From Aurantiacibacter marinus (GTDB lineage: Bacteria; Pseudomonadota; Alphaproteobacteria; Sphingomonadales; Sphingomonadaceae): a stretch of 64,000 bases of DNA. Shown one piece after another: positions 1 to 64,000 of the stretch (positions are counted from its first letter, which is position 1; the number at the start of each line of letters is the position of its first letter). The stretch is taken from NCBI RefSeq assembly GCF_001021555.1, contig NZ_LDCP01000001.1, positions 992,001-1,056,000 of the forward strand, written 5' to 3'. The position numbers and the translations under genes are program-made. The notes under the pieces were generated by a model that saw nothing but the letters and a program-made list of their open reading frames with translations, was not told the DNA's origin and searched no databases.

Positions 1-247
1 ATTCAGAATCCAGCGAGAGAAATCCACTTTCTCTCCGAAGCCAATAGACTGCATCCCAATCGGAAAAACACCCACTATTGGATGGCGGGCTGAAGGTCAG
101 CCAGGCACGACGCCAGCGATAGTAGCTCTGCTCCGAGATCCCGAGTGATCGGCTGATCTCCCCGATCCTCTCTCCCTGCGACAGCCGAACCTCGGCCTCA
201 CGCAGCATCCCGATAATCTGTTCTGGCGTGTATCTCTTCCGTGCCAT
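1..247 (-). pseudogene. Truncated IS3-family transposase OrfA
   Basis: The frame starts with ATG at 247 and reads MARKRYTPEQIIGMLREAEV, then a helix-turn-helix ending in SYYRWRR at about residues 41-47. This matches the N-terminus of IS3-family OrfA, the DNA-binding half of the transposase. After residue 47 the expected continuation is missing and an unrelated, Ser/Trp-rich reading frame runs open to the window edge. It is therefore read as a broken gene rather than a working transposase. The right-hand junction, including any OrfB, is outside the window or lost. Confidence 0.6.
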
Positions 248-322
248 TCTCCAGCTCTATTCAAGCCGTAAATAGCCGAAATCCTAACTCTCAAAACGGA
301 CCACTTCTCAGGGGGCAGGTCA
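1..322 (-). mobile_element. IS3-family insertion sequence remnant (one end)
   Basis: The minus strand starts at position 322 with TGACCTGCCCCCTGAGAAG, which resembles the terminal inverted repeats of IS3-family elements. About 75 bases further in (start at 247) an OrfA-like reading frame begins. The resemblance to OrfA stops near position 106, so only about 215 bases of recognisable IS sequence remain before unrelated sequence continues to the window edge. The element end lies 76 bases from the stop codon of the oxidoreductase gene on its right. A second end or target duplication cannot be seen inside the window. Confidence 0.6.
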
Positions 323-397
323 CGGACGCGCTTGAGCGCAGCCCGGTCTTGCTGTCTTCCTTGTCATTCGATGCCTTGTCTGATGCCTGACCGGACT

Positions 398-1579
398 TTA
401 TCCACCCTGAAGTACTGGACGCGGCCCATCGACAAGTATTCTTGCCCTGGACTGAGCGGTGAGCACCAGTTCGGCGGCAAGCAGTGCCTGGGCCTGATTT
501 TGAGCGACCTCTGTCCGCTCCATCACATCCGAAACGAACTGCGGGCCGAACGGGAGTGGCACATTGCTGCAATTGATGTAGCTCGTGCCCTCGCGGTCAG
601 CCAGGAAGAGGTGATCTCCACCCGGGCGGCCCTGAATGTCGACGTACTTGCGCAGTTCAATGTAGCCTTCGGTTCCCAGGATGAACACACGCCCGTCGCC
701 CCACGTCGGCAGACCGTCAGGCGTGAACCAGTCGACCCTGACATAGCCGGTCCCACCATTGCCGCTCAGTGTCATATCCCCGAAATCCTGGAATTTCGGA
801 TGGCCGGGAGTGTCCAGATTGCCGACCTGAGACGCCACGACGTGCGCTTCGGTGGAGCCGGTGTAAAACAGGAACTGATCGGCCTGATGGCTGCCGATGT
901 CGGTCAGGATGCCACCATAGTTCTTCACATCCCAGAACCATTCGGGCCGGTTGGGCGCGCCCATGCGGTGTGGGGCGATGTTGATCGTCTGAATCACCCG
1001 CCCGATCGCACCGGCACGAACGAGTTCCCCCGCCTTGACCGCAGCGCGCACTTCAAGCCGTTCCGAATACATGATGGCGAACTTGCGCCTGGTCGCAGCG
1101 ATCGTGCGGCGCACTTCGGCCAGCTGGGCAAGGCTGGTGATCCCCGGTTTGTCCGAAAGAAAGTCCTTTCCGGCGCGCATCACACGAATGCCAAGCGGCG
1201 CGCGAAGATGGGGAATAGAAGCGCTGGCCACGACCTGCACGCTCTCGTCTTCGAGAATCTCGGCTTCGGTGCGTGCAACTTTCACGTCGCCATAGCGGGC
1301 GAGATAGGGCGCCAGTTGCCGCGGGTCGCTCGCATGCACCGCGACAAGCGTGCCGCCGCCGCGGATCAGCGCGTCTGTCATCGCGTAGATATGCGAATGG
1401 TCGAACCCGATAACAGCGAACCGCAGCCGGTGTCTGGCGCTGGGGTCGGGGGCCGTTGGCGCGGCATTGGCGGAAACCCCGTTGCCCTGCCCAGTCGATT
1501 GTGCGCGTACCGCACCTGCCAGACCTGCTCCGACCATGCCCAGACCGCCCAGCATCAGTCGGCGATTGATCTTGTCCAT
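398..1579 (-). CDS. Tat-exported Gfo/Idh/MocA family oxidoreductase
   Basis: A 393-residue protein with a twin-arginine signal (NRRLMLGG at residues 5-12, hydrophobic stretch, Ala-Gln cleavage near 27). This is followed by a Rossmann-type NAD(P) domain starting LRFAVIGFD at about residue 52, and a DKPG motif at 143-146 in the place of the usual EKP lysine motif. Gfo/Idh/MocA enzymes oxidise or reduce sugar-like substrates with a nicotinamide cofactor; the Tat signal suggests export with cofactor already bound. The start at 1579 is chosen because AAGGAG lies about 8 bases upstream and the signal begins directly; a longer frame to 1636 lacks support. The substrate cannot be told. It stands alone, next to the IS remnant. 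Confidence 0.8.
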   Translation of the reverse strand: MDKINRRLMLGGLGMVGAGLAGAVRAQSTGQGNGVSANAAPTAPDPSARHRLRFAVIGFDHSHIYAMTDALIRGGGTLVAVHASDPRQLAPYLARYGDVKVARTEAEILEDESVQVVASASIPHLRAPLGIRVMRAGKDFLSDKPGITSLAQLAEVRRTIAATRRKFAIMYSERLEVRAAVKAGELVRAGAIGRVIQTINIAPHRMGAPNRPEWFWDVKNYGGILTDIGSHQADQFLFYTGSTEAHVVASQVGNLDTPGHPKFQDFGDMTLSGNGGTGYVRVDWFTPDGLPTWGDGRVFILGTEGYIELRKYVDIQGRPGGDHLFLADREGTSYINCSNVPLPFGPQFVSDVMERTEVAQNQAQALLAAELVLTAQSRARILVDGPRPVLQGG

Positions 1580-1652
1580 ACGATTGCTCCTTGGGGGGCA
1601 GATCAAGATATCTCCGCCATGAGTTAAATCTCGCACAATTGATGACTGTCAG

Positions 1653-1680
1653 CAATTGGGTCGAAAGCGGTTAGTCGGCT
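1653..1680. repeat. Direct repeat copy A (28 bp)
   Basis: CAATTGGGTCG followed by AGCGGT and AGTC..GCT. It matches the copy at 3060-3087 at 24 of 28 positions in the same orientation. The two copies flank the SnoaL-like gene and the membrane-protein gene. Confidence 0.5.
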
Positions 1681-1711
1681 TGTTCGGGTCAAGGGGCAGA
1701 CGAGTGAGAGA

Positions 1712-2191
1712 TCACTCTGTTGGTAGGATGCTCTCATTCTCCAGTTTGATTCGTAATCCGTCTCCTTCACCGACCAATAGGCCCGTGTAAGAATACAGCG
1801 CAATTCCGTCCGAGCTCTCCCAGTTGAAGGTTCCAACGACAAGGACGACACCACTGCTGACCTCATCAATCGTCAGCTCGTTCCAAGAAAAGCTAATCGG
1901 CCCCTGCCACTCTTCGAGGTATCGGCTCTCAAGGTCGGACTTGCTTGCATATCGGCTTGCTCCATTGAAGACGATGTAAGCTCCACTCGAAGCATACCGC
2001 TCAATGATGGCTTCGCGGTCATGGTTCTCTAGGTCTTCTCCGTAGGCTTCCATGAAGATTCGGGCTTCGTCGCTCACGGAAGCCTCATCAGAGGCCTTGC
2101 TGGAAGAGCTTGTAAGGGCGAGTATTGCGGCCATAAACGCCCAGCAAATGATCCAGACTGAGCGATGACATAATTTGGCAACTATCGACAA
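1712..2191 (-). CDS. Secreted SnoaL/NTF2-like (DUF4440-type) protein
   Basis: A 159-residue protein with a hydrophobic N-terminus (about residues 13-27) ending in SSSKASDEA, consistent with a signal peptide. The rest has the alpha-helical start and cone-shaped beta pattern of SnoaL/NTF2-like folds: EARIFMEAYGEDLENHDRE, then a YASSGAYIVFNG strand and a C-terminal run of strands with VVLVVGTFNWES. Members of this fold range from small hydrolases to non-enzymatic binding domains, so no reaction is assigned. It lies between the two copies of the 28-bp repeat, divergent from the membrane-protein gene. The call rests on fold-level resemblance only. Confidence 0.55.
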   Translation of the reverse strand: MSIVAKLCHRSVWIICWAFMAAILALTSSSSKASDEASVSDEARIFMEAYGEDLENHDREAIIERYASSGAYIVFNGASRYASKSDLESRYLEEWQGPISFSWNELTIDEVSSGVVLVVGTFNWESSDGIALYSYTGLLVGEGDGLRIKLENESILPTE

Positions 2192-2355
2192 TGGACACTC
2201 CCGCTATTTCTCGTTTGCTTAATGTTTGCACCCAACGTCCGCAAATGGATCGAAAGCCGATGTAGATTGATCGTGCGAATTGACCAAGCGCGTTAGGAGC
2301 CTCAAGGTATGCAGGGGCAAGTGTAGTATGACTTGCGGAGGGCGCGGGGGTATTC

Positions 2356-3024
2356 TTGACAAGATCGGAATCTAGATTGGCCCGAGATCGGAGCCGATCC
2401 TTTTATTTCGCCATGGCGACGGTGTTCGCACTCTCCGCGATCGTAGGGTTTGCGCCCAATTCTATATCTATAATCACCGGCACGAAAGAGAACCCGCCGC
2501 TGCTCATTCACATGCATGCAGCAGCCATGAGCTTATGGATGGTACTGCTTGTGGCTCAGAGCGCTTTAGCGAGCCGAGGGCAAATGCAGGCTCATATGAA
2601 GCTTGGAGTTGCGTCGATGGTCCTGGCGCCGATTGTAATACTATTGATGCTGGTTATCGCGCTTCCTGCATTCTTCTCCTCCGAGGTTCCCTTGGCGGTC
2701 CAGTTGCTTCAATCAAAGCGAATAGCCTTCTTCGGTGGCTGCATTGGCGCGGCAATCTGGCTCCGCAAGTCAGGGCCTGAGGCGCACAAGCGCCTGATGT
2801 TCATCGGCTCCTTTGCAGTATTGGACGCCGCGTTCTTCCGCATGACATTCCTGCCTGATTGGGGGCTCGATCGCGCGACAACCATTGGCCATTTGTATAT
2901 GACTGCGCTGCTGATCCCGTTCTTAATCCACGATCTCATGCGTTCAGGCAGAATCCACATCGTCTTCTGGATCACAGTCCCTTTGCTTCTTGCGCTACAT
3001 TTCTCGGTCGCCCATTTGTGGTAA
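2356..3024 (+). CDS. Multipass membrane protein, paralogue of 28029-28787
   Basis: About 222 residues with six or seven hydrophobic segments. The N-terminal block has IHMHAAAMSLWM (residues 51-62) and later H-K/R-x-L-M/G motifs (HMKLG, HKRLMFIG). The protein at 28029-28787 on the minus strand has the same layout (THVHAAVMTAWL, HRRLGWLG, HRRLMLGS), so the two are paralogues. The conserved histidines in membrane segments look like possible haem or metal ligands, but this is inference. No ATG fits the N-terminus: the frame opens with TTG at 2356, and the first ATG (2413) would cut off the region aligned with the paralogue. Function is unknown. Confidence 0.6.
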   Translation: MTRSESRLARDRSRSFYFAMATVFALSAIVGFAPNSISIITGTKENPPLLIHMHAAAMSLWMVLLVAQSALASRGQMQAHMKLGVASMVLAPIVILLMLVIALPAFFSSEVPLAVQLLQSKRIAFFGGCIGAAIWLRKSGPEAHKRLMFIGSFAVLDAAFFRMTFLPDWGLDRATTIGHLYMTALLIPFLIHDLMRSGRIHIVFWITVPLLLALHFSVAHLW

Positions 3025-3059
3025 GAAAATTGGCTCGGAAGCAATAATGGCAATGCCCG

Positions 3060-3087
3060 CAATTGGGTCGTTAGCGGTCAGTCTGCT
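3060..3087. repeat. Direct repeat copy B (28 bp)
   Basis: Second copy of the repeat seen at 1653-1680 (24 of 28 identical, same orientation). It lies 36 bases after the membrane-protein stop codon and about 170 bases before the tRNA genes. Confidence 0.5.
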
Positions 3088-3255
3088 TTCGCGCTCCGCC
3101 TAGCCAAATGCTGAATGTCCGCTTCTGGCCCACTTTCGGACCCTCAGTTGGCTATGAGAGGTGTTCCTGCCCAAAGCGCCCCAAACAGCACCCAAACACG
3201 CAATCAGCCGAACGGCCTTCCAGCCGCAAGCTTCAATCTACACTACTGAAAGGGA

Positions 3256-3331
3256 TGGTGCCGCCTACAGGACTCGAACCTGTGACCCCCGCATTACGAA
3301 TGCGATGCTCTACCAGCTGAGCTAAGGCGGC
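3256..3331 (-). tRNA. tRNA-Thr (anticodon CGT)
   Basis: A full cloverleaf can be drawn. The acceptor GCCGCCT pairs with AGGCGGC, the D stem is GCTC/GAGC, and the anticodon stem TCGCA/TGCGG holds the loop TTCGTAA with anticodon CGT reading ACG (Thr). The T arm contains GGTTCGAGTCC and the CCA end is encoded. It lies 58 bases from tRNA-Cys on the same strand, and the two may be cotranscribed. Confidence 0.93.
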
Positions 3332-3389
3332 AATTCGTCGCCCATAGGCAAGGACGATTGCGGTCGCAATACGCATATTGCCAAGGGAA

Positions 3390-3463
3390 TGGAGGCCCGA
3401 GCCGGAATCGAACCGGCGTGCACGGTTTTGCAAACCGCTGCGTAACCACTCCGCCATCGGGCC
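3390..3463 (-). tRNA. tRNA-Cys (anticodon GCA)
   Basis: The acceptor GGCCCGA pairs with TCGGGCC. The anticodon loop TTGCAAA within GCGGT/ACCGT stems gives anticodon GCA (Cys). The T arm has GGTTCGATTCC and CCA is encoded. It is upstream of tRNA-Thr on the minus strand. Confidence 0.93.
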
Positions 3464-3654
3464 GGAAGGCGCGCCAATTAACGCAAGGCGCGCAAAGGTG
3501 CAATGCCCTTCCTTGCATTGGCGCAACGCAATTTGGCGCATGGTACTAAATCGTGCCTTAGGCATTAGAATGAGGATGGAGTAAACGGCTTCTCAATAGA
3601 CTGGCGCCATACTCGAACGCTCCACCTGGTAATTTGAGATAGGAAAGAACGGGC

Positions 3655-3942
3655 ATGGTTTCGCTGGCTGCGCAGGAAAAGGCCGTTTTACGGATCAAAT
3701 GCCGTTCACGCAGAGGGATGAGCGCGGATTTGGAAGTGCTCGACATCTCCATCGGTGGCGCCATGGTTGCAGCGCAAGGCTGGACCGGGCGACAAGGTGA
3801 CCGGATGCTGGTTACGCTGCCCGGTTTGTCTGCCCAGCCTGCGGAACTTATCTGGATCGAGGATGGCCGCGCCGGTATCGTCTTCGAACAACCGCTGCAT
3901 GAAACAATATTCGACAAATTTAATGGCATGGTTGCGCGCTGA
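3655..3942 (+). CDS. PilZ domain protein
   Basis: A 95-residue single-domain protein. It shows the PilZ signature: RSRRG near residue 18 (the RxxxR-type arginine cluster) and DISIGG at about residues 30-35 (the D/NxSxxG loop), followed by strands ending in GIVFEQPL. PilZ domains bind cyclic di-GMP and relay it to motility, surface or export machinery. There is no other domain, so it would act as a small adaptor. It is convergent with the winged-helix regulator, 12 bases between stop codons. A weak AGGAAAG lies 7-13 bases before the ATG. Confidence 0.8.
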   Translation: MVSLAAQEKAVLRIKCRSRRGMSADLEVLDISIGGAMVAAQGWTGRQGDRMLVTLPGLSAQPAELIWIEDGRAGIVFEQPLHETIFDKFNGMVAR

Positions 3943-3954
3943 GCGCGGGGCGAG

Positions 3955-4683
3955 TCAGGTTACCGTTTCTTCCATCCAGCCCAGATCGCGCAAATATTCA
4001 TCCAGACAGTCGCTTTCGGGGGGATGGCTTTTCAGCATGAATTCGTCGCTTTTGGCCAATCTGTAGCCTCCTTCTGATGACGTTGCGACCAGATCGCCGC
4101 AGCCTGCATCTGCCAATTTGGATCGTAGCCGAGAAACATGGACTTCGACGCTGTTGGTTTCCGGCTCGTGGCTGATGCGCCAGACATCTTTCAGCAGCTG
4201 CCGGCGAGTGACCCTTTCGCCCGGCATATCGGCAAGCCGCCAGATCACTCCGAATTCACGGGGATGCAGGCCAAGCCAGCGCGCGCCGTGGCGGGCATCC
4301 CGGTGGAACAGGTCCAGCGTCAGCGGGCCGCAATTACGCCAGCGCGGCAGCATGCCGAACATATCGCTGACCCGCTTCGCCCGCGCCTGCAGTTCATGGC
4401 GATCGGTGGCGGCGGGGAGGGCTTCTGCGCAGCCCATGGTCAGCAATTGCGCACGCTCTTCGGGCTTTTCCACTCCCAGCAAGATCAATCGCCAGGCTGG
4501 CCGATCAGCCTCCGCCAGAGCAATGCGGTGCCGGAACGATAGCGAACGGGTATCGCAGATCAGCACATGCCGGCATTCCGCGCGGCATCCGCAGGTGCCA
4601 TGACACAGCGACCAACCGCCCAGCCGCAGGTCCCATTTCGGAGGCGGCGTAGCGCCATCAGCAATCCAGCCGAAAAATGCCAA
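3955..4683 (-). CDS. OmpR-type winged-helix regulator with degenerate receiver
   Basis: A 242-residue protein. The C-terminal half (about residues 115-212) is a PhoB/OmpR winged helix: LGLHPREFGVIWRLADMPG, TRRQLLKDVW, TNSVEVHVSRLRSKL and GGYRL. The N-terminal half has the length of a receiver domain, but the acidic pair, phospho-acceptor aspartate and conserved lysine are not visible; only the last helices (ERAQLLTMGCAEALPA...) look receiver-like. Unless another site is used, it cannot be switched by ordinary aspartyl phosphorylation. Start is TTG at 4683 with GGAG about 7 bases upstream; no ATG fits. No histidine kinase is adjacent. Confidence 0.75.
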   Translation of the reverse strand: MAFFGWIADGATPPPKWDLRLGGWSLCHGTCGCRAECRHVLICDTRSLSFRHRIALAEADRPAWRLILLGVEKPEERAQLLTMGCAEALPAATDRHELQARAKRVSDMFGMLPRWRNCGPLTLDLFHRDARHGARWLGLHPREFGVIWRLADMPGERVTRRQLLKDVWRISHEPETNSVEVHVSRLRSKLADAGCGDLVATSSEGGYRLAKSDEFMLKSHPPESDCLDEYLRDLGWMEETVT

Positions 4684-4796
4684 TCTGCTGCTCCAAACCC
4701 AGTTGGGGGCACGTCAGCCTGTTTGGCTGCCATGTGCAAGTGCGTAGTATCACGCGCACAGGGCAGTGTTCCGATGGGCGATGCGCAAAAAGTCCG

Positions 4797-5996
4797 TCAG
4801 GCGGAAGGTGTGTTGATTCCCATACTTTGCAAGTAACGCTTCACGTTGCGCGCGGCCTGCCGCAGGCGTTGTTCGTTTTCCACCATCGCGATGCGGACAT
4901 AGCCTTCGCCATCTTCACCGTAGCCAACGCCCGGTGCCACAGCCACTTCGGCCTCGGTCAGCAATTGCTTGGAAAATTCCAGACTGCCCATCTCCTTGAG
5001 GCCCGGCGGGAGCGGTGCCCAGGCGAACATGCTGGCGGGCGGGGCAGGAATATCCCATCCTGCGCGGCCAAACGCCTCCACCATCACATCACGCCGTTTG
5101 TGATACATCTCCCGGTTCTGTGCGACATAATCTTGCGGCCCGTTCAGCGCGGCACAGGCGGCTGCCTGAATGGGCGTGAAAGCGCCGTAATCAATGTAGC
5201 TCTTAACCCGGGTCAGCGCAGAAATCAGTGTGCGGTTGCCCACCGCAAAGCCCATCCGCCAGCCAGCCATGCCATAGGTTTTGGAAAGGCTGGTGAACTC
5301 GATCGCCACGTCCTTCGCCCCCTTCGCCTGCAGGATCGATGGTGTCGGCTTTCCATCATAGTAAAGCTCGGAATAAGCGAGGTCGGACAGGATCCAGACC
5401 TTGTGGAATTTTGCCCAGTCCACCAACCGCTCGTAAAACTCCAGATCAACCACCTCGGCAGTCGGGTTGGACGGGAAATTGACGACCAACACCGTGGGGC
5501 GTGGGACGGTGAAATTCATCGCCTGTTCCAGCGCCTTCCAGTAATGTTCATCGGGCGTGGTTGGAACCGATCGGATCGATGCACCAGCGATGATGAAACC
5601 GAAGGTATGGATCGGATAGCTGGGGTTGGGGGCAAGAATTGTGTCACCCGGCGCCGTGATCGCCGTGGCAAGGCTGGCGAGCCCTTCCTTGGACCCGAGC
5701 GTGACGATTACTTCGCTTTCAGGGTTAAGCTCCACTCCGAACCGGCGTTCGTAATAATCCGCTTGAGCCTTGCGAAGGCCGGGAATCCCCTTCGATTGGG
5801 AATAGCCATGCGCGTCGGGTTTTCGCGCCACTTCGCACAGCTTGTCTATCACATGCGCCGGTGGCGGCTGATCGGGATTGCCCATCCCGAGATCGATAAT
5901 GTCGCGCCCTTCCGCACGCGCGGCCGCTCGCATCGCGTTGACTTCGGCGATGACGTAGGGCGGCAGGCGCTTGATGCGGTAAAACTCGTTGTCCAT
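4797..5996 (-). CDS. alaC: AlaC/AlaT-like class I aminotransferase
   Basis: A 399-residue PLP-dependent fold-type I aminotransferase, close in pattern to AlaC-type glutamate-pyruvate transaminases. It opens EFYRIKRLPPYVIAEVN, has IDLGMGNPDQPPP near residue 35, NPSYPIH, the NFPSNPT motif, and SLSKTYGMAGWRMGF, where the lysine of SLSKT binds PLP. The likely reaction is alanine plus 2-oxoglutarate to pyruvate plus glutamate. The start at 5996 follows AGAAGGA with short spacing; a longer frame to 6119 would run into the shared promoter region with phaC. It is divergent from phaC. Exact substrate preference cannot be read from sequence. Confidence 0.82.
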   Translation of the reverse strand: MDNEFYRIKRLPPYVIAEVNAMRAAARAEGRDIIDLGMGNPDQPPPAHVIDKLCEVARKPDAHGYSQSKGIPGLRKAQADYYERRFGVELNPESEVIVTLGSKEGLASLATAITAPGDTILAPNPSYPIHTFGFIIAGASIRSVPTTPDEHYWKALEQAMNFTVPRPTVLVVNFPSNPTAEVVDLEFYERLVDWAKFHKVWILSDLAYSELYYDGKPTPSILQAKGAKDVAIEFTSLSKTYGMAGWRMGFAVGNRTLISALTRVKSYIDYGAFTPIQAAACAALNGPQDYVAQNREMYHKRRDVMVEAFGRAGWDIPAPPASMFAWAPLPPGLKEMGSLEFSKQLLTEAEVAVAPGVGYGEDGEGYVRIAMVENEQRLRQAARNVKRYLQSMGINTPSA

Positions 5997-6055
5997 AATG
6001 TCCTTCTGAACAGGCGGGTGCGTTATTGCGTGACGTAAATGACGCAAACGCGAAG

Positions 6056-6073
6056 GCAGTGCAACGCGCACTG
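6056..6073. promoter_or_regulatory. PhaR-like site upstream of phaC
   Basis: GCAGTGCAAC at 6056-6065 is identical to the core of the first operator before the phasin gene (8067-8076). Here it forms a dyad, CAGTGC-N5-GCACTG, at 6057-6073. It lies 77 bases before the phaC start and between the two divergent genes. PhaR-type regulators of PHA genes bind TGC-rich sites, so this fits a shared regulon; binding is inferred. Confidence 0.5.
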
Positions 6074-6149
6074 TTACACCTCGTCGCTTTTCATGTGAAA
6101 AGCGGGGGCTATCTCCCAATTGCCATAAATTGCGCTATAAGCCCGGCAT

Positions 6150-8024
6150 ATGACCGATCGAAACGAAAAGACGCGCGACGCTGCCGACATCTTCACCGAA
6201 ATGCTGCGCATGCAGGGGGAGGCCGCCCGCCAGATGATGTTGACCGTCGCGCCCGACACGAAGAGCCCGGATCCAGACCGGACTGCGGTGGACGCGATGG
6301 GCGAGGTGATGACGCAGTTCCAGCGCAACTGGCTTCAGTTCTTCATACCGGACGACCAGCGAACCGAACCGATGCTGGCTGATCCCGCAAGCTGGATGGA
6401 AGCGATGCAGAAATGGTCGGCCAGCGTGCCCATGCTGGACCCTGCCGCGCAGCAAAAACTGTGGTCGGACGGGTTTGAACTTTGGCAGAATGTGCTCGCA
6501 CAATATGCGGTCAGTGGCGATGGACAACAGGATGCCGGCGATCCGGAATTGCCGCGTAACGACCGCCGCTTCAGGGACAAGGCATGGCGCGAACAGCCTG
6601 TCTTTGCGCTGATCCATCAGACCTATCTGTTGATTGCAGAGCGGCTGAGTCAGAGCATCGATACGGCAGAGGGCCTGTCCGGCGAAGATCGCAAAAACCT
6701 GCGTTTCGCCACACAAAATGTGCTCGACGCGATGAGCCCGGCCAACTTCCCGCTGATGAACCCGGTTGTGCTTGAACGCACAATGGAAAGCGGCGGAGAG
6801 AACTTGATGCGCGGGCTGGAACGGCTGTCTGGCGATCTGGAAAAGGGCCAGCTGACGCATACCGACACCAGCCAGTTTGAAGTGGGCGAAAACATTGCTT
6901 CAACGCCCGGCAAGGTGATTTACGAGACCGAGCTGTTCCAGCTGATCCAGTATTCGCCCACCACGCCCGAAGTCATGGCCACCCCGCTGATAATCTTTCC
7001 GCCGTGGATCAACCGTTTCTATATCCTCGACCTCAATGCCAAGAAAAGCTTTGTGCGCTGGGCCGTGGATCAGGGTGTCACGGTGGTAATGGTCAGCTGG
7101 CGCTCGGCCGACGAAAGCCTCGCCCATATCGACTGGGACGATTATTTCCGCGCGCAGATAGAAGCGATAGATGTCGTGCGAGAACGGCTGAAAGTGCCGA
7201 GCGTCCATACCATCGGATATTGCGTGGCAGGCACCACGCTGGCGGGCACCCTGGCCGTGCTGGCGGAGCGCGGCGAAGCGGACAAGGTGAAAAGCGCCAC
7301 CTTCTTCACCGCGCAGGTCGATTTTGAACATGCGGGCGATCTGAAACTGTTCATCGATGACGGGAAGCTGGAGATGATCCGGCAGGCATCGAAGGGCGGC
7401 TATCTCGACGGGCGTTATCTGGCGGCGGCCTTCAACATGCTGCGCGGTAGCGACCTGATCTGGAACTACGTGGTCAATCATTACCTGCTGGGCGAGGAGT
7501 ATCCGGCTTTTGACCTGTTGTTCTGGAACGGCGATGTCACCAATCTGCCAGCAAAGTGGCACGCGGCTTACTTGCGCGACCTGTACCGCGACAATTTGCT
7601 GGTCGAACCCGGGGCTCTCGGCGTGGACGGTACGCCCATTGATCTGACCAAGGTAAAAACCCCGAGCTACGTCCAGGCAGGCCGGGAGGATCACATCGCA
7701 CCGCCGGAAAGCGTTTGGAAAATCACCGAGCATTTCTCGGGGCCGGTCCGTTTCGTGCTTGCCGGTAGCGGACATATTGCAGGCGTCGTCAATCCGCCTG
7801 AGGCGAATAAATACCAGTATTGGACCAGCGAGGGTGAGCATCAGTCGCTGGAAAGCTTTGTGGACGGGGCGCAGGAACATCCCGGCAGTTGGTGGCCGGA
7901 TTGGCTATCATGGCTCGAAGCTCAAGACCCCAAACAGGTTAAAGCTACCGGAGCTCGCAAGCCCGGCAGCAAGGCCAATCCGGCGATCGAGGACGCACCA
8001 GGCCGTTACGTAAAATTACGCTAG
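6150..8024 (+). CDS. phaC: Class I poly(3-hydroxyalkanoate) synthase
   Basis: A 624-residue class I PHA synthase, which polymerises (R)-3-hydroxyacyl-CoA (mainly 3-hydroxybutyryl-CoA) on the granule surface. The catalytic triad is visible: Cys358 in the lipase-box-like GYCVAG, Asp514 in GREDHIAP and His542 in GSGHIAG. The N-terminal 200 residues form the usual helical domain, and PPWINRFYILDL and TVVMVSWR are typical core motifs. Length is normal for class I. It is followed by the phasin gene on the same strand after 139 bases with a separate promoter. No phaA, phaB, phaZ or phaR is in the window. Confidence 0.95.
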   Translation: MTDRNEKTRDAADIFTEMLRMQGEAARQMMLTVAPDTKSPDPDRTAVDAMGEVMTQFQRNWLQFFIPDDQRTEPMLADPASWMEAMQKWSASVPMLDPAAQQKLWSDGFELWQNVLAQYAVSGDGQQDAGDPELPRNDRRFRDKAWREQPVFALIHQTYLLIAERLSQSIDTAEGLSGEDRKNLRFATQNVLDAMSPANFPLMNPVVLERTMESGGENLMRGLERLSGDLEKGQLTHTDTSQFEVGENIASTPGKVIYETELFQLIQYSPTTPEVMATPLIIFPPWINRFYILDLNAKKSFVRWAVDQGVTVVMVSWRSADESLAHIDWDDYFRAQIEAIDVVRERLKVPSVHTIGYCVAGTTLAGTLAVLAERGEADKVKSATFFTAQVDFEHAGDLKLFIDDGKLEMIRQASKGGYLDGRYLAAAFNMLRGSDLIWNYVVNHYLLGEEYPAFDLLFWNGDVTNLPAKWHAAYLRDLYRDNLLVEPGALGVDGTPIDLTKVKTPSYVQAGREDHIAPPESVWKITEHFSGPVRFVLAGSGHIAGVVNPPEANKYQYWTSEGEHQSLESFVDGAQEHPGSWWPDWLSWLEAQDPKQVKATGARKPGSKANPAIEDAPGRYVKLR

Positions 8025-8061
8025 GCCGCCTCAAGGCGCAGTTTTTGTTCATATTTTCGAG

Positions 8062-8126
8062 TTTTGTGCAGTGCAACATTTTTCTTGACTCAGCGCTTGT
8101 GCATTCCTATTTTGTGCACTGCAACA
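8062..8126 (+). promoter_or_regulatory. Phasin promoter with two PhaR-like operators
   Basis: Two 17-bp copies differing at one base, TTTTGTGCAGTGCAACA at 8062-8078 and TTTTGTGCACTGCAACA at 8110-8126, start 48 bases apart. Between them is a promoter with -35 TTGACT (8085-8090), a 17-base spacer and -10 TATTTT (8108-8113). The second copy overlaps the -10 box, a placement that would block RNA polymerase. In PHA-forming bacteria PhaR represses the phasin gene until granules titrate it, so these are best read as PhaR operators. The regulator gene itself is not in view. Confidence 0.7.
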
Positions 8127-8163
8127 AGAGGTCGTAATTGCGCGACCACGAAAGTGAGGAAAA

Positions 8164-9045
8164 ATGGCCGAGTCGAATATCGATACAGCTGTGAAGAGCG
8201 AGAACAGCGTAACCACGGCATCCGCCGAGGCTGCTTCTGCTGCACCGCAGCCCGCCAAGGCAAACCCTCTCGTCGATTCTTTGAAAGCTGACGCTGCGGA
8301 AAATACCGCATCCAAGGCACCAGAAGTGCCTGCCAAGGCTCCAGTCGCAAAGACACCGGCGAAAAAGGCTGCTGCGAAAAAAGCGCCTGTCAAAAAGCCA
8401 GTCGCCAAGAAAGTGGTCGCCAAGAAGGCAGTCGCCAAAAAGCCTGCCGCCAAAAAACCCGCCCCCAAGGCCAGTGCAAAACCTGCGCCCAAGAAGGCGG
8501 CTCCGACCAAATCTGCTGCGAAGCCTGTGAAGGCAAATGCGGCAGCGAAACCGAAATCAACTGTTAAAGTACTCAAGGAAAAAATCATGGCCACCAAGAC
8601 CACCAAGACCACCGACTTCACCAATGTAGTGACCGACACGCTGACCGGCGCTGTCAACGAAATGCAGACCCGCGCTCAGTCCGCTTACGAAAAGAGCACC
8701 GAAGCGATGTCGGAAATGACCGATTTCGCCAAGGGCAACGTCGAAGCAGTTGTCGAAAGCGGCAAGCTCCTCGTTGAAGGCGTGCAGACCATGGGCACAA
8801 CCTATGCTGACGAAGCCAAGACCGCCTATGAAACCGCAACTGCGGACATCAAGGAAATGGCCTCGATCAAGAGCCCGACCGACCTGTTCCAGCTTCAGGG
8901 CAAGATCATGCGTCGCAACTTTGACGCGATGATTGCCGCCACCACGAAGAATACAGATGCCGCAATGAAGCTGGCAAACGACGCTGTCGCTCCGATTTCG
9001 GGCCGCGTGAGCGTTGCCACGGAAAAGATGTCTAAGGTCGCCTAA
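8164..9045 (+). CDS. phaP: Phasin with Lys/Ala/Pro-rich N-terminal extension
   Basis: A 293-residue granule-associated protein. Residues 1-45 are acidic and Ala-rich; residues about 50-140 are a low-complexity AKKPxA stretch like histone H1 or the PhaF tail; residues 142-293 form the amphipathic helical phasin domain (ATKTTKTTDFTNVVTDTLTG onward, with LFQLQGKIMRRNFDAM). Phasins coat PHA granules, and basic tails of this type can bind DNA and help share granules at division. Start is supported by GAGGAAAA just upstream. A second start with its own ribosome site lies in frame at 8587. Expression is likely controlled by the operators at 8062-8126; a terminator follows. Confidence 0.85.
   Translation: MAESNIDTAVKSENSVTTASAEAASAAPQPAKANPLVDSLKADAAENTASKAPEVPAKAPVAKTPAKKAAAKKAPVKKPVAKKVVAKKAVAKKPAAKKPAPKASAKPAPKKAAPTKSAAKPVKANAAAKPKSTVKVLKEKIMATKTTKTTDFTNVVTDTLTGAVNEMQTRAQSAYEKSTEAMSEMTDFAKGNVEAVVESGKLLVEGVQTMGTTYADEAKTAYETATADIKEMASIKSPTDLFQLQGKIMRRNFDAMIAATTKNTDAAMKLANDAVAPISGRVSVATEKMSKVA
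8575..8589 (+). promoter_or_regulatory. Possible internal translation start in phasin gene
   Basis: AAGGA at 8575-8579, seven bases of spacer, then ATG at 8587 in the phasin frame (codon 142). The start falls exactly at the junction between the basic tail and the phasin domain and would give a 152-residue phasin without the tail. Confidence 0.4.
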
Positions 9046-9093
9046 GCGATTTTTCGTATTGCAACCGTCACACTCCGTGATGGCGGTTGATGC

Positions 9094-9128
9094 AAAAGGC
9101 CGGTCGGCGTGAGCTGCCCGGCCTTTTT
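9094..9128 (+). terminator. Intrinsic terminator after the phasin gene
   Basis: A ten-base stem, AAAAGGCCGG (9094-9103) with CCGGCCTTTT (9118-9127), ending in a run of T residues. It lies about 50 bases after the phasin stop and supports placing the clpS start downstream of it. Confidence 0.85.
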
Positions 9129-9242
9129 GCATTTTTTGCGCGTAAGCCAGACGCCAAATCGACTCGTCTTGCCGCTTTCTTTGATGAAAGACCAAAGCAC
9201 CCCTTGCAGCATTCGCTTCCGATACGATATTTGCTCTTCCTC

Positions 9243-9674
9243 ATGAACTGCGATTATCCATCCGATTCTGCCCTGCCGTGGGCTGTAACCTGCATTGCTG
9301 CCGGGCCAGATGATGGCGCTGATGCTGGTGGCGGGGACTCTGGCGACGGGGACTCTGGCGATCCGGGTTCAGGAGATGAAGGTCAGATCGGGCTGGCAAC
9401 CAAAACGCGGACCAAGCCAAAGAAGCCCAGCATGTACAAGGTGCTGATGCTGAACGACGATTACACTCCGATGGAATTCGTTGTGCTTGTGCTGAAACGC
9501 TATTTCCGGATGGATCTGGAACAGGCGACGCGCGTGATGCTGCAGGTCCACCAGAAGGGCGTCGGCGTGTGCGGTATCTTCCCCTATGAAGTCGCCGAAA
9601 CGAAGGTCAATCAGGTGATGGATTTCGCCAAGGAAAACCAGCACCCGCTGCAATGCACGCTGGAAAAGGCCTGA
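9243..9674 (+). CDS. clpS: ATP-dependent Clp protease adaptor ClpS
   Basis: ClpS binds N-degron substrates and hands them to ClpA/ClpAP. The core (about residues 64-143) is typical: [20 protein letters not shown], then [24 protein letters not shown] and HPLQCTLEK. The N-terminal 60 residues hold a Gly/Asp/Ser low-complexity stretch with a repeated GDSGD, made by a 15-bp tandem duplication near 9335-9364. The reading frame is open further left, but that part lies over the phasin terminator, so ATG 9243 is chosen; its ribosome site is weak. It is followed by lptF 91 bases later. Confidence 0.9.
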
Positions 9675-9698
9675 GCGCACAAACATGAGCGCACAAAC
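9672..9698. repeat. 13-bp tandem duplication at the clpS stop codon
   Basis: TGAGCGCACAAAC occurs at 9672-9684 and again at 9686-9698. The first copy contains the clpS stop codon. Confidence 0.8.
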
Positions 9699-9765
9699 AA
9701 AGGTTTCATGCGGGGCTGACCTGCCCCGCAAATGCCGCTAAGGCACGGATAGCTTCCGCAACAGT

Positions 9766-11061
9766 GTGAAACCCTTGTCCCGCTTCATTACCGCAACAGA
9801 CCGCTATATCTTCCGGCTCGTTATCGTGCCGATGATCGGCGTGTTCGTGCTCGCGGCCAGCTTGCTGCTGCTGGAAAAGATGCTGCGCCTGTTCGAATTT
9901 GTCAGCATGGAAGGCGGGCCTGTCGGTGTCGTTTTCAAGATGCTGCTCAATCTTATTCCCGAATATGCAGGGCTTGCGATCCCTCTGGGCCTGATGCTGG
10001 GCATATTGTTCGCCTTTCGCAAACTGGCCGTGTCGAGCGAGCTGGATGTGATGCGGGCAGTTGGCTGGTCGTACAACCGCCTGCTGCGCGTACCCTATCT
10101 TATCACCATTGCACTGATGGTGCTGAATTTCGCGATCGTCGGATTTATCCAGCCGCAATCGCGCTTCGCCTATGAAGAGATGGAATTCGAACTGCGTTCC
10201 GGCGCGTTGGGCGCATCGATCAAAGTCGGGGAATTTAATTCCATAGAGGACCGCATGGCACTGCGCATCGAGGGCAGTGAGGATTCGGGCCGCGAATTGC
10301 GCGGCATTTTTGCGCGGCTGGCCGATGACAACGGACAGGTCCTGTCCATTACCGCGCGAGAAGGGCGCTTTCTTGCCAATCGGGAGGATCGCAATACGAT
10401 CATCCTGCGGTTGATGGACGGTACAATTGTGCACGAGGTGGAGAAAGGCTCTCCGCGCGTTCTAAGCTTCAGCCAGCATGACTTGCCGATAGATTTGCCT
10501 GCGTTGCAAGAATTCCGTGAACGCGGAGAAGATGAACGCGAATATGTGCTGCCCGAACTGCTCGAAATCGGATGGAGTTCTAGCAGCACGGCGCAGGAAC
10601 GCGTCGGCAGCCTTGCCAATTTCAATTACCGGATGGTCGAAGTTGTGATGATGATCATGTTGCCGCTGCTGGCGGTCGCGCTGGCCATCCCTCCCAAAAG
10701 ATCGACCAGTTCGCTTGGCGTATTTCTCTCGATCGTGATTGTCGTCGCTTATCACAAGGTCAATCAATACGGCGCGGAAGTCGCCGCTATTGGCCAGCTT
10801 GATCCGTTCCTGGCTCTCTGGGGACCATTCGCGGTCCTCGCTGCGATGATCGGGTGGATGTATTATCAGATTGCCTATGTGCCTGGCGGGCAGGCGATTG
10901 GCTTCCTCGAGACATTTTATTCCAAGATCGGCCGCGCCATCGGCCGCCTGTTTGGCCGCGAAAGGTTGAAGGGCGTGGTTCCGGAAAGCCAGTTCGGCGA
11001 GGATGAAGAAGCTAACGAGGCCATCGAAGCGGCCTTGCAGGAGGCGCGCGGTGCTGCTTGA
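9766..11061 (+). CDS. lptF: LPS export permease LptF
   Basis: A YjgP/YjgQ-family permease subunit of the LptB2FG transporter, which extracts lipopolysaccharide from the inner membrane and feeds it into the periplasmic Lpt bridge. There are three N-terminal membrane segments with YIFRLVIVPMIGVFVLA and LIPEYAGLAIPLGLMLGI, a periplasmic jellyroll domain (about residues 145-265) and three C-terminal segments. It is 431 residues long, longer than E. coli LptF, because of a C-terminal acidic extension. The start is GTG at 9766 (no ATG available). It overlaps lptG by 11 bases. Confidence 0.9.
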   Translation: MKPLSRFITATDRYIFRLVIVPMIGVFVLAASLLLLEKMLRLFEFVSMEGGPVGVVFKMLLNLIPEYAGLAIPLGLMLGILFAFRKLAVSSELDVMRAVGWSYNRLLRVPYLITIALMVLNFAIVGFIQPQSRFAYEEMEFELRSGALGASIKVGEFNSIEDRMALRIEGSEDSGRELRGIFARLADDNGQVLSITAREGRFLANREDRNTIILRLMDGTIVHEVEKGSPRVLSFSQHDLPIDLPALQEFRERGEDEREYVLPELLEIGWSSSSTAQERVGSLANFNYRMVEVVMMIMLPLLAVALAIPPKRSTSSLGVFLSIVIVVAYHKVNQYGAEVAAIGQLDPFLALWGPFAVLAAMIGWMYYQIAYVPGGQAIGFLETFYSKIGRAIGRLFGRERLKGVVPESQFGEDEEANEAIEAALQEARGAA

Positions 11062-12148
11062 TTTCTTTCCCTCACGGCGACTGACGATTTATCTCGCCAA
11101 GATGTTCGCGCTGCGCATCATTGCAGTGCTGGCGATGCTGGTTCTGGTATTGCTGATGCTCGACCTGCTCGGAAAAACCGGGAACATTCTTGCCGTAGAC
11201 GGCAATGGCGATGCCGAAATCTGGAAATATGCTTCGCTGCGCGCACCGCAACTGGCGGCGCGGTTCCTGCCCTATTCGGTTCTGCTGGCAACGATCATCA
11301 CGCTGGCGGGGCTGAACCAGAATTCCGAAGTGATTGCGATGAAGGCCGCGGGGCTTTCGGCGCATCAGATCCTTGCGCCTCTGTTGCTTAGCGGGATGGT
11401 AGTTTCGGTTATCTCCTTCACATTTAACGAACGCGTCGTTACGCGCGCCAACGCCACGCTGTCGGCCTGGGAGAATGTTGATTACGCGGCTGTTCCTGTT
11501 GAACCGGCTTCGCGCGGCAATGTCTATTTCAGCGACGGGCGTAATATCTTGATGGCGGCCAGCGCATCGGGCCGGGGTGAGCAGACGGTGTTTACCGATG
11601 TCACCTTTTACGAACGCGACGATAACGACATGATCGCGCGTCAGATTCGTGCAGAATCCGCCAGCTTCGCCAATCCCGGCTGGCAGTTGCAGGGCGCCGT
11701 CGCCTTCTCCGTGGCGCGCGCACAAACGCAGGAACTGGGCGATGTAATCGTCGCGCCCGGCGTAACGCTGGGCCAGGTGGAGCTTGGCCGGGTCAATCCC
11801 GATGCCGAGACCTTGCCGCAGCTTTCGCGCAGTATCGCGGCGCTTGAATCCTCCGGCCGCCGCACAAGCGAGCTGGAAGCGAAATGGTGGCACAAGATCT
11901 CGGGTCCTCTGTCTGCCATGCTGATGCCGCTGCTGGGCGCTGTCGCCGGGTTTGGCCTTGCGCGATCAGGTAACCTTTTCGTCCGCGCTGTGATTGGCAT
12001 GGCGCTTGGCTTTGCCTATTTCGTGGTCGACAATGCCGCCTTGGCAATGGGCAGTTTTGGTGGATACCCGCCGCTGCTGGCGGCATGGGCGCCGTTCTTC
12101 CTGTTTCTGCTGGTTGGTGAAACTGTCTTGGTACGCACCGAAGAATAA
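11051..12148 (+). CDS. lptG: LPS export permease LptG
   Basis: The partner permease of LptF, 365 residues. It begins LLDFFPSRRLTIYLAKMFALR with the membrane segment VLAMLVLVLLMLDLLGK, has NQNSEVIAMKAAGLS (the cytoplasmic coupling helix that meets LptB), a periplasmic domain, and C-terminal membrane segments with SAMLMPLLGAVAGFGLARSG. GTG at 11051 is chosen as start because AGGAGG (11039-11044) sits six bases upstream inside lptF; the longer frame from 11003 lacks this. The overlap with lptF indicates translational coupling. It is convergent with the desaturase gene. Confidence 0.9.
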   Translation: MLLDFFPSRRLTIYLAKMFALRIIAVLAMLVLVLLMLDLLGKTGNILAVDGNGDAEIWKYASLRAPQLAARFLPYSVLLATIITLAGLNQNSEVIAMKAAGLSAHQILAPLLLSGMVVSVISFTFNERVVTRANATLSAWENVDYAAVPVEPASRGNVYFSDGRNILMAASASGRGEQTVFTDVTFYERDDNDMIARQIRAESASFANPGWQLQGAVAFSVARAQTQELGDVIVAPGVTLGQVELGRVNPDAETLPQLSRSIAALESSGRRTSELEAKWWHKISGPLSAMLMPLLGAVAGFGLARSGNLFVRAVIGMALGFAYFVVDNAALAMGSFGGYPPLLAAWAPFFLFLLVGETVLVRTEE

Positions 12149-12181
12149 TCACGGGCACAATCGCGCCTGCTGACAAAGTGA

Positions 12182-13267
12182 CTAGTCGCTCCGGCCCATC
12201 GTGCTTTTGGCGATCCGCCCGACAAGCGGCCACATACCCCGGTGGCTCGCTTCCTCGAACGTCGAACCGGCGCCCAGATGCGCGCTGATGCGGGTGTGCG
12301 CTTCATGCAGCGAATGGTACGGCATCGAGGGGATCAGGTGATGGACAGCATGGTAGCGCAGTCCGACAGGTGCCCAGATCGCCGCAATCGTCCGGGGCAC
12401 GTTGACGCTGTCGAGATATTGCGCGGTCACTGTCATCGCTTCGCCATCATTCTCCCAGAGATGGGCCACCAGCGTGCGCAGTTGGTTGAACACGGCAACG
12501 GCAGCTGTCACGCCCATCGCAACAAGCAACGGCTTCCAACCGAGCCACAGCGGCGTAGTCATCAGAAGGATCGCCCAGAAACTCGCGCCCGCTTGCTGAA
12601 ACAGGAACCAGCCGCGCTCCTTGTCCTCCGGCGGACGACGGCGAAATTCCGGATTGATGGCGAGGGTGGAAAACCTCTCCCATGCGAAACGCCGTAGCGG
12701 GGGAACAAACAGGCCCAGTGGCGCTATCACGCCCCAGCGTACGATCAGCGCAATTGGCGCCAGTGCAGCAACCAGCACGAACAGCGGCAGGCTCCACGGT
12801 TTCATCAATGCCAATGGCATATATTCCGGGTCTTCCACCGTTCCGTACCGCGTGCGGGTGTGATGAATGCGGTGGGGGCCTTCATACATCAGGCTGGGCG
12901 TCAGCATCGGCATTCCCACCAGCATGTTCCACGCGGTGCGAAAGCCGGGCAGGGCATCGCGGTGCAGGTGACTGATTTCGTGAATGAACAGCAGTGCGCG
13001 GTAAAGTGCGAACACGGCGACTACGGCGCTCAGCAATGCCAGCCATACCGGCTCCAGCAGGATAGCGCCTGCCAGCGCGCTGTATCCTACGGCGGTGCTG
13101 ATAAGCATGTCCGGCCAGTAAATTTCAGGTCGCGCGGTATTGATGTCGCGGGTCAGCTCTACTGCTGCGCGCAGCATTGCCTTGTCATCCGGAATTTGCG
13201 CATGCACGCGGCGGCTTCCGGCGGCAGGGCCGGCAGCGGTGTCTTCAGGATGTGTCGTGGCGCTCAT
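12182..13267 (-). CDS. Membrane fatty acid desaturase family protein
   Basis: A 361-residue integral membrane di-iron enzyme. All three histidine boxes are present: HEISH within LLFIHEISHLHRD, HRIHH within EGPHRIHHTRT, and HAVHH within RYHAVHHLIPSMPYHSLHEAH. Several membrane segments separate boxes two and three. Such enzymes insert double bonds into acyl chains of lipids or hydroxylate them; the exact substrate cannot be told. Start at 13267 (MSATTHPED) is chosen over a longer frame to 13660 that would overlap the divergent GNAT-like gene. It is convergent with lptG, 33 bases apart. Confidence 0.85.
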   Translation of the reverse strand: MSATTHPEDTAAGPAAGSRRVHAQIPDDKAMLRAAVELTRDINTARPEIYWPDMLISTAVGYSALAGAILLEPVWLALLSAVVAVFALYRALLFIHEISHLHRDALPGFRTAWNMLVGMPMLTPSLMYEGPHRIHHTRTRYGTVEDPEYMPLALMKPWSLPLFVLVAALAPIALIVRWGVIAPLGLFVPPLRRFAWERFSTLAINPEFRRRPPEDKERGWFLFQQAGASFWAILLMTTPLWLGWKPLLVAMGVTAAVAVFNQLRTLVAHLWENDGEAMTVTAQYLDSVNVPRTIAAIWAPVGLRYHAVHHLIPSMPYHSLHEAHTRISAHLGAGSTFEEASHRGMWPLVGRIAKSTMGRSD

Positions 13268-13432
13268 CGCGTTACAAACTTTCCAAATGGCCCTGCGAAA
13301 ACTGGCCAGTGCAGTGGCGCATTCGCTGTGAACCTTTGCCAATAGCGCAATTGCCGCGCGCTTGACATACCGCCCCAAGCACAAGCAGGGCTTCTGCCAC
13401 ATGAACAAGGCTTCTTGAACAAAGGCGATAAC

Positions 13433-14587
13433 GTGAGCAGCCAGATAGATATCGTGCCGGTTTCGGGCAAGGGAGACCTTAGTGCATTTATCGATTGCGC
13501 TTATCGACTGAATGCAAATGACCCCAACTGGGTGCCCCCTTTGCGCGCCGATATGATCGAATTGCTCACCCCGGGGAAAAACCCGTTTCACGAACATGCC
13601 AAGATGCAATTGTTTATGGCGAAGCGCGGCGGCGAAGTCGTGGGACGTATCTCGGCCCATTATGACGAGCTGGCGCTGGCCCAGCCACCGGAACAGGGCA
13701 TGGGGCCGGGAACTGGCAATTGGGGAATGTTCGAAGCGGCAGACGCGGATGTGTCGGCAGCGTTGATTGCGCGGGCCGAAGACTGGTTGCGGGAACAGGG
13801 CATGACGCGGGTTCTTGCGCCTATCAGCCTATCGATCTGGGAAGAGCCCGGGCTGCTTGTAAAAGGGCATGATCATCCCCCCATGCTGCTGACCGGTCAT
13901 CACAATGCCGCGTATCAGGGTTGGGTCGAAGGCCAGGGCTATGACACGGCAAAGCGCCTGTTCACCTATGATCTTGATGTCAGAAAGGGCTTCTCTCCGC
14001 TGATCAACCGCATCGTGACATCAGGAGAGCGCAGCCCGCGCATCCATCTGCGAACTGTCGACAAGAGCAATTTCGCGCGGGATGCCGCGATCTGCATCAA
14101 GATCCTGAACGATGCGTGGTCGAAGAACTGGGGCTTTGTACCTTTTACCGAAGCCGAAATTTCCTACGGCACAAAAAAGCTCAAACCATTGATACTCGAA
14201 GGCGCAAACATGATTGCCGAAGTTGATGGAGAGCCTGCCGCTTTCATGCTGGCATGGCCGGATATCAATCAAAAGCTGAAGGAATTCGATGGTAAGCTGT
14301 TGCCGTTCAACTGGGCAAAGCTGCTTTGGTGGCTGCGGGATCCGCCCCAGGCCTCGTTTCGTGTTCCGTTGATGGGCGTGGTGTCGAAATACCAGAATTC
14401 CCGCCTTGCCAGCCAGCTTGCTTTCATGATGATCGAATACATTCGCCGTTATGCCATGGACGAACATAATGCGGAGCGCGGCGAAGTTGGCTGGGTGCTG
14501 GAAGACAACCAGGGGATGGTTGCCATTGCGGACGCCATCGATTCCAAGGTCAATCGCGAATATCGTATCTACAGCAAGACTTTGTAG
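13433..14587 (+). CDS. GNAT-like N-acyltransferase family protein
   Basis: A 384-residue protein with two weakly similar halves of acyltransferase (GNAT) type. The N-terminal part has FMAKRGGEVVGRISAHYDE (strand pair around residues 64-82) and WGMFEAADADVSAALIARAEDWL; the C-terminal part has AEVDGEPAAFMLAWPDI and QLAFMMIEYI. No substrate is known. Start is uncertain: TTG 13415 opens the frame, but GTG 13433 has AAAGG seven bases upstream and is preferred. It is divergent from the desaturase gene and upstream of the stress-response locus. Confidence 0.6.
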   Translation: MSSQIDIVPVSGKGDLSAFIDCAYRLNANDPNWVPPLRADMIELLTPGKNPFHEHAKMQLFMAKRGGEVVGRISAHYDELALAQPPEQGMGPGTGNWGMFEAADADVSAALIARAEDWLREQGMTRVLAPISLSIWEEPGLLVKGHDHPPMLLTGHHNAAYQGWVEGQGYDTAKRLFTYDLDVRKGFSPLINRIVTSGERSPRIHLRTVDKSNFARDAAICIKILNDAWSKNWGFVPFTEAEISYGTKKLKPLILEGANMIAEVDGEPAAFMLAWPDINQKLKEFDGKLLPFNWAKLLWWLRDPPQASFRVPLMGVVSKYQNSRLASQLAFMMIEYIRRYAMDEHNAERGEVGWVLEDNQGMVAIADAIDSKVNREYRIYSKTL

Positions 14588-14620
14588 TCAGACCGTTCAT
14601 GGATATTGCTTGCTGGCCGG

Positions 14621-14646
14621 GGAACCACTTTGGACCAGTCAGCGTT
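14621..14646 (+). promoter_or_regulatory. EcfG-type promoter of the response-regulator gene
   Basis: GGAAC (14621-14625), 17-base spacer, CGTT (14643-14646): an exact match to the GGAAC-N16/17-CGTT consensus of the general stress sigma factor EcfG. It ends 41 bases before the GTG start of the response regulator. Confidence 0.8.
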
Positions 14647-14686
14647 TGGACCGCAGATGCTAATGTAGCATCCGGAGGGTCCCTGT

Positions 14687-15154
14687 GTGAAATCGCCGTC
14701 GTTCAAGAAAACCAGCGCAAAACCTCGCCCGCAGAGCAAAGAAAAACCGCAGGCGGAGCGAACTGTATTGAACCGGGTTCTGCTGGTGGAAGATGATCCA
14801 ATTCTGGCGATGGCACTGGAGGATGCGTTCCTCAATGCCGGAACCGCTGATGTGGTCATATGCCAGAGCATGAAGGCCACCGTCCAGGAACTGGAAAAGG
14901 GCAGCCGCCCCGATGCGATTGTTCTGGATGTGCATCTGGCAGACCGGGACGATGGCTGGGCTATCGCAGAACTTGTCGACATGCTTGGTCCGCGCCGACC
15001 ACGCATCGCGTTTTCGACTGGATCGCCAGACGAAATTCCGGCTACGATCGCGGAAATGGGGCCGGTTTTCGAAAAACCCTATGATCCTGACCTGCTCGTC
15101 GCGGAGCTGGCTGCAGGACGCAAAAAAGGCCTGTTCGCCCGCCTGCTTGGCTAA
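14687..15154 (+). CDS. Single-domain response regulator, SdrG/FAT-GUY-like
   Basis: A 155-residue protein with a basic Lys/Pro-rich N-terminal tail (about residues 1-27) and a full receiver: acidic residues in VEDD (34-37), phospho-acceptor Asp81 in LDVHLAD, and Lys130 in FEKPYD. The stretch FSTG at 109-112 resembles the FATG motif of FAT-GUY receivers such as SdrG of Sphingomonas and MrrA of Caulobacter, which pass phosphate among kinases of the general stress response. There is no output domain. GTG start at 14687 with GGAGGG about seven bases upstream. An EcfG promoter precedes it, and phyR follows 337 bases later, so a role in the PhyR pathway is likely but inferred. Confidence 0.8.
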   Translation: MKSPSFKKTSAKPRPQSKEKPQAERTVLNRVLLVEDDPILAMALEDAFLNAGTADVVICQSMKATVQELEKGSRPDAIVLDVHLADRDDGWAIAELVDMLGPRRPRIAFSTGSPDEIPATIAEMGPVFEKPYDPDLLVAELAAGRKKGLFARLLG

Positions 15155-15228
15155 TGGTGTCTAACAGGATGAGCGCGTTATCATCCTGATAGCTAAGACA
15201 GTTTCCTAGAATGTCTCGATCATAACCG

Positions 15229-15315
15229 AAAAAAGGCCCCCGCTCTGGTGAGCGGAGGCCTTCGGGATCATATCACCGCCGCTTGGACGGGAGGGGGGGG
15301 TCTCGGCGGTGATGT
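15229..15315 (-). ncRNA. Predicted EcfG-dependent small RNA with C-rich loop (GsrN-like)
   Basis: On the minus strand an EcfG-like promoter (15346-15322) would start a transcript near 15315. The RNA then has an 8-bp perfect hairpin, TCACCGCC (15312-15305) with GGCGGTGA (15280-15273), whose 24-base loop carries eight consecutive C residues followed by TCCC. After a short linker comes an 11-bp stem, GGCCTCCGCTC with GAGCGGGGGCC (one G-U pair, loop ACCA), and six T residues (15234-15229), a textbook intrinsic terminator. Total length is about 87 nt. The layout matches Caulobacter GsrN: stress sigma promoter, exposed C-rich 5' loop that pairs with mRNA leaders, terminator. No convincing protein fits here. 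Homology to GsrN is not shown. Confidence 0.65.
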
Positions 15316-15321
15316 AGCTTA

Positions 15322-15346
15322 AATGGCCGGCCCGATTTTCAGTTCC
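15322..15346 (-). promoter_or_regulatory. Near-consensus EcfG promoter for the small RNA
   Basis: On the minus strand GGAAC (15346-15342), a 16-base spacer, then CATT (15325-15322). It differs from the GGAAC-N16-CGTT consensus at one base. A start 6-8 bases downstream falls right before the first hairpin of the RNA. Confidence 0.55.
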
Positions 15347-15433
15347 CGGCGGTTTCACGATTTTCGAATCTTTTTTCGTGGCAGTAGGATACAAGACCAA
15401 ATACCATCGGTCCCACCTGGCAAAAAACTAGCT

Positions 15434-15458
15434 GGAACCGAGTGCCGTACAAGGCGTT
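15434..15458 (+). promoter_or_regulatory. EcfG promoter of phyR
   Basis: GGAAC (15434-15438), 16-base spacer, CGTT (15455-15458), an exact EcfG consensus. It ends 32 bases before the phyR ATG, giving a short leader and positive feedback of the stress response on phyR. Confidence 0.88.
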
Positions 15459-15490
15459 CATTGTCGATCAACACTTCCGGAAGGGTAAAT

Positions 15491-16285
15491 ATGTCCATTG
15501 GGGCCGAAGTAGCAGCTCATCTTCCTTTTCTCCGCCGATATGCTCGCGCGCTGACAGGCTCGCAGTCAACCGGCGATGCCTTTGTTCAAGCCACCTTGGA
15601 GGCCGCTTTGGCCGATGAAGAGCTGGCCACATCGCTGCGCGGCGGACGCGTTCCGCTGTACGCGGCATTCAACAAAGTCTGGTCCAGCGCCTATATGGAA
15701 GTCGCCGATGCCGGCGCGGAAAGCGGCTCGCATGAAGCTGCGGCGCAAAACCAGCTGAAGCGTATCACTCCGGTGAACCGGCAGGCGTTGCTGCTGACTA
15801 CGGTTGAGGATTTCTCGCCCGAGGATGCCGGCAGCATCATGGGTATGGCCGTAGATGATGTGAACACATTGGTGAGCGAAGCCGTGGCTGAAATTCAGCG
15901 CGAGAATACCACCAGCGTTCTTATTATCGAAGACGAACCGCTCATTTCGATGCAGCTGGAAGATCTCGTTCGGTCGCTCGGCCATGATATTTGCGGCACT
16001 GCTGCTACCCGCACGCAGGCACAGGAAGTCGTGGCCGAGAAAACGCCGGGTCTGGTACTGGCTGACATTCAACTGGCGGATGGATCATCGGGTCTGGATG
16101 CAGTCGACGATATTCTTGCCATGGATAGCGTGCCGGTGATTTTCATCACTGCCTATCCCGAACGATTGCTGACAGGTGACCGGCCAGAACCGACTTACCT
16201 GATCACCAAGCCATTTCAGGAAGACACTGTGCGCGCCGCGATCAGCCAGGCGCTGTTCTTCGGCACCAGCCGCCCGCTCGACTAA
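15491..16285 (+). CDS. phyR: PhyR, anti-anti-sigma response regulator of the general stress response
   Basis: A 264-residue protein. Residues 1-135 are the sigma-like domain (HLPFLRRYARALTGSQSTGDAFVQ onward), and residues 142-260 a receiver with E147/D148, phospho-acceptor Asp192 in LADIQLADG and KPFQED near the end. When phosphorylated, PhyR binds the anti-sigma factor NepR and frees EcfG. Start at ATG 15491 fits the beginning of the sigma-like domain and the promoter at 15434-15458; the frame is open further left but covers that promoter. nepR and ecfG, usually adjacent, are absent. Its stop codon overlaps that of the convergent MATE gene by two bases. Confidence 0.95.
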   Translation: MSIGAEVAAHLPFLRRYARALTGSQSTGDAFVQATLEAALADEELATSLRGGRVPLYAAFNKVWSSAYMEVADAGAESGSHEAAAQNQLKRITPVNRQALLLTTVEDFSPEDAGSIMGMAVDDVNTLVSEAVAEIQRENTTSVLIIEDEPLISMQLEDLVRSLGHDICGTAATRTQAQEVVAEKTPGLVLADIQLADGSSGLDAVDDILAMDSVPVIFITAYPERLLTGDRPEPTYLITKPFQEDTVRAAISQALFFGTSRPLD

Positions 16286-17670
16286 TCTGGGCCGGCGCCC
16301 GGGCCATCTGCGTCCGGGCGCCGCCACAGCACCCACCATGCGATAGCCGCAGCCGCGAGTCCGCCCAGAAGATTGGCGGCCAGTTCCGCTATATACACCG
16401 CCTTGGTGTCCAATATGGCTCGGGCAAGCCACGCGACGGGAACCATCACCAACACCACGCGCGCAATTGACAAGGCAAGCGCATTGGATGCCCGGTCTAT
16501 TGCATTGAGAGCTCCGTTAACGGTGATCAGCACGCCGAATCCGGCATATCCCCAAACCGAAATTGCCAGATATTCCGTGGTAGCGGACAAAACCTGCGGT
16601 TCGTCGCTGAACAGGCCGGCGAACCATTCGCGCGCCATAAACAGGACAACTGCTGCTGCCAGCCCGTAGGCGATGGCCGCGATACCCGCCTGAACCAGTG
16701 CGCGGCGGGCCCGGGCGTATTGCTGCGCCCCCCAATTTTGCCCGACGATCGCTCCGATAGAGCCGGACAGCGCCAGCAAAGGCACAACGGCAAAGCCCTG
16801 CAACCGCCCGCCCGCGCCAAAGCCGGCAACGGCGGACTGGCTTTCTGCTGCAAGAAATGCGGTAAGGATGGCGAGCCCGGCGGGATTGATCGAATTGGTG
16901 AATGCCGCTGGCCCGGCAACACGCGAAATTGCGGAAAGCTGCGTCTTCCAGTTACAATTTCTCATGGCAGACGGCGTGAACGGCAAATCGTGCCGTCCAA
17001 GCAGCCAGAAAGCAAACGTTATGGCAATCAGCCACCCGCCTATGGTGGCATAGGCCGCGCCTGCCACGCCGTAACCCTCTATGCCGAATGCTCCGGTGAT
17101 CAGGATTGGATCGAGTATCCAGTTGGCGGCGGAATAGACCAGCAGCACCAGGGTGTTGCTTTTTGCAGCGCCTTGTCCGCGCAGCACGCCGTTCATGCCC
17201 ATCATCGCCATCATCAGAGGGAAACCGATCGCGAAAGGTCCCATATATTCGTCGATTAATGGCAGAATGGCAGCATCGGCCTGCATCAATACGAACAGCG
17301 GCTGGCGCAGTGCATATATCAACACACCCACCACCAGTCCCGAGACCAGTCCCAGCACCATGCCAAGATTGGCGCGGGCAAGCGCGCGGTCCCTGTCGCT
17401 TTCGCCCAGCGCGCGGCTGACTACTGAATTGATCCCCACCATCACGCCCACGCCAAGGCTTTGCAGCGCGGTAATGACGGGAAAGATAAAGGCAATCGCA
17501 GCCAGTTCGGCAGAACCCAGCTGGCCGATGAAATAGGCATCGATAATGCCGACAGACATGATCGCTGCCACACCCACGACACCCGGCGCGGTCTGGCGCA
17601 CCAGGTGGCCGGCGATGGAGCCATCAATCAGCTTTGCGCGGCTGCTCTGATTGTCGGAAGTTTCGGCCAT
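16282..17670 (-). CDS. MATE family efflux transporter
   Basis: A 462-residue protein with about twelve membrane segments and the two-fold repeat of MATE (NorM/DinF-type) transporters: MSVGIIDAYFIGQLGSAELAA, GVGVMVGINSVVSRALGE and GMNGVLRGQGAAKSNT in the first half, and GSIGAIVGQNWGAQQYARAR in the second. These proteins export cationic drugs or metabolites by Na+ or H+ antiport; the substrate cannot be told. It is convergent with phyR (overlapping stops) and divergent from the 2Fe-2S protein gene. Confidence 0.88.
   Translation of the reverse strand: MAETSDNQSSRAKLIDGSIAGHLVRQTAPGVVGVAAIMSVGIIDAYFIGQLGSAELAAIAFIFPVITALQSLGVGVMVGINSVVSRALGESDRDRALARANLGMVLGLVSGLVVGVLIYALRQPLFVLMQADAAILPLIDEYMGPFAIGFPLMMAMMGMNGVLRGQGAAKSNTLVLLVYSAANWILDPILITGAFGIEGYGVAGAAYATIGGWLIAITFAFWLLGRHDLPFTPSAMRNCNWKTQLSAISRVAGPAAFTNSINPAGLAILTAFLAAESQSAVAGFGAGGRLQGFAVVPLLALSGSIGAIVGQNWGAQQYARARRALVQAGIAAIAYGLAAAVVLFMAREWFAGLFSDEPQVLSATTEYLAISVWGYAGFGVLITVNGALNAIDRASNALALSIARVVLVMVPVAWLARAILDTKAVYIAELAANLLGGLAAAAIAWWVLWRRPDADGPGAGPD
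16294..16322. repeat. Perfect inverted repeat just after phyR
   Basis: GGCGCCCGG (16294-16302) and CCGGGCGCC (16314-16322) form a 9-bp GC stem nine bases after the phyR stop and inside the end of the MATE gene. It lacks a T run, so any terminator role is uncertain. Confidence 0.4.
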
Positions 17671-17857
17671 GAGCCTCCGTTAAGCGCAACCGGAATGGCT
17701 GCAGGCTGGCCCTAGGACGGCGGTGGAAACCGATCAACTCCCGGTGGGTTCTTGCATGCCCGTCGTTGACGGAAGGCTGCGACGCTCTCGACTTAGCTGG
17801 TGACTTGCGCAAAGGTGCATCTGTGATCCAAAACCGGCGCAACTGACGGAAGCCCCT

Positions 17858-18442
17858 ATGCCCGCAATGACCGTGAACGAACGGCCCGTCGAGTTCGACA
17901 TGGACCCCGATACGCCGTTGCTGCACGCGCTGCGCGATGCGGCAAACCTGACCGGTGCCAAATATGGCTGCGGCGTGGGCGATTGCGGGGCGTGCATGGT
18001 GTTGGTGGATGGAGAGGCGCTGCGCAGCTGCCTTGTCACCATTGCGGAAGCAGAGGGCCGCTACATCACCACCATTGAGGGGTTGAGCCGGGACCGTTCG
18101 CATCCGGTGCAGCAGGCTCTGGTGGCAGAACAGGCGATCCAGTGCGGTTTCTGCACCCCGGGGATTGCCATCGCTGCTGCCGCGCTTGTGCGCCGCAATC
18201 CCGATCCGAGCATCGAGGATATCCGCCAGGCAATACCCAACCTGTGCCGGTGCGGCGTCTATCCCCGGCTGGTAGAAGCGATCCAGCGCGCTGGCCGCGT
18301 CACGCGCCGCCGCGAAACAATCAGCGCCGCGCCTGCACCAGGAATAGATCCGGCCGACGCGGCTCGCGCTGTTCCCGCTATGCGCGGAGCGGATGTCGAG
18401 GGTGGGCCACCTTCCGCAGCGGACCAGGCTTCAGAACCCTAA
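17858..18442 (+). CDS. (2Fe-2S)-binding protein, small subunit of xanthine-oxidase-type hydroxylase
   Basis: A 194-residue protein of the IorA/CoxS type. The first cluster site is CGVGDCGAC with a later Cys (C38, C43, C46, C58); the second is CGFC and CRC (C96, C99, C130, C132). These small subunits carry electrons from a molybdenum hydroxylase large subunit. No large subunit or FAD subunit is next to it. The last 45 residues are an Ala/Pro-rich extension beyond the usual end, and the final codons lie in a 15-bp repeat array. The partner may be elsewhere, or the gene may be the remnant of a larger operon. Confidence 0.82.
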   Translation: MPAMTVNERPVEFDMDPDTPLLHALRDAANLTGAKYGCGVGDCGACMVLVDGEALRSCLVTIAEAEGRYITTIEGLSRDRSHPVQQALVAEQAIQCGFCTPGIAIAAAALVRRNPDPSIEDIRQAIPNLCRCGVYPRLVEAIQRAGRVTRRRETISAAPAPGIDPADAARAVPAMRGADVEGGPPSAADQASEP

Positions 18443-18500
18443 GGTTCAGAACCCAAAGATTCAGAACCCCAAGATTCAGAACCCAAAGATTCAGAACCTT
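18430..18500. repeat. 15-bp tandem array (about 4.7 copies) shared by two gene ends
   Basis: Units TTCAGAACCC(T/A/C)AAGR start at 18430, 18445, 18460, 18475 and 18490 (last partial). The array contains the stop codon and last codons of the 2Fe-2S gene on one strand and the stop codon of the TonB receptor gene on the other. Confidence 0.9.
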
Positions 18501-20545
18501 AGCCGCGCACCGAAGCTGGCGTTCAACGGAGTGCCGGGCTGGATGTTGTTATCGCCGTGTGCAGAAGCGTAATAATCTTCATCCAGCAGGTTTTCGATAT
18601 TCACTTGAAATGACAGCGTATCCGTCGCTTTGAAAAAGATCGCTGCATCCACGCGGGTATGGGCGGGCAGGACAACGGCATTGCTGTTGCTGGCAAACTG
18701 ATCGGACAGGTGGATCAGTCCGGCACCCAGGCCCCAGCGGTCGGTCACATCATAATGCGCCCAAGCGGTCAGGTGATGTTCCGGAACTTGCTGTAACACA
18801 GTGCCGATGCGCGCCGGATCGGGATTGTCGCTGATTTCGCCGTCGAGATAGGTGTAGCCCAGGCTGACAGAAAGGCCATCGACCGGTTCACCCACCAGAC
18901 CCAGCTCAACCCCTTCGACCCGGCTTTCACCATCAAGCGTCGTCAGGCTGGTGAGCGGGTCAACGGCAGGCGTGTTGGACCGTGTCAGCTGGAAAATCGC
19001 ACCGGTGACGAGCAGCCCGCGGTGTGGTGCCCACTTCACGCCCAGTTCGATGTTCTCGAACACTTCGGGCTCCAGCGCCTCTGCCTGTTGGCTGAGCACT
19101 GTGAACTGGTCGCCGCCTGATGGCAGGAAGCTTTCGGCATAGCTGGCGTAAATGGAAAGATTATCCTGCGGCTTCACGATTACGCCGAAACGCGGACTGA
19201 CACGATCATCCACGCGCGCGCCATCAAAGTTGGCCACGAGATCCCGGCTTTCCAGATCGAAACGGTCATAGCGAAGGCCTGCCACTATTTGCACAAGGCC
19301 CAGATCAAGCTGTTCCTGTGCATAGAGCGAAAATGTGGAAAGCTGCGTCGCGCTGGCTCGCTGGGGTGCGAGCGTAAATGCGGGCACTGTGATCGTATCT
19401 TCGAGAGCCACGGTCACGCTGGTGTCCGCACCGTTGTTGAACAGGGCCCGGTCACGGATAGAGTCGGTGTCCGACGAGGTGGCTTCAGCTCCCAGCAGCA
19501 AGGTATGCCCGATCGTGCCGGTTTCGAACTGGCCGACGATATTGACCTGCCCGATGACATTCTGCCGGTCCGTTCCGCTTTCATATCCCGAAAGCGAAAC
19601 AGTCGTCTCGGTCGCGTTGCCGGGCACGATGTTGCTGTAGAATTTGTCGTAATCTGCAAACTGCAGGCTGGCATTGATGCTCCAGCTTTCGCTGAAGGCG
19701 TGATCAATGCGCGTGCGCGCGATATGCACCTCAACGTCGCTGTAATTGTATTCAGTATCGCCAAAGAAGGTTTCATCGAAGCCGGTCAGCGGCAGGCCGT
19801 CCAGGCTCGGCACGCCGCGGTCCACGACGCGCTGGTCGTCGTCATAGGTATAACTGGCAGTTAGGTTAGTGTTTGCACCAAGCTGCGCAGTCAACGTGGG
19901 AGTGAAGCCGTAGAACCGGCCTTCATAGGCGTCACGGTGATTGGCGAATTCTTCGTATGTGCCGGTCAATCGAAAGGCGAGTGCGTCTGTTGCCGGCAAG
20001 TTCAGATCGCCGGTTAGCGCGAATGCTCCGAATGTGTCGACCTGCGCGGCTGCGCCAAATTCTGGCGCGTCGAAACTGGCGATCTTGCTGACCCGGTTGA
20101 TCGCGCCGCCGCCTGCGCCGCGCCCGAAGATTAGGGCATTGGCACCTTTCAGCACCTCCACCCGCTCTATGTTGTACAACGAGCGGTAGTATTGCGCATC
20201 ATCGCGCAGACCATCGAGATAAAAGTCAGCCGTGGTTTCCTGGCCGCGAATGAAGACTTCATCGCGGTGACCTTCGCCGGTTTCCATGGTCACGCCGGGC
20301 ACGAACCGCAGTGCATCACCAAGCTGGGTGACGCCCTGATCCTCGATCTGATCAATCGTGAGGACGGTGATGGCCTGAGGGACATCGATGATCGGCGTGG
20401 GTGTGCGGGTCGCGGTGCTGCCGTCATTGCCGACATAGCCCTGCAAATCACCGGTCACGACGATGTCATCGGGCAGGTAAACACGCTGGGGATCTTCCTC
20501 TGCCTGCGCTGCAACGGGCAAAAACGCGGCCGCGCTGGTAAACAA
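18491..20545 (-). CDS. TonB-dependent siderophore receptor
   Basis: An outer-membrane receptor of about 684 residues. The plug domain has DDIVVTG, ID/VPQAITVLT, LGDALRFVPGV, the FIRGQ and YLDGLRDDAQYYRSLYNIERVEVLKG motifs typical of ferric-siderophore receptors, and the beta-barrel ends in ASFGARLRF with the C-terminal aromatic needed for assembly. The start is a problem: no ATG or GTG exists between the upstream stop (20609) and the signal peptide. TTG 20545 leaves a signal without its positive end, whereas the frame upstream (IRTTAIRLALFTSAAA, beginning with ATC at 20572-20570) gives a perfect signal and has AAGGA seven bases before. A Fur box lies upstream. Confidence 0.85.
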   Translation of the reverse strand: MFTSAAAFLPVAAQAEEDPQRVYLPDDIVVTGDLQGYVGNDGSTATRTPTPIIDVPQAITVLTIDQIEDQGVTQLGDALRFVPGVTMETGEGHRDEVFIRGQETTADFYLDGLRDDAQYYRSLYNIERVEVLKGANALIFGRGAGGGAINRVSKIASFDAPEFGAAAQVDTFGAFALTGDLNLPATDALAFRLTGTYEEFANHRDAYEGRFYGFTPTLTAQLGANTNLTASYTYDDDQRVVDRGVPSLDGLPLTGFDETFFGDTEYNYSDVEVHIARTRIDHAFSESWSINASLQFADYDKFYSNIVPGNATETTVSLSGYESGTDRQNVIGQVNIVGQFETGTIGHTLLLGAEATSSDTDSIRDRALFNNGADTSVTVALEDTITVPAFTLAPQRASATQLSTFSLYAQEQLDLGLVQIVAGLRYDRFDLESRDLVANFDGARVDDRVSPRFGVIVKPQDNLSIYASYAESFLPSGGDQFTVLSQQAEALEPEVFENIELGVKWAPHRGLLVTGAIFQLTRSNTPAVDPLTSLTTLDGESRVEGVELGLVGEPVDGLSVSLGYTYLDGEISDNPDPARIGTVLQQVPEHHLTAWAHYDVTDRWGLGAGLIHLSDQFASNSNAVVLPAHTRVDAAIFFKATDTLSFQVNIENLLDEDYYASAHGDNNIQPGTPLNASFGARLRF

Positions 20546-20608
20546 GGCAAGACGGATGGCGGTCGTACGGATAGGAAATTCCTTCGTTCTTCTCTTTGCG
20601 AGACTCGG
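20546..20608 (-). other. In-frame leader of the TonB receptor without a standard start
   Basis: Between the in-frame stop (20609-20611) and TTG 20545 the codons read CCG AGT CTC ... ATC CGT ACG ACC GCC. No ATG, GTG or TTG occurs. ATC at 20572-20570 follows AAGGA by seven bases. Confidence 0.6.
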
Positions 20609-20638
20609 TTATTGCGACTGATTTGCAAAAGCAGCCCT

Positions 20639-20657
20639 AATGAGAATGATTATCACT
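20639..20657 (-). promoter_or_regulatory. Fur box upstream of the TonB receptor gene
   Basis: AATGAGAATGATTATCACT is close to the inverse of the Fur consensus (GATAATGATAATCATTATC). It lies 67-85 bases before the probable start, indicating repression by iron. Confidence 0.85.
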
Positions 20658-20732
20658 GACAACAGGAAATGTGCGCTTGGCGGCAAGTTTTTCGCGCGCT
20701 AGGCGCGAAGTCCACACAGGAGAATCAATCCG

Positions 20733-21077
20733 ATGAAGGCAACCATCTGGCACAACCCCAAATGCGGCACTTCGCGCAATACGCTGGCGATCCTGCAGGA
20801 AACGGACGGCGTAGACGTTGAGGTAGTCGAGTATCTCAAGAACCCGCCAACCCGGGACAAGCTCCGCCAGCTGTTTGCCGATGCCGGGATTACCCCTGCC
20901 GAGGGGCTGCGTCTCAACGGGACAGACGCGAAAGAACGCGGTCTTCCAGATGCCGATGCAGACACGGTGCTGGATGCCATGGCGGCAGAGCCCATCCTGA
21001 TCGAGCGACCGCTGGTCGAGACAGGAAAGGGCGTAAGGCTGTGCCGTCCAAAGGAAAAAGTTACCGAAATCCTTTAA
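20733..21077 (+). CDS. arsC: ArsC-family arsenate reductase (glutaredoxin type)
   Basis: A 114-residue thioredoxin-fold protein of the ArsC/Spx/YffB family: IWHNPKCGTSRNTLAIL carries the single catalytic Cys (residue 11), and LIERPLV and GVRLCRP match later family motifs. Glutaredoxin-dependent ArsC reduces arsenate to arsenite. No arsR, arsB or acr3 gene is adjacent, so it may act in general thiol chemistry instead. ATG 20733 has AGGAG about eleven bases upstream. It faces away from the TonB receptor. Confidence 0.85.
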   Translation: MKATIWHNPKCGTSRNTLAILQETDGVDVEVVEYLKNPPTRDKLRQLFADAGITPAEGLRLNGTDAKERGLPDADADTVLDAMAAEPILIERPLVETGKGVRLCRPKEKVTEIL

Positions 21078-21173
21078 GCTGGCGCGAGCACGGTAAGCTT
21101 TCCGGCCTTGCAAAGCGGATGCGGCAATGCGAACGGTTTGCCGACATTCGGGTTAGAAGGACGATATCGCAGC

Positions 21174-21812
21174 ATGAATGGCAATGAACTGGCGCAAGAG
21201 CGCCGCCCCGGCCTGCGCAAGCGGATTTCGCGCGCGCTGGGGCCTGCTGGCGTGTTCTTTCGCGGTTTTCTGGAAGAACCGCGCATGGTCGGATCGATTA
21301 TCCCATCGTCCGGTGTTACCATCGATGCCATGCTCGCGCCCGTTGACTGGGAACGCTGCAAACTGTTTGTCGAATATGGCCCCGGCGTGGGCACATTCTG
21401 CCAGCCAGTGCTTGACCGGTTGCCTCGTGACGGGGAATTGCTGGTCATCGACACCAACCCGCTTTTCATTGATTATCTGAAACGCACAATCCGCGACAGT
21501 CGCTTCCATGCCGTGCTTGGATCAGCAGAAGACGTAGAAGCGATCGTGCGTTCCATCGGGCATGATCACGCAGACTTCGTACTGTCCGGCCTGCCATTTT
21601 CCACGCTGCCAGCTGGTGTCGGCAACAATATTGCAGCGGCCACACATCGCATCATCCGCGAAGGCGGTGCTTTCCTTACCTACCAGTTCAAAGGCGTGGC
21701 GCGGGACCTTACCGCACGGTATTTTCCGCGCGTGGATACCGGATTTGTCTGGCTCAACATTCCGCCATGCGTTCTTGCATGGGGCTGGAAAGAAAGTGCC
21801 GAAGGAGCCTAA
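21174..21812 (+). CDS. PmtA-like phospholipid N-methyltransferase
   Basis: A 212-residue SAM-dependent methyltransferase. It has the PmtA opening (FFRGFLEEPRMVGSIIPSS), motif I as VEYGPGVGTFCQPVL, LLVIDTN for motif II, and DFVLSGLPFSTLP in the place of the catalytic loop. PmtA methylates phosphatidylethanolamine towards phosphatidylcholine; related proteins resemble rRNA adenine dimethylases. Start at 21174 (MNGNELAQERR) is preferred to the longer frame at 21108 because AGAAGGA lies upstream. The C-terminus is complete. Substrate assignment is by pattern only. Confidence 0.7.
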   Translation: MNGNELAQERRPGLRKRISRALGPAGVFFRGFLEEPRMVGSIIPSSGVTIDAMLAPVDWERCKLFVEYGPGVGTFCQPVLDRLPRDGELLVIDTNPLFIDYLKRTIRDSRFHAVLGSAEDVEAIVRSIGHDHADFVLSGLPFSTLPAGVGNNIAAATHRIIREGGAFLTYQFKGVARDLTARYFPRVDTGFVWLNIPPCVLAWGWKESAEGA

Positions 21813-21834
21813 CGCCGCTGCAGGCTTGTAATGA

Positions 21835-22671
21835 TCAGGCGAATGTTTCCTTGGTCGTTTCGGCAGTGCCGCCTGACAGCTGGCGGTGTACGGCGGCGAG
21901 AACTGCCATGAAAATGGACACTGTCACCATGCTGACGATCGCCCCGCCGATGGCGCTTGCGAAAAGTCCGACCTGTTCACCCATGATGCTGAAAATCGCC
22001 CACACCATGCCTGTAATCGCGGAAATCACAATCAGTACGAGAATGAGCAGCAGGTAAAACGCGAACAGGCGGAAGGAATTGCCTTTCGTCAGCTGCCATG
22101 AACGGCGCAGGGCGGTGAACGGATTCATCACCTTTTCGATGGCAATGACCGGGGAAGTGAGCGAAATCTTCACGTACATATATACGGCAAAGACCATCCC
22201 TATCAGGGCCAGCAACGCGCCGATGCCTGGCGCGATGAGTGCGCCCAGGCCGGCGGGCAGGGCGATCGCAACCACGAGAAGCAGGCCGCCCAGCAACTGC
22301 ACGCCGATATAGGGAATCAGTGCTTTTGCACCAAGTTTCAACGCTTCTCCTACTGTCGGCCGCGCCGAATCGGTAAGCAGGGCAAGCAGACTGAGCACAC
22401 CGGCAGCCTGGAACAGCGCCAGCAGCACGATCACCCACCAGATTTCCGCATACATTGCGGTGAACATTTCCAGCATTGCTTCAGGGTCGGGCTCTGCGCC
22501 GGACGCCGTCATCGCTTCCAGCTCTGCGGTCGCCTGCGGCATGGCGAGCGAGGCAATGGCGTTAGGTAGGAAAAAGAACACACCGGCGATAATCAGAACC
22601 ACGTCCTTGTTCGCGACAAGCATCGCGACCGCGTCGTTCCATGCCTTGCCCATATCCAGCTTAATCGCCAT
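21835..22671 (-). CDS. Six-TM membrane protein, GPDPase-membrane-domain-like
   Basis: A 278-residue protein with about six hydrophobic segments and the segment TSPVIAIEKVMNPFTALRRSW, which resembles the conserved ALxRSW turn of YciC/glycerophosphodiesterase membrane-domain proteins. There is no catalytic domain. Function is unknown; proteins of this shape are often called DUF membrane proteins. The start at 22671 (MAIKLDMGKAW) begins directly before the first helix; the frame is open to 23091 but would overlap lipB. It is divergent from lipB with 72 bases between. Confidence 0.6.
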   Translation of the reverse strand: MAIKLDMGKAWNDAVAMLVANKDVVLIIAGVFFFLPNAIASLAMPQATAELEAMTASGAEPDPEAMLEMFTAMYAEIWWVIVLLALFQAAGVLSLLALLTDSARPTVGEALKLGAKALIPYIGVQLLGGLLLVVAIALPAGLGALIAPGIGALLALIGMVFAVYMYVKISLTSPVIAIEKVMNPFTALRRSWQLTKGNSFRLFAFYLLLILVLIVISAITGMVWAIFSIMGEQVGLFASAIGGAIVSMVTVSIFMAVLAAVHRQLSGGTAETTKETFA

Positions 22672-22743
22672 GCGTATTCCCCGTAATGACCATGCGCAGC
22701 CTGATAGTCCGCGCAAGGCCCACCGCGCAACCACTGCAAGCCG

Positions 22744-23442
22744 ATGAGTGATATGAAATCCGCTGATAATCTGACCGACGACCTTCCAGTGGGCATCGAA
22801 TGGCGCCGGTCCGACGGACTGGTCGATTACCGCGCGGCAATGGCCGAGCAGGAGGCACGCAACACCGCAATTGCTGAAGGCGAAGCAGGGGAGCTTGTCT
22901 GGTTGCTCGAACATCCACCTGTCTACACCGCCGGAACCAGCGCCGATGTGGCCGAACTGGTCGATCCCCGTTTCGATGTCGTCACCACCGGACGAGGTGG
23001 GCGGTATACCTACCACGGTCCGGGCCAGCGGGTGACTTACGTGCTTCTCGATCTCGCCCGCCGGGAAAAGGATTTGCGCAACTTTGTTCACGCGCTGGAA
23101 AACTGGGTTATCGCGACGCTAGGTGATTTTGCTGTCGAAGCATTTGCCGTGCCCGACAGAATCGGCATCTGGACCCGTGATGCGGCAGGCACGGAAGCAA
23201 AGATCGGGGCCATCGGCGTGCGCGTGCGGCGCTGGGTCACGATGCACGGATTTGCCGTGAACCTTTCGCCTGATCTGACCCATTTTGGCGGGATCGTGCC
23301 GTGCGGAATTGCCGATTACGGCGTCACCAGCATGGCAGCACTCGGGAAAGCAGTTGCGCCGGAGGAATGGGATAGGGCATTGCTGGCGCGCGCGCCGGAA
23401 TTCCTGCGCGCATTGGACATTAAAGATAGGATGCCTGCATGA
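22744..23442 (+). CDS. lipB: Lipoyl(octanoyl) transferase LipB
   Basis: A 232-residue enzyme that moves octanoyl groups from acyl carrier protein to lipoyl domains of 2-oxoacid dehydrogenases and glycine cleavage H protein. Conserved blocks are present: [46 protein letters not shown] and PCGI, which holds the active-site Cys. The C-terminal stop overlaps the ATG of the small lipoprotein gene (ATGA). The second ATG at 22753 is an alternative start. Confidence 0.95.
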
Positions 23443-23693
23443 AATTCCGTCCAGCCCTTGGCCTTGTTACCGCCGCCGGGTTCGCCTTGATGCTTGCGGC
23501 TTGCGGTGATGATCCTGTGCCCATGTCCGAAGATGGCGAGCGGGAAGCTAGTGACGATGTGCTGGAAGGCACAATCAGCGACGAAATGATCGCGCTCGAC
23601 AAGGTACGCTCACAGGCACCGCTGGCAGAGCCGGAGGCCGAAGCAGATGATGAGGCATCCAGCGAGGCTTCTGAAGTGGACGAGAGCGAATAG
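23439..23693 (+). CDS. Small acidic lipoprotein
   Basis: An 84-residue protein with a lipoprotein signal ending LMLAAC (Cys22 would be lipidated), followed by a strongly acidic, Glu/Asp/Ala/Ser-rich tail without recognised domains. Its start codon overlaps the lipB stop as ATGA, so it is translated with lipB. Function is unknown. It is convergent with the CitE-like gene, five bases apart. Confidence 0.7.
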
Positions 23694-23697
23694 CGCT

Positions 23698-24612
23698 CTA
23701 GGTTCCGGGCGCCTCGCCGATACTCGCCAACAGCTTTATCGCCTGAGCCAGATGCGGTTGGTCAATCATGCGGCCATCCAGCTGTAGTGCGCCGACACCT
23801 GGATTGGCGGCGAACAATTCTACAATCGCGCGCGCCTCTGCCAGCTCTTTTTCGTCTGGCGTAAATGCAGCATTGATAATCGCTACCTGAGAAGGGTGGA
23901 TCGCCATCATTCCGGCAAACCCGTCCTGATAGGATTCGCGCGCCACACGCTTAAGCCCTTCCTCATCGCGGAAATCGGCATGTAGCGTATCGATTGCGGC
24001 AACGCCCGCGGCATGGGCGGCAAGCAGGGTTTGTGCACGCACCATCCGAAACAGATCGGTCCACCTGCCCTTTTCATCACGTTTGCGACTGGCACCGATG
24101 GCGGCTGACAAATCCTCTGCCCCCCATGTCAGACCGGCGATGCGAGAGCTGGCGTTCCTGCGCTTGCCATAAGACGCGATGCCATTGGCGGCATACGCCG
24201 TTTCGCTGACCAGCGGCAGCAATTTGGTTTCTCCCGGAATGACGCCGTTACGCGATTCCTGTTCATACAACAGCTTGATGAGGCGGTTCAGCTGCGCCGG
24301 TCCCTCCGCCTTGGGCACCATGATGCCGGCCGGTTTGCCGGACAAGATAGCTTCCACATCATCCTGCCACAGCGGCGTGTCGAGCGGGTTGATACGCACC
24401 CAGTACTGCGGCACCGGCTGACCGGTTCCGCCCGCCGCTCCGCCGCGTTGCTCTTTCAACCAGTCGCGGGTCATCTGCCGCGCTTCGGCCTTGGCACCGG
24501 GCGCAACCGCATCTTCCAGATCAAAAATAACCACGTCAGCACCGCAAGCTGGCGCTTTTGTCATTTTGCGTTCGCTGTCTCCGGGCACGAACATCCAGGA
24601 CCGTATCGGCAA
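23698..24612 (-). CDS. HpcH/HpaI aldolase / citrate lyase beta-like (CitE) protein
   Basis: A 304-residue TIM-barrel protein of the CitE family. It has RSWMFVPGDSERKM at the N-terminus, DVVIFDLEDAVAPGAK with metal-binding acidic residues, VRINPLDT, PKAEG, and AIHPSQV near the C-terminus. Relatives cleave malyl-CoA, citramalyl-CoA or similar thioesters; the acyl substrate is not clear here, and no citrate lyase partners are present. The start is TTG 24612, with GGAGAG upstream and the family's N-terminus directly after it. It is divergent from the DMT exporter gene. Confidence 0.82.
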   Translation of the reverse strand: MPIRSWMFVPGDSERKMTKAPACGADVVIFDLEDAVAPGAKAEARQMTRDWLKEQRGGAAGGTGQPVPQYWVRINPLDTPLWQDDVEAILSGKPAGIMVPKAEGPAQLNRLIKLLYEQESRNGVIPGETKLLPLVSETAYAANGIASYGKRRNASSRIAGLTWGAEDLSAAIGASRKRDEKGRWTDLFRMVRAQTLLAAHAAGVAAIDTLHADFRDEEGLKRVARESYQDGFAGMMAIHPSQVAIINAAFTPDEKELAEARAIVELFAANPGVGALQLDGRMIDQPHLAQAIKLLASIGEAPGT

Positions 24613-24673
24613 GTGTACTCTCCAACTGTCTTGTTGTGCTTTCTATAGCCATGGTGGCGGCGCACGCTAGACC

Positions 24674-25567
24674 GTGCCTGTGGACCACATCGGGCAAGAG
24701 ATTCGCAGCCGCGCGCTGCCAATGGCGGCGTTGCTGGCGGGCAATGTCGCTCTGGCGTTGGGTCCGTGGCTTGTGCGGCTGGCTGATACAGGCCCGGTCG
24801 CTGCCGGATTCTGGCGTGTCGCGCTTGCTCTGCCGTTCCTTGCGCTGATTGCTTTGGCCAATGGTCAGCGGTTCACTGGGCTTGGTCTTCGCGGGACGGG
24901 GCTGGTGCTGCTGGCCGGGGTCTTCTTCGGGTTCGATATTGCCAGCTGGCATCTCGGCATCGGGGAAACGCGGCTGGCGAACGCCGTGCTATTTGGCAAT
25001 TCGGGTAGTGTCATCCTTATGGTCTGGGCCTTCTTCGCATTGCGGCGCCTGCCGTTCGGGCGTGAATGGCCAGCCATTCTTGCGGCGTTGACGGGCTGCG
25101 CAATCCTGATGGGCCGGTCGCTGGAGATTTCTCCGGCCAATCTGACAGGCGATCTTTTCTGTCTGCTAGCCGGAGTGCTGTACGCAGGATATTTGCTGCT
25201 TGCACAGGATGCACGCAAGGCGCTGGGCGGTTGGGCCCTGCTAACCTTGGCCGGGCTGGCGAGCGCGCCGGTTCTGCTGGGCACGGCGCTGGTGTTGGGA
25301 GAGCCGGTGTGGCCAACCGACTGGACGCCGCTGGTGATACTTGCCCTATCCAGCCAGGTCGTCGGGCAAGGCCTGCTGGTCTATGCGCTGCGCCACTTCC
25401 CGCCATTGATCATCGGGATAGCTTTGCTGACACAGCCGGCAGTAGCCGCGATTATAGGTTGGTGGCGCTTTGGCGAGGTGCTGCTGCCGCTCGATTTTCT
25501 CGGGATTGCACTGGTGGGAAGTGCACTTGTTCTGGCGAAGGTTACGACGCCTCGCGCAACTGCGTAG
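24674..25567 (+). CDS. DMT superfamily (EamA) transporter
   Basis: A 297-residue protein with ten membrane segments in two EamA repeats (first from about residue 17, second from about residue 155 beginning LTGDLFCLLAGVLYAGYLLL). It ends PLDFLGIALVGSALVLAK, as usual. EamA proteins export amino acids or other metabolites; the substrate is unknown. Start is GTG 24674. Its 3' end overlaps the convergent DUF2254 gene by 26 bases. Confidence 0.8.
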   Translation: MPVDHIGQEIRSRALPMAALLAGNVALALGPWLVRLADTGPVAAGFWRVALALPFLALIALANGQRFTGLGLRGTGLVLLAGVFFGFDIASWHLGIGETRLANAVLFGNSGSVILMVWAFFALRRLPFGREWPAILAALTGCAILMGRSLEISPANLTGDLFCLLAGVLYAGYLLLAQDARKALGGWALLTLAGLASAPVLLGTALVLGEPVWPTDWTPLVILALSSQVVGQGLLVYALRHFPPLIIGIALLTQPAVAAIIGWWRFGEVLLPLDFLGIALVGSALVLAKVTTPRATA

Positions 25568-26897
25568 CAGGCACGCACTGCTGGAATTGCCGGTATCGTT
25601 CTTCCACCGCTGCCAGATCCGGCCCGGTCAATTTTTCCCGGGCCTGGGCCATCAGCCCATCGGCTTCCTTGCGCAAGATATCCCTGCGCGCAAGATGCTG
25701 GACAGTTCGTGCGGCATTCTCCAGCGATTCAAGCATGACCTGCGCGGCAGTTGTACTAGTCGCGACGGCGCTGCGGATAGTGCCGAAGCCGCGGTCCGAA
25801 TAATGCGAAAAGTCATCCGATCGCGGGATGACCGGGCATTCTTCTCCGGTCTTGGCTTCTCCGGTCTTGGCGCACACGTCTTTGCGCAAATCGCGGCGTC
25901 CGATTTCGGCGGTTGCCGCGCCCAGCCAATGCAGCGCAGTAATGGCGGTAAAGGGATCGTTTATTCCGGGTGACAATGCGCGCAGCCCGATTTCAACCAG
26001 CTCGTCTATAAGGAACTGGGGATCCTGTTCGGGCGTGCGTGTCGGACCGAGGGTGAAGCATTCTCGCAGTTTGCTTTCCAGCTCGCTCACGTCGGCATCC
26101 TTCACCCGCAAAAGCGGCAGATCGCGGTGGACGAAATCGCCGGTTCGCACGATCAGGGAGATGATGGCTCCTTCCTTGCGGGCAAGCTTTTCAAGTTCTG
26201 CGAAATCGATCAGCTGGACATAGCCGGTGTCCCACGCGGGCAATTCCTCACCGCCCTGGCTTTCCGGCGCTTCGCCCAGCTCGTCCTCTACCGGATACGT
26301 TTCGCGGATGGCATCGAGCAGGCGGCGGCCGATCCCCTCAAGCACCTTGTTGATACGGATCGAGGACGGAATATGATTGAGGAAATAGACCAGCACACCG
26401 ACGCAAAGCGCCATCAGCAGATACGCGACCAGCAGCGATAATTGCGGCGTGAACCCGGGTAGTGCTGTTGCCGCTGCCTCAACCCCGGATACCGGCGTTT
26501 CGTCTTCGGCGCGCACACTTCTCAAGACGATCAGAGCGTATACAAAGGTGCCGATAAAGGTCGCAAGGCTCAGCTGGTTGCCGCGATCTTCCATGAAATT
26601 GGTCAGCAGGCGCGGGCCGTAATTGCCGCTGGCATAGGCAACCGCTGCGATGGTGATGGAAAAGACTGTGGCGGCCACACCGATCATGGACCCGGCCATA
26701 ACCGTCAGCATGTCTGCCGCGCCTTTGGGGCGGGCCGGTGCAAGCCAATCTACGCTGGAGAGAAAATCGGCTGCGCCCGCGCGATCGAGCGCCACCATAG
26801 TCAACGCGAGTATCGCGGCAGCGATGGAGAACAGCGCCGGGTAGAACCAGTAATTCGCGTTCAGGCGCTTCCAGATGAATTTGATCTTGGCGTTCAT
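25542..26897 (-). CDS. DUF2254 membrane protein
   Basis: A 451-residue protein with an N-terminal membrane part (about four segments, including GSMIGVAATVFSITIAAVAYASGNYGPRLLTNFM, which is a hallmark of DUF2254) and a soluble C-terminal part with LGPTRTPEQDPQFLIDELVEIGLRALSPGINDPFTA. Function is unknown. A 15-bp tandem duplication at about 25843-25872 duplicates five codons, giving AKTGE twice. The gene is convergent with the transporter gene and overlaps it by 26 bases. Confidence 0.85.
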   Translation of the reverse strand: MNAKIKFIWKRLNANYWFYPALFSIAAAILALTMVALDRAGAADFLSSVDWLAPARPKGAADMLTVMAGSMIGVAATVFSITIAAVAYASGNYGPRLLTNFMEDRGNQLSLATFIGTFVYALIVLRSVRAEDETPVSGVEAAATALPGFTPQLSLLVAYLLMALCVGVLVYFLNHIPSSIRINKVLEGIGRRLLDAIRETYPVEDELGEAPESQGGEELPAWDTGYVQLIDFAELEKLARKEGAIISLIVRTGDFVHRDLPLLRVKDADVSELESKLRECFTLGPTRTPEQDPQFLIDELVEIGLRALSPGINDPFTAITALHWLGAATAEIGRRDLRKDVCAKTGEAKTGEECPVIPRSDDFSHYSDRGFGTIRSAVATSTTAAQVMLESLENAARTVQHLARRDILRKEADGLMAQAREKLTGPDLAAVEERYRQFQQCVPATQLREAS

Positions 26898-26948
26898 ATC
26901 AAGTGCCTAACGCATCTGGCCGCCAATGGTTGCCGGTTCCGCACAGCA

Positions 26949-27944
26949 TCAATCGCCGCTTGGATCGCCCAGATCACCCTTGCCAATCGTCCCGGCCGCC
27001 ATTTCAAGCATTTTGTCGAGGCTCTTGCGTGCGTCTAGACGCAGTTGTTCTTCAATCTCGATGCGCGGTTCAAGATCGCGCAGGCACAGATACAGCTTTT
27101 CCAGATTGTTGAGCGCCATGTAGGGGCAAATATTGCAATTGCAGTTGCCGTCTGCGCCCGGTGCACCAAGGAAAGTCTTGTTCGGCAGTGCCTTTTCCAT
27201 CTGGTGGATGATGTGCGGTTCTGTTGCCACGATCAACGTGTCGCCGGGGAAGGTCTTGGCGAAATTCAGGATACCGCTGGTCGATCCTACATAATCGGCA
27301 TGGTCGATGATGTGCGGCGGGCATTCGGGGTGCGCTGCGATGGGTGCTTCGGGATGCTGGGCCTTCAGCTTCAGCAACTCGCGCTCGCTGAAGGCTTCAT
27401 GCACGATGCACACGCCCGGCCACAGCAGCATTTCCCGGTCAAACTTGCGGTTGAGATAGCCGCCGAGATGGCGATCTGGCCCGAAGATGATTTTCTGGTC
27501 CTTGGGGATTTGCGACAGGATGGTCTCTGCGGAAGAACTCGTCACGATCACATCGGACAGCGCCTTCACCTCGGTCGAGCAATTGATATACGTCAGCGCG
27601 ATGTGATCGGGGTGACGTTCCCGAAAGGCGCGGAACTTGTCTGGCGGACAGCTGTCTTCCAGCGAACAGCCGGCATCCATATCGGGCAGCACTACAATCT
27701 TTTCGGGCGAGAGGATCTTGGCGGTTTCCGCCATGAATTTCACGCCGCAAAATGCAATGACATCGGCGTCCGTCTCAGCCGCCTTTTTGGAAAGTTCGAG
27801 CGAATCTCCCACGAAATCCGCCAGATCCTGCAATTCGGGCTTCTGGTAATAATGAGCCAAAATCACGGCGTTGCGATCTTTACGCAGACGGTTGATCTCT
27901 TCGCGCAGGTCGAGGCCTGCAAGGCTGGCGGGTTGGTCGGTCAT
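26949..27944 (-). CDS. nadA: Quinolinate synthase NadA
   Basis: A 331-residue [4Fe-4S] enzyme that condenses iminoaspartate with dihydroxyacetone phosphate to quinolinate in NAD biosynthesis. Typical motifs include ILAHYYQKPELQDLADFVGDS, FCGVKFMAETAKILSPEK, YINCSTEVKA, VTSSSAETIL, HPECPPHI and CNCNICPYM, which together carry the three cluster cysteines. Length is normal. nadB and nadC are not adjacent. It is preceded by a 28.0-kb membrane-protein gene on the same strand, 84 bases away. Confidence 0.95.
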   Translation of the reverse strand: MTDQPASLAGLDLREEINRLRKDRNAVILAHYYQKPELQDLADFVGDSLELSKKAAETDADVIAFCGVKFMAETAKILSPEKIVVLPDMDAGCSLEDSCPPDKFRAFRERHPDHIALTYINCSTEVKALSDVIVTSSSAETILSQIPKDQKIIFGPDRHLGGYLNRKFDREMLLWPGVCIVHEAFSERELLKLKAQHPEAPIAAHPECPPHIIDHADYVGSTSGILNFAKTFPGDTLIVATEPHIIHQMEKALPNKTFLGAPGADGNCNCNICPYMALNNLEKLYLCLRDLEPRIEIEEQLRLDARKSLDKMLEMAAGTIGKGDLGDPSGD

Positions 27945-28028
27945 GTCTTGGCCTCAATCGTTGGTCTTGGCTGCGCTTATAAGCAGAACGGCCAAGGATG
28001 CGAGACCGTTCCGGCGCTTTCTCCCGCT

Positions 28029-28787
28029 CTAACGCACCAGGCTGTCTGCAAAGGCGTCTACGGGCGGGAACTCGCCGAGCAGGTTGATCATGCCATAGCT
28101 TGCGAACAAGGAGGCGAGCACCCACCACAGCGCCGGATGGACTTTACCGCGGATGGCCCGATCCCGCAGCATAATCGGGAGAACGATCAGCAGGTGCAGA
28201 CCCATGCGCATTCCTTCCACCGCCAGGCGGGGCGGTGGTTCGAATTCCGGGCCCGGAACTTCGCCCGCCGCAAGAACCGTAGCGATCAGCAGGACCCGGC
28301 CGAGCACGGGTTCGAAGATGATGATCAACGAACCGAGCATCAGGCGGCGGTGCCAATCTGTGCGTTTTCGCATTCGGATGGCGGAAATGAAGAAGGCCGA
28401 GAACAGCGCAAGGTTGACCAGACCCAGCGCCAGAAAATAGCCATTGCCGAACAACACAGGCACACGTCCTGCGCCTATTGTAGCGAATTGCGCATACACG
28501 CCTGACACTACCACAAGTACAGCCAGCCCCGCGCCCAGCCAACCCAGCCTGCGGTGCAGCGCGATATTCGCGCCGGCACCCAGCCAGTTCTGCACTGCGA
28601 ACAGCGCCAGCCATGCGGTCATCACTGCCGCGTGGACATGCGTGGCCCCTGGCATCGCGCGGATATCTGTAAAACCGGCAATGCCGGCGGCGAGGAAAAT
28701 TGTCCCCGCAAAAAGCGCCAGACCAATACCGAGTTTTCGGTAAAACGCGTTCTCGCGAACAAAAACCTGTGCCGGCGATGATGCCAT
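28029..28787 (-). CDS. Multipass membrane protein, paralogue of 2356-3024
   Basis: A 252-residue protein with about seven hydrophobic segments. THVHAAVMTAWLALFAVQ, HRRLGWLGAG and WHRRLMLGSLIIIF mirror the motifs of the protein at 2356-3024. Conserved membrane histidines suggest a cofactor, but none is known. A longer frame starts with GTG 28802; ATG 28787 is chosen since the helix order fits and GAGGGGG lies about ten bases upstream. It precedes nadA on the same strand. No function can be assigned. Confidence 0.65.
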   Translation of the reverse strand: MASSPAQVFVRENAFYRKLGIGLALFAGTIFLAAGIAGFTDIRAMPGATHVHAAVMTAWLALFAVQNWLGAGANIALHRRLGWLGAGLAVLVVVSGVYAQFATIGAGRVPVLFGNGYFLALGLVNLALFSAFFISAIRMRKRTDWHRRLMLGSLIIIFEPVLGRVLLIATVLAAGEVPGPEFEPPPRLAVEGMRMGLHLLIVLPIMLRDRAIRGKVHPALWWVLASLFASYGMINLLGEFPPVDAFADSLVR

Positions 28788-28854
28788 GGTGAGCCCCCTC
28801 ACTCGAATCTGTCTTACTGGCTAGACCGCATCACCTGCCGTGCCAAGCCGTGCC

Positions 28855-29553
28855 TTATTCCTCATCGGCGAAGCGGACGGTGACTTGCACGTCTCCAAAG
28901 CCCGCGACCTGCAAGGGAATGGCGAGATTTTGCTGCACCGCCTGGCGTGCGGCGGTGCGGGCCAAGGTCATCACTTCAGGGTTTTCCGCGAAATCGCGCG
29001 CTCTCCGCTCCGCCACTTCTGAATTGCTGCGGCTGAGAGACACGGACGTATCACGGCTTACATACAGACCATCGGTAAAATAACGCGCCTGCGCCTCGTT
29101 CAGATTGGGCGTCGAAACGGTAAGACCGGGAAGCTGGACAGAAAGCGTCTGCGTCGCGGCATCCCAGGTAAATTCATCGCGGTCCATCGCTGACAGGTCG
29201 AGGCGGTATTCCACTGTTGCCGGAACAATCATCGCCTGGCGTGTTTCCAGCGCGTCGATTTCCAAAGGCCCGATGCTTGGGGTGGATGTGCTTTCGGCCA
29301 CCACATCAAACCGGCTGGAAAAGACCGTTAGCGAATTCTGTTTTTCAAAAGCGAGCAGCGATGTGGCGACGATATCACCCTGATCCTGCGGACCCCATTT
29401 CTCCCATGCGAGCCACGCCAGCGCGGCGGCCAGCAGGGCGATGATGATCCACGGCGCAATACCTGCGCGCCGAACCGCCAGATCGCCTTGCGCGGCAGGG
29501 CCTGTCTGCACGTCCATCCGGGAGCGTTCATCCTGCTTCAATTGATTGTCCAT
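28855..29553 (-). CDS. DUF4230 membrane-anchored protein
   Basis: A 232-residue protein with one membrane segment (about residues 33-48, PWIIIALLAAALAWLAW) and a periplasmic domain of DUF4230 type: SLLAFEKQNSLTVFSSRFDVV, an alternating strand region, and a helical C-terminus ending VTVRFADEE. Function is unknown. It overlaps the MBL-fold gene upstream by 16 bases, so the two are translationally linked. Confidence 0.75.
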   Translation of the reverse strand: MDNQLKQDERSRMDVQTGPAAQGDLAVRRAGIAPWIIIALLAAALAWLAWEKWGPQDQGDIVATSLLAFEKQNSLTVFSSRFDVVAESTSTPSIGPLEIDALETRQAMIVPATVEYRLDLSAMDRDEFTWDAATQTLSVQLPGLTVSTPNLNEAQARYFTDGLYVSRDTSVSLSRSNSEVAERRARDFAENPEVMTLARTAARQAVQQNLAIPLQVAGFGDVQVTVRFADEE

Positions 29554-30404
29554 ATATCATCAGAACGGCTGACCTCACCCTTGCGTTCCATGTCGATCAG
29601 ATGCGCCAGTACGCTCTGCCCTGCGGCCGGCCACAGGCGCTCATCAACGCCTTTGTACATGACCGGGACCAGTGCCTCGATAGCGCGCGCTTCTTCGGCC
29701 AGCAGCTTCGTGATCTGCCGCTCGCGCGCCCTTCGGTGGCCCATCATTCCGCGCACCAGCTGGCGCGGTTTTTCGACGGCGGGACCGTGGGCAGGGTAAT
29801 AGATGCGGTCTTCGCGCGCATACAAAAGCGCAAGGCTGGCCATATAGTCAGCCATGTCGCCATCGGGCGGGACGACAACGCTGGTGGCCCAGCCCATCAC
29901 ATGATCGCCAGTGAACATCGCGCCGCTTTCCTCCAGCGCGAAGCAGAGGTGGTTGGAGGTGTGGCCCGGCGTTGCCACGGCGCGCAAGGTCCAACCGCTG
30001 CCGGTCATCGCCTCGCCATCCTCCAGCACGCGGTCTGGCGCATAGGTCTTGTCGAACGGTGCATCGACGCGCGGGGCGCTGCTTTCCAGTACCAGCGGCG
30101 CGCAGCCGACGATGGGCGCGCCGGTGACTTCGGCCAGCGGAATGGCGGCGGGCGAGTGATCGCGGTGGGTGTGGGTGCACATGATCGCGGCAACCTTGCG
30201 TCCGCCGATTGCTCTGGTCAGCGCCGTCAGGTGTTCATCCTCGGCAGGGCCGGGATCAATGACCGCCAGATCGCTTGTCCCGACAAGATAGGTTTGCGTG
30301 CCGGTATAGGTGAAAGGCGAGGCATTCGGAGCGAGCACGCGTGCCACCAGCGGCTCGATCTGATCGAGGTCGCCGGTCGGCCAGGGTTGCGGGGGGATAA
30401 TCAT
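29538..30404 (-). CDS. MBL-fold metallohydrolase with C-terminal winged-helix region
   Basis: A 288-residue protein of the metallo-beta-lactamase fold. The metal site THTHRDHS is near residue 80, TPGHTSNH supplies the next histidine, and FTGDHVMG the bridging aspartate; a helical C-terminal region follows (RARERQITKLLAEEARAIEALV), as in LACTB2-type enzymes. Such proteins hydrolyse thioesters or act on nucleic acids; the substrate is unknown. Start at 30404 is chosen because the longer frame (30494) runs over glpK; the two genes are divergent with 28 bases between. Confidence 0.78.
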   Translation of the reverse strand: MIIPPQPWPTGDLDQIEPLVARVLAPNASPFTYTGTQTYLVGTSDLAVIDPGPAEDEHLTALTRAIGGRKVAAIMCTHTHRDHSPAAIPLAEVTGAPIVGCAPLVLESSAPRVDAPFDKTYAPDRVLEDGEAMTGSGWTLRAVATPGHTSNHLCFALEESGAMFTGDHVMGWATSVVVPPDGDMADYMASLALLYAREDRIYYPAHGPAVEKPRQLVRGMMGHRRARERQITKLLAEEARAIEALVPVMYKGVDERLWPAAGQSVLAHLIDMERKGEVSRSDDIWTIN

Positions 30405-30432
30405 CTGCGCAATATGGCGGCCAAACAGAGGA

Positions 30433-31914
30433 ATGCCAATGATCGACCAGTCCATCCTTGTCCTTGATGAAGGCACCACCAGCACGCGCGCCATGCTGTT
30501 CGGGCAGGACGGGGCAATGCGCGGCGTCGCGCAGGCAGAGCTGGTGCAGCATTACCCGCGCAGTGGCTGGGTGGAACATGACGCGGGCGAGATATGGGAC
30601 AAGACGCTCGCCTGTGCGCGGGACATGGTGGAGCAGGCGGGCGGAGCGGATCGTATCGCCGCAATCGGTATCACCAATCAGCGCGAAACAGTGGTGGCGT
30701 GGGACAAGGCGCGCGGTGAGTCGCTGGCGCGGGCCATCGTGTGGCAGGACAGGCGCACAGCGGAATTCTGTACCACGCTGAAAGAAGCGGGGCATGAAGA
30801 TGCTCTCCGGAAGAAAACCGGACTGCTGCTCGACCCCTATTTTTCCGGCACAAAGATGCGCTGGCTGCTGGATAACGATGATGGCGTGGCAGAGGCGGCA
30901 CGAAGTGGCAGGCTGGCCCTTGGCACGGTTGAAAGCTGGCTGGTGTGGAAACTGACCGGAGGCAACACCCACATCACCGACGCCAGCAATGCCAGCCGCA
31001 CGCTGCTTCTCGCGCTGGACGGGGCGAGTTGGGACGAAGAACTGTGCGGGTTAATGGGCGTGCCGCATTCCGCGCTGCCCGCCGTCGTCGATTGCGCAGG
31101 CGAACTTGGCATGACCCATCCGGACCTGTTTGGCGCGGCCATCCCCATCTGCGGCATGGCAGGCGATCAGCAGGCGGCAACAATCGGGCAAGGTTGCCTC
31201 TCCCCCGGCGAAACCAAGGCTACATATGGCACAGGCGCATTCGTGCTGGGCAATACCGGAAGCCGGATGCCACATTCGCAGCACCGGATGCTGGGCACGG
31301 TGCTGCACCAGCTTGATGGCAAGCGACATTACGCGATTGAAGGCGCGGTGTTCGTGGCCGGAAGCCTGATCAAGTATCTGCGCGACACGCTCGGCCTGAT
31401 CGAGAGCGCGGAGCAAACGGAAGAGCTTGCGCGATCCGTTCTGGACAATGGCGGCGTGGTAATTGTGCCAGCGCTATCGGGTCTGGGCGCACCGCATTGG
31501 CGGCCCGAAGCGCGCGGGATCATCTCCGGACTCGGGTTCGACACCGGGCGCGGGCATATCGCCCGTGCCGCGCTGGAGGCGATGGCGAACCAGACACGCG
31601 ATCTTGCCACAGCCTTTGCCGCTGACGGCGCGGCGTGGACATCGCTGAAAATTGACGGCGGAATGGCGGCAAACAATTGGATGGCGCAGGATATCGCCGA
31701 TTTGCTGGACCTGCCCGTCATTCGCCCCGACTTCGTCGAGACCACAGCGCTGGGCGCGGCGATGCTGGCATCCGTCGGCTGCGGCTGGAACGCGTCGCTG
31801 GAAGACGCGGCAGCAGCCATGATAGGCATGACCCAGGTGTTCGAACCGGCGATGGAAGACGCTGTTCGCAAAGAGCGGATTGCGCGCTGGGATGCTGCCC
31901 TGGCTGAAGTCTGA
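30433..31914 (+). CDS. glpK: Glycerol kinase GlpK
   Basis: A 493-residue FGGY-family kinase that makes glycerol 3-phosphate from glycerol and ATP. Signatures include LVLDEGTTSTRAMLF (ATP loop), ITNQRETVVAWD, IVWQDRRTA, GMAGDQQAA, and KATYGTGAFVL with the C-terminal LKIDGGMAANNWMAQDIADLL. Length is normal. No glpF, glpD or glpR is next to it. Divergent from the MBL-fold gene. The first ATG is 30433; a second ATG two codons later is also possible. Confidence 0.95.
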   Translation: MPMIDQSILVLDEGTTSTRAMLFGQDGAMRGVAQAELVQHYPRSGWVEHDAGEIWDKTLACARDMVEQAGGADRIAAIGITNQRETVVAWDKARGESLARAIVWQDRRTAEFCTTLKEAGHEDALRKKTGLLLDPYFSGTKMRWLLDNDDGVAEAARSGRLALGTVESWLVWKLTGGNTHITDASNASRTLLLALDGASWDEELCGLMGVPHSALPAVVDCAGELGMTHPDLFGAAIPICGMAGDQQAATIGQGCLSPGETKATYGTGAFVLGNTGSRMPHSQHRMLGTVLHQLDGKRHYAIEGAVFVAGSLIKYLRDTLGLIESAEQTEELARSVLDNGGVVIVPALSGLGAPHWRPEARGIISGLGFDTGRGHIARAALEAMANQTRDLATAFAADGAAWTSLKIDGGMAANNWMAQDIADLLDLPVIRPDFVETTALGAAMLASVGCGWNASLEDAAAAMIGMTQVFEPAMEDAVRKERIARWDAALAEV

Positions 31915-31953
31915 AATGCGCCCGGTCTTGATTATGCGGTCTGGAACCTTGGC

Positions 31954-32421
31954 CTAGCCGGTGGAGTAAATTTTACCCAGCCGGTCACGCAGGCGGTGGA
32001 CCGCGGCGGGCTGCATCGCATAATGATCGCGCCACGCCCGGTCGAGCCGCTCGATCCGGGCATAAAACGCCTTCGTGCGGTCAATCAGGTCTCTCGTGTA
32101 GAGGTCGATCAGTGCAAGCTGGTGCGCTTCGGCATTGGGCTGGGCGGGCGGAAGCCGCCCGTGACGGCGCAGCTGAAATTCGCTCAGGTCTCCGGCAAAA
32201 TATGCGCGGTGGTTTAGCAGCCACGCCATTGCATGCATCATCCGTGTCGTGGTGCGGAGAGCCTCGCATGATAATGCCACGCGGCCTGCGCTATCGCGTT
32301 TATCGGCATGGGGTGCAGCTTCGGCCATCTCGAACACCATGCGCGCTTCGTCTGCAAGGATCAGCGCATCCTCGTACAGAGTGTCCACGATCGTGGGCGT
32401 TATGGTGGCAGGGGCAGGCAT
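31954..32421 (-). CDS. DUF1465 / RcdA-like protein
   Basis: A 155-residue helical protein of DUF1465, the family that includes RcdA of Caulobacter, a proteolysis adaptor that helps ClpXP degrade CtrA. Features are TPTIVDTLYEDALILADEARMVFE near the start, CEALRTTTRMMHAMAWLLNHRAYFAGDL in the middle and LGKIYSTG at the end. Whether it has the adaptor role here is inference. It lies between glpK and a small DUF465 gene. Confidence 0.75.
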   Translation of the reverse strand: MPAPATITPTIVDTLYEDALILADEARMVFEMAEAAPHADKRDSAGRVALSCEALRTTTRMMHAMAWLLNHRAYFAGDLSEFQLRRHGRLPPAQPNAEAHQLALIDLYTRDLIDRTKAFYARIERLDRAWRDHYAMQPAAVHRLRDRLGKIYSTG

Positions 32422-32538
32422 GATGATTTCGGGTAGCGCCGCTTTGCCGGATACTCCAGCCGATCCGTGGTTAATATTCGCGGCAGAAAATGCTGTCCCG
32501 CACAGGCACGGTTTTACAACACCGGGTTGCGTAATTTT

Positions 32539-32736
32539 TCAGGCGATAATGTCGGGAGTCAGATAATCTTCCAGGACGACAATCTGATCGCGCAATTTCA
32601 GTTTGCGCTTCTTCAGGCGCGCGACCTGCAATTGATCCGGGCCGCCTGTTTCCAGAAGAGCAGAAATGGCAATATCGAGGTCGCGGTGTTCAGACCTGAG
32701 CGCCGCCAGGCGCTTCTTCATTTCCAACTCGGTCAC
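32539..32736 (-). CDS. DUF465 (YdcH-like) small coiled-coil protein
   Basis: A 65-residue protein with heptad-like charged helices: RLAALRSEHRDLDIAISALL and RLKKRKLKLRDQI, a pattern typical of the YdcH/DUF465 family. Function is unknown. It is divergent from a second, shorter member of the same family at 32976-33131. Confidence 0.78.
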   Translation of the reverse strand: MTELEMKKRLAALRSEHRDLDIAISALLETGGPDQLQVARLKKRKLKLRDQIVVLEDYLTPDIIA

Positions 32737-32975
32737 GTTTAATCATTCCTCGCATATACCGGATACCGGGCTTTCACAGTCCGGCGCATCCGGTCTTTAG
32801 GGCGTTTCACCGAGATGCTGTTTGGAGATTTAAAACTATTATGGTTTTATGACAATCACGCGGCGCTCGCCGCTCTGGCGAGTCGCCGCTTATCGCGGCC
32901 TCGCGGCTTTGTTTCAGCCTCCTGGCCGTCCCCCACAGGCGGATTCCCGCCTTCGATTGGCAAGGAGACGAATAG
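32737..32975. other. Intergenic region between two DUF465 genes
   Basis: A 239-base gap between divergent small genes. It holds an AT-rich stretch (about 32815-32850) that could carry promoters. No clear RNA gene or sharp -35/-10 pair was found. Confidence 0.4.
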
Positions 32976-33131
32976 ATGGATTCTTCGCACGTCAGCGCGC
33001 TACAGGCAAAACACCAGGGCCTTGAAAGCCGCCTCAAGCAGGAAATGAACAGGCCAGCACCCGACGAAGCGACCATCCAGTCACTCAAGAAACAAAAACT
33101 GCGCATCAAGGAAGAGATCGCGCTGCATTGA
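32976..33131 (+). CDS. Second DUF465 (YdcH-like) small protein
   Basis: A 51-residue protein missed by usual length limits. It reads MDSSHVSALQAKHQGLESRL and then ATIQSLKKQKLRIKEEIALH, the same helix-turn-helix coiled-coil layout as DUF465 proteins. ATG 32976 has AAGGAG (32962-32967) eight bases upstream, a strong ribosome site. Divergent from the 65-residue relative on the minus strand and 80 bases before ptsP. Function is unknown. Confidence 0.75.
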   Translation: MDSSHVSALQAKHQGLESRLKQEMNRPAPDEATIQSLKKQKLRIKEEIALH

Positions 33132-33211
33132 ACTGCTGAATTGCTCCACTATTCGCCTCTGTTGAAATTGGGGCAATTTGCAAAACATCTTACGTGCTAT
33201 AGGCGGGAGCT

Positions 33212-35482
33212 ATGAAAGCAGCTTCCGCCGCACGTTCCATCCTGACCTCACTGCATGAAGTGATGGCTTCGCGCACCCACGCGCAGGCCAAGCTCAATCA
33301 GGTCGTCGAAGTTATCGGCGAAGCGCTCGATAGCGAAGTTTGCACGATTTACCTGCTGCGCGACGGGATGCTGGAACTGTTCGCCACGCGCGGTCTCAAT
33401 CAGGCGGCAGTGCATGTCACCCGGCTGGGGGTGGGCGAAGGCCTGACTGGCACAATCGCGCAGAATATCGAAACGCTGAACCTTGATGAGGCAGCGACCC
33501 ATCCTGAATTCCAGTACCGTCCGGAAACCGGCGAGGAAAAGTTTCACTCCTTTGCCGGCGTGCCGATTGTGCGGCGCGAACGCGCGATTGGTGTTCTGAC
33601 CGTCCAGCATGTCGAGCCGCGCCGCTATGAAGAGGTGGAGGTGGAGGCCCTGCAAACGGTCGCCATGGTTTTGGCTGAACTTATCAACAATGCGAACCTG
33701 GTCGATGAAGAGACGGTTGGCGGGCTTTCGGAAGCGCGCACCGGACAGGATCAGATCGAAGGGCTGACGCTGGTAAAGGGCCTCGCCATCGGTGAGGCCG
33801 TATTCCATCAGCCGCGGGTGCAGATTGAACACACTGTCGCCGAAGATACAGAGGCTGAACGAGAGCGCGTTTATCTGGCGTTTGACCGGATGCGCGAACA
33901 GATCGACAATATGACTGGCCACGCCGAGTTTGGCGTGGGCGGAGAACACGAGCAGGTTCTCGAAACCTACAAGATGTTCGCTTATGACGAAGGCTGGTCA
34001 CGCCGCATCAACGAGGCGATTGATTCCGGACTGACTGCCGAAGCCGCAATCGAGCGTGTGCAGCAGCGCACCCGGATGCGCATGCGTGAAATTTCCGATC
34101 CGCTGTTGCAGGACCGGATGCACGATCTGGAAGATCTCGCCAATCGGCTGATCCGTATCGTGTCCGGCCAATTGGGCACAGCTGCGCAAAAGGGGCTGAC
34201 GCGCGATTCCATTCTGGTCGCCAAGAACCTCGGCCCGGCAGAATTGCTGGAATATGACAAGCGCCGGTTGAAAGGCGTGGTGCTGGAAGAAGGCTCCCTC
34301 ACTGCGCATGTGGTGATCGTTGCGCGCGCCATGGGTGTCCCGGTCGTTGGCCGGATCCGCAATTTGCGGGGCCTTGTGCGAGAAGGCGATGAAGTGCTGG
34401 TCGATGGTGACACGGGCAGTGTCACGCTGCGCCCCGGTCCAGGCGTTCTGACCGCTTTCGAAGCACGTTTTGCCCGTGCGCGGGAGCAGAAGGCAGCCTA
34501 TGCGAAACTGCGCGATGTCGAACCTTTTACGCGCGATGGAGAACGCATCGAGGTGATGATGAATGCGGGCCTGCGCGATGATGTCGGCATGCTTGCGATG
34601 ACCGGCGCTGACGGCATCGGGCTGTACCGCACAGAATTCCAGTTCCTCGTATCCTCCGCCTTGCCCCAGCGTGAGCGGCAGGCGCGGCTTTACCGTGATG
34701 TACTGGATGCCGCGAAGGGCAAGCGCGTGATCTTCCGCACGGTTGATATCGGCGGCGACAAGACACTGCCTTATCTGACCAACGAAATTGGCAAGCAGGA
34801 TGAAAACCCCGCAATGGGCTGGCGCGCGTTGCGGCTGGCGCTGGAACGCGAAGGCTTGATGAAAGTGCAGGCGCGCGCCTTGCTGGAAGGGTGCGCGGGG
34901 CGCGAATTGAACGTCATGTTCCCCATGGTTTCCGAACCGTGGGAATTTGATGCTGCCAAAGCCGTCTTCGAACAGCAGCTGGATTTCCTGCGCAAACACA
35001 AACATCAATTGCCCAGTGCGATCCGTTATGGCGCGATGCTGGAAGTGCCCTCGCTTGCCGAAATGCTCGATCAATTGCTGCCCAAGCTGTCGTTCATTTC
35101 GATCGGCACCAACGATCTTACGCAATTCCTGTTTGCCGCTGACCGGGCGAATCCAATGCTGGCCGAACGGTACGATTGGCTCAGCCCGGCGATCCTGCGG
35201 TTCCTGGACCGGGTGGTAAAATCATGTGTCGGATATCCGGTGGACCTTGGTGTCTGCGGCGAAATGGGCGGGCGCAGATTGGAAGCGCTTGCGCTGATCG
35301 GTCTGGGTATCCGCCGCCTGTCCATTACCCCTGCAGGCGTAGGGCCAATCAAGGAATTGGTGCGTAAAGTAGACACCAAGGAAATCGGCGAAGCAATGCG
35401 CGGCTGGCTCCTGACACCGCCCGAAAACATGCGCGTGGCCTTGCAGGATTGGGCGAAGCAACGCGGCATTGATATGGATTAA
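33212..35482 (+). CDS. ptsP: PtsP, nitrogen-PTS enzyme I with GAF domain
   Basis: A 756-residue phosphoenolpyruvate-protein phosphotransferase. The N-terminal GAF domain (about residues 18-160; EALDSEVCTIYLLRDGMLELFATRGL) senses small ligands; then come the enzyme I swivelling domain with phospho-His366 in SLTAHVVIVARAMGVPVV, and the PEP-binding TIM barrel with LYRTEFQFL, RTVDIGGDKTLPY and IGTNDLTQF. It phosphorylates the NPr protein (PtsO) in the nitrogen-related PTS that controls K+ and metabolism. It stands alone between small genes; ptsN/ptsO are not here. Confidence 0.95.
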   Translation: MKAASAARSILTSLHEVMASRTHAQAKLNQVVEVIGEALDSEVCTIYLLRDGMLELFATRGLNQAAVHVTRLGVGEGLTGTIAQNIETLNLDEAATHPEFQYRPETGEEKFHSFAGVPIVRRERAIGVLTVQHVEPRRYEEVEVEALQTVAMVLAELINNANLVDEETVGGLSEARTGQDQIEGLTLVKGLAIGEAVFHQPRVQIEHTVAEDTEAERERVYLAFDRMREQIDNMTGHAEFGVGGEHEQVLETYKMFAYDEGWSRRINEAIDSGLTAEAAIERVQQRTRMRMREISDPLLQDRMHDLEDLANRLIRIVSGQLGTAAQKGLTRDSILVAKNLGPAELLEYDKRRLKGVVLEEGSLTAHVVIVARAMGVPVVGRIRNLRGLVREGDEVLVDGDTGSVTLRPGPGVLTAFEARFARAREQKAAYAKLRDVEPFTRDGERIEVMMNAGLRDDVGMLAMTGADGIGLYRTEFQFLVSSALPQRERQARLYRDVLDAAKGKRVIFRTVDIGGDKTLPYLTNEIGKQDENPAMGWRALRLALEREGLMKVQARALLEGCAGRELNVMFPMVSEPWEFDAAKAVFEQQLDFLRKHKHQLPSAIRYGAMLEVPSLAEMLDQLLPKLSFISIGTNDLTQFLFAADRANPMLAERYDWLSPAILRFLDRVVKSCVGYPVDLGVCGEMGGRRLEALALIGLGIRRLSITPAGVGPIKELVRKVDTKEIGEAMRGWLLTPPENMRVALQDWAKQRGIDMD

Positions 35483-35588
35483 GAACGATTGCGCTGCACA
35501 ATAGCTTGACTTGCGAGGCCAAGGGCAGTTTCTCTGTCAGGAGCTAAGGTTCGCAAACCGAGCCAGCAACCCCCCGGCTGGAGCGCAC

Positions 35589-36437
35589 ATGTCCGACAAC
35601 GAAGAACTGGAATTTGAAACGACTGATACCGTGGCGCCGCAAGGCGTCGGCGCGCAACTGCGTGCCGCCCGCGAAGCGAAGGGGCTGACAATTGATCAAG
35701 TGGCCGCTGAAACGCGCATCTCAAACCGGCATATTGCGAGTATCGAGGCGGGCCATTTCAATGATCTTCCAGGCCGGACTTATGCCGTGGGCTTTTCGCG
35801 CACTGTGGCCAAGATTGTCGGCCTGAACCAGGCTGATGTGGCGGCCATGGTTCGGGCAGAGCTGGATATGGAAAGGCCGGGTGAGCGAAGTGCTCCGGCG
35901 GCCCCCGGCGGCACTTTCGAACCGGGCGATCCAACGCGTGCGCCCGGCGGGAAGCTGGTCTGGTTCTCTCTCTTTGCAGTCGTGATATTGCTGGTCGGGA
36001 TATTCTTTGCCGCCCGCGTGCTGTTTTCGCCGGCAGCACAGCTTCCGTCTCTAGTCGCGCAGGAAGAAGCCGAGCAGCAGGAGTTGGCCGCCGCCGCGAA
36101 TGCCGCCGAGCAAGAGGCCGCGCAGCCGGTCGATGCATCTGGCCAGGTGGTCTTTACTGCCGAAGGTGAAGCCTGGGTCCGCTTTTATGATGCGCAGAAC
36201 CGTGTGCTGACCGAACGGACACTGGCCGAAGGGGAAAGCTATACAATCCCCGCCGATGCCGTGGACCCGAAGATCATAACCGGGCGGCCCGACCTGCTGG
36301 CTATCACCATCGGTGGCCGCAGTGTGCCCAAGCTTTCGGAAGAGCTTCAGACCATTCAGGATGTGAATGTTTCGGCCCCAGCACTGCTGGCGCGCGCCGG
36401 GTCTGCGCCAGATACTGACGCTCCTGCCGGAAATTGA
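35589..36437 (+). CDS. RodZ-like helix-turn-helix membrane protein
   Basis: A 282-residue protein. The N-terminus has an XRE-type HTH domain (about residues 17-90: VGAQLRAAREAKGLTIDQVA, ISNRHIASIEAGHFNDLPGRTYAVGFSRTVAKIVGL), then a single membrane segment (about residues 122-142), a coiled Ala/Glu stretch and a C-terminal DUF4115 domain (FTAEGEAWVRFYDAQNRVL). This layout matches RodZ, which ties MreB to cell-shape synthesis. Start at 35589 is preferred; the longer frame is in the untranslated leader. It lies upstream of cpoB. Confidence 0.78.
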   Translation: MSDNEELEFETTDTVAPQGVGAQLRAAREAKGLTIDQVAAETRISNRHIASIEAGHFNDLPGRTYAVGFSRTVAKIVGLNQADVAAMVRAELDMERPGERSAPAAPGGTFEPGDPTRAPGGKLVWFSLFAVVILLVGIFFAARVLFSPAAQLPSLVAQEEAEQQELAAAANAAEQEAAQPVDASGQVVFTAEGEAWVRFYDAQNRVLTERTLAEGESYTIPADAVDPKIITGRPDLLAITIGGRSVPKLSEELQTIQDVNVSAPALLARAGSAPDTDAPAGN

Positions 36438-36555
36438 GCCCGATTTGCGGGGGAATACGCAGTTTTGCCCGCTTCCGCCGGGCTGTTAATCTTCTATCTT
36501 GTCCAAAGATGGCACAATGCCTGCTGACTGAAACCAATCCGAAGGATCTGTGGCG

Positions 36556-37512
36556 ATGAAATGGATGTGCGCACCAAGGGCGCTTACCCCGAAACTCCTG
36601 AGCAGCGTGGTTGGCGCGGCCTTGATCGTGGTCGCTACGCCTGTCGCGGCCCAGTCGGAAGCGCGCATACAGCGTCTGGAACAGCAGATCAGCGCGCTCC
36701 AGCGGGCCGTCTTCCCCGGTGGGGATGAACGTTTTTTCGAACCCGAGATTACACCAGAGGTGCGCCGCACGGGTCAACCGGCTTCGCCGCAGGTAACAAC
36801 GTCGGCTCTGACAGATGTGCTGGCACGGCTAGAGGCGATGGAAACCCAGCTTGCGCGCCTGACGGCCGCGACGGAAGTAAACGAGAATGCGCTGTCGGCA
36901 ATAGATCGGCGGCTGAATGCGCTGGAAGGCAGCGGCAGTGCGCCCAGCGGATCTTTCGCCACGCCTGCGCCAACGCCTGTTTCAACACCGGCGCCAACAG
37001 GCACGATTCCTGTCCCTGATGAGCGCGCTCAACTGCCCGCACCGCCGCCGCAGCCAACCCAGTCTTCACCTAGTGCAGCGCGCGTTGCTGCCGTGGAAGC
37101 TATTGTGAAGCCTGTCACAGGCGATGGTGCTGAAGACGAATATACTTACGGCTTCCGCCTGTGGGATGCAGGCTTCTATCCTGAGGCCCAGCAACAATTG
37201 GCCCTGTATCTCGAACAGCATCGCGGGCACCGGCTTAACTCGCGAGCTCGAAATCTGCTTGGCCGCGCCTTCCTTGATGCAGGCGAGCCGCGCGCCGCCG
37301 CGACGCATTTCTTCGAAAACTTCCAAGGCGATGCCCAGGGCGACCGCGCCCCCGATAGCCTGCTCTATCTGTCCGAAAGCATGATCGCGCTGGGTGATAC
37401 CCGCCGTGCCTGTATTGCTCTGGCCGAATTTGGCGACACTTATCCTGCGCTAGCGGTCGGTCGCTTGCAGGGAATGTACGAAGGCCTGAGTGGGCGCGTC
37501 GACTGCAATTGA
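36556..37512 (+). CDS. cpoB: CpoB/YbgF-like Tol-Pal associated protein
   Basis: A 318-residue periplasmic protein. It has a signal peptide (about residues 1-33, ending AAQSEA), a coiled coil beginning RIQRLEQQISALQRAVF, a Pro/Ala-rich linker and a C-terminal TPR domain (YGFRLWDAGFYPEAQQQLALYL onward, with HRLNSRARNLLGRAFLDAGE). CpoB coordinates peptidoglycan synthesis with Tol-Pal outer-membrane constriction. ATG 36556 is chosen over GTG 36550 because AAGGA lies nine bases before it. It overlaps tilS by 23 bases. tol-pal genes are not in view. Confidence 0.85.
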   Translation: MKWMCAPRALTPKLLSSVVGAALIVVATPVAAQSEARIQRLEQQISALQRAVFPGGDERFFEPEITPEVRRTGQPASPQVTTSALTDVLARLEAMETQLARLTAATEVNENALSAIDRRLNALEGSGSAPSGSFATPAPTPVSTPAPTGTIPVPDERAQLPAPPPQPTQSSPSAARVAAVEAIVKPVTGDGAEDEYTYGFRLWDAGFYPEAQQQLALYLEQHRGHRLNSRARNLLGRAFLDAGEPRAAATHFFENFQGDAQGDRAPDSLLYLSESMIALGDTRRACIALAEFGDTYPALAVGRLQGMYEGLSGRVDCN

Positions 37513-38470
37513 TGCCGGACTTGTCGAGCGCTTCAGGCAGGCACTCGACCGGCTGAATCCGCACGGCGGGAAGATTGGTTTGGCCGTGAGCGGCGGGCCG
37601 GATTCGATGGCTATGCTGCTGTTGGCGCAAGAAGCGATTCCGGGCGGTTTCGAAGTGGCGACGGTGGACCATGGGTTGCGGCCTGAGGCAAAGGACGAAT
37701 GCGCGCTGGTTGTGGCAGCTTGCGAGAAACGCGGGGTGCCTTGCGAAGTGCTGAGCGTGGAGGTCGGCGCGGGTAATTTGCAGGCGGCCGCCCGAAACAA
37801 ACGATATCGGGCGCTGGACGCTTGGGCGCAGGCCCGCTCACTTGCCGTCTACGCTACCGCGCATCATGCAGATGATCAGGCGGAAACGCTCCTCATGCGG
37901 TTGAACCGGGGGAGCGGGGTAAGCGGATTGGCAGGCGTTCGCGAGTGGGTGCAATTCATCGCCAACGAAGTGCCGGTCATGCGCCCGTTGCTGACATTCA
38001 GAAGAGCGGAACTCCTTGCAATCGTCCAAGCTGCAGGGGTCGAGCATTGCACCGATCCCAGCAATGACGACATCAGTTTCGACCGTGTGCGAATCCGCAA
38101 GGCGTTGGAGCATGTCGACTGGATTGACCCGGTCGCCCTTTCACGGTCTGCGAGCCGCCTTGGCGATGCCGATGAGACTCTTGAAGCTTATACAAATGAA
38201 GCCATGCGCAAACTTGTGACGCGACATGAGGATCGCGTGGAATGCGTTGCCCCCATGGACCGTGAAATTGGTTTCCGGATCGTGGACCGGATAATCAGAC
38301 AATTCGGCGGAGCTGCGCGTGGCTCTCAAATCGCAGACCTGCTGGACAGTCTCGAGAACTGCCGCAGTGGAAATGTCGCCGGCGTGCTGGCGACGGTTGA
38401 GGGAGAATGGGGTGGGGCCGAACGCCCGGTATGGGTCTTCCGCCCCGAGCCCCCACGTAAAACGGGCTAA
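37490..38470 (+). CDS. tilS: tRNA(Ile)-lysidine synthase TilS
   Basis: A 326-residue PP-loop ATPase. It carries SGGPDSMAMLLLAQ (about residues 34-47), TVDHGLR, HHADDQAETLLMRLNRGSG and the conserved TDPSNDD near residue 188. TilS modifies C34 of tRNA-Ile(CAU) to lysidine so it reads AUA. The protein is shorter than E. coli TilS because the C-terminal domain is reduced. Start is GTG 37490, inside the end of cpoB. The overlap suggests coupling. Confidence 0.9.
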   Translation: MGASTAIDAGLVERFRQALDRLNPHGGKIGLAVSGGPDSMAMLLLAQEAIPGGFEVATVDHGLRPEAKDECALVVAACEKRGVPCEVLSVEVGAGNLQAAARNKRYRALDAWAQARSLAVYATAHHADDQAETLLMRLNRGSGVSGLAGVREWVQFIANEVPVMRPLLTFRRAELLAIVQAAGVEHCTDPSNDDISFDRVRIRKALEHVDWIDPVALSRSASRLGDADETLEAYTNEAMRKLVTRHEDRVECVAPMDREIGFRIVDRIIRQFGGAARGSQIADLLDSLENCRSGNVAGVLATVEGEWGGAERPVWVFRPEPPRKTG

Positions 38471-38473
38471 GCC

Positions 38474-39250
38474 TCAGCTCTCGCGGTGGTCCAGCGACCC
38501 GCCTACGCCGGTGCGCACGCCGTCTGTGATAATCACCACATCGCCAACGCGCGCAATGTCATACAGGCGCGAAACGAATTCATCCGGCACACCGATGCAG
38601 CCGTGGCTGGCATAGCCCAGTTCCACCGTTGAACCGCCATGGATCGCGATGCCGTCCCACGTCAGGCGCAGGGTCCAGGGCATAGGCGCATTGTTGTATT
38701 TCTCTGACACATTGTGCCGTTCCTTGGTCAGGATCGGGAATACGCCTGTGGGTGTAGGGTGGCGCTCTGTTCCGAGCAGTGCGGCCGCTGCGCCGATTTC
38801 ATAGCCATTGCGAAAAACACTGATCACGCGCGCCTGCAAATCGACTGTCATGACAAGCGGACCATCGGGCACGCCCTCATCATCCCAGTGCCATTCGCCG
38901 TACCGGATCGGCCCTTCGATCGGCAGCACGCGGCGGATAACGAAGGGATTTTCCGCATCATAAGCGGGAATGTCCTGCACCACCGGATTGGAGGCATATT
39001 GCAGCCGTTCTTCGGCAGAAACAGGATCGTTGGAATAATAATCGCCGTCAGCAAGGATGGGGCCGCCTGTCGCCGCTGCATCCGCCTGATTACCAGCAAC
39101 GTTGTCATCAGCCGCGAGGACATCGTCTGCCGTCAGCCAGCCAGAGCTTGCGTCCTGGGCTTCAAGCGGATTGCCCCACAAAAGCGCAGCCGCCAAAAGT
39201 GCGACGACGCCCAGCGTCAATCCACCGATCCACTTGATGCCATTATCCAT
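38474..39250 (-). CDS. L,D-transpeptidase (YkuD domain) protein
   Basis: A 258-residue secreted or membrane-anchored protein (hydrophobic segment at about residues 6-24) with a C-terminal YkuD domain: LVMTVDLQARVISVFRNG, TPTGVFPI and IHGGSTVELGYASHGCIGVP, where the Cys of SHGC is the nucleophile. YkuD enzymes make 3-3 peptide crosslinks or attach proteins to peptidoglycan. The usual Arg after SHGCI is Gly here. ATG 39250 is chosen as start; a frame from 39286 is possible. Convergent with tilS. Confidence 0.8.
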   Translation of the reverse strand: MDNGIKWIGGLTLGVVALLAAALLWGNPLEAQDASSGWLTADDVLAADDNVAGNQADAAATGGPILADGDYYSNDPVSAEERLQYASNPVVQDIPAYDAENPFVIRRVLPIEGPIRYGEWHWDDEGVPDGPLVMTVDLQARVISVFRNGYEIGAAAALLGTERHPTPTGVFPILTKERHNVSEKYNNAPMPWTLRLTWDGIAIHGGSTVELGYASHGCIGVPDEFVSRLYDIARVGDVVIITDGVRTGVGGSLDHRES

Positions 39251-39342
39251 GCTGGCCGCATAGGGCAAAACCCTTGCAGATTCCACAAGATCGCCGCCGC
39301 TGTCCCGTTGCGAAACGGGTACGGAGCATGGTCTAAATGCGC

Positions 39343-42117
39343 CTAGCCATGCGCGCCGAAGATATTGGCGATGGCGGTGGAGACGCGCAGGGACAAGCCA
39401 TGGGCACGCTCGATCGGGTCAACAAAGTCGCGGTGGATCGCTTCGTATCCCTCGTCAGAGCCATCCGGCCAATCGGTCGGCTCGGTCAGGTCGAAGCGGG
39501 AAATGCGGGGGAAACTGACCGGATAGGCGCGCCGCAATTGCGCCAGCGCCTCGTCCACGCGCAGAGTGAAGATCATCTCCAGCACATCATCGCGGCTGAC
39601 ATCGTTTGCGCGGCTGAACACTGGCACGCTGACGGCGCGGATGAACATGGATTGCAGCAGGGCAATGCGCAGCGCCTGCAGCACGCCGATCATCCGGCGC
39701 TTGTCCTCGCGCCCTTCGACAGGGGCTTCATCGGGAATGTGTTCCAGCAGGCGGTGCAATTTCATGGCATCCACGCGCAAGCGGCTGGCAAGGCGGCGGA
39801 AGGTGCCGACGCGGTCGTCCTTGACCAGATATTCGCTCAAACTCTCGCAGGCGGCGGTCAGATGGCCTTCGGTGCCGCGATATGGACGGCTGGCCCAATA
39901 GGCGGAATTGAACAGTTCGCCATAAGCCGCAACCGTTTTCACGCTGGCTAGCGCATTGGCGGCGCGCACCAGGCGGATCATTTCGCGCCCGCGCGGGCTT
40001 TCTGCCAGCAGGGTGCCCATTTCCTCGTAATTGCCTTCTGCCGCATGGCCGATCCCGGCGATGACATTCACCGGATAACCCAGTTGTTGCAGGATCGAAT
40101 TGTGCGGGATGGCGCGAATTTGCCGCAGGCTCATTTCGCGGTCTGCATTCAGATCGCTCTGGCGGCGGCTGACGCGGCTGCCGGTGGAATTGAGCAGGCC
40201 AAGTCCAAACGCGGTGATGGCGCGGTTATAGGTCGCGCTTGCCAGATGATCCTGCTGGTGTTCCTTCACAGCGCGGTAGAAATCCAGGCTGAGATCGGTG
40301 CGCTGGTAAAAGCTGTCCTTGGGGGCATCAGGATCGGTTGCGCAGGGGCGCAGGCAGGCGATGCGCGTCAGGGTCGCTTGCGCAAGTTCCGGCGTGGCGA
40401 ACCAAAGGTAGCCATCGCCGCCTTGGAAGCTGACTTCCGGCTCCAGCGCGATACCGGCCCGCGCAAAGCGGCGCTTGGCCCATGGGGACAGCGCCCAGTC
40501 CAGCCGGTCTGCCATATTGTTGGGGTGCGCGCCGCGGCCCATGCTTTCGCCGTGGGTGTTGAAAATCAACGCGGCCACATCGGTCAGGCCGTTTTCCTGC
40601 ATTGCCTGGGCAAGGCGGCCCTGCAAACGTTCAATCGCGAGGCTGGCGGGCACTTGCCCGACGAAACGGCCCGCGTCGGAAAAGCCTGCCTGAATGGCGA
40701 CACGGCCACGTTTCCGAGCGTAATCCTGATAGACCTTTTCAGCCAGCAACTCGTCCAGAAAACGCCCGCCATGTTCCAGCGCGGTTTCGGTTTCGAACAG
40801 CGGAGAGACATCGACCTTGTCTTCGATGCCGAACAGCTTCGCGAAATACAGCGCGGCTAAAACTGTCGCAGGCTCTTCACATTCCGCGATCAGCATCCGG
40901 ATCGGCGCATCAGCGTCGATATGCTGGAGGATCTGCGCCATCGCCAGGAACTGGCGGATAGCGGTGCTGGCTTCGATTGCGAGTGCGCCGAAATTGCTGC
41001 GGCGCGGCTTTACGTCGGAAATGGCGCGGCGCAGGTGCACGACCGCGCCCTTGCTTGCCAGATCAAGGTTGCCGTCCGGGTCGATCCGGCGGCGAATGGC
41101 GTTGTGCAGCTGTTTGGCGTTCACGCGGAAGTGAATCCAGCCCATGCCCAGACCATCGGCGCGCATGGCCGCGGACAGCGTTTTCAGCTGCACGGCGCGC
41201 TTCGCATCGCGCGCCTTGGCAGCTTCGCTTTCCAGCGCGTCAATGAACGGCGCAAGGGTGAGCAGCTTGCGCGGGTCGCTGGCAGTCAGGCGATTGGCCG
41301 CAATCGACAGCGCGGCGGGATCGGACAAGTCGGCTGAGAAATCCTGCGCGCGTTCGGCCGCGTAAAGCGCCGCAGGGCGCAATTCGGCCAGAAGCGGGTG
41401 ATCGGCATCGATCGCCTCCAGCTCCGCAACATACATGCCGAGATGTTCGGCCTTTTCGGAAAGGCGGAAGCCAATGGAATTGGACCAAGTGATGTCGGTC
41501 CGGCCATCCATGTCATAGCCAACCCAGCTGGCGAAGCGGAACGGCAGGGGTGAAAGTTCATGCCAGGTTTCGGGCCAGGTCGCCTGCGCATGGGTCAAGA
41601 CCTGGGCGACGATGGCATTGCGCGCTTCCTGCGCATGGGCAATGGCCCGCATTGCGCGTCCATGTTCATATTGCAGAGTGACTTGCGGGCGCTCTGATCC
41701 AACCACATCGCTGCTTATCGCATCGCCCGAAACAGCGGACGAGGCCACGGCCTGGGACTGATCGGGCGTCAGCAGGAAGGTCGGGTGCGCGGTAAAAACG
41801 GCGTGCAGATTGGGCTGTTCCCAGCGCGCCCGGAATGCGGCGAAATCGTCTGTCGTAAGCGTTTCCGCCAGTGCGGCCTTGTTGCTGGGTTCATCCAGCG
41901 GAGCGACCATGCGAGACAGGCGGTGGGACCGTTCCTGCAATGAACCCACTTCCAGTTCTGCAATGGCAGCTTCCAGATCGTCGAGCGAAATCTCGCCCGC
42001 TTCCATCTGGCGCGACAGTTCATGGGCAAGCTGGAATACCGGATTAAACAACGGCGTTTCTACCGTTGTCCGGTGCAATTCCTGCAATCGCTGGGTAAGT
42101 TTGGCAACGCTGGTCAT
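39343..42117 (-). CDS. ppc: Divergent phosphoenolpyruvate carboxylase family protein
   Basis: A 924-residue protein with the length and layout of PEP carboxylase, which makes oxaloacetate from PEP and bicarbonate. The hallmark TAHPTE appears as TAHPTF (109-114); the catalytic FHGRGGSVGRGG segment appears as FNTHGESMGRGA, with the first His and Arg changed; the C-terminus ends IANIFGAHG. The loop SWVGYDMDGRTDITW stands where GGDRDGNPNVT is expected. It may be a distant active PEPC or have a changed role. It is the last gene of the zwf-edd-glk-eda cluster, and its start overlaps the eda stop (ATGA). Confidence 0.6.
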   Translation of the reverse strand: MTSVAKLTQRLQELHRTTVETPLFNPVFQLAHELSRQMEAGEISLDDLEAAIAELEVGSLQERSHRLSRMVAPLDEPSNKAALAETLTTDDFAAFRARWEQPNLHAVFTAHPTFLLTPDQSQAVASSAVSGDAISSDVVGSERPQVTLQYEHGRAMRAIAHAQEARNAIVAQVLTHAQATWPETWHELSPLPFRFASWVGYDMDGRTDITWSNSIGFRLSEKAEHLGMYVAELEAIDADHPLLAELRPAALYAAERAQDFSADLSDPAALSIAANRLTASDPRKLLTLAPFIDALESEAAKARDAKRAVQLKTLSAAMRADGLGMGWIHFRVNAKQLHNAIRRRIDPDGNLDLASKGAVVHLRRAISDVKPRRSNFGALAIEASTAIRQFLAMAQILQHIDADAPIRMLIAECEEPATVLAALYFAKLFGIEDKVDVSPLFETETALEHGGRFLDELLAEKVYQDYARKRGRVAIQAGFSDAGRFVGQVPASLAIERLQGRLAQAMQENGLTDVAALIFNTHGESMGRGAHPNNMADRLDWALSPWAKRRFARAGIALEPEVSFQGGDGYLWFATPELAQATLTRIACLRPCATDPDAPKDSFYQRTDLSLDFYRAVKEHQQDHLASATYNRAITAFGLGLLNSTGSRVSRRQSDLNADREMSLRQIRAIPHNSILQQLGYPVNVIAGIGHAAEGNYEEMGTLLAESPRGREMIRLVRAANALASVKTVAAYGELFNSAYWASRPYRGTEGHLTAACESLSEYLVKDDRVGTFRRLASRLRVDAMKLHRLLEHIPDEAPVEGREDKRRMIGVLQALRIALLQSMFIRAVSVPVFSRANDVSRDDVLEMIFTLRVDEALAQLRRAYPVSFPRISRFDLTEPTDWPDGSDEGYEAIHRDFVDPIERAHGLSLRVSTAIANIFGAHG

Positions 42118-42734
42118 GCGGCAAGCTCACTGGCTTCGCGGGCAAGGCGGACAATTTCCTCGGGCGACGCACCGGCAGGGGCCACCCAGCTTCCACCAAC
42201 GCACAGGACCGGGTCCAGCGCCAGCCAATCAGGGGCAGTCGCGGCGGAAATACCGCCGGTCGGGCAGAATTTCGCCTTGTTGAAAGGCGCGGCAAGCGCT
42301 TTCAAAGCAGGAATGCCGCCAGCCGCCATTGCCGGGAAGAATTTGAAATGCTTCAGGCCCAGGTCCATCCCGCGCATGATGTCGCCCGAATTGGCGATGC
42401 CGGGCAGGAAGGGAACGCCCGCCTTGACTGCGGCGCGGCCCAGCGGCTCTGTCAGGCCCGGCGAGACGATAAACTCGCTGCCCACTGCCAGAACATCTTC
42501 CAACTGCTTTTCATTCAGAACGGTGCCCGCGCCTACAATGGCACCGGGCACAAGGTTCATCCGCTGAATGGCCTTCATCGCGTCAGGCGTGCGCAGCGTG
42601 ACTTCGAGCACTTTCAGCCCGCCTTCAACCAGCGCCTCTGCCGTTTCGCGGGCGTGGCCGATATCATCCACCACCAGCACCGGAATAACCGGCCCGCTGC
42701 GCATGATTGCTTCGATACCGATGTGGCCGCTCAT
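42114..42734 (-). CDS. eda: KDPG aldolase Eda
   Basis: A 206-residue class I aldolase that splits 2-keto-3-deoxy-6-phosphogluconate into pyruvate and glyceraldehyde 3-phosphate, the last Entner-Doudoroff step. It has VIPVLVVDD, LEVTLRTPDA with the general-acid Glu, VGAGTVLNEKQ, FIVSPGL, KFFPA, where the Lys forms the Schiff base, and CPTGGIS. Start at 42734 overlaps the glk stop by four bases. The longer frame to 42983 is a shadow of glk. Confidence 0.95.
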   Translation of the reverse strand: MSGHIGIEAIMRSGPVIPVLVVDDIGHARETAEALVEGGLKVLEVTLRTPDAMKAIQRMNLVPGAIVGAGTVLNEKQLEDVLAVGSEFIVSPGLTEPLGRAAVKAGVPFLPGIANSGDIMRGMDLGLKHFKFFPAMAAGGIPALKALAAPFNKAKFCPTGGISAATAPDWLALDPVLCVGGSWVAPAGASPEEIVRLAREASELAA

Positions 42735-43717
42735 TTTTGCTCTCCGAATTTCTGGAAGTAGGCAGCCGCTGCACCAAACAGGCCGGGCTGGGGATGGGTG
42801 ATGAGTTTTACCGGCAATCCTGCCATCAGGCTTTCGAACCGGCCTTTGGCGCGGAAGCGTTCGGCGAAGCCGGAATTGGGCAGATGGTTGCGAAGCCGGT
42901 AGCCCAGGCCACCAGCGATCACGACAGCTTTGGCCCCGTGGGCCAACGCCATATCGCCCGCGACAGAGCCGAGTGACAGGCAAAACCGGTCTACCGCAGC
43001 GGCGGCAAGGCTGTCCTCACCGCTCATGCCCTTGGTCCAGATCTCGATATCGGCCAGCTCTGGCACGCTCTTGTTCTCAAGCGCTGCGAGCGTGTGGTAG
43101 ATGTCGGAAATAGCAGGCCCTGCGACCACGCGTTCTACCGAAACGCGGTTATGGCGTTTGCGCAGGCGGGCAAGGATCGCATCCTCGATCTGGTCGAGCG
43201 GGGCGAAGTCTATATGGCCGCCTTCGGTTGCGGAAACGCGGTAGGTGCCATCGGGTTCGCGGTAGAGATGCGCCACGCCAAGGCCTGTGCCCGGCCCAAG
43301 CACGGTCAGCCGGCCTGTGGCAGGCAGCGCGCCTTCCGGCCCCGTCAAATGCAGGAATTCATCGTCCTGCGCGCGCGCCACTGCATGCGCGACCGCTTCG
43401 AAATCATTGACCAGCACATAATCGTCCACACCCAGCTTTTCGGACACCAGTGCAGGGCGGATAATCCAGGGATTGTTGGTGAAGCGGATCACATCGCCGC
43501 CAACCGGCCCGGCGATTGCCATGGCAACATGGCGCGGCAGGGTACCGCCCTTTTGCGCGCGGTAATCTTCCCACGCGGTCTGGAAACTGACATGATCCTG
43601 CGTGTGGAGCGTGACCGGATCGTCCATGCTGATGCCGCCATCCGCGGTGCAACTGGCAAGCGCGAAACGCGCGTGAGTTCCGCCAATGTCGACGGTTACG
43701 ATCTCGGTCATCTTCAC
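42731..43717 (-). CDS. glk: Glucokinase Glk
   Basis: A 328-residue glucokinase of the bacterial Glk family (ASKHA fold): VDIGGTHARFALA at the N-terminus for ATP, VNDFEAVAHA, LGPGTGLGVAHL, ATEGGHIDF and VVIAGGLGYRL. It phosphorylates glucose to feed the Entner-Doudoroff pathway. It lies between edd and eda with a four-base overlap to eda, eight bases after edd. ATG 43717; a second ATG two codons later is possible. Confidence 0.95.
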   Translation of the reverse strand: MKMTEIVTVDIGGTHARFALASCTADGGISMDDPVTLHTQDHVSFQTAWEDYRAQKGGTLPRHVAMAIAGPVGGDVIRFTNNPWIIRPALVSEKLGVDDYVLVNDFEAVAHAVARAQDDEFLHLTGPEGALPATGRLTVLGPGTGLGVAHLYREPDGTYRVSATEGGHIDFAPLDQIEDAILARLRKRHNRVSVERVVAGPAISDIYHTLAALENKSVPELADIEIWTKGMSGEDSLAAAAVDRFCLSLGSVAGDMALAHGAKAVVIAGGLGYRLRNHLPNSGFAERFRAKGRFESLMAGLPVKLITHPQPGLFGAAAAYFQKFGEQK

Positions 43718-43725
43718 TTTCTCCC

Positions 43726-45540
43726 TTAAAGGCCTGCGGTGGCGAGCATTGCGCTGCCGCCTTTTTCCGCCTCATCCGCCAATGTGCGGAACATGGCGAA
43801 CAATTCCCGGCCAGTGCCGATTTCCGGTGCAGGATCGGCGGCTGGCGTGCGGGTGGACAGATCCGCCGTGGTCGAAAGCTCTCCGGTGGCGGCGCAGACT
43901 TTCACCACATCGCCGTCCTGCAACAAGCTCAGCGGGCCTCCGCCCAAAGCTTCTGGCGAGCAATGTATCGCGGCCGGCACTTTGCCGCTCGCGCCAGACA
44001 TGCGGCCATCTGTCACCAGCGCCACGCGGTATCCCCGGTCCTGCAACACGCCCAGCGGCGGGGTCAGGCTGTGGAGTTCCGGCATCCCGTTGGCGCGCGG
44101 GCCCTGGAACCGCACGACGACCACGACATCTTGCTCCAGTTCGCCTGCCTTGAAGGCCGCGAGCACATCGTGCTGGGTCTGGAAAACACGGCAGGGTGCC
44201 TGCACAGTCCAGCGTTCCTGCGCGACAGAAGAAGATTTGAAGCAAGCGCGCCCCAGATTGCCGGTGACAAGCCGCATACCGCCATCGGCCTGGAACGGCT
44301 TGTCCGCAGTGCGCAGCATTTCATCATCGCCAGATGGCCCGACATCGCGCCAGGTCAGCGCATCGTCATCAAGCCCCGGCTCCTGCGCATATTGGCCCAT
44401 GCCGCGTTCCCGGCCAACGCCGATCACATCGCCGTGGGCAAGGCCAGCACCCACCAGTTCGCGGATGACGAAGCCCATGCCGCCCGCATTGTGGAAATGG
44501 TTCACATCGCCGGAGCCATTGGGGTAAACGCGGCAGAGCAACGGCACGACGGAGCTGAGTTCGCTCAAATCCGTCCAGTCCACTTGCACCCCGGCCGCGC
44601 GTGCGAAAGCGGGAATGTGGATCGCGTGATTGGTGGAACCGCCAGTGGCGAGCAGCCCGACCATCGCGTTCACGATGGCCTTTTCATCGACGCAATGGCC
44701 CAGCGGGCGGTAATCATTGCCATCGGCATTCATGGCAGCGACCCGGTGAACAGCTTCGCGGTCCAGCGCCTGGCGCAGCTTCGTGCCCGGCTGGATGAAG
44801 GCGGAACCGGGAATATGCAGGCCCATCATTTCCATCATCATCTGGTTTGAATTGGCGGTGCCGTAAAAGGTGCAAGTGCCAGGCGAGTGATAGCTGCCCA
44901 GTTCGCTGTCGAGCAATTCCGCACGGGTCGCCTTGCCTTCTGCATAAAGCTGCCGGACGCGCTGCTTTTCCTTGTTGGAAACGCCGCTGGGCATGGGGCC
45001 GCTGGGCACAAAAATGGCTGGCAAATGGCCAAAGCGCAGCGCGCCCATCAGCAGGCCGGGCACGATCTTGTCGCAAATGCCCAGCAAGAGCATTCCGTCA
45101 TACATGGCGTGGCTCATCGCGATGCCGGTCGCCATGGCAATGGCATCGCGGCTGAACAAGCTGAGTTCCATGCCGCTTTCGCCCTGCGTTACTCCGTCAC
45201 ACATGGCGGGCGTGCCGCCAGCGACTTGCGCTGTGGCGCCGACTTCGCGGGCGTAGATCTTCAATCGTTCGGGATACCGGCCATAAGGCTGATGCGCGGA
45301 CAGCATATCGTTATAGGATGTAACGACACCGATATTCGGGCCGCGATTTGCCTTCAGCGCCTCCTGATCTTCCAGCGCGCCAGCAAAGGCGTGGGCCAGG
45401 TTGGAACAGCTGACTTGCCCGCGATCGGGGCGGTTCTCCGCCTCTCGCGTGATCAGCGACAGATAGGCCGCGCGGCTGTCTTTCGATTTCTCGATAATCC
45501 GGTCGGTGACCCGCGAAATTACCGTGTCAAGATTACTCAT
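43726..45540 (-). CDS. edd: Phosphogluconate dehydratase Edd
   Basis: A 604-residue IlvD/Edd enzyme that dehydrates 6-phosphogluconate to KDPG. Signatures include [67 protein letters not shown] and [17 protein letters not shown]; the cysteines that bind the iron-sulphur cluster lie in the middle of these. Its ATG lies eight bases inside the end of zwf, so translation is coupled. Length is typical. Confidence 0.96.
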
Positions 45541-46987
45541 GCCAGCTTACCCCATCACGTTCGGCCAGAGCGATGGCGGCGCTCGGCCCCCAGCTTCCGG
45601 CGTTGTATGTCTTGGGCTTCTTGCCCTCCGCTTCCCAGCTTTCGCGGATATCATCCACCCAGCGCCACTGGGCCTCCACCTCGTCACGCCGCACAAACAG
45701 CGTCTGATCGCCGCCGATCAGATCGAGCAGCAGGCGTTCATAGGCGATGCGCTTGTGCTTGCCGGTGAAGGCATCAGGCATGGCGATATTGAGCGGTACT
45801 TCACGAAGGGCGATGCCTTCCTGTTCGATACCGGGCACCTTTGCCATCATCGACAGGGTGATATTTTCTTCGGGCTGGATACCGATCACCAGCTTGTTCG
45901 GCACCAGTTTGGCACCGGGGAAGATGGAATGCGGCACGCAGCGGAACTGCACGATGATTTCGGTCACGCGTTCCGACAAACGCTTGCCGGTGCGCAAATA
46001 GAAAGGCACGCCTTGCCAGCGCCAATTGTCGATATGGCCTTTCATCGCGACAAAGGTTTCTGTGTCGCTTTCCCGGCCAAGCTCTTCATCATAGCCGGGC
46101 ACGATTTCGCCGCTGGATGCGCCGCCGCGGTACTGGCCGGTCACGCTTTCCTTGGCGTCCATCTTGCGCAGCGCGCGCAGCACTTTCACCTTTTCGTCGC
46201 GCACACTGCCTGCATCGAAGCTGCTCGGCGGCTCCATCGCGACCAGTGCCAGCAATTGCAGCATGTGGTTCTGCACCATGTCACGCAAAGCGCCCGCGCC
46301 GTCATAGAAATCGACCCGGCTTTCAAGGCCCACGGTTTCGGCAACGGTGATCTGGATGTGATCGATGTGCTGTGAATTCCACAGCGGTTCGAACAGGATA
46401 TTGGCAAAGCGCAGCGCGATCAAATTCTGCACCGTCTCCTTGCCCAGATAATGGTCAATGCGGAAAATTCGGTCTTCGCTGAAAGCGGCGGCCACCGCAT
46501 CATTGATCGCGCAGCTGCTTTCCAGATCGGTGCCGAGCGGCTTTTCAAGGCAAATGCGCGAATTGCTGTCCGCCAGTCCGTGATCGGCCAGCCCCTTGAT
46601 CGTGGGTTCGAACAGGCTGGGCGCGGTGGACAGGAAAATCGCGATTTCGCGGTCCGCTCCATCTTTCAGGCCATCATTCAGGCCCGCCTTGGCGGCCAGA
46701 TCGGCATAGCCTTCGGGCGTTGTGACATCGAGCGTGGAATAGGACAGCCGGTTGAGGAAATCCGCCATGCCGCCGCGGCGGTGCGCGGGCAAGTATTTCT
46801 CGATAGCTGCGCGGGCGAAATTGCGAAATTCGCTGTCATCCATGGCAGACCTTGCGGTGCCGACGATGCGCAATTCACTGCTGAGGAGATTATCCGCGTC
46901 CAGCGCGCAGAGCGATGGCAAAAGCATACGCTGCGACAAATCACCGGTTGCCCCGAACAGGATCAGCGTGTCAGCCTTGTTTTTCAT
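45533..46987 (-). CDS. zwf: Glucose-6-phosphate dehydrogenase Zwf
   Basis: A 484-residue enzyme that oxidises glucose 6-phosphate to 6-phosphogluconolactone. Motifs are [15 protein letters not shown] (NAD(P) loop), [25 protein letters not shown] (catalytic His), and [14 protein letters not shown]. First gene of the zwf-edd-glk-eda-ppc cluster; edd overlaps it by eight bases. A TTGACA lies at 47035-47030 on the minus strand but no clear -10 follows, so the promoter is unproven. No pgl gene follows. Confidence 0.96.
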
Positions 46988-47031
46988 CGCTGCTCAAAAC
47001 TCCATTTTTGGCCCGGTTCGGACCTGTTATG

Positions 47032-47832
47032 TCAATTCGTCTCGCTCACTTCTACCGAGCTGTTTTGAAAATCGGCAAATCCGAAACTGGTCATGAAGCT
47101 GACATCCGCAGCATCCCGGCCTATCCCGATCTTTACCGTCTTCGCCGGGTCCGCCATCATCGTTGCATCCACGATCTGCCATGATCCGCCGCCCGGCGTA
47201 TTTTCATCGGCCAGAAACACCTCTGCCACGGCGTGAAAGTCCTGCGGTGTTACTCCCGGCGCATAACAGCTGACATAGCGCGCCGGTATCGTCGAGGCGC
47301 GGGCCAGACTGATCAGCACGTGAGCATAATCGCGGCAAATCCCGCGCCGTTCCACAAAGCTGTCTATCGCGGTGGTCGTCGCGTCCGAAATGCCGGGTTC
47401 ATAGGTAAATTTGTCTGCAATCCAGTCACGCATGGCCGCAACCCTTGCGCCGCCTGTATATTTACCGAACCGATCCTCCACAAAGGTTTGCATACGGCTC
47501 GCCTGACAGTACCGCGAATCGAATACGTATTCCACGGTCTCCCCCGGCAGATCATGCGGATCAAGCTGGGCGAGCTGCGACAGATTGGAAACCTGCCGGT
47601 TCACTTGCACCTTTGCAGTGTAATCAACCTTATACGGACCTTGCGCGCGCACCCACACCCGCTCGCCCACATCATCCTGCGCAGGCACGCTGGCGATATG
47701 TTCGGCCTTGGTCAGCCATGTATCTGTTTCAATAAGCGTTTGTTCCGGGATGGCCGCCGCCTGAAACTGCAACAGCAGATCGGTCGGCTCTTCAAGATGG
47801 AAGGCGAAGCTGGATTTTATGTTTATAGGCAT
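47032..47832 (-). CDS. Transglutaminase-like cysteine protease family protein
   Basis: A 266-residue protein with an N-terminal beta domain (SSFAFHLEEPTDLLLQFQA) and a transglutaminase-like core: RRGICRDYAHVLISLARAST holds the nucleophile Cys, DFHAVAEVFL the His and WQIVDAT the Asp. No signal peptide is seen. Proteins of this type often lie in operons with alpha-E and circularly permuted ATP-grasp proteins; none is adjacent. Start at 47832 is chosen as the N-terminal domain begins there; the longer frame overlaps the amidohydrolase gene. Confidence 0.82.
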   Translation of the reverse strand: MPINIKSSFAFHLEEPTDLLLQFQAAAIPEQTLIETDTWLTKAEHIASVPAQDDVGERVWVRAQGPYKVDYTAKVQVNRQVSNLSQLAQLDPHDLPGETVEYVFDSRYCQASRMQTFVEDRFGKYTGGARVAAMRDWIADKFTYEPGISDATTTAIDSFVERRGICRDYAHVLISLARASTIPARYVSCYAPGVTPQDFHAVAEVFLADENTPGGGSWQIVDATMMADPAKTVKIGIGRDAADVSFMTSFGFADFQNSSVEVSETN

Positions 47833-47989
47833 AGTCACCCAACGTGGGGGAAGCGCTTGCGTTTCGCCAGCGCGAAATAAGATTTCGGCCCGATGTATTA
47901 CCGAAACAGTCCGCTTTCCGGAAACAGGCTTGCCTGCGTGTGTGAACACCCTAGTCTCACCCGCAACCAACCGATCAGGGGAATTCTCA

Positions 47990-49306
47990 ATGCGATTGAT
48001 GAAAGCGGCTGCTCTTGCCGCGAGTGCGATTGGCGCAGTTCTGGGCGGGCAGGCCGTAGCGCAGGAAACGCCGGTCGCCTTTACCGGCGCGACCATTCAC
48101 ACGATGAACGGCACCAGCGGAACGGGCACAATCGAAAGCGGCACGCTTATTGTGCAAGGCGGCCGTATTATTGCCATCGGCGGCGCGGATACGGCGATCC
48201 CGGCTGGTGCGGACATCCGTGATGCCACCGGCCTGGTGATCATGCCCGGCATAGTCGACACCCATTCGCATATCGGCCAGGTTTCCGGCGCGGACAGCTC
48301 TGCCGCGATCCAGCCCGATGTGCGTGCGCTGGACAATATCAATGTGCGCGACAGCTCGATCCCGCGCGCCCGTTCCGGCGGCGTGACCACTGCCAACATC
48401 ATGCCCGGCAGCGGCCATTTGATGAGCGGGCAGACATTCTACATGCATCTGGTGGACGGAAATTCCATCGAAAGCATGGCGCATACCCGTGATGACGGCG
48501 CGATCATGGGCGGCATGAAAATGGCCAACGGGACCAATCCGATCCGCGAAACGCCCGGCTTTCCCGGCACCCGCGCGCGTTCTGCCGCGATGGTGCGCAG
48601 CCACTTCATCGCCGCGCAGGAATATTGCGCAGGAGATAAGACGCCGCGCGATATCGGGATGGATGCCATGTGCGAAGTTCTGGATGGCACGCGCCTCGTC
48701 CATTTTCACACCCACCGGTCGGACGACATCATGACCGCGCTGCGCCTGCGCCGTGAATTCGGTTTCGACATGCTGATCCAGCACGGCATTGAAAGCGGGC
48801 TGGTGGCGGCAGAAATCGCTGCGGCTGGCGTGCCTGTCTCGGCCATTCTGGTCGACAGCCCCGGCGGGAAGCTGGAAGCGGCAGAAGCCAATATTGAAAC
48901 CGCCGGTGTGCTGGAGCGGGCAGGCGTGTTCCTCTCGCTCCATTCGGATGACAATATCATCGATAGCCGTCTGATGTTCCGTCACGCAGGCATCGCTGTG
49001 CGCGGAGGGATGACCCGCGATGGCGCGCTGCGGGCGCTGACCATCAATGGCGCGGTGCAGCTTGGTCTGGAAGACCGCGTGGGCAGCTTGGAAGAAGGCA
49101 AGTTCGCCGACTTCCTCGTGCTGACCGGCGATCCGCTGAGTGTTTACACTGACATCACCCAGACTTGGGTGCTGGGGGAGATGCTGTTTGACAGCGCCAA
49201 CCCTGAAGATCTGATCCACGCCACTGGCGGATACGGCGCCGGCAATCCGCAGCTTAATACCCACGTCCTCGAGAGAGAGGCTCATATGCTGGAGGACGCC
49301 CGATGA
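47990..49306 (+). CDS. Secreted amidohydrolase
   Basis: A 438-residue metal-dependent amidohydrolase with a signal peptide ending AVAQETP near residue 25. It keeps the metal ligand pair HSH in DTHSHIGQVSG, plus HFHTH and HSDDNIIDS further on, so an active dinuclear or mononuclear metal site is likely. The substrate is unknown; relatives hydrolyse cyclic amides, peptides or nitrogen heterocycles. ATG 47990 has GGGGAA upstream. Its stop overlaps the start of a second amidohydrolase (ATGA), and they form an operon. Confidence 0.85.
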   Translation: MRLMKAAALAASAIGAVLGGQAVAQETPVAFTGATIHTMNGTSGTGTIESGTLIVQGGRIIAIGGADTAIPAGADIRDATGLVIMPGIVDTHSHIGQVSGADSSAAIQPDVRALDNINVRDSSIPRARSGGVTTANIMPGSGHLMSGQTFYMHLVDGNSIESMAHTRDDGAIMGGMKMANGTNPIRETPGFPGTRARSAAMVRSHFIAAQEYCAGDKTPRDIGMDAMCEVLDGTRLVHFHTHRSDDIMTALRLRREFGFDMLIQHGIESGLVAAEIAAAGVPVSAILVDSPGGKLEAAEANIETAGVLERAGVFLSLHSDDNIIDSRLMFRHAGIAVRGGMTRDGALRALTINGAVQLGLEDRVGSLEEGKFADFLVLTGDPLSVYTDITQTWVLGEMLFDSANPEDLIHATGGYGAGNPQLNTHVLEREAHMLEDAR

Positions 49307-50514
49307 ACGCGCTTTCAAAAACCATCGCAGCGGGCTTTGCAGCCGCTCTGCTCTCCACCACTGCCCCTGCTTCAGTAGCGGCCCAGGATGTCGCTGTGCG
49401 CGGCGGGCAAGTGTGGACGATGGGACCCGCTGGCGTGATCGAAGATGGCGTGGTGGTGATCGAGGATGGCCGCATCACAGCTGTTGGTCGCGCTGCCGAC
49501 ATAGCCATTCCGCAGGGCATGGAAGTTCTGGAAGCGCCTGTTGTTACACCCGGCCTTGTCGATGCGCATTCGACTGTCGGCCTGACAGGATACCTCAACC
49601 AGTTCGACGATCAGGATCAATTGGACGGCAGCGATCCGGTGCAGCCGCATCTGCGCGCCATCGATGCCTACAATCCGCATGACCGGCTGGTGCAATGGGT
49701 GCGCGAACTGGGCGTGACCACGCTCCACACCGGCCACGGCCCCGGCGCTTTGGTATCCGGGCAGACGATGGTGGTGAAAACGCGTGGCAATACGGTGGAC
49801 GCGGCGCTGGTGCAGGATGGCACGATGATCGCTGCCAATCTGGGTGCATGGGCGCTGGACCGCGATAGCGCCCCCGGCACACGGGCCAAGCAGATGTCGA
49901 TGCTGCGCCAGGCGCTGACAGCGGCGCGCGGCAATGCGACCGATGATGAGGTCAGCGATCTGGTGCGCCGTGCCTTTGTACAGGTGATCGAAGGCGACAC
50001 TCCGCTGATGATCACAGCCAACCGGATGCAGGACATGCAAAGCGCGCTGCGGCTGGCCGAGGAATTCGGCATCACCGTGGTGCTGGACGGCGCAGCGGAC
50101 TCGCATTTGATGCTGGATGAACTGCGCGAGGCAGGCGTATCGGTCATCCTCCACCCGACCATGGCGCGCAACGAGGGCGAGCTTGAAAACGCCGCTTTCA
50201 CCACCGCCAGCGTGCTGGCAGAAGCGGGCATCCCCTTCGCGCTGCAATCGGGATATGAAGCCTATGTGCCCAAAACCCGCGTGGTATTGTGGGAAGCAGG
50301 CTTTGCCGCCGGCAATGGCCTTGCCCCGCAAGATGCGCTGGCGAGTATCACGATTGATGCCGCCCGCGTGATCGGCATGGACAGCCGTATCGGCAGCCTC
50401 GAAGTCGGCAAGGACGGCGATGTGGCGATGTTCGACGGCGATCCGTTCGAATTCACCAGCCACGCGATTGGCGTTGTGATCGAAGGCGAAGTGGTGAGCC
50501 GCGCGGTGCGGTAG
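49303..50514 (+). CDS. Second secreted amidohydrolase-family protein, reduced metal site
   Basis: A 403-residue protein with a signal peptide (about residues 1-28, ending VAAQDV) and the amidohydrolase fold: DGRITAVG, TPGLVDAHSTVGL and GSLEVGKDGDVAMFDGDP. The HxH pair after the first strand is missing (DAHST), and later metal-ligand motifs are hard to find, so it may be a non-catalytic partner of the first protein. The overlap ATGA with its neighbour supports a joint role. A terminator-like hairpin follows. Confidence 0.78.
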   Translation: MNALSKTIAAGFAAALLSTTAPASVAAQDVAVRGGQVWTMGPAGVIEDGVVVIEDGRITAVGRAADIAIPQGMEVLEAPVVTPGLVDAHSTVGLTGYLNQFDDQDQLDGSDPVQPHLRAIDAYNPHDRLVQWVRELGVTTLHTGHGPGALVSGQTMVVKTRGNTVDAALVQDGTMIAANLGAWALDRDSAPGTRAKQMSMLRQALTAARGNATDDEVSDLVRRAFVQVIEGDTPLMITANRMQDMQSALRLAEEFGITVVLDGAADSHLMLDELREAGVSVILHPTMARNEGELENAAFTTASVLAEAGIPFALQSGYEAYVPKTRVVLWEAGFAAGNGLAPQDALASITIDAARVIGMDSRIGSLEVGKDGDVAMFDGDPFEFTSHAIGVVIEGEVVSRAVR

Positions 50515-50540
50515 GCGGGGGCGCTTTCCTACAGACATGG

Positions 50541-50569
50541 GAAAGGGCCACCGAGTTGGTGGCTCTTTC
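50541..50569 (+). terminator. Terminator-like hairpin after the amidohydrolase pair
   Basis: A 12-bp stem from GAAAGGGCCACC pairing with GGTGGCTCTTTC (one G-U pair), loop of five bases. There is no long T run, so efficiency is uncertain. Confidence 0.55.
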
Positions 50570-50715
50570 ACATTGTCGGTCTGGTCATGATGCTTTTTCC
50601 AAGCGCAAGAGTGTAACCCTGCTGGAAATGAGCTAGGGACTTATAATTGCACCACAATCCGTACTTTCGGCAGGGTGACAGGGTGTAACCTTTGTCACCC
50701 TAAGCTGGTTTGTCA

Positions 50716-50773
50716 CCCTATCGCTCCGCTACTTGAGGTATTTCTTGCTGCCCTACCGCTCCGCTACTTGAGG
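50716..50773. repeat. Two 23-bp direct repeats at the rimO stop, plus nearby inverted repeat
   Basis: CCCTATCGCTCCGCTACTTG (continuing AGG) at 50716-50738 recurs with one change at 50751-50773; the second copy contains the stop codon and last codons of rimO. Just left of it, AGGGTGACA (50672-50680) and TGTCACCCT (50693-50701) form a 9-bp inverted repeat. Confidence 0.8.
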
Positions 50774-52149
50774 GCGGGATTGATAACTCCGAACAAATCA
50801 TGCGCGTCGGCCTCTTCGACCTCCACTTGCACGATATCGCCAGCCGCCAGCGTGTCCGGCACGTTGCGCAAATATACCGCGCCGTCGATTTCGGGTGCAT
50901 CGGCCTGCGAACGGCCGGTGGCGCCGATATCGCCGTCTTCGTCCGGCTCGCCCACTTCGTCGATGATGACGGGCAGGGTGCGGCCTACCTTGGCGGCGAG
51001 TTTTGCGGTGGAGATACGCGCGGTGACGTCCATCAGCCGGGCGAAGCGTTCTTCCTTCACTTCTTCGGGCACGGGATCGGGCAAATCGTTGGCTGCGGCG
51101 CCTGCTACCGGCTCGAACCGGAAGCCGCCCACGCGGTCCAGCTGGGCTTCTTCCAGCCAGTCGAGCAAATATTGGAAATCTTCCTCTGTCTCACCGGGAA
51201 AGCCGACCACGAAGCTGGAACGGATGGTGAGATCGGGAGCGATGGCGCGCCATTTGTGGATGCGTTCAAGCACCTTGGCCTCGTTCGCCGGACGGCGCAT
51301 TGCCTTCAGGACCTTCGGCGCGGCGTGCTGGAACGGAATATCTAGGTACGGCGTCAGCAGCCCTTCCGCCATCAGCGGGATCACCGCATCGACATGGGGG
51401 TAGGGGTAAACATAGTGCAGCCGCACCCAAGGGGCATGGCCGTCTGGCGTGCGGAGCTGGCCAAGCTCACGGGCCAGGTCGGTCATGTGGGCGCGCGGCT
51501 CACGTCCCTTCCAGGGCTTGGTTTCGTGGCGCGTATCGACACCATAAGCCGAGGTATCCTGGCTGATGACGAGCAGTTCCTTGGTGCCCGCCGCGACCAG
51601 CTTTTCGGCCTCTCGCAGCACCGCATCGATCCGACGGCTGGCGAGTTTTCCGCGCAATTGCGGGATGATGCAGAACGCGCAGGAGTGGTTACACCCCTCG
51701 CTGATCTTGAGGTAGGAATAGTGGCGCGGCGTCAGCTTGATATCATGCTCTGACGGCTGCGGGATGAGGTCGATATAGGGCCCCTGCGAAGGCGGCGCAG
51801 CTTCGTGGACGGCTTCGACAACGTCCTCATACTGATGCGCGCCGGTAATCGCGAGAACCTGCGGGAAGCGGGCGCGGATCATCTCCGCCTCTTCGCCCAT
51901 GCAGCCGGTTACGATAACACGGCCGTTCTCATTTATGGCCTCTCCGATGGCTTCGAGGCTTTCTTCCTTGGCACTATCGAGGAAGCCGCAGGTGTTGACG
52001 AGCACCACGTCTGCGCCCGCATAATCGGGGCTCATCGCATAACCGTCTGCCCGCAGGCGGGTGAGGATGCGTTCGGAATCGACCAGAGCTTTCGGGCAGC
52101 CGAGGCTGACCATGCCGATGCGCTTGGGTTCGGGAAGTTGAGTAGCCAT
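50764..52149 (-). CDS. rimO: Ribosomal protein uS12 methylthiotransferase RimO
   Basis: A 461-residue radical-SAM enzyme that adds a methylthio group to Asp of ribosomal protein S12. It has the UPF0004 domain ([19 protein letters not shown] and [17 protein letters not shown] with cluster Cys), the radical-SAM CxxxCxxC as CNHSCAFC, and a C-terminal TRAM domain. The radical-SAM start [17 protein letters not shown] is typical of RimO. ATG 52149 ([12 protein letters not shown]) is preferred to the longer frame at 52179. A short duplicated sequence surrounds its stop codon. Confidence 0.95.
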
Positions 52150-52222
52150 TGCGAGCGCGCCCCTACACGAGGGATGCACTTTGGGCTAGAAGAATGACCG
52201 GGATGAAAAGGGGAGACAGGGA

Positions 52223-52633
52223 ATGAACCTGCTTGATGTGAACTGGATTGCCGTGGTTGTCGGCGCGCTGGCGGGCTTTGTGGTCGGCGGCATCTGGTAT
52301 GGCCCGGTGATGGGCAAGAAGTGGATGGGCGCTGTCGGTCTGACAGAGGAGCAGATCAAGGAAGGCAGAATGGGCCTGATCTACGGGGGCGCATTTGCAT
52401 TCTCATTGCTGGCAAGCTGGACGCTGGCGCACACCTTTTCCAGCTATGCGCAGGACCTGAGTTTCACCGTCAAAGTGATGACCAGTTTCGGCGTAGCGTT
52501 GGGCTTTATCGTGCCGGCGATCGGCACGAATTATCTGTTCAGCCAGAAGAGCAAGGCGCTGTTTTTCATCGATGCAGGATATTGGCTACTGTTTTACATC
52601 GCGATGGGCGCGGTGCATGCCGGGTTGGGATAA
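52223..52633 (+). CDS. DUF1761 membrane protein
   Basis: A 136-residue protein with four membrane segments and the DUF1761 pattern: WIAVVVGALAGFVVGGIWYG at the start, MGKKWM, then further helices including LGFIVPAIGTNYLF and YWLLFYIAMGAVHAGLG. Function is unknown. ATG 52223 has GGGGAGACAGG upstream. It is divergent from rimO and convergent with the K+ channel gene. Confidence 0.8.
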   Translation: MNLLDVNWIAVVVGALAGFVVGGIWYGPVMGKKWMGAVGLTEEQIKEGRMGLIYGGAFAFSLLASWTLAHTFSSYAQDLSFTVKVMTSFGVALGFIVPAIGTNYLFSQKSKALFFIDAGYWLLFYIAMGAVHAGLG

Positions 52634-52636
52634 CAG

Positions 52637-53713
52637 CTAGCCGCCGCCGCCTTCCTGTGCTGCAAGTTCTGACGGCAAGATCTCGACAACGATATCGCCT
52701 GCCTGAAGGCAATCGGCCTCGTGCTCCCAGAAACCGCAGGCTCCGCCGTTGCGGTAGATCCGCAGGCCCCGTCCGCCGCTGGAAAGCTGGCTAAGCGGTT
52801 TGCCGATTTCATCGGGCATGACCTCTCGCTCGACCAATTGCACGCGTCCGGTGACAGAGGCGAGGTCGGACATGTATTCCGAAATATGCGCACCTCGGGC
52901 AGAACCTGCCAGCAGCAGACCGGTAAAGCGCACCGGATTGATGACATTGTCTGCGCCCGCTTGCCGCGCCAGCAGTTCGTTATCGGCAGCACGAACAACC
53001 ACGCTGATCGGAACGTTGGGGGCAAGGTGGCGCACGGTAAGGACGATCAGGATGGAGGCATCGTCACGCCCCGCCGACACCAGAATGGTTTGCGCCTCGG
53101 ATATGCGCACGGCTCTCAAATTGTCATCGCGGGTCGCATCCGCCTCGATCACATTGCAGCCCATGACCTCGGCCTGCTCAAGCCGCTCGGCCGATGTATC
53201 CATGACGACGATATGCGCCGGGTCGGTCCCGCGCTCGATAAGTTCGCCTACCGCTTCCGCGCCCGAGACACCGAAGCCGAGCACGACAACATGGTCGGTC
53301 AGCTGATCCTGAATTTTGGCCATGCGCCAATTCTCCCAACTGCGTTTGATGATGAAATTGTAGGCAGTGCCCACAAAGATAAAGAGCACTGCGAAGCGGA
53401 CCGGTGTCACGATAAGGGCTTCCACCAGACGCGCCTGGTCACTGATCGGCGCGATATCGCCAAAGCCGGTGGTGGTGATGGAAATCATCGTGAAATAGAT
53501 GACATCCAGAAAGCTGACATGCCCGTCCAGATTGTCGACCAGCCCATCCCGGTCCCACCAGTGGATCATGATGACAGTGAATATCAGGAACAGCGCAAGG
53601 CTGAGGCGAATGCCCAGATCGCCCCACACGGGAATGCTCACCGCCCGGCGCAGCGGCGCGGTGCGGCGCTTGCCGACCCTGATAGGCTCTTTGCGTTTGG
53701 GCGGCTTTGCCAT
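52637..53713 (-). CDS. Ion channel with RCK (TrkA-N) domain
   Basis: A 358-residue protein. The N-terminal membrane part has two transmembrane helices around the pore helix and the filter TTTGFGD within ITTTGFGDIAP (typical K+ filter is TVGYGD), followed by an RCK/TrkA-N domain (VVVLGFGVSGAEAVGELI, DTSAERLEQAEVMGCNVIEADATRD) and a TrkA-C-like end. Such channels carry K+ or other cations under control of nucleotides or ions. It stands between surE and the DUF1761 gene. Confidence 0.88.
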   Translation of the reverse strand: MAKPPKRKEPIRVGKRRTAPLRRAVSIPVWGDLGIRLSLALFLIFTVIMIHWWDRDGLVDNLDGHVSFLDVIYFTMISITTTGFGDIAPISDQARLVEALIVTPVRFAVLFIFVGTAYNFIIKRSWENWRMAKIQDQLTDHVVVLGFGVSGAEAVGELIERGTDPAHIVVMDTSAERLEQAEVMGCNVIEADATRDDNLRAVRISEAQTILVSAGRDDASILIVLTVRHLAPNVPISVVVRAADNELLARQAGADNVINPVRFTGLLLAGSARGAHISEYMSDLASVTGRVQLVEREVMPDEIGKPLSQLSSGGRGLRIYRNGGACGFWEHEADCLQAGDIVVEILPSELAAQEGGGG

Positions 53714-53730
53714 GATTCAGATCATCCACT

Positions 53731-54486
53731 TCATGCAGAAAACCTGTCGGCCAGCGCGCCGATGGCGGCATGATGCGTGAGGTCCAACTGCAAAGGAGTA
53801 ACCGCAACGTAGCCGTCCTCCACCGCTTCAAGATCGGTGCCGTGATCCAGTGTGTGTTCGGCATCCTGCAGGCCGAACCAGTAATAGGGCCGCCCGCGCG
53901 GGTCTTCACCCTGGACCAGCGAACCGCGGCTGTAATCGTGGAAACCCTGGCGGACCACACGGATGCCGCGCACCTTGTCGGCAGGAAGGGCTGGAAAGTT
54001 CACATTGACCAGCGTGCGCTTGGCCATGGTCACATTGATCAGCGGTTCCAGTACGCGCTTGCCCCAGCCTTCCGTGGCGGAGAAACTGCCGCCATTATTG
54101 CGGAAGGCCTGACTGAGGCCAATGGCCGGAATGCCCGCCAGTGCGGCTTCCATCGCCGCCGAAATCGTGCCGGAATAGGTGATGTCATCGCCAAGGTTCT
54201 CACCCGCATTCACGCCTGAAATCACCAGATCGGGGAGCTTGTCTGCAAACAGTTTGCGCAAAGCCAGATTGACCGAGTCTGTCGGCGTGCCGGTCACCGA
54301 ATAGCGCCGATTGCCATGTTCGCGCAGGCGCACAGGCTGATGCAGGGTGAGCGAATGTCCTGCGCCCGATTGCTCTTCCGCAGGGGCGCAAACCCACACT
54401 TCGTCTGACAATTCAGCGGCAAGAGCTTCCAGCACAGCAAGGCCAGGAGCGTGAATGCCATCATCATTGGTCAGCAGGATGCGCAT
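53731..54486 (-). CDS. surE: 5'/3'-nucleotidase SurE
   Basis: A 251-residue metal-dependent nucleotidase and survival protein. It begins [16 protein letters not shown], where the acidic pair binds metal, and has APAEEQSGAGHSLTL, GTPTDSV and ISGVNAGENLGDDITYSGTISAA, all typical. It removes phosphate from nucleoside monophosphates. The ATG overlaps the serS stop by one base, so the two are cotranslated, an arrangement common in alphaproteobacteria. Confidence 0.95.
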   Translation of the reverse strand: MRILLTNDDGIHAPGLAVLEALAAELSDEVWVCAPAEEQSGAGHSLTLHQPVRLREHGNRRYSVTGTPTDSVNLALRKLFADKLPDLVISGVNAGENLGDDITYSGTISAAMEAALAGIPAIGLSQAFRNNGGSFSATEGWGKRVLEPLINVTMAKRTLVNVNFPALPADKVRGIRVVRQGFHDYSRGSLVQGEDPRGRPYYWFGLQDAEHTLDHGTDLEAVEDGYVAVTPLQLDLTHHAAIGALADRFSA

Positions 54487-55766
54487 CAGGCTGGGGTCAA
54501 CTTGGTCACACCGCCCATATAGGGATGGAGCGCTTCCGGCACCAGAACGGAGCCGTCTTCCTGCTGGTAATTCTCCAGAACCGCCACCAGTGTGCGCCCG
54601 ACTGCAAGGCCGGAGCCATTGAGCGTGTGGGCAAATTCCGTCTTCTTGCCGCCAGCCTCCGGGCGGAAGCGCGTGTTCATCCGGCGTGCCTGAAAATCGC
54701 CCGTGTTGGAGCAGGAACTGATTTCGCGGTAGGCACCTTGGCCCGGAAGCCAGACTTCCAGATCATAGGTTTTTCGCGCGCCAAAGCCCATGTCGCCGGT
54801 GCACAGCAGAACCTTGCGGTATGGCAGATCGAGCGCCTTAAGAATGCCTTCGGCGCACCCAGTCATCCGCTCATGCTCTGCCTCGCTCTGGTCCGGTGCG
54901 CAGATGCTGACAAGCTCCACCTTTTCGAACTGATGCTGGCGGATAAACCCGCGCGTATCTTTTCCGGCAGAACCCGCTTCACTGCGGAAACAGAGCGTGT
55001 GCGCGGTCAGGCGGATGGGCTGGGAAAGGTCGGGCAGGATGTCGCCTGCGACCGAGGCGGTCAGGCTGACTTCGGATGTGGGGATGAGCCAGTGATCTTC
55101 CGTGGTGCGGAAACTGTCCTCGGCAAACTTGGGCAGCTTGTCCGTGCCATACATCGCGGCATTATTCACCAGAACCGGCGGATTGCATTCGGTGTAGCCA
55201 TTCTCACGCGTCTGTGTGTCGAGCATGAATTGCGCGATGGCGCGGTGCAGGCGGGCCATGTCTCCGCGCAGGAAAGTGAAGCGTGCACCCGACAGCTTTG
55301 TGCCGGTTTCGAAATCCATGCCCAGCGCCGGAGCAAGGTCGGCGTGTTCAATAGGCGTGAAGGAAAACTCGCGCAGAGTGCCCCAGCGGCTGACTTCGAC
55401 ATTGCCGTCTTCGTCCGCGCCTTGCGGCACGTCTTCTGCGGGCAGATTGGGAATGGTGGCCAACAGTCCGGTCAATTCCTCACCCAGCGCGCGCTCACGC
55501 TCTTCCAGCGCGGGCATGGTCGTTTTGATTTCGGCAACTTCGGCCTTCAGCGCCTCTGCTGTATCCTTGTCGCCTTTGCCCATCGCCTGACCAATGGCCT
55601 TGGACGCTTCGTTGCGGCGGCTTTGCGCCTCCTGCAACTGCGTGGTCAAGGCGCGCCGTTCCTCGTCCATGGACAGGATTGTGGCGGCAACAGGTTCCAG
55701 CCCGCGCCGCGCCAATGCGGCATCGAAAGCTTCGGGATTCTCACGGATCATTCGCAGGTCATGCAT
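54486..55766 (-). CDS. serS: Seryl-tRNA synthetase SerS
   Basis: A 426-residue class II synthetase. It has the N-terminal antiparallel coiled-coil arm (about residues 25-105), motif 2 as [26 protein letters not shown], and motif 3 as [19 protein letters not shown]. It charges tRNA-Ser with serine. The stop overlaps the surE start. The tRNA-Val gene lies on the same strand just upstream. Confidence 0.96.
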
Positions 55767-55860
55767 GGCGCCAGCCTATGCCTTTTTGCGGGCGCGCTTG
55801 TCCAGCGCGGTTTTGAGCCGAGCGGCTAGGCCGGGCGAGCAGACAGCAAGTCGGAAAAGA

Positions 55861-55935
55861 TGGTGGGCGCGGCAAGGATTGAACTTGCGACCCCACCCGT
55901 GTGAAGGGTGTGCTCTACCACTGAGCTACGCGCCC
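55861..55935 (-). tRNA. tRNA-Val (anticodon CAC)
   Basis: The acceptor GGGCGCG pairs with CGCGCCC, the D stem is GCTC/GAGC, and the anticodon stem CACCC/GGGTG encloses TTCACAC with anticodon CAC reading GUG (Val). The T arm contains AGTTCAATCC, and CCA is encoded. Confidence 0.93.
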
Positions 55936-56024
55936 GCCGGGCCTTTCGCTGCAAGCAGCGATTCACGGCAGGGGCGCGCCTTTGCCATGCGATGCTGTGA
56001 ATGACAAGCGCTTGCCGAGCTGCG

Positions 56025-57929
56025 TTACGTTCCTAACAGGCGCAAAAGCATGGCTGGCCAGCTATCGCTGCGCACGCGTGATTGGAATGCCGCTGATGAT
56101 GACGGAAGCACAGCGCATTCCATGCACCGCGCCTGCACACCTTCGCTGCCCATCAACATATCGACATCGTCCAGCACCCTCGCCATCCGCGCCATTTCCG
56201 CGCGGGCAAAGATTGCGGCCAGATCGTGCCCGCGCGCGTCACCGCTTTCGCCGTCCGATGCCATCAATTGCGCGAACAGCGAACCGAATTGCGGTGCGTT
56301 GTCGCCCAGATAGCGCCGCTCGTAAGAGCCTTCGGCGAGTTCTGCACGTTCTGCTGCCCAGGCAATCGCTGCATCAAGATCGCCGAATTGGTCGACCAAC
56401 CCCAATTGCCGCGCTGCACCGCCATCCCAAACGCGGCCTTGGCCAAGTTCATCCGCCCGCTGGATGCTGATACCGCGCGCTTCGGACACCAGCCCGAGGA
56501 ACCGGGCATAGGAATTTTCGACCGAGCCTTGCAACACGGCATCGACTTCAGGCGTAAGGCCGCCGAGCAAGTCTGGCTGTCCTGACAGGCCGGTTGTGCG
56601 CACGCCGTCGCTGGTCACGCCATATTCTGCCAGCAATTCATCGAAGCTGGGAAAGACCGCAAAAACGCCGATAGAGCCAGTCAGTGTTTCAGGTTCTGCA
56701 AAAATGCGGTCGCCCGGAGTGGCCACCCAGTAACCGCCGCTGGCCGCGTAATTGCCCATTGATACAGCGATGGGAATTCCGGCATCCTTGTGACGCAAGA
56801 TCGCGCGGCGGATGGTTTCTGATCCGGTCACGGTGCCACCCGGTGAATCAACCCGGACAACCAGAGCATCCAGATCATCATTGAGCGCATCATCGAGCAG
56901 GCGCGCAATCCGCTCTGCACCAGCAGTTCCCGGCCCGGCATCGCTATCGTTGATTTCGCCTGCAATGGTGATGATACCGATGCGGCCTTCCGAGCCAAAG
57001 TCCAGCCCGCCGTTAACATCGGCCAGCCACGGATCATATTCGGTTGCGGTGAAATTGCCTGGATCATTATTCCAGCGGTCTTCGCCCACCAGTTCCGCGA
57101 TGCGTTCTCCCCATTCCACGCGGGTGCCGACGCGGTCTGCAAGGCCGGCAGCAAGCGCTGCCTGCGCCAGATCATTGTTGGACGCTGCCAGCCAGCCTTC
57201 CACATCGGTGGTCACAAGGTCAATATCGGCATCCGGACGCGCAGCGCTGACGACCGCGCGCCATTCTTGCCACAGCGTCGCCAGCAGCTGGCTGAGGTTT
57301 TCGCGTGCTTCGGGCGACATGCCGGTTTCGGTGTAGGGTTCGACTGCGCTTTTGTACGTGCCGACCTTGTAGACATTCGCAGTGACGTTGAACCGGTCCA
57401 GCGCGGCAGCGTAATACAGGTTTTGTCCGCCAGGTCCGGTGATGGCGATACCGCCCATCGGATCGACCCAGATCTCGCTTGAATTCGCGGCCAGCAGCAT
57501 CGCATCATCGCTGTAGGCCATGCCGAAAGTGTAGATCGGCTTTTCCGCCGCGCGGAACCGCGACAGCGCGCCAGACACTTCCTGCATGTGAACGGCGCCG
57601 CCGCCCAGAAAGTCGGACAGATCAAGCGCAATAGCCTTGATCCGGTCATCGGTTGCAGCTGCATCAATGGCGCGGGCAAGATCACGTGATGCATATTCGC
57701 GCACCGGAACGGTTTGGGAGATCAGGGCCTGGATCGGATTGATCGGAGCCACCTCCTCAACAATCACACCGTCGATATCGAGCAGCAACGCGCCATCGCG
57801 GACGACGCCAGGATTGGGGCGCGCACTTAGAGCTGCGAACAGCAATCCAAAAAACAACAGCAGGAACAGGAGCGCGAGCCCGTCTTTAATGCCGACCAGC
57901 AGACGCCAGACCTTGCGTGCGAAACCCAT
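56025..57929 (-). CDS. sppA: Signal peptide peptidase SppA, long form
   Basis: A 634-residue membrane-anchored serine protease with one N-terminal membrane segment (about residues 17-37) and two tandem SppA domains, as in E. coli SppA (67 kDa type). The Lys general base lies in VYKVGTYKSAVEPYT of the first domain, and the Ser nucleophile in MGNYAASGGYWVATP of the second. It degrades cleaved signal peptides. The last 40 residues form an unusual Ser/Arg-rich, Cys-containing tail. It is divergent from pyrB. Confidence 0.93.
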   Translation of the reverse strand: MGFARKVWRLLVGIKDGLALLFLLLFFGLLFAALSARPNPGVVRDGALLLDIDGVIVEEVAPINPIQALISQTVPVREYASRDLARAIDAAATDDRIKAIALDLSDFLGGGAVHMQEVSGALSRFRAAEKPIYTFGMAYSDDAMLLAANSSEIWVDPMGGIAITGPGGQNLYYAAALDRFNVTANVYKVGTYKSAVEPYTETGMSPEARENLSQLLATLWQEWRAVVSAARPDADIDLVTTDVEGWLAASNNDLAQAALAAGLADRVGTRVEWGERIAELVGEDRWNNDPGNFTATEYDPWLADVNGGLDFGSEGRIGIITIAGEINDSDAGPGTAGAERIARLLDDALNDDLDALVVRVDSPGGTVTGSETIRRAILRHKDAGIPIAVSMGNYAASGGYWVATPGDRIFAEPETLTGSIGVFAVFPSFDELLAEYGVTSDGVRTTGLSGQPDLLGGLTPEVDAVLQGSVENSYARFLGLVSEARGISIQRADELGQGRVWDGGAARQLGLVDQFGDLDAAIAWAAERAELAEGSYERRYLGDNAPQFGSLFAQLMASDGESGDARGHDLAAIFARAEMARMARVLDDVDMLMGSEGVQARCMECAVLPSSSAAFQSRVRSDSWPAMLLRLLGT

Positions 57930-58040
57930 GCTATAACCCCGTTCAGATGTGTCTATGCCTTCATTTAGGGAGGCAGAGGCGTGACTGCCAGCACTAACAG
58001 CTTGAGTGGTCCATACAGCTAGACTAAGGGCTTGGCTTTA

Positions 58041-59072
58041 ATGACATCGACGCACAATATTCCCGCCAGCGGCCGCTTTCCTGCGGGTGGCCGCGCGTTC
58101 CCGCACCGCGACCTGATTGCCATCGGCGATCTGGAACGCCACGAGATCCTGTACCTGCTGGCGGAGGCGGAACAATATGTCGCTTTCAACAGGCAGGCAT
58201 CCAAACATTCGGACCGGCTGGCGGGCCTGACGATCATCAATGCCTTCTTTGAAAACTCCACGCGGACGCTGCTCAGTTTCGAGATCGCGGGTAAGCGTCT
58301 TGGGGCGGACGTCGTCAATATGCACGCGGCCCAGTCCAGCGTGAAGAAGGGCGAAACGCTGATCGATACAGCGGTAACGCTGAACGCGATGCGCGCCGAT
58401 GCGATTGTGATCCGCCACGGTTCCAGCGGGGCAGTGGGGCTGATCGCCAGCAAGGTCGATTGCCCTGTTCTCAATGCAGGCGATGGCCAGCATGAACACC
58501 CCACGCAGGCACTACTCGATGCGCTCGCCCTGCGCATGAAGCTGCGCGAGCGGGGCCATGATGCAGAGGATTTTACCGGACTGACAGTCACGATCTGCGG
58601 CGATATCCTGCACAGCCGCGTGGCGCGATCCAACATATTGTCTCTGCAGGCCTTGGGCGCGACCGTGCGCGTCTGCGCCCCTCCTGCGCTCATGCCGTCA
58701 GGTATCGCGCGGATGGAGATTGAAGTGCATCACCGGTTCGATGATGCATTGGCAGGTGCGGACGTGGTGATGATGCTGCGCCTTCAGAATGAGCGGATGG
58801 ACGGGCAGTTCATTCCTTCGCCGCGTGAATTCCGCCACTTGTACGGTTTGACGACGGAGCGGCTGGCGCTTGCCGCGCCTGATGCCATCGTGATGCATCC
58901 GGGGCCAATGAACCGGGGCGTGGAGATTGATAGCGATGTGGCCGATCTGGAAAGCCGATCGATCATCACCAGTCAGGTGGAAATGGGCGTGGCCATCCGG
59001 ATGGCGAGCCTTGACGTGTTGACGCGGAAGACCCGGCAGATTTCTGGCTGGGGTGAGGGGGAATGGGTATGA
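58041..59072 (+). CDS. pyrB: Aspartate carbamoyltransferase catalytic subunit PyrB
   Basis: A 343-residue enzyme that joins carbamoyl phosphate and aspartate in pyrimidine synthesis. Signatures are [23 protein letters not shown] (carbamoyl-phosphate loop), [16 protein letters not shown], and [11 protein letters not shown]. The extended N-terminus is typical of the kind that associates with a dihydroorotase-like partner. ATG 58041; TTG 58032 is possible. Its stop codon overlaps the ATG of the pyrC-like gene (ATGA), so both are made together. Confidence 0.95.
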
Positions 59073-60301
59073 AACAGCTACGCCCATTCACCATCAAGAA
59101 TGGTCTCGTCGTGACGCCTTCCGGCATTGCTGAAGGCGCAGTCCGCTGCGAAGATGGAGCGATTTCGGCGGTTGGCCAATCCGCCTGGTATGACGGCGAT
59201 GAAGTGGTCGATGCTCGCGGCAAGCTCATCGCACCGGGGCTTGTCGATCTGGGCGTGTTCGCCATCGACAAACCTGCGTTTCATTTTGGCGGGATTACCC
59301 GCGCCGCATTGATGCCCGACCAGTCGCCGCCGCTAGATCATCCGGCGCGGGTGCGTTTCGCGGCGCAAAGTGGCAAGCCTGATTTCTGGGTTCATCCGAT
59401 TGCAGCGGCGACCGCGGGTCTGGATGGCACGCATTTGGCTGAAGTCGCGCTGATGCAGGATGCCGGGGCAAGAGCAATTGCGACGGGGCGCAAATGGATC
59501 GGCGATAGCGGCGTGATGCTGCGCTTGCTGCAATATGCCGCGATGCTCGATCTGGTGGTCGTTACGCACGCAGAGGATGCAGGTCTTGCGGGCAATGCAG
59601 CCGCAACGGCTGGCGAAATGGCGACGCGGCTGGGCTTGCCTAGTGCGCCAAAGGAAGCTGAAGCACTTGCGATTGCACGCGATATTGCGCTGGCCGAGGC
59701 AAGCGGTGCCCGGCTCCATCTGCGGCAAGTTACAACGCGCGGCGGGCTGGAGCTTGTGCGCAGTGCAAAGGCGCGCGGTCTGTCCGTCACAGCGGGCGTG
59801 ACACCGGCGCATTTCATGCTGTCAGACCTGGCGCTGGGCGATTACCGCACCTTTGCGCGCCTTTCTCCGCCTCTGCGCAGTGAAGAGGACCGGCAGGCTG
59901 TGATTGAAGCGGTCGGCGATGGTACAATCGATGTGATTTCCAGCGGCCACGATCCGCGCGGACCAGAGGACAAGCGCCTGCCGTTTGCCGACGCTGCGCC
60001 GGGCATGGCAGGGGCTGAAACGCTGCTGGCGATGACGCTGACGCTGGTGCGTGACGAAGTAATCGACTTGGCGCGCGCTTTCGATCTGCTTTCGCGTAAT
60101 CCGGCACGCTTGCTGGGCGTGAATGCGGGTGAGATTGCTCCGGGAAAGGAGGCCGATCTGGCCATCATTGATCCGGAAGCTCCGTGGATCGTGGACTCTG
60201 CCAAAATGACGGCACAAGCGGGCAATACGCCGTTTGATCGCCAGCCCGTGCAGGGCCGCGTGACGAAGCTGTTCAAGGGAGGAACACAAATTGATCTGTG
60301 A
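59069..60301 (+). CDS. PyrC-like protein lacking metal ligands (PyrX type)
   Basis: A 410-residue dihydroorotase-family protein. It has the usual fold motifs ([60 protein letters not shown]), but after APGLVD the HxH metal motif is replaced by LGVFAI, so it is probably not an active dihydroorotase. Such proteins in other bacteria form a complex with and stabilise PyrB. The start overlaps the pyrB stop (ATGA at 59069); ATG 59063 is an alternative. An active dihydroorotase should be elsewhere in the genome. Confidence 0.85.
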
Positions 60302-61052
60302 CATGACTGGAAAAACTGCGCTGGTAACAGGCGCTGCATCGGGCATCGGTGCGGCCTGTGCGCGGGCCCTAGCTGAATCTGGTGCGGCGAAGATCATCCT
60401 GGTCGATCTGGACCGCGAACGGCTCGAAGATCTCGGATTGAATTGCGAAACCTCCATCCATGCCGGCGACGTGGCGGATGAAGCCCTGTGGGACAGAGTG
60501 GAGGCCGAAGGCGGGCCGATCCATGCTTCCGTGCTCAACGCGGGCATTTCTGGCGACGCCGCACCGATTACCAAGATGACGCTGGATAACTGGCGCAACA
60601 TAATGTCGGTCAATCTGGACGGGGCGTTTCTGTCACTGCGCAGCGCGATGCGCATGGCCGTGGACGGCAGCGCAATGGTGCTGACGGCATCGGTCACCGG
60701 CGTGAAAGCGGAAAAAGGCATTGCAGCCTACGCCTCTTCCAAGGCGGCCGTCATGCAGCTCGCGAAAGTCGCCGCGAAGGAAAGCGCCGATCGCGGCATC
60801 AGGGTCAATGCCATCGCACCTGGCGGCGTCGACACGGCAATCTGGGACGGCGTTCCGTTCTTCGATGATCTGGTGGAAAAACATCAGGGTAACCGCGCTG
60901 GCGCAATCGCCACGATGGCGCAGCAGGTATCGCCCAGTGGACGCTTCGCCTCCGCCGACGAAATCGCCGGTCAAATCATGTTCCTGCTGTCAGACCATGC
61001 CGCCAACATCACCGGCTCAACATTGGTCAGCGATGGCGGCTTCCGCCTTTGA
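60291..61052 (+). CDS. SDR-family oxidoreductase
   Basis: A 253-residue short-chain dehydrogenase/reductase. It carries the cofactor motif TGAASGIGAACARALAESG, NAGIS, the catalytic Ser (TASVTG) with YASSK, and ends VSDGGFRL. It most likely uses NAD(P)(H); substrate unknown. TTG 60291 is taken as start because GGAGGAA lies seven bases upstream; ATG 60303 is the alternative. It overlaps the pyrC-like gene by eleven bases and may belong to the same transcript. Confidence 0.85.
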   Translation: MICDMTGKTALVTGAASGIGAACARALAESGAAKIILVDLDRERLEDLGLNCETSIHAGDVADEALWDRVEAEGGPIHASVLNAGISGDAAPITKMTLDNWRNIMSVNLDGAFLSLRSAMRMAVDGSAMVLTASVTGVKAEKGIAAYASSKAAVMQLAKVAAKESADRGIRVNAIAPGGVDTAIWDGVPFFDDLVEKHQGNRAGAIATMAQQVSPSGRFASADEIAGQIMFLLSDHAANITGSTLVSDGGFRL

Positions 61053-61055
61053 CCC

Positions 61056-61086
61056 AAACAAAAACCCCTCCCGGTGAGGGGAGGGG
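61056..61086 (-). terminator. Terminator of the SPOR/TPR operon
   Basis: An 8-bp GC stem, CCCCTCCC (61065-61072) with GGGAGGGG (61079-61086), loop of six, followed on the minus strand by TTTTTG. It ends 44 bases after the stop of the SPOR protein and also separates it from the convergent SDR gene. Confidence 0.75.
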
Positions 61087-61129
61087 CCATGTGTCTTCTC
61101 AGGGGGCTAAGAAGGGGTTTAACTCGTGA

Positions 61130-62611
61130 TTACCGGCGGGCAAGGCGCACGCCGGTATCGATCGCACCGGGAAGCGGGCTGTTTGCGGCCCAGCTGATGC
61201 AGCCTTCGCCACTTGCAGCATCAACGCGGCCACACATGGCGCGGCTGCCTGCTCGGTCGAAACCGCCAGCGGATACGCGCCAGTAATTGCGGCCGTTGAC
61301 CACTGCCTGGGTGATGACCATCTCGCGGTCGGAAAGTTCAGGATAGCGACTGACATAAATGCCCCACGCCCGTGTGGCACCTGCCTCGCTGGAGAAACTG
61401 CCAAGCTGGATCAGGTGCGATGAGCCGGTGCTTGGCGCAGCGCCTGTGTCGAGAGCGGGACGCGCAATTGCCGGCGTGTTTGCCGCTGCGACCCGGCGCG
61501 ATGCAGGAGCGCGTGTGGCTGTTGAGGGTGCGGCTGCTGCAATTGCGCGGGGCACTGCTGCTGGCGGGGCGAAATTGCCCTGCGGGCTTGCCTGCTGAAC
61601 CCGAGGTGCAGTTTCATAGCGTGATGTGGCGGGTGCCGGTGCGCTGCGAGCGCTGGCTTCGGCTGTGAAGGCTTCTGCAAAGTTGGTGGGAGCGGAGCTG
61701 CGCGGTGTGGAAACCGTCACAGGGGGCAATGCGGGCGGAGCCATTCCAACGGCAGGGGTGCCGACCGAAGGCAGTTCGCCGCCGGTTGCTGGAATATTCA
61801 TGCGGCCTGCATCAAGTGCAGCGAGTTCAGGGGCAGCAAAAGGCTGCTGGGCAGATGCTTCCGACGCAAGCTGGACTGCATCCGGTGTGCTGACGAGGGC
61901 TAGGTGCACCGGCTGTCCGGCGTCACGCACATTGGCAGGAACGCCAAGCAGGCTGGCAACGCGGGTGCCATAGGCTTCTGCATGGGTCATCTGCGCCCAT
62001 TCTGCCATGCGGTCGCCCACTTCATGCGCGGGAACATCCTGCGCAACCATCATGCGGGCTTCGCGCCAGCGGCCGGCGACTGCATAGGCATAAGCGAGGT
62101 TCTGGCGGCTTTTCACCGTGTTCTCGCCGCTTCGAATAGCGTTCGAGAGGACGTGAATTCCGCGATCAGGCTGTCCACTGAGTGCCAGAGCAAGGCCCAG
62201 ATCGGATGCAGCGATTTCGGTTTCCCAATCGTTCAGCAGCGAGGCGGCTTCGGTGTAGCGTGCCTGCCCGGTGAGAGCGAGCGCAAGGCTGAGCGCGGCG
62301 CGGGGGCTGTTATCGCCCAATGCCATCGCGTCTTGAAAGCTTGCAGATGCCGAAGCGAAACGGCCTGCGTCCAGATAGGCATTGCCCAAGGCCATGCGAT
62401 AAGAAGCATTTCGCGGATCAGCAGCAACGGCGACTTCAGCGGCCTGGATCGCCTGGCTGTGCTGACCATTGACGATTGCCATTTGTGTCTCAGCGGCTGA
62501 AGCCGCAGCGCGCGGTGCCGGGTTGGAGGCGCAGCCGCTGAGCAGAACTGCTGCCATTGCGGTGGTGACACCAAGGCCGATCGTGGGCTTGCGCTTTTGC
62601 ATCGCGTTCAT
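61130..62611 (-). CDS. TPR-SPOR lipoprotein
   Basis: A 493-residue outer-membrane-type lipoprotein. The signal ends in LLSGC (lipidated Cys near residue 27), then several TPR-like helical repeats (about residues 35-215), a long Pro/Ala/Ser-rich linker, and a C-terminal SPOR domain (SHLIQLGSFSSEAGATRAWGI ... YWRVSAGGFDRAGSRAMC). SPOR domains bind denuded glycan at division sites. It is the last gene of a three-gene set with a ParA ATPase and a ribbon-helix-helix protein. Confidence 0.82.
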   Translation of the reverse strand: MNAMQKRKPTIGLGVTTAMAAVLLSGCASNPAPRAAASAAETQMAIVNGQHSQAIQAAEVAVAADPRNASYRMALGNAYLDAGRFASASASFQDAMALGDNSPRAALSLALALTGQARYTEAASLLNDWETEIAASDLGLALALSGQPDRGIHVLSNAIRSGENTVKSRQNLAYAYAVAGRWREARMMVAQDVPAHEVGDRMAEWAQMTHAEAYGTRVASLLGVPANVRDAGQPVHLALVSTPDAVQLASEASAQQPFAAPELAALDAGRMNIPATGGELPSVGTPAVGMAPPALPPVTVSTPRSSAPTNFAEAFTAEASARSAPAPATSRYETAPRVQQASPQGNFAPPAAVPRAIAAAAPSTATRAPASRRVAAANTPAIARPALDTGAAPSTGSSHLIQLGSFSSEAGATRAWGIYVSRYPELSDREMVITQAVVNGRNYWRVSAGGFDRAGSRAMCGRVDAASGEGCISWAANSPLPGAIDTGVRLARR

Positions 62612-62626
62612 CGCTAGTTTTCCTCT

Positions 62627-63142
62627 TCAGGACTTGTGGTTCATGCGGCGCATGCGCGCCGCGATTGCACCGAGTTCGGGAATTTCTTCAAGAAAGCTGT
62701 CGAGCGCCTCGGTCACGAGCGCCTGGGCGCTGGAACCTTGCAGCGTACTCGCCAGGCGAAGCTTGAGGTGACGCTCCGCATCAAGCCGCAAGGTAAAGGC
62801 AGCGCGGGTTTTCTGTTCGGCCGTAGCCTTCACGGCTTTGGACGCAGCCTTGATCTTGGTCAGTGCGGCAGGCTTTTTCTGTGTGGGCGCTTTCCTTGTG
62901 ACCGGCAGGCTGATGACATCGTCGTCATTGCTGCCAACATCATCGGTGTCGCCCATGTCGTTCCAGCCTAGTGCATTCTGGCTACTGGCAAGATCGTCAA
63001 AATCGTCATTTATGGATGCGACACGGTCAGATTGTTCGATCTGCAACCGCATTGCGGGCTTGGCCGTTCCTTTACGGGCAAGCAGCATCGGCCCCAAGGA
63101 GGCGAAGCTTTTGCTTTCGCTAACTGCGGGGCCACCCATCAT
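62627..63142 (-). CDS. ParA-linked protein with ribbon-helix-helix-like C-terminus
   Basis: A 171-residue protein. The N-terminal half is disordered and acidic (NDDFDDLASSQNALGWNDMG), followed by a Lys/Ala-rich stretch. The C-terminal part has the pattern of a ribbon-helix-helix DNA-binding fold: FTLRLDAERHLKLRLASTLQ, QALVTEALDSFLEEI. It is the neighbour of a ParA ATPase whose stop codon it overlaps (ATGA). The layout resembles plasmid ParA with a small ParB/ParG-like DNA-binding partner, but a chromosomal role is inferred. It is not recognised from a known family. Confidence 0.6.
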   Translation of the reverse strand: MMGGPAVSESKSFASLGPMLLARKGTAKPAMRLQIEQSDRVASINDDFDDLASSQNALGWNDMGDTDDVGSNDDDVISLPVTRKAPTQKKPAALTKIKAASKAVKATAEQKTRAAFTLRLDAERHLKLRLASTLQGSSAQALVTEALDSFLEEIPELGAIAARMRRMNHKS

Positions 63143-63861
63143 TGTGCCACCCGGCGGCCAAAGCCACCTTGCTGGCTGCGGGCTGCGCCGTTGGCTTGCG
63201 AGATTTTGGAGCCGGGAGCTGCAAAAACTGTCCGGCGGAAATTCTTTTCAAGCCGATCTGCAACATAGTGCCATAGCGCTGTGATTTCCTGTGCGCTGCG
63301 ACCTTCCGGATCCACTTCCATCACCGTACGGCCGTCAATCATGGATGCGGCAAAATCGGTGCGGTGGTGGACGGTGATCGGAGCGACAGTGCCGTGCTGC
63401 GACAGCGCGACAGCGGCTTCTGAAGTGATCCGCGCCTTGGGCGTGGCACCGTTCACGACGAAGATCAGCGGCTTGCCCGCACGTTCGCACAGATCAACAG
63501 TTGCGCCAACAGCGCGCAGATCATGTGGGCTGGGGCGAGTCGGAACTACCATCAATTCCGCAACCGCGATCACCGACTGGATAGCCATGGTAATTGCAGG
63601 CGGTGTGTCGATAACGGCCAGCTTGAAACCCTGCTGACGCAGGATCGCAAGGTCATTTGCCAGCCGGGCCACGGTGGTCTGTGCGAAGGCCGGAAATTCC
63701 GCCTCCCGCTCGTTCCACCAGTCCGCCAGCGAACCTTGCGGATCGATGTCGATAAGGACTACCGGGCCAGCGCCAGCGCGCTGTGCCTGAACGGCCAGAT
63801 GACCGGACATGGTGGTCTTGCCCGATCCACCCTTTTGCGATGCCAATGCCAAAACGCGCAA
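63139..63861 (-). CDS. ParA-family ATPase
   Basis: A 240-residue deviant-Walker ATPase: VLALASQKGGSGKTTMSGHLA (Walker A with signature Lys), VLIDIDPQGSLADWW and VIDTPPAITMA. ParA proteins position DNA, machinery or regulators. The start is TTG 63861: AGGGGAA lies about six bases upstream and the Walker motif starts directly; a GTG further up (63894) is less likely. No ParB is adjacent, so it is an orphan ParA acting with the RHH-like protein. The last 30 residues are Gln/Arg/Gly-rich. Confidence 0.85.
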   Translation of the reverse strand: MRVLALASQKGGSGKTTMSGHLAVQAQRAGAGPVVLIDIDPQGSLADWWNEREAEFPAFAQTTVARLANDLAILRQQGFKLAVIDTPPAITMAIQSVIAVAELMVVPTRPSPHDLRAVGATVDLCERAGKPLIFVVNGATPKARITSEAAVALSQHGTVAPITVHHRTDFAASMIDGRTVMEVDPEGRSAQEITALWHYVADRLEKNFRRTVFAAPGSKISQANGAARSQQGGFGRRVAQ

Positions 63862-64000
63862 GGCGATTCCCCTAAAGTCTCTGACCCGGACCAAGACGGT
63901 CTGTGGGTCTTCCTCCTCTGACTTCGCAGGATACCCTTTATTTTAGGTTAATCGCGCCGCATGGAATGGAAGCAAACTTTACAATCCGCCTCGCTGGACC
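63862..64000. other. Upstream region of the ParA operon (window edge)
   Basis: The 139 bases upstream of parA hold no gene I can support. The stretch around 63935-63960 is AT-rich and may carry the promoter. Confidence 0.4.

Follow-up and report, generated by a model that had tools for sequence, protein, structure and literature searches.

On the minus strand of the window, the 64-kb stretch of DNA analysed here, a locus divergent from phyR is likely to be the gene of a regulatory RNA of about 86 nt, which would be transcribed by EcfG as part of the general stress response and would pair with mRNA leaders through a C-rich loop. By analogy, a trans-acting sRNA working like GsrN of Caulobacter is the most likely mode of action. 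In the mechanism that we propose, PhyR would release sigma-EcfG from NepR, and EcfG would then transcribe phyR on one strand and the window RNA on the other. The RNA would fold so that its 5′ hairpin displays a C-rich loop containing UCCCGUCC, and would be ended by its own terminator. The loop would pair with G-rich stretches of mRNA leaders, in an anti-Shine-Dalgarno-like or an activating manner and probably with Hfq, and a post-transcriptional arm would thereby be added to the stress response.

The candidate sRNA occupies positions 15229..15315 on the minus strand, with its start (about 15314) taken from the promoter spacing and its end from the T run. The preliminary description had placed a minus-strand GGAAC-N16-CATT promoter ahead of it, and this reading stands: the EcfG-type −35 element GGAAC, found by sequence reading and motif scan, lies at 15342..15346 and the −10 element CATT at 15322..15325, separated by a 16-nt spacer, and 8 nt lie between CATT and the first paired base of the 5′ hairpin. 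This hairpin, P1 (15272..15313, minus strand; arms 15304-15313 and 15272-15281), is delimited by the fold and by covariation. The GsrN-like, C-rich 5′ loop first noted in it holds as a C8-UCCC loop in the predicted hairpin, whereas the 8-bp stem first assigned to it becomes one of 10 bp in the fold (AUCACCGCCG/CGGCGGUGAU). The loop, which is the proposed target-binding region, spans 15282..15303 on the minus strand with its C run at 15293-15300, and reads GAGA-C8-UCCC-GUCCAA, i.e., GAGA-CCCCCCCC-UCCCGUCCAA.

The 3′ end is formed by a predicted intrinsic terminator (15229..15263, minus strand; fold, terminator scan and covariation) with a tetraloop and six T residues at 15229-15234; here too the hairpin and the T run had been recognized from the outset, with the fold extending the stem from 11 to 14 bp. 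The proposal that a CCTCC in this stem pairs with ribosome sites did not survive, since CCTCC is base-paired within the terminator stem and is not conserved, with CCCCC and CTTCG in its place in relatives. The minimum free energy of the whole RNA is −45.7 kcal/mol vs. −25.8 ± 2.9 kcal/mol in 200 shuffles (z = −6.8), none of which was equally stable. The scans for the flanking elements returned two terminator-like sites vs. 1.4 expected in 1.3 kb, and six EcfG-type promoter motifs vs. 1.9 expected in the 64-kb window, with 2 of 100 shuffles reaching six. Both scans are weak alone, and it is conservation that supports the two elements. Other GGAAC-N16/17-CGTT matches in the window are located at 27987-28012, 29564-29589 and 41797-41821 (−).

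The divergent gene on the plus strand, 15491..16285, is certain to be phyR, as it encodes the PhyR sigma domains and a receiver (PF22029, PF22233, PF00072; NF006623 at 360.7 bits). Its start was taken as 15491 because a longer open reading frame from 15323 would cross the promoter, and the motif scan places a perfect EcfG-type promoter, GGAAC-N16-CGTT, at 15434..15458 (plus strand). On the other side, a single-domain response regulator gene (14687..15154, plus strand; PF00072), which may correspond to the SdrG-type regulators of Sphingomonas, converges with the sRNA and is preceded by a GGAAC-N17-CGTT motif at 14621..14646 (plus strand; motif scan), so that three EcfG-type motifs, those of the sRNA, phyR and the response regulator, fall within 840 bases. 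In the same genome, about 84 kb away, lies nepR (PF18557) with a directly adjoining ECF-type sigma gene (sigma-70 regions 2 and 4).

The linkage to phyR extends well beyond the window. Among 189 loci examined, 183 bear the core (the six left out being weak matches in the class) and represent 160 distinct regions; a divergent upstream phyR was found in 172 of the 183, as the preliminary description had reported for the window. For the remaining 11, the sequence upstream of the C run is only 29-904 bases long, and phyR may therefore lie beyond it. The loop is less than 400 bases from phyR in 97 of 151 deduplicated loci; in the others the distance is 489 bases (one locus), 0.9-1.1 kb (41 loci) or 1.4-1.6 kb (12 loci).

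The promoter is conserved to a similar degree: 169 of the 183 loci carry GGAAC-N16/17-C[AG]TT no more than 75 bases upstream of the C run (N16 in 167), compared with a background density of this motif in the examined loci of about 0.011 per 60 nt, and the spacer bases between GGAAC and the −10 element vary from locus to locus. Thirteen of the other 14 keep GGAAC with a different −10 element, frequently CGTA; the last is truncated where its stretch ends. The −10 element of the sRNA is CATT in 153 of the 169 and CGTT in 16, whereas the phyR promoters of the 151 deduplicated loci, with a motif in 124 and none by the same pattern in 27, have CGTT in 122 and CATT and TTTT in one each. Among the matches listed, the 20 Novosphingobium-titled loci have CGTT in 13, CATT in 5 and neither in 2, and the 99 others have CATT in 90 and neither in 9; most of the named Erythrobacteraceae thus retain the contrast between the sRNA and phyR promoters. 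These motifs suggest that the sRNA and phyR promoters are not equivalent, and the kept CATT might mean a weaker promoter, other timing or another sigma paralogue.

The occurrence of CATT rather than CGTT in the window and most relatives places promoter strength or sigma specificity in doubt, and the same bias (153/169 vs. 1/124, kept at neighbouring promoters) is what speaks for the first alternative, in which the sRNA is real but is transcribed mainly from a paralogous ECF sigma or the housekeeping factor, reflected in CATT, and does not belong to the general stress response. However, GGAAC and the 16-nt spacer are kept, CGTT prevails in the Novosphingobium-titled loci among the matches listed, and entericidin-like open reading frames near phyR in five loci of other genera (one of the five checked against Pfam Entericidin) also have GGAAC-N16/17-CATT, so that CATT recurs as a −10 element in those genomes. 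We consider transcription from another sigma factor unlikely.

The sRNA gene, with its EcfG-type promoter and its C-rich loop, is conserved in many related genera. A BLAST search with a 126-base query found the window RNA in 34 of 61 relatives, all 34 of the same genus (a same-genus tally of 34/37 with its own genome included). A covariance model, R1, built from 29 sequences chosen by loop core from 30 BLAST loci, added one genome (G020), so that 35 of the 37 genus genomes carry the RNA; in G009, a 98% complete genome, neither BLAST nor the model gave a match, and G032 has a weak match only, lacking the promoter. The covariance search of Sphingomonadales genomes advised at the outset, in which stricter filters were used and weak matches can be lost, bore out the candidate, with R1 matches, all in its own family, in 171 of 396 genomes at E ≤ 0.01 and in 140 of these at E ≤ 1e-6, and with the hairpins and the promoter retained in relatives. 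A DNA-pattern scan of named genomes gave at least 119 stretches. The carriers among the matches listed include Qipengyuania, Erythrobacter, Porphyrobacter, Altererythrobacter, Croceicoccus, Croceibacterium, Tsuneonella, Pontixanthobacter, Citromicrobium and Novosphingobium, and the named ones are Erythrobacteraceae and Novosphingobium.

In 385 genomes of the class, searched with the same stricter filters, R1 matched 53 at E ≤ 0.1, four of them from its own family; among the remaining 49, the lowest E-value is 3.2e-5. Six loci were fetched from these 49 genomes, and none carries an EcfG promoter; several of the weak matches are driven by the terminator alone, and they were set aside. Two C-rich hairpins with terminator-like ends and weak likeness to the window RNA, without an EcfG promoter, were seen in other alphaproteobacteria (L065:1501-1594 and L067:1501-1589).

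The proposed fold is supported by covariation. In 62 matches aligned to R1 (59 distinct), 98.5% of the cells are standard pairs; slid controls of the same alignment were at most 50% paired. Both-side changes occur in 10 of the 21 pairs vs. a shuffle mean of 4.5, and 0 of 500 shuffles reached as many. These counts lean towards the model because the alignment was fitted to it. Seven of the ten doubly changed pairs are in the terminator; the other three are in the 5′ stem (3 of its 8 pairs), each from one sequence, and the covariation of that stem is thin. In the loop, CCCCCTCCCGTCCAA is invariant in 29/29 aligned loci, which had been picked (29 of 30) by a pattern holding most of this core. The number of C residues in the run ranges from 5 to 9 in 59 of the 62 matches; the run is differently broken in three divergent copies found by the model, which retain UCCCGUCC. 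The variable length of the run points to a pairing loop and against a conserved reading frame.

The strong terminator with its T run could also belong to a neighbouring gene, the region then being a 3′-UTR or terminator element without activity in trans. In the window, the RNA and the response regulator gene are convergent, and in the two loci that were read, one of Qipengyuania (L128, where Pfam backs the call) and one of Novosphingobium (L081), phyR is separated from the RNA by a Crp/Fnr-type gene just upstream of the RNA and on its strand. However, the window lacks such a gene between phyR and the RNA and yet has the promoter, the C-loop hairpin and the terminator, and the loop is one of the most strongly conserved parts, although a terminator has no use for it. 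A mere 3′ element is accordingly improbable, and a trans-acting sRNA is preferred.

What such an sRNA would bind is suggested by the loop itself, which may pair with G-rich leaders. The preliminary description had pointed to targets of the katG type, and this idea found no support: for the 4 katG leaders scored, out of 6 in the genus, 0.50-0.71 of the background paired with the loop equally strongly, the best leader being no better than about half of the background, and katG was rejected as a target. In six genomes, GGGAGGG stands before ATG more often than its reversed control does, and in the window's own genome GGGAGGG-N2-11-ATG has 32 sites vs. 15 for the reversed pattern; among 31 GGGAGGG stretches inspected by eye, about eight looked start-like, although one of these is doubtful, as its reading frame is also open upstream. 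As a target signal this excess was rejected, since ordinary Shine-Dalgarno sites account for it equally. In one locus (L257; G000:C4:69032-69045), GGGAGGG directly precedes an open reading frame that by eye resembles acsF, encoding a cyclase of the chlorophyll pathway; the duplex of this site with the loop is not strong.

Pairing was also scored for the regulators themselves, as the RNA could act on ecfG or phyR directly through its loop. The leader of the genome's own ecfG pairs at −22 kcal/mol, in the top 4% of the background. An ecfG-like gene was found in 78 loci examined, second-RNA loci (see below) possibly among them, and the 50 ecfG leaders scored from these have a median percentile of 0.54, with 1 of 50 under 0.05; this feedback was rejected, as the pairing is not conserved. 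None of the leaders of phyR (percentile 0.295), the response regulator (0.095) and nepR (0.387, its start being uncertain) stands out. Direct control of ecfG or phyR is thus very improbable. Hardly credible at all is a small protein gene, for which a 64-aa open reading frame covering the region (15206-15400, minus strand) can be cited, since the C run of 5 to 9 bases shifts the frame and the sequence changes follow pairing.

We now compare the window RNA with described RNAs. At gathering score, three tRNAs are the only Rfam 15 matches in the window. A permissive search gave 6C (RF01066) at 27.4 bits and CC1840 (RF01521) at 24.5 bits, both with a weak likeness over the whole length of the window RNA and far below their gathering scores (47 for 6C, 50 for CC1840). 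A full-text literature search, covering titles and the starts of abstracts with thin coverage of subscription journals, found no description of this RNA or of the second RNA treated below. The absence of an Rfam match at gathering score and of a description in that search agrees with the initial judgement that the sRNA is undescribed. CcsR/cuckoo sRNAs of Rhodobacter and its relatives have C-rich, anti-Shine-Dalgarno-like loops and are linked to stress; their motif, CCUCCUCCC, differs from that of the window RNA.

The closest parallel is GsrN, an RNA that is stabilised by Hfq and cleaved to a stable 5′ isoform. The GsrN study describes this RNA of Caulobacter crescentus (CCNA_R0081) as about 100 nt long, with a stress-sigma promoter and a 5′ hairpin exposing six tandem C; in Caulobacteraceae other than C. 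crescentus itself, its gene is usually found close to ecfG-nepR-phyR (PMC5869019). According to the same study, pairing of GsrN with the katG leader activates katG, the predicted target sites of GsrN are G-rich, and gsrN-like genes are named in Caulobacteraceae and members of Rhizobiales, with no apparent one in the outgroup Erythrobacter litoralis (PMC5869019). Several Erythrobacter-titled loci carry the window RNA, and E. litoralis is not among the matches listed. The window RNA would resemble GsrN in its EcfG/SigT-type promoter (169/183 loci), its predicted 5′ hairpin with a C loop, its predicted length near 100 nt and terminator, and it is likewise close to phyR (divergent in 172/183 loci). 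Unlike GsrN, it has no complementarity to katG found in the four leaders. The likeness is one of plan, the two RNAs having been compared by description. On this comparison, the window RNA is best classed as a putative new sRNA family, GsrN-like in plan, rather than as a member of GsrN.

A second C-loop RNA was found in Sphingomonadales that lack a strong R1 match. The lead to it was a pattern searched in the class, GGAAC-N16/17-CGTT-N-C6, which occurs at 29 places in 21 of 190 genomes, one of them (L306) being a structured RNA near phyR. A search for PhyR in 30 Sphingomonadales genomes that R1 matches weakly (G039 and G042) or not at all was positive in 17. Nine of these 17 phyR neighbourhoods carry the second RNA (L313:5746-5853; also L309-L311, L314-L317 and L320), eight of the nine with a strict EcfG motif; R2, the model built from the nine sequences, also matches a tenth neighbourhood (L312). 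The RNA is divergent from phyR, about 2.0-2.2 kb away and behind a PhyK-like kinase. Its 5′ stem, GGAUAGYGA/UCGCUAUCC (with one exchange in L316), encloses a loop of 6 to 9 C, and its 3′ part is a long hairpin with another C-rich loop and no clear T run. In the nine sequences, the 5′ stem has 0 both-side changes and the second hairpin has them in 8 of 19 pairs. Rfam 15 gave no match up to E 1 for the copy in L313. Short lipoprotein open reading frames lie by the second RNA at L313:5965-6093 and, similarly, in L311, L315, L316 and L320, with GGAAC-N16/17-CATT upstream; the Pfam check mentioned above was made on that of L313.

R2 matches 102 of the 396 Sphingomonadales genomes at E ≤ 0.001 and 99 at E ≤ 1e-6. 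At the latter threshold no genome of the 396 has both R1 and R2, vs. 35 expected if the two were independent, a contrast that shared ancestry inflates; at 1e-5 there is one such genome. The best 30 R2 loci, the query's own included, have a strict promoter in 27 (26 CGTT, 1 CATT), an upstream HisKA_2 kinase, PhyK-like and below the NCBIfam cut-off, in 29, and a downstream entericidin gene in 22. In 372 genomes of the class, R2 matched only G061, apart from one weak match (8e-4) without a promoter. R2 finds nothing in the window, L001, L013, L081 or L128, and the best R1 score in the 17 stretches of the second-RNA search, 24.8 bits, is not convincing; no relation in sequence between the two RNAs is seen. 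They are alike in the EcfG promoter, the C-loop 5′ hairpin, the strong second hairpin and the divergent phyR, whereas they differ in their stem and loop sequences, and the second RNA has a mostly CGTT −10 element, a distance of about 2 kb and a C-rich second loop.

Tentatively, the general stress response of Alphaproteobacteria could include a C-loop sRNA as a regular component. GsrN, the window RNA and the second RNA of Sphingomonadales would then be descendants or functional replacements of one arm, in which the promoter, the vicinity of phyR and the C-rich loop were kept while the other sequence was turned over, and a G-to-A change fixed in the −10 element of Erythrobacteraceae would separate the dose or timing of the RNA from that of phyR. 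With the two RNAs, the stress response of Sphingomonadales gains two candidate sRNA arms, and the window RNA bears on a gap in the GsrN study, whose outgroup was an Erythrobacter with no apparent gene of this kind (PMC5869019). Two unlike C-loop RNAs with a non-overlapping distribution would offer a test case of whether selection keeps function over sequence.
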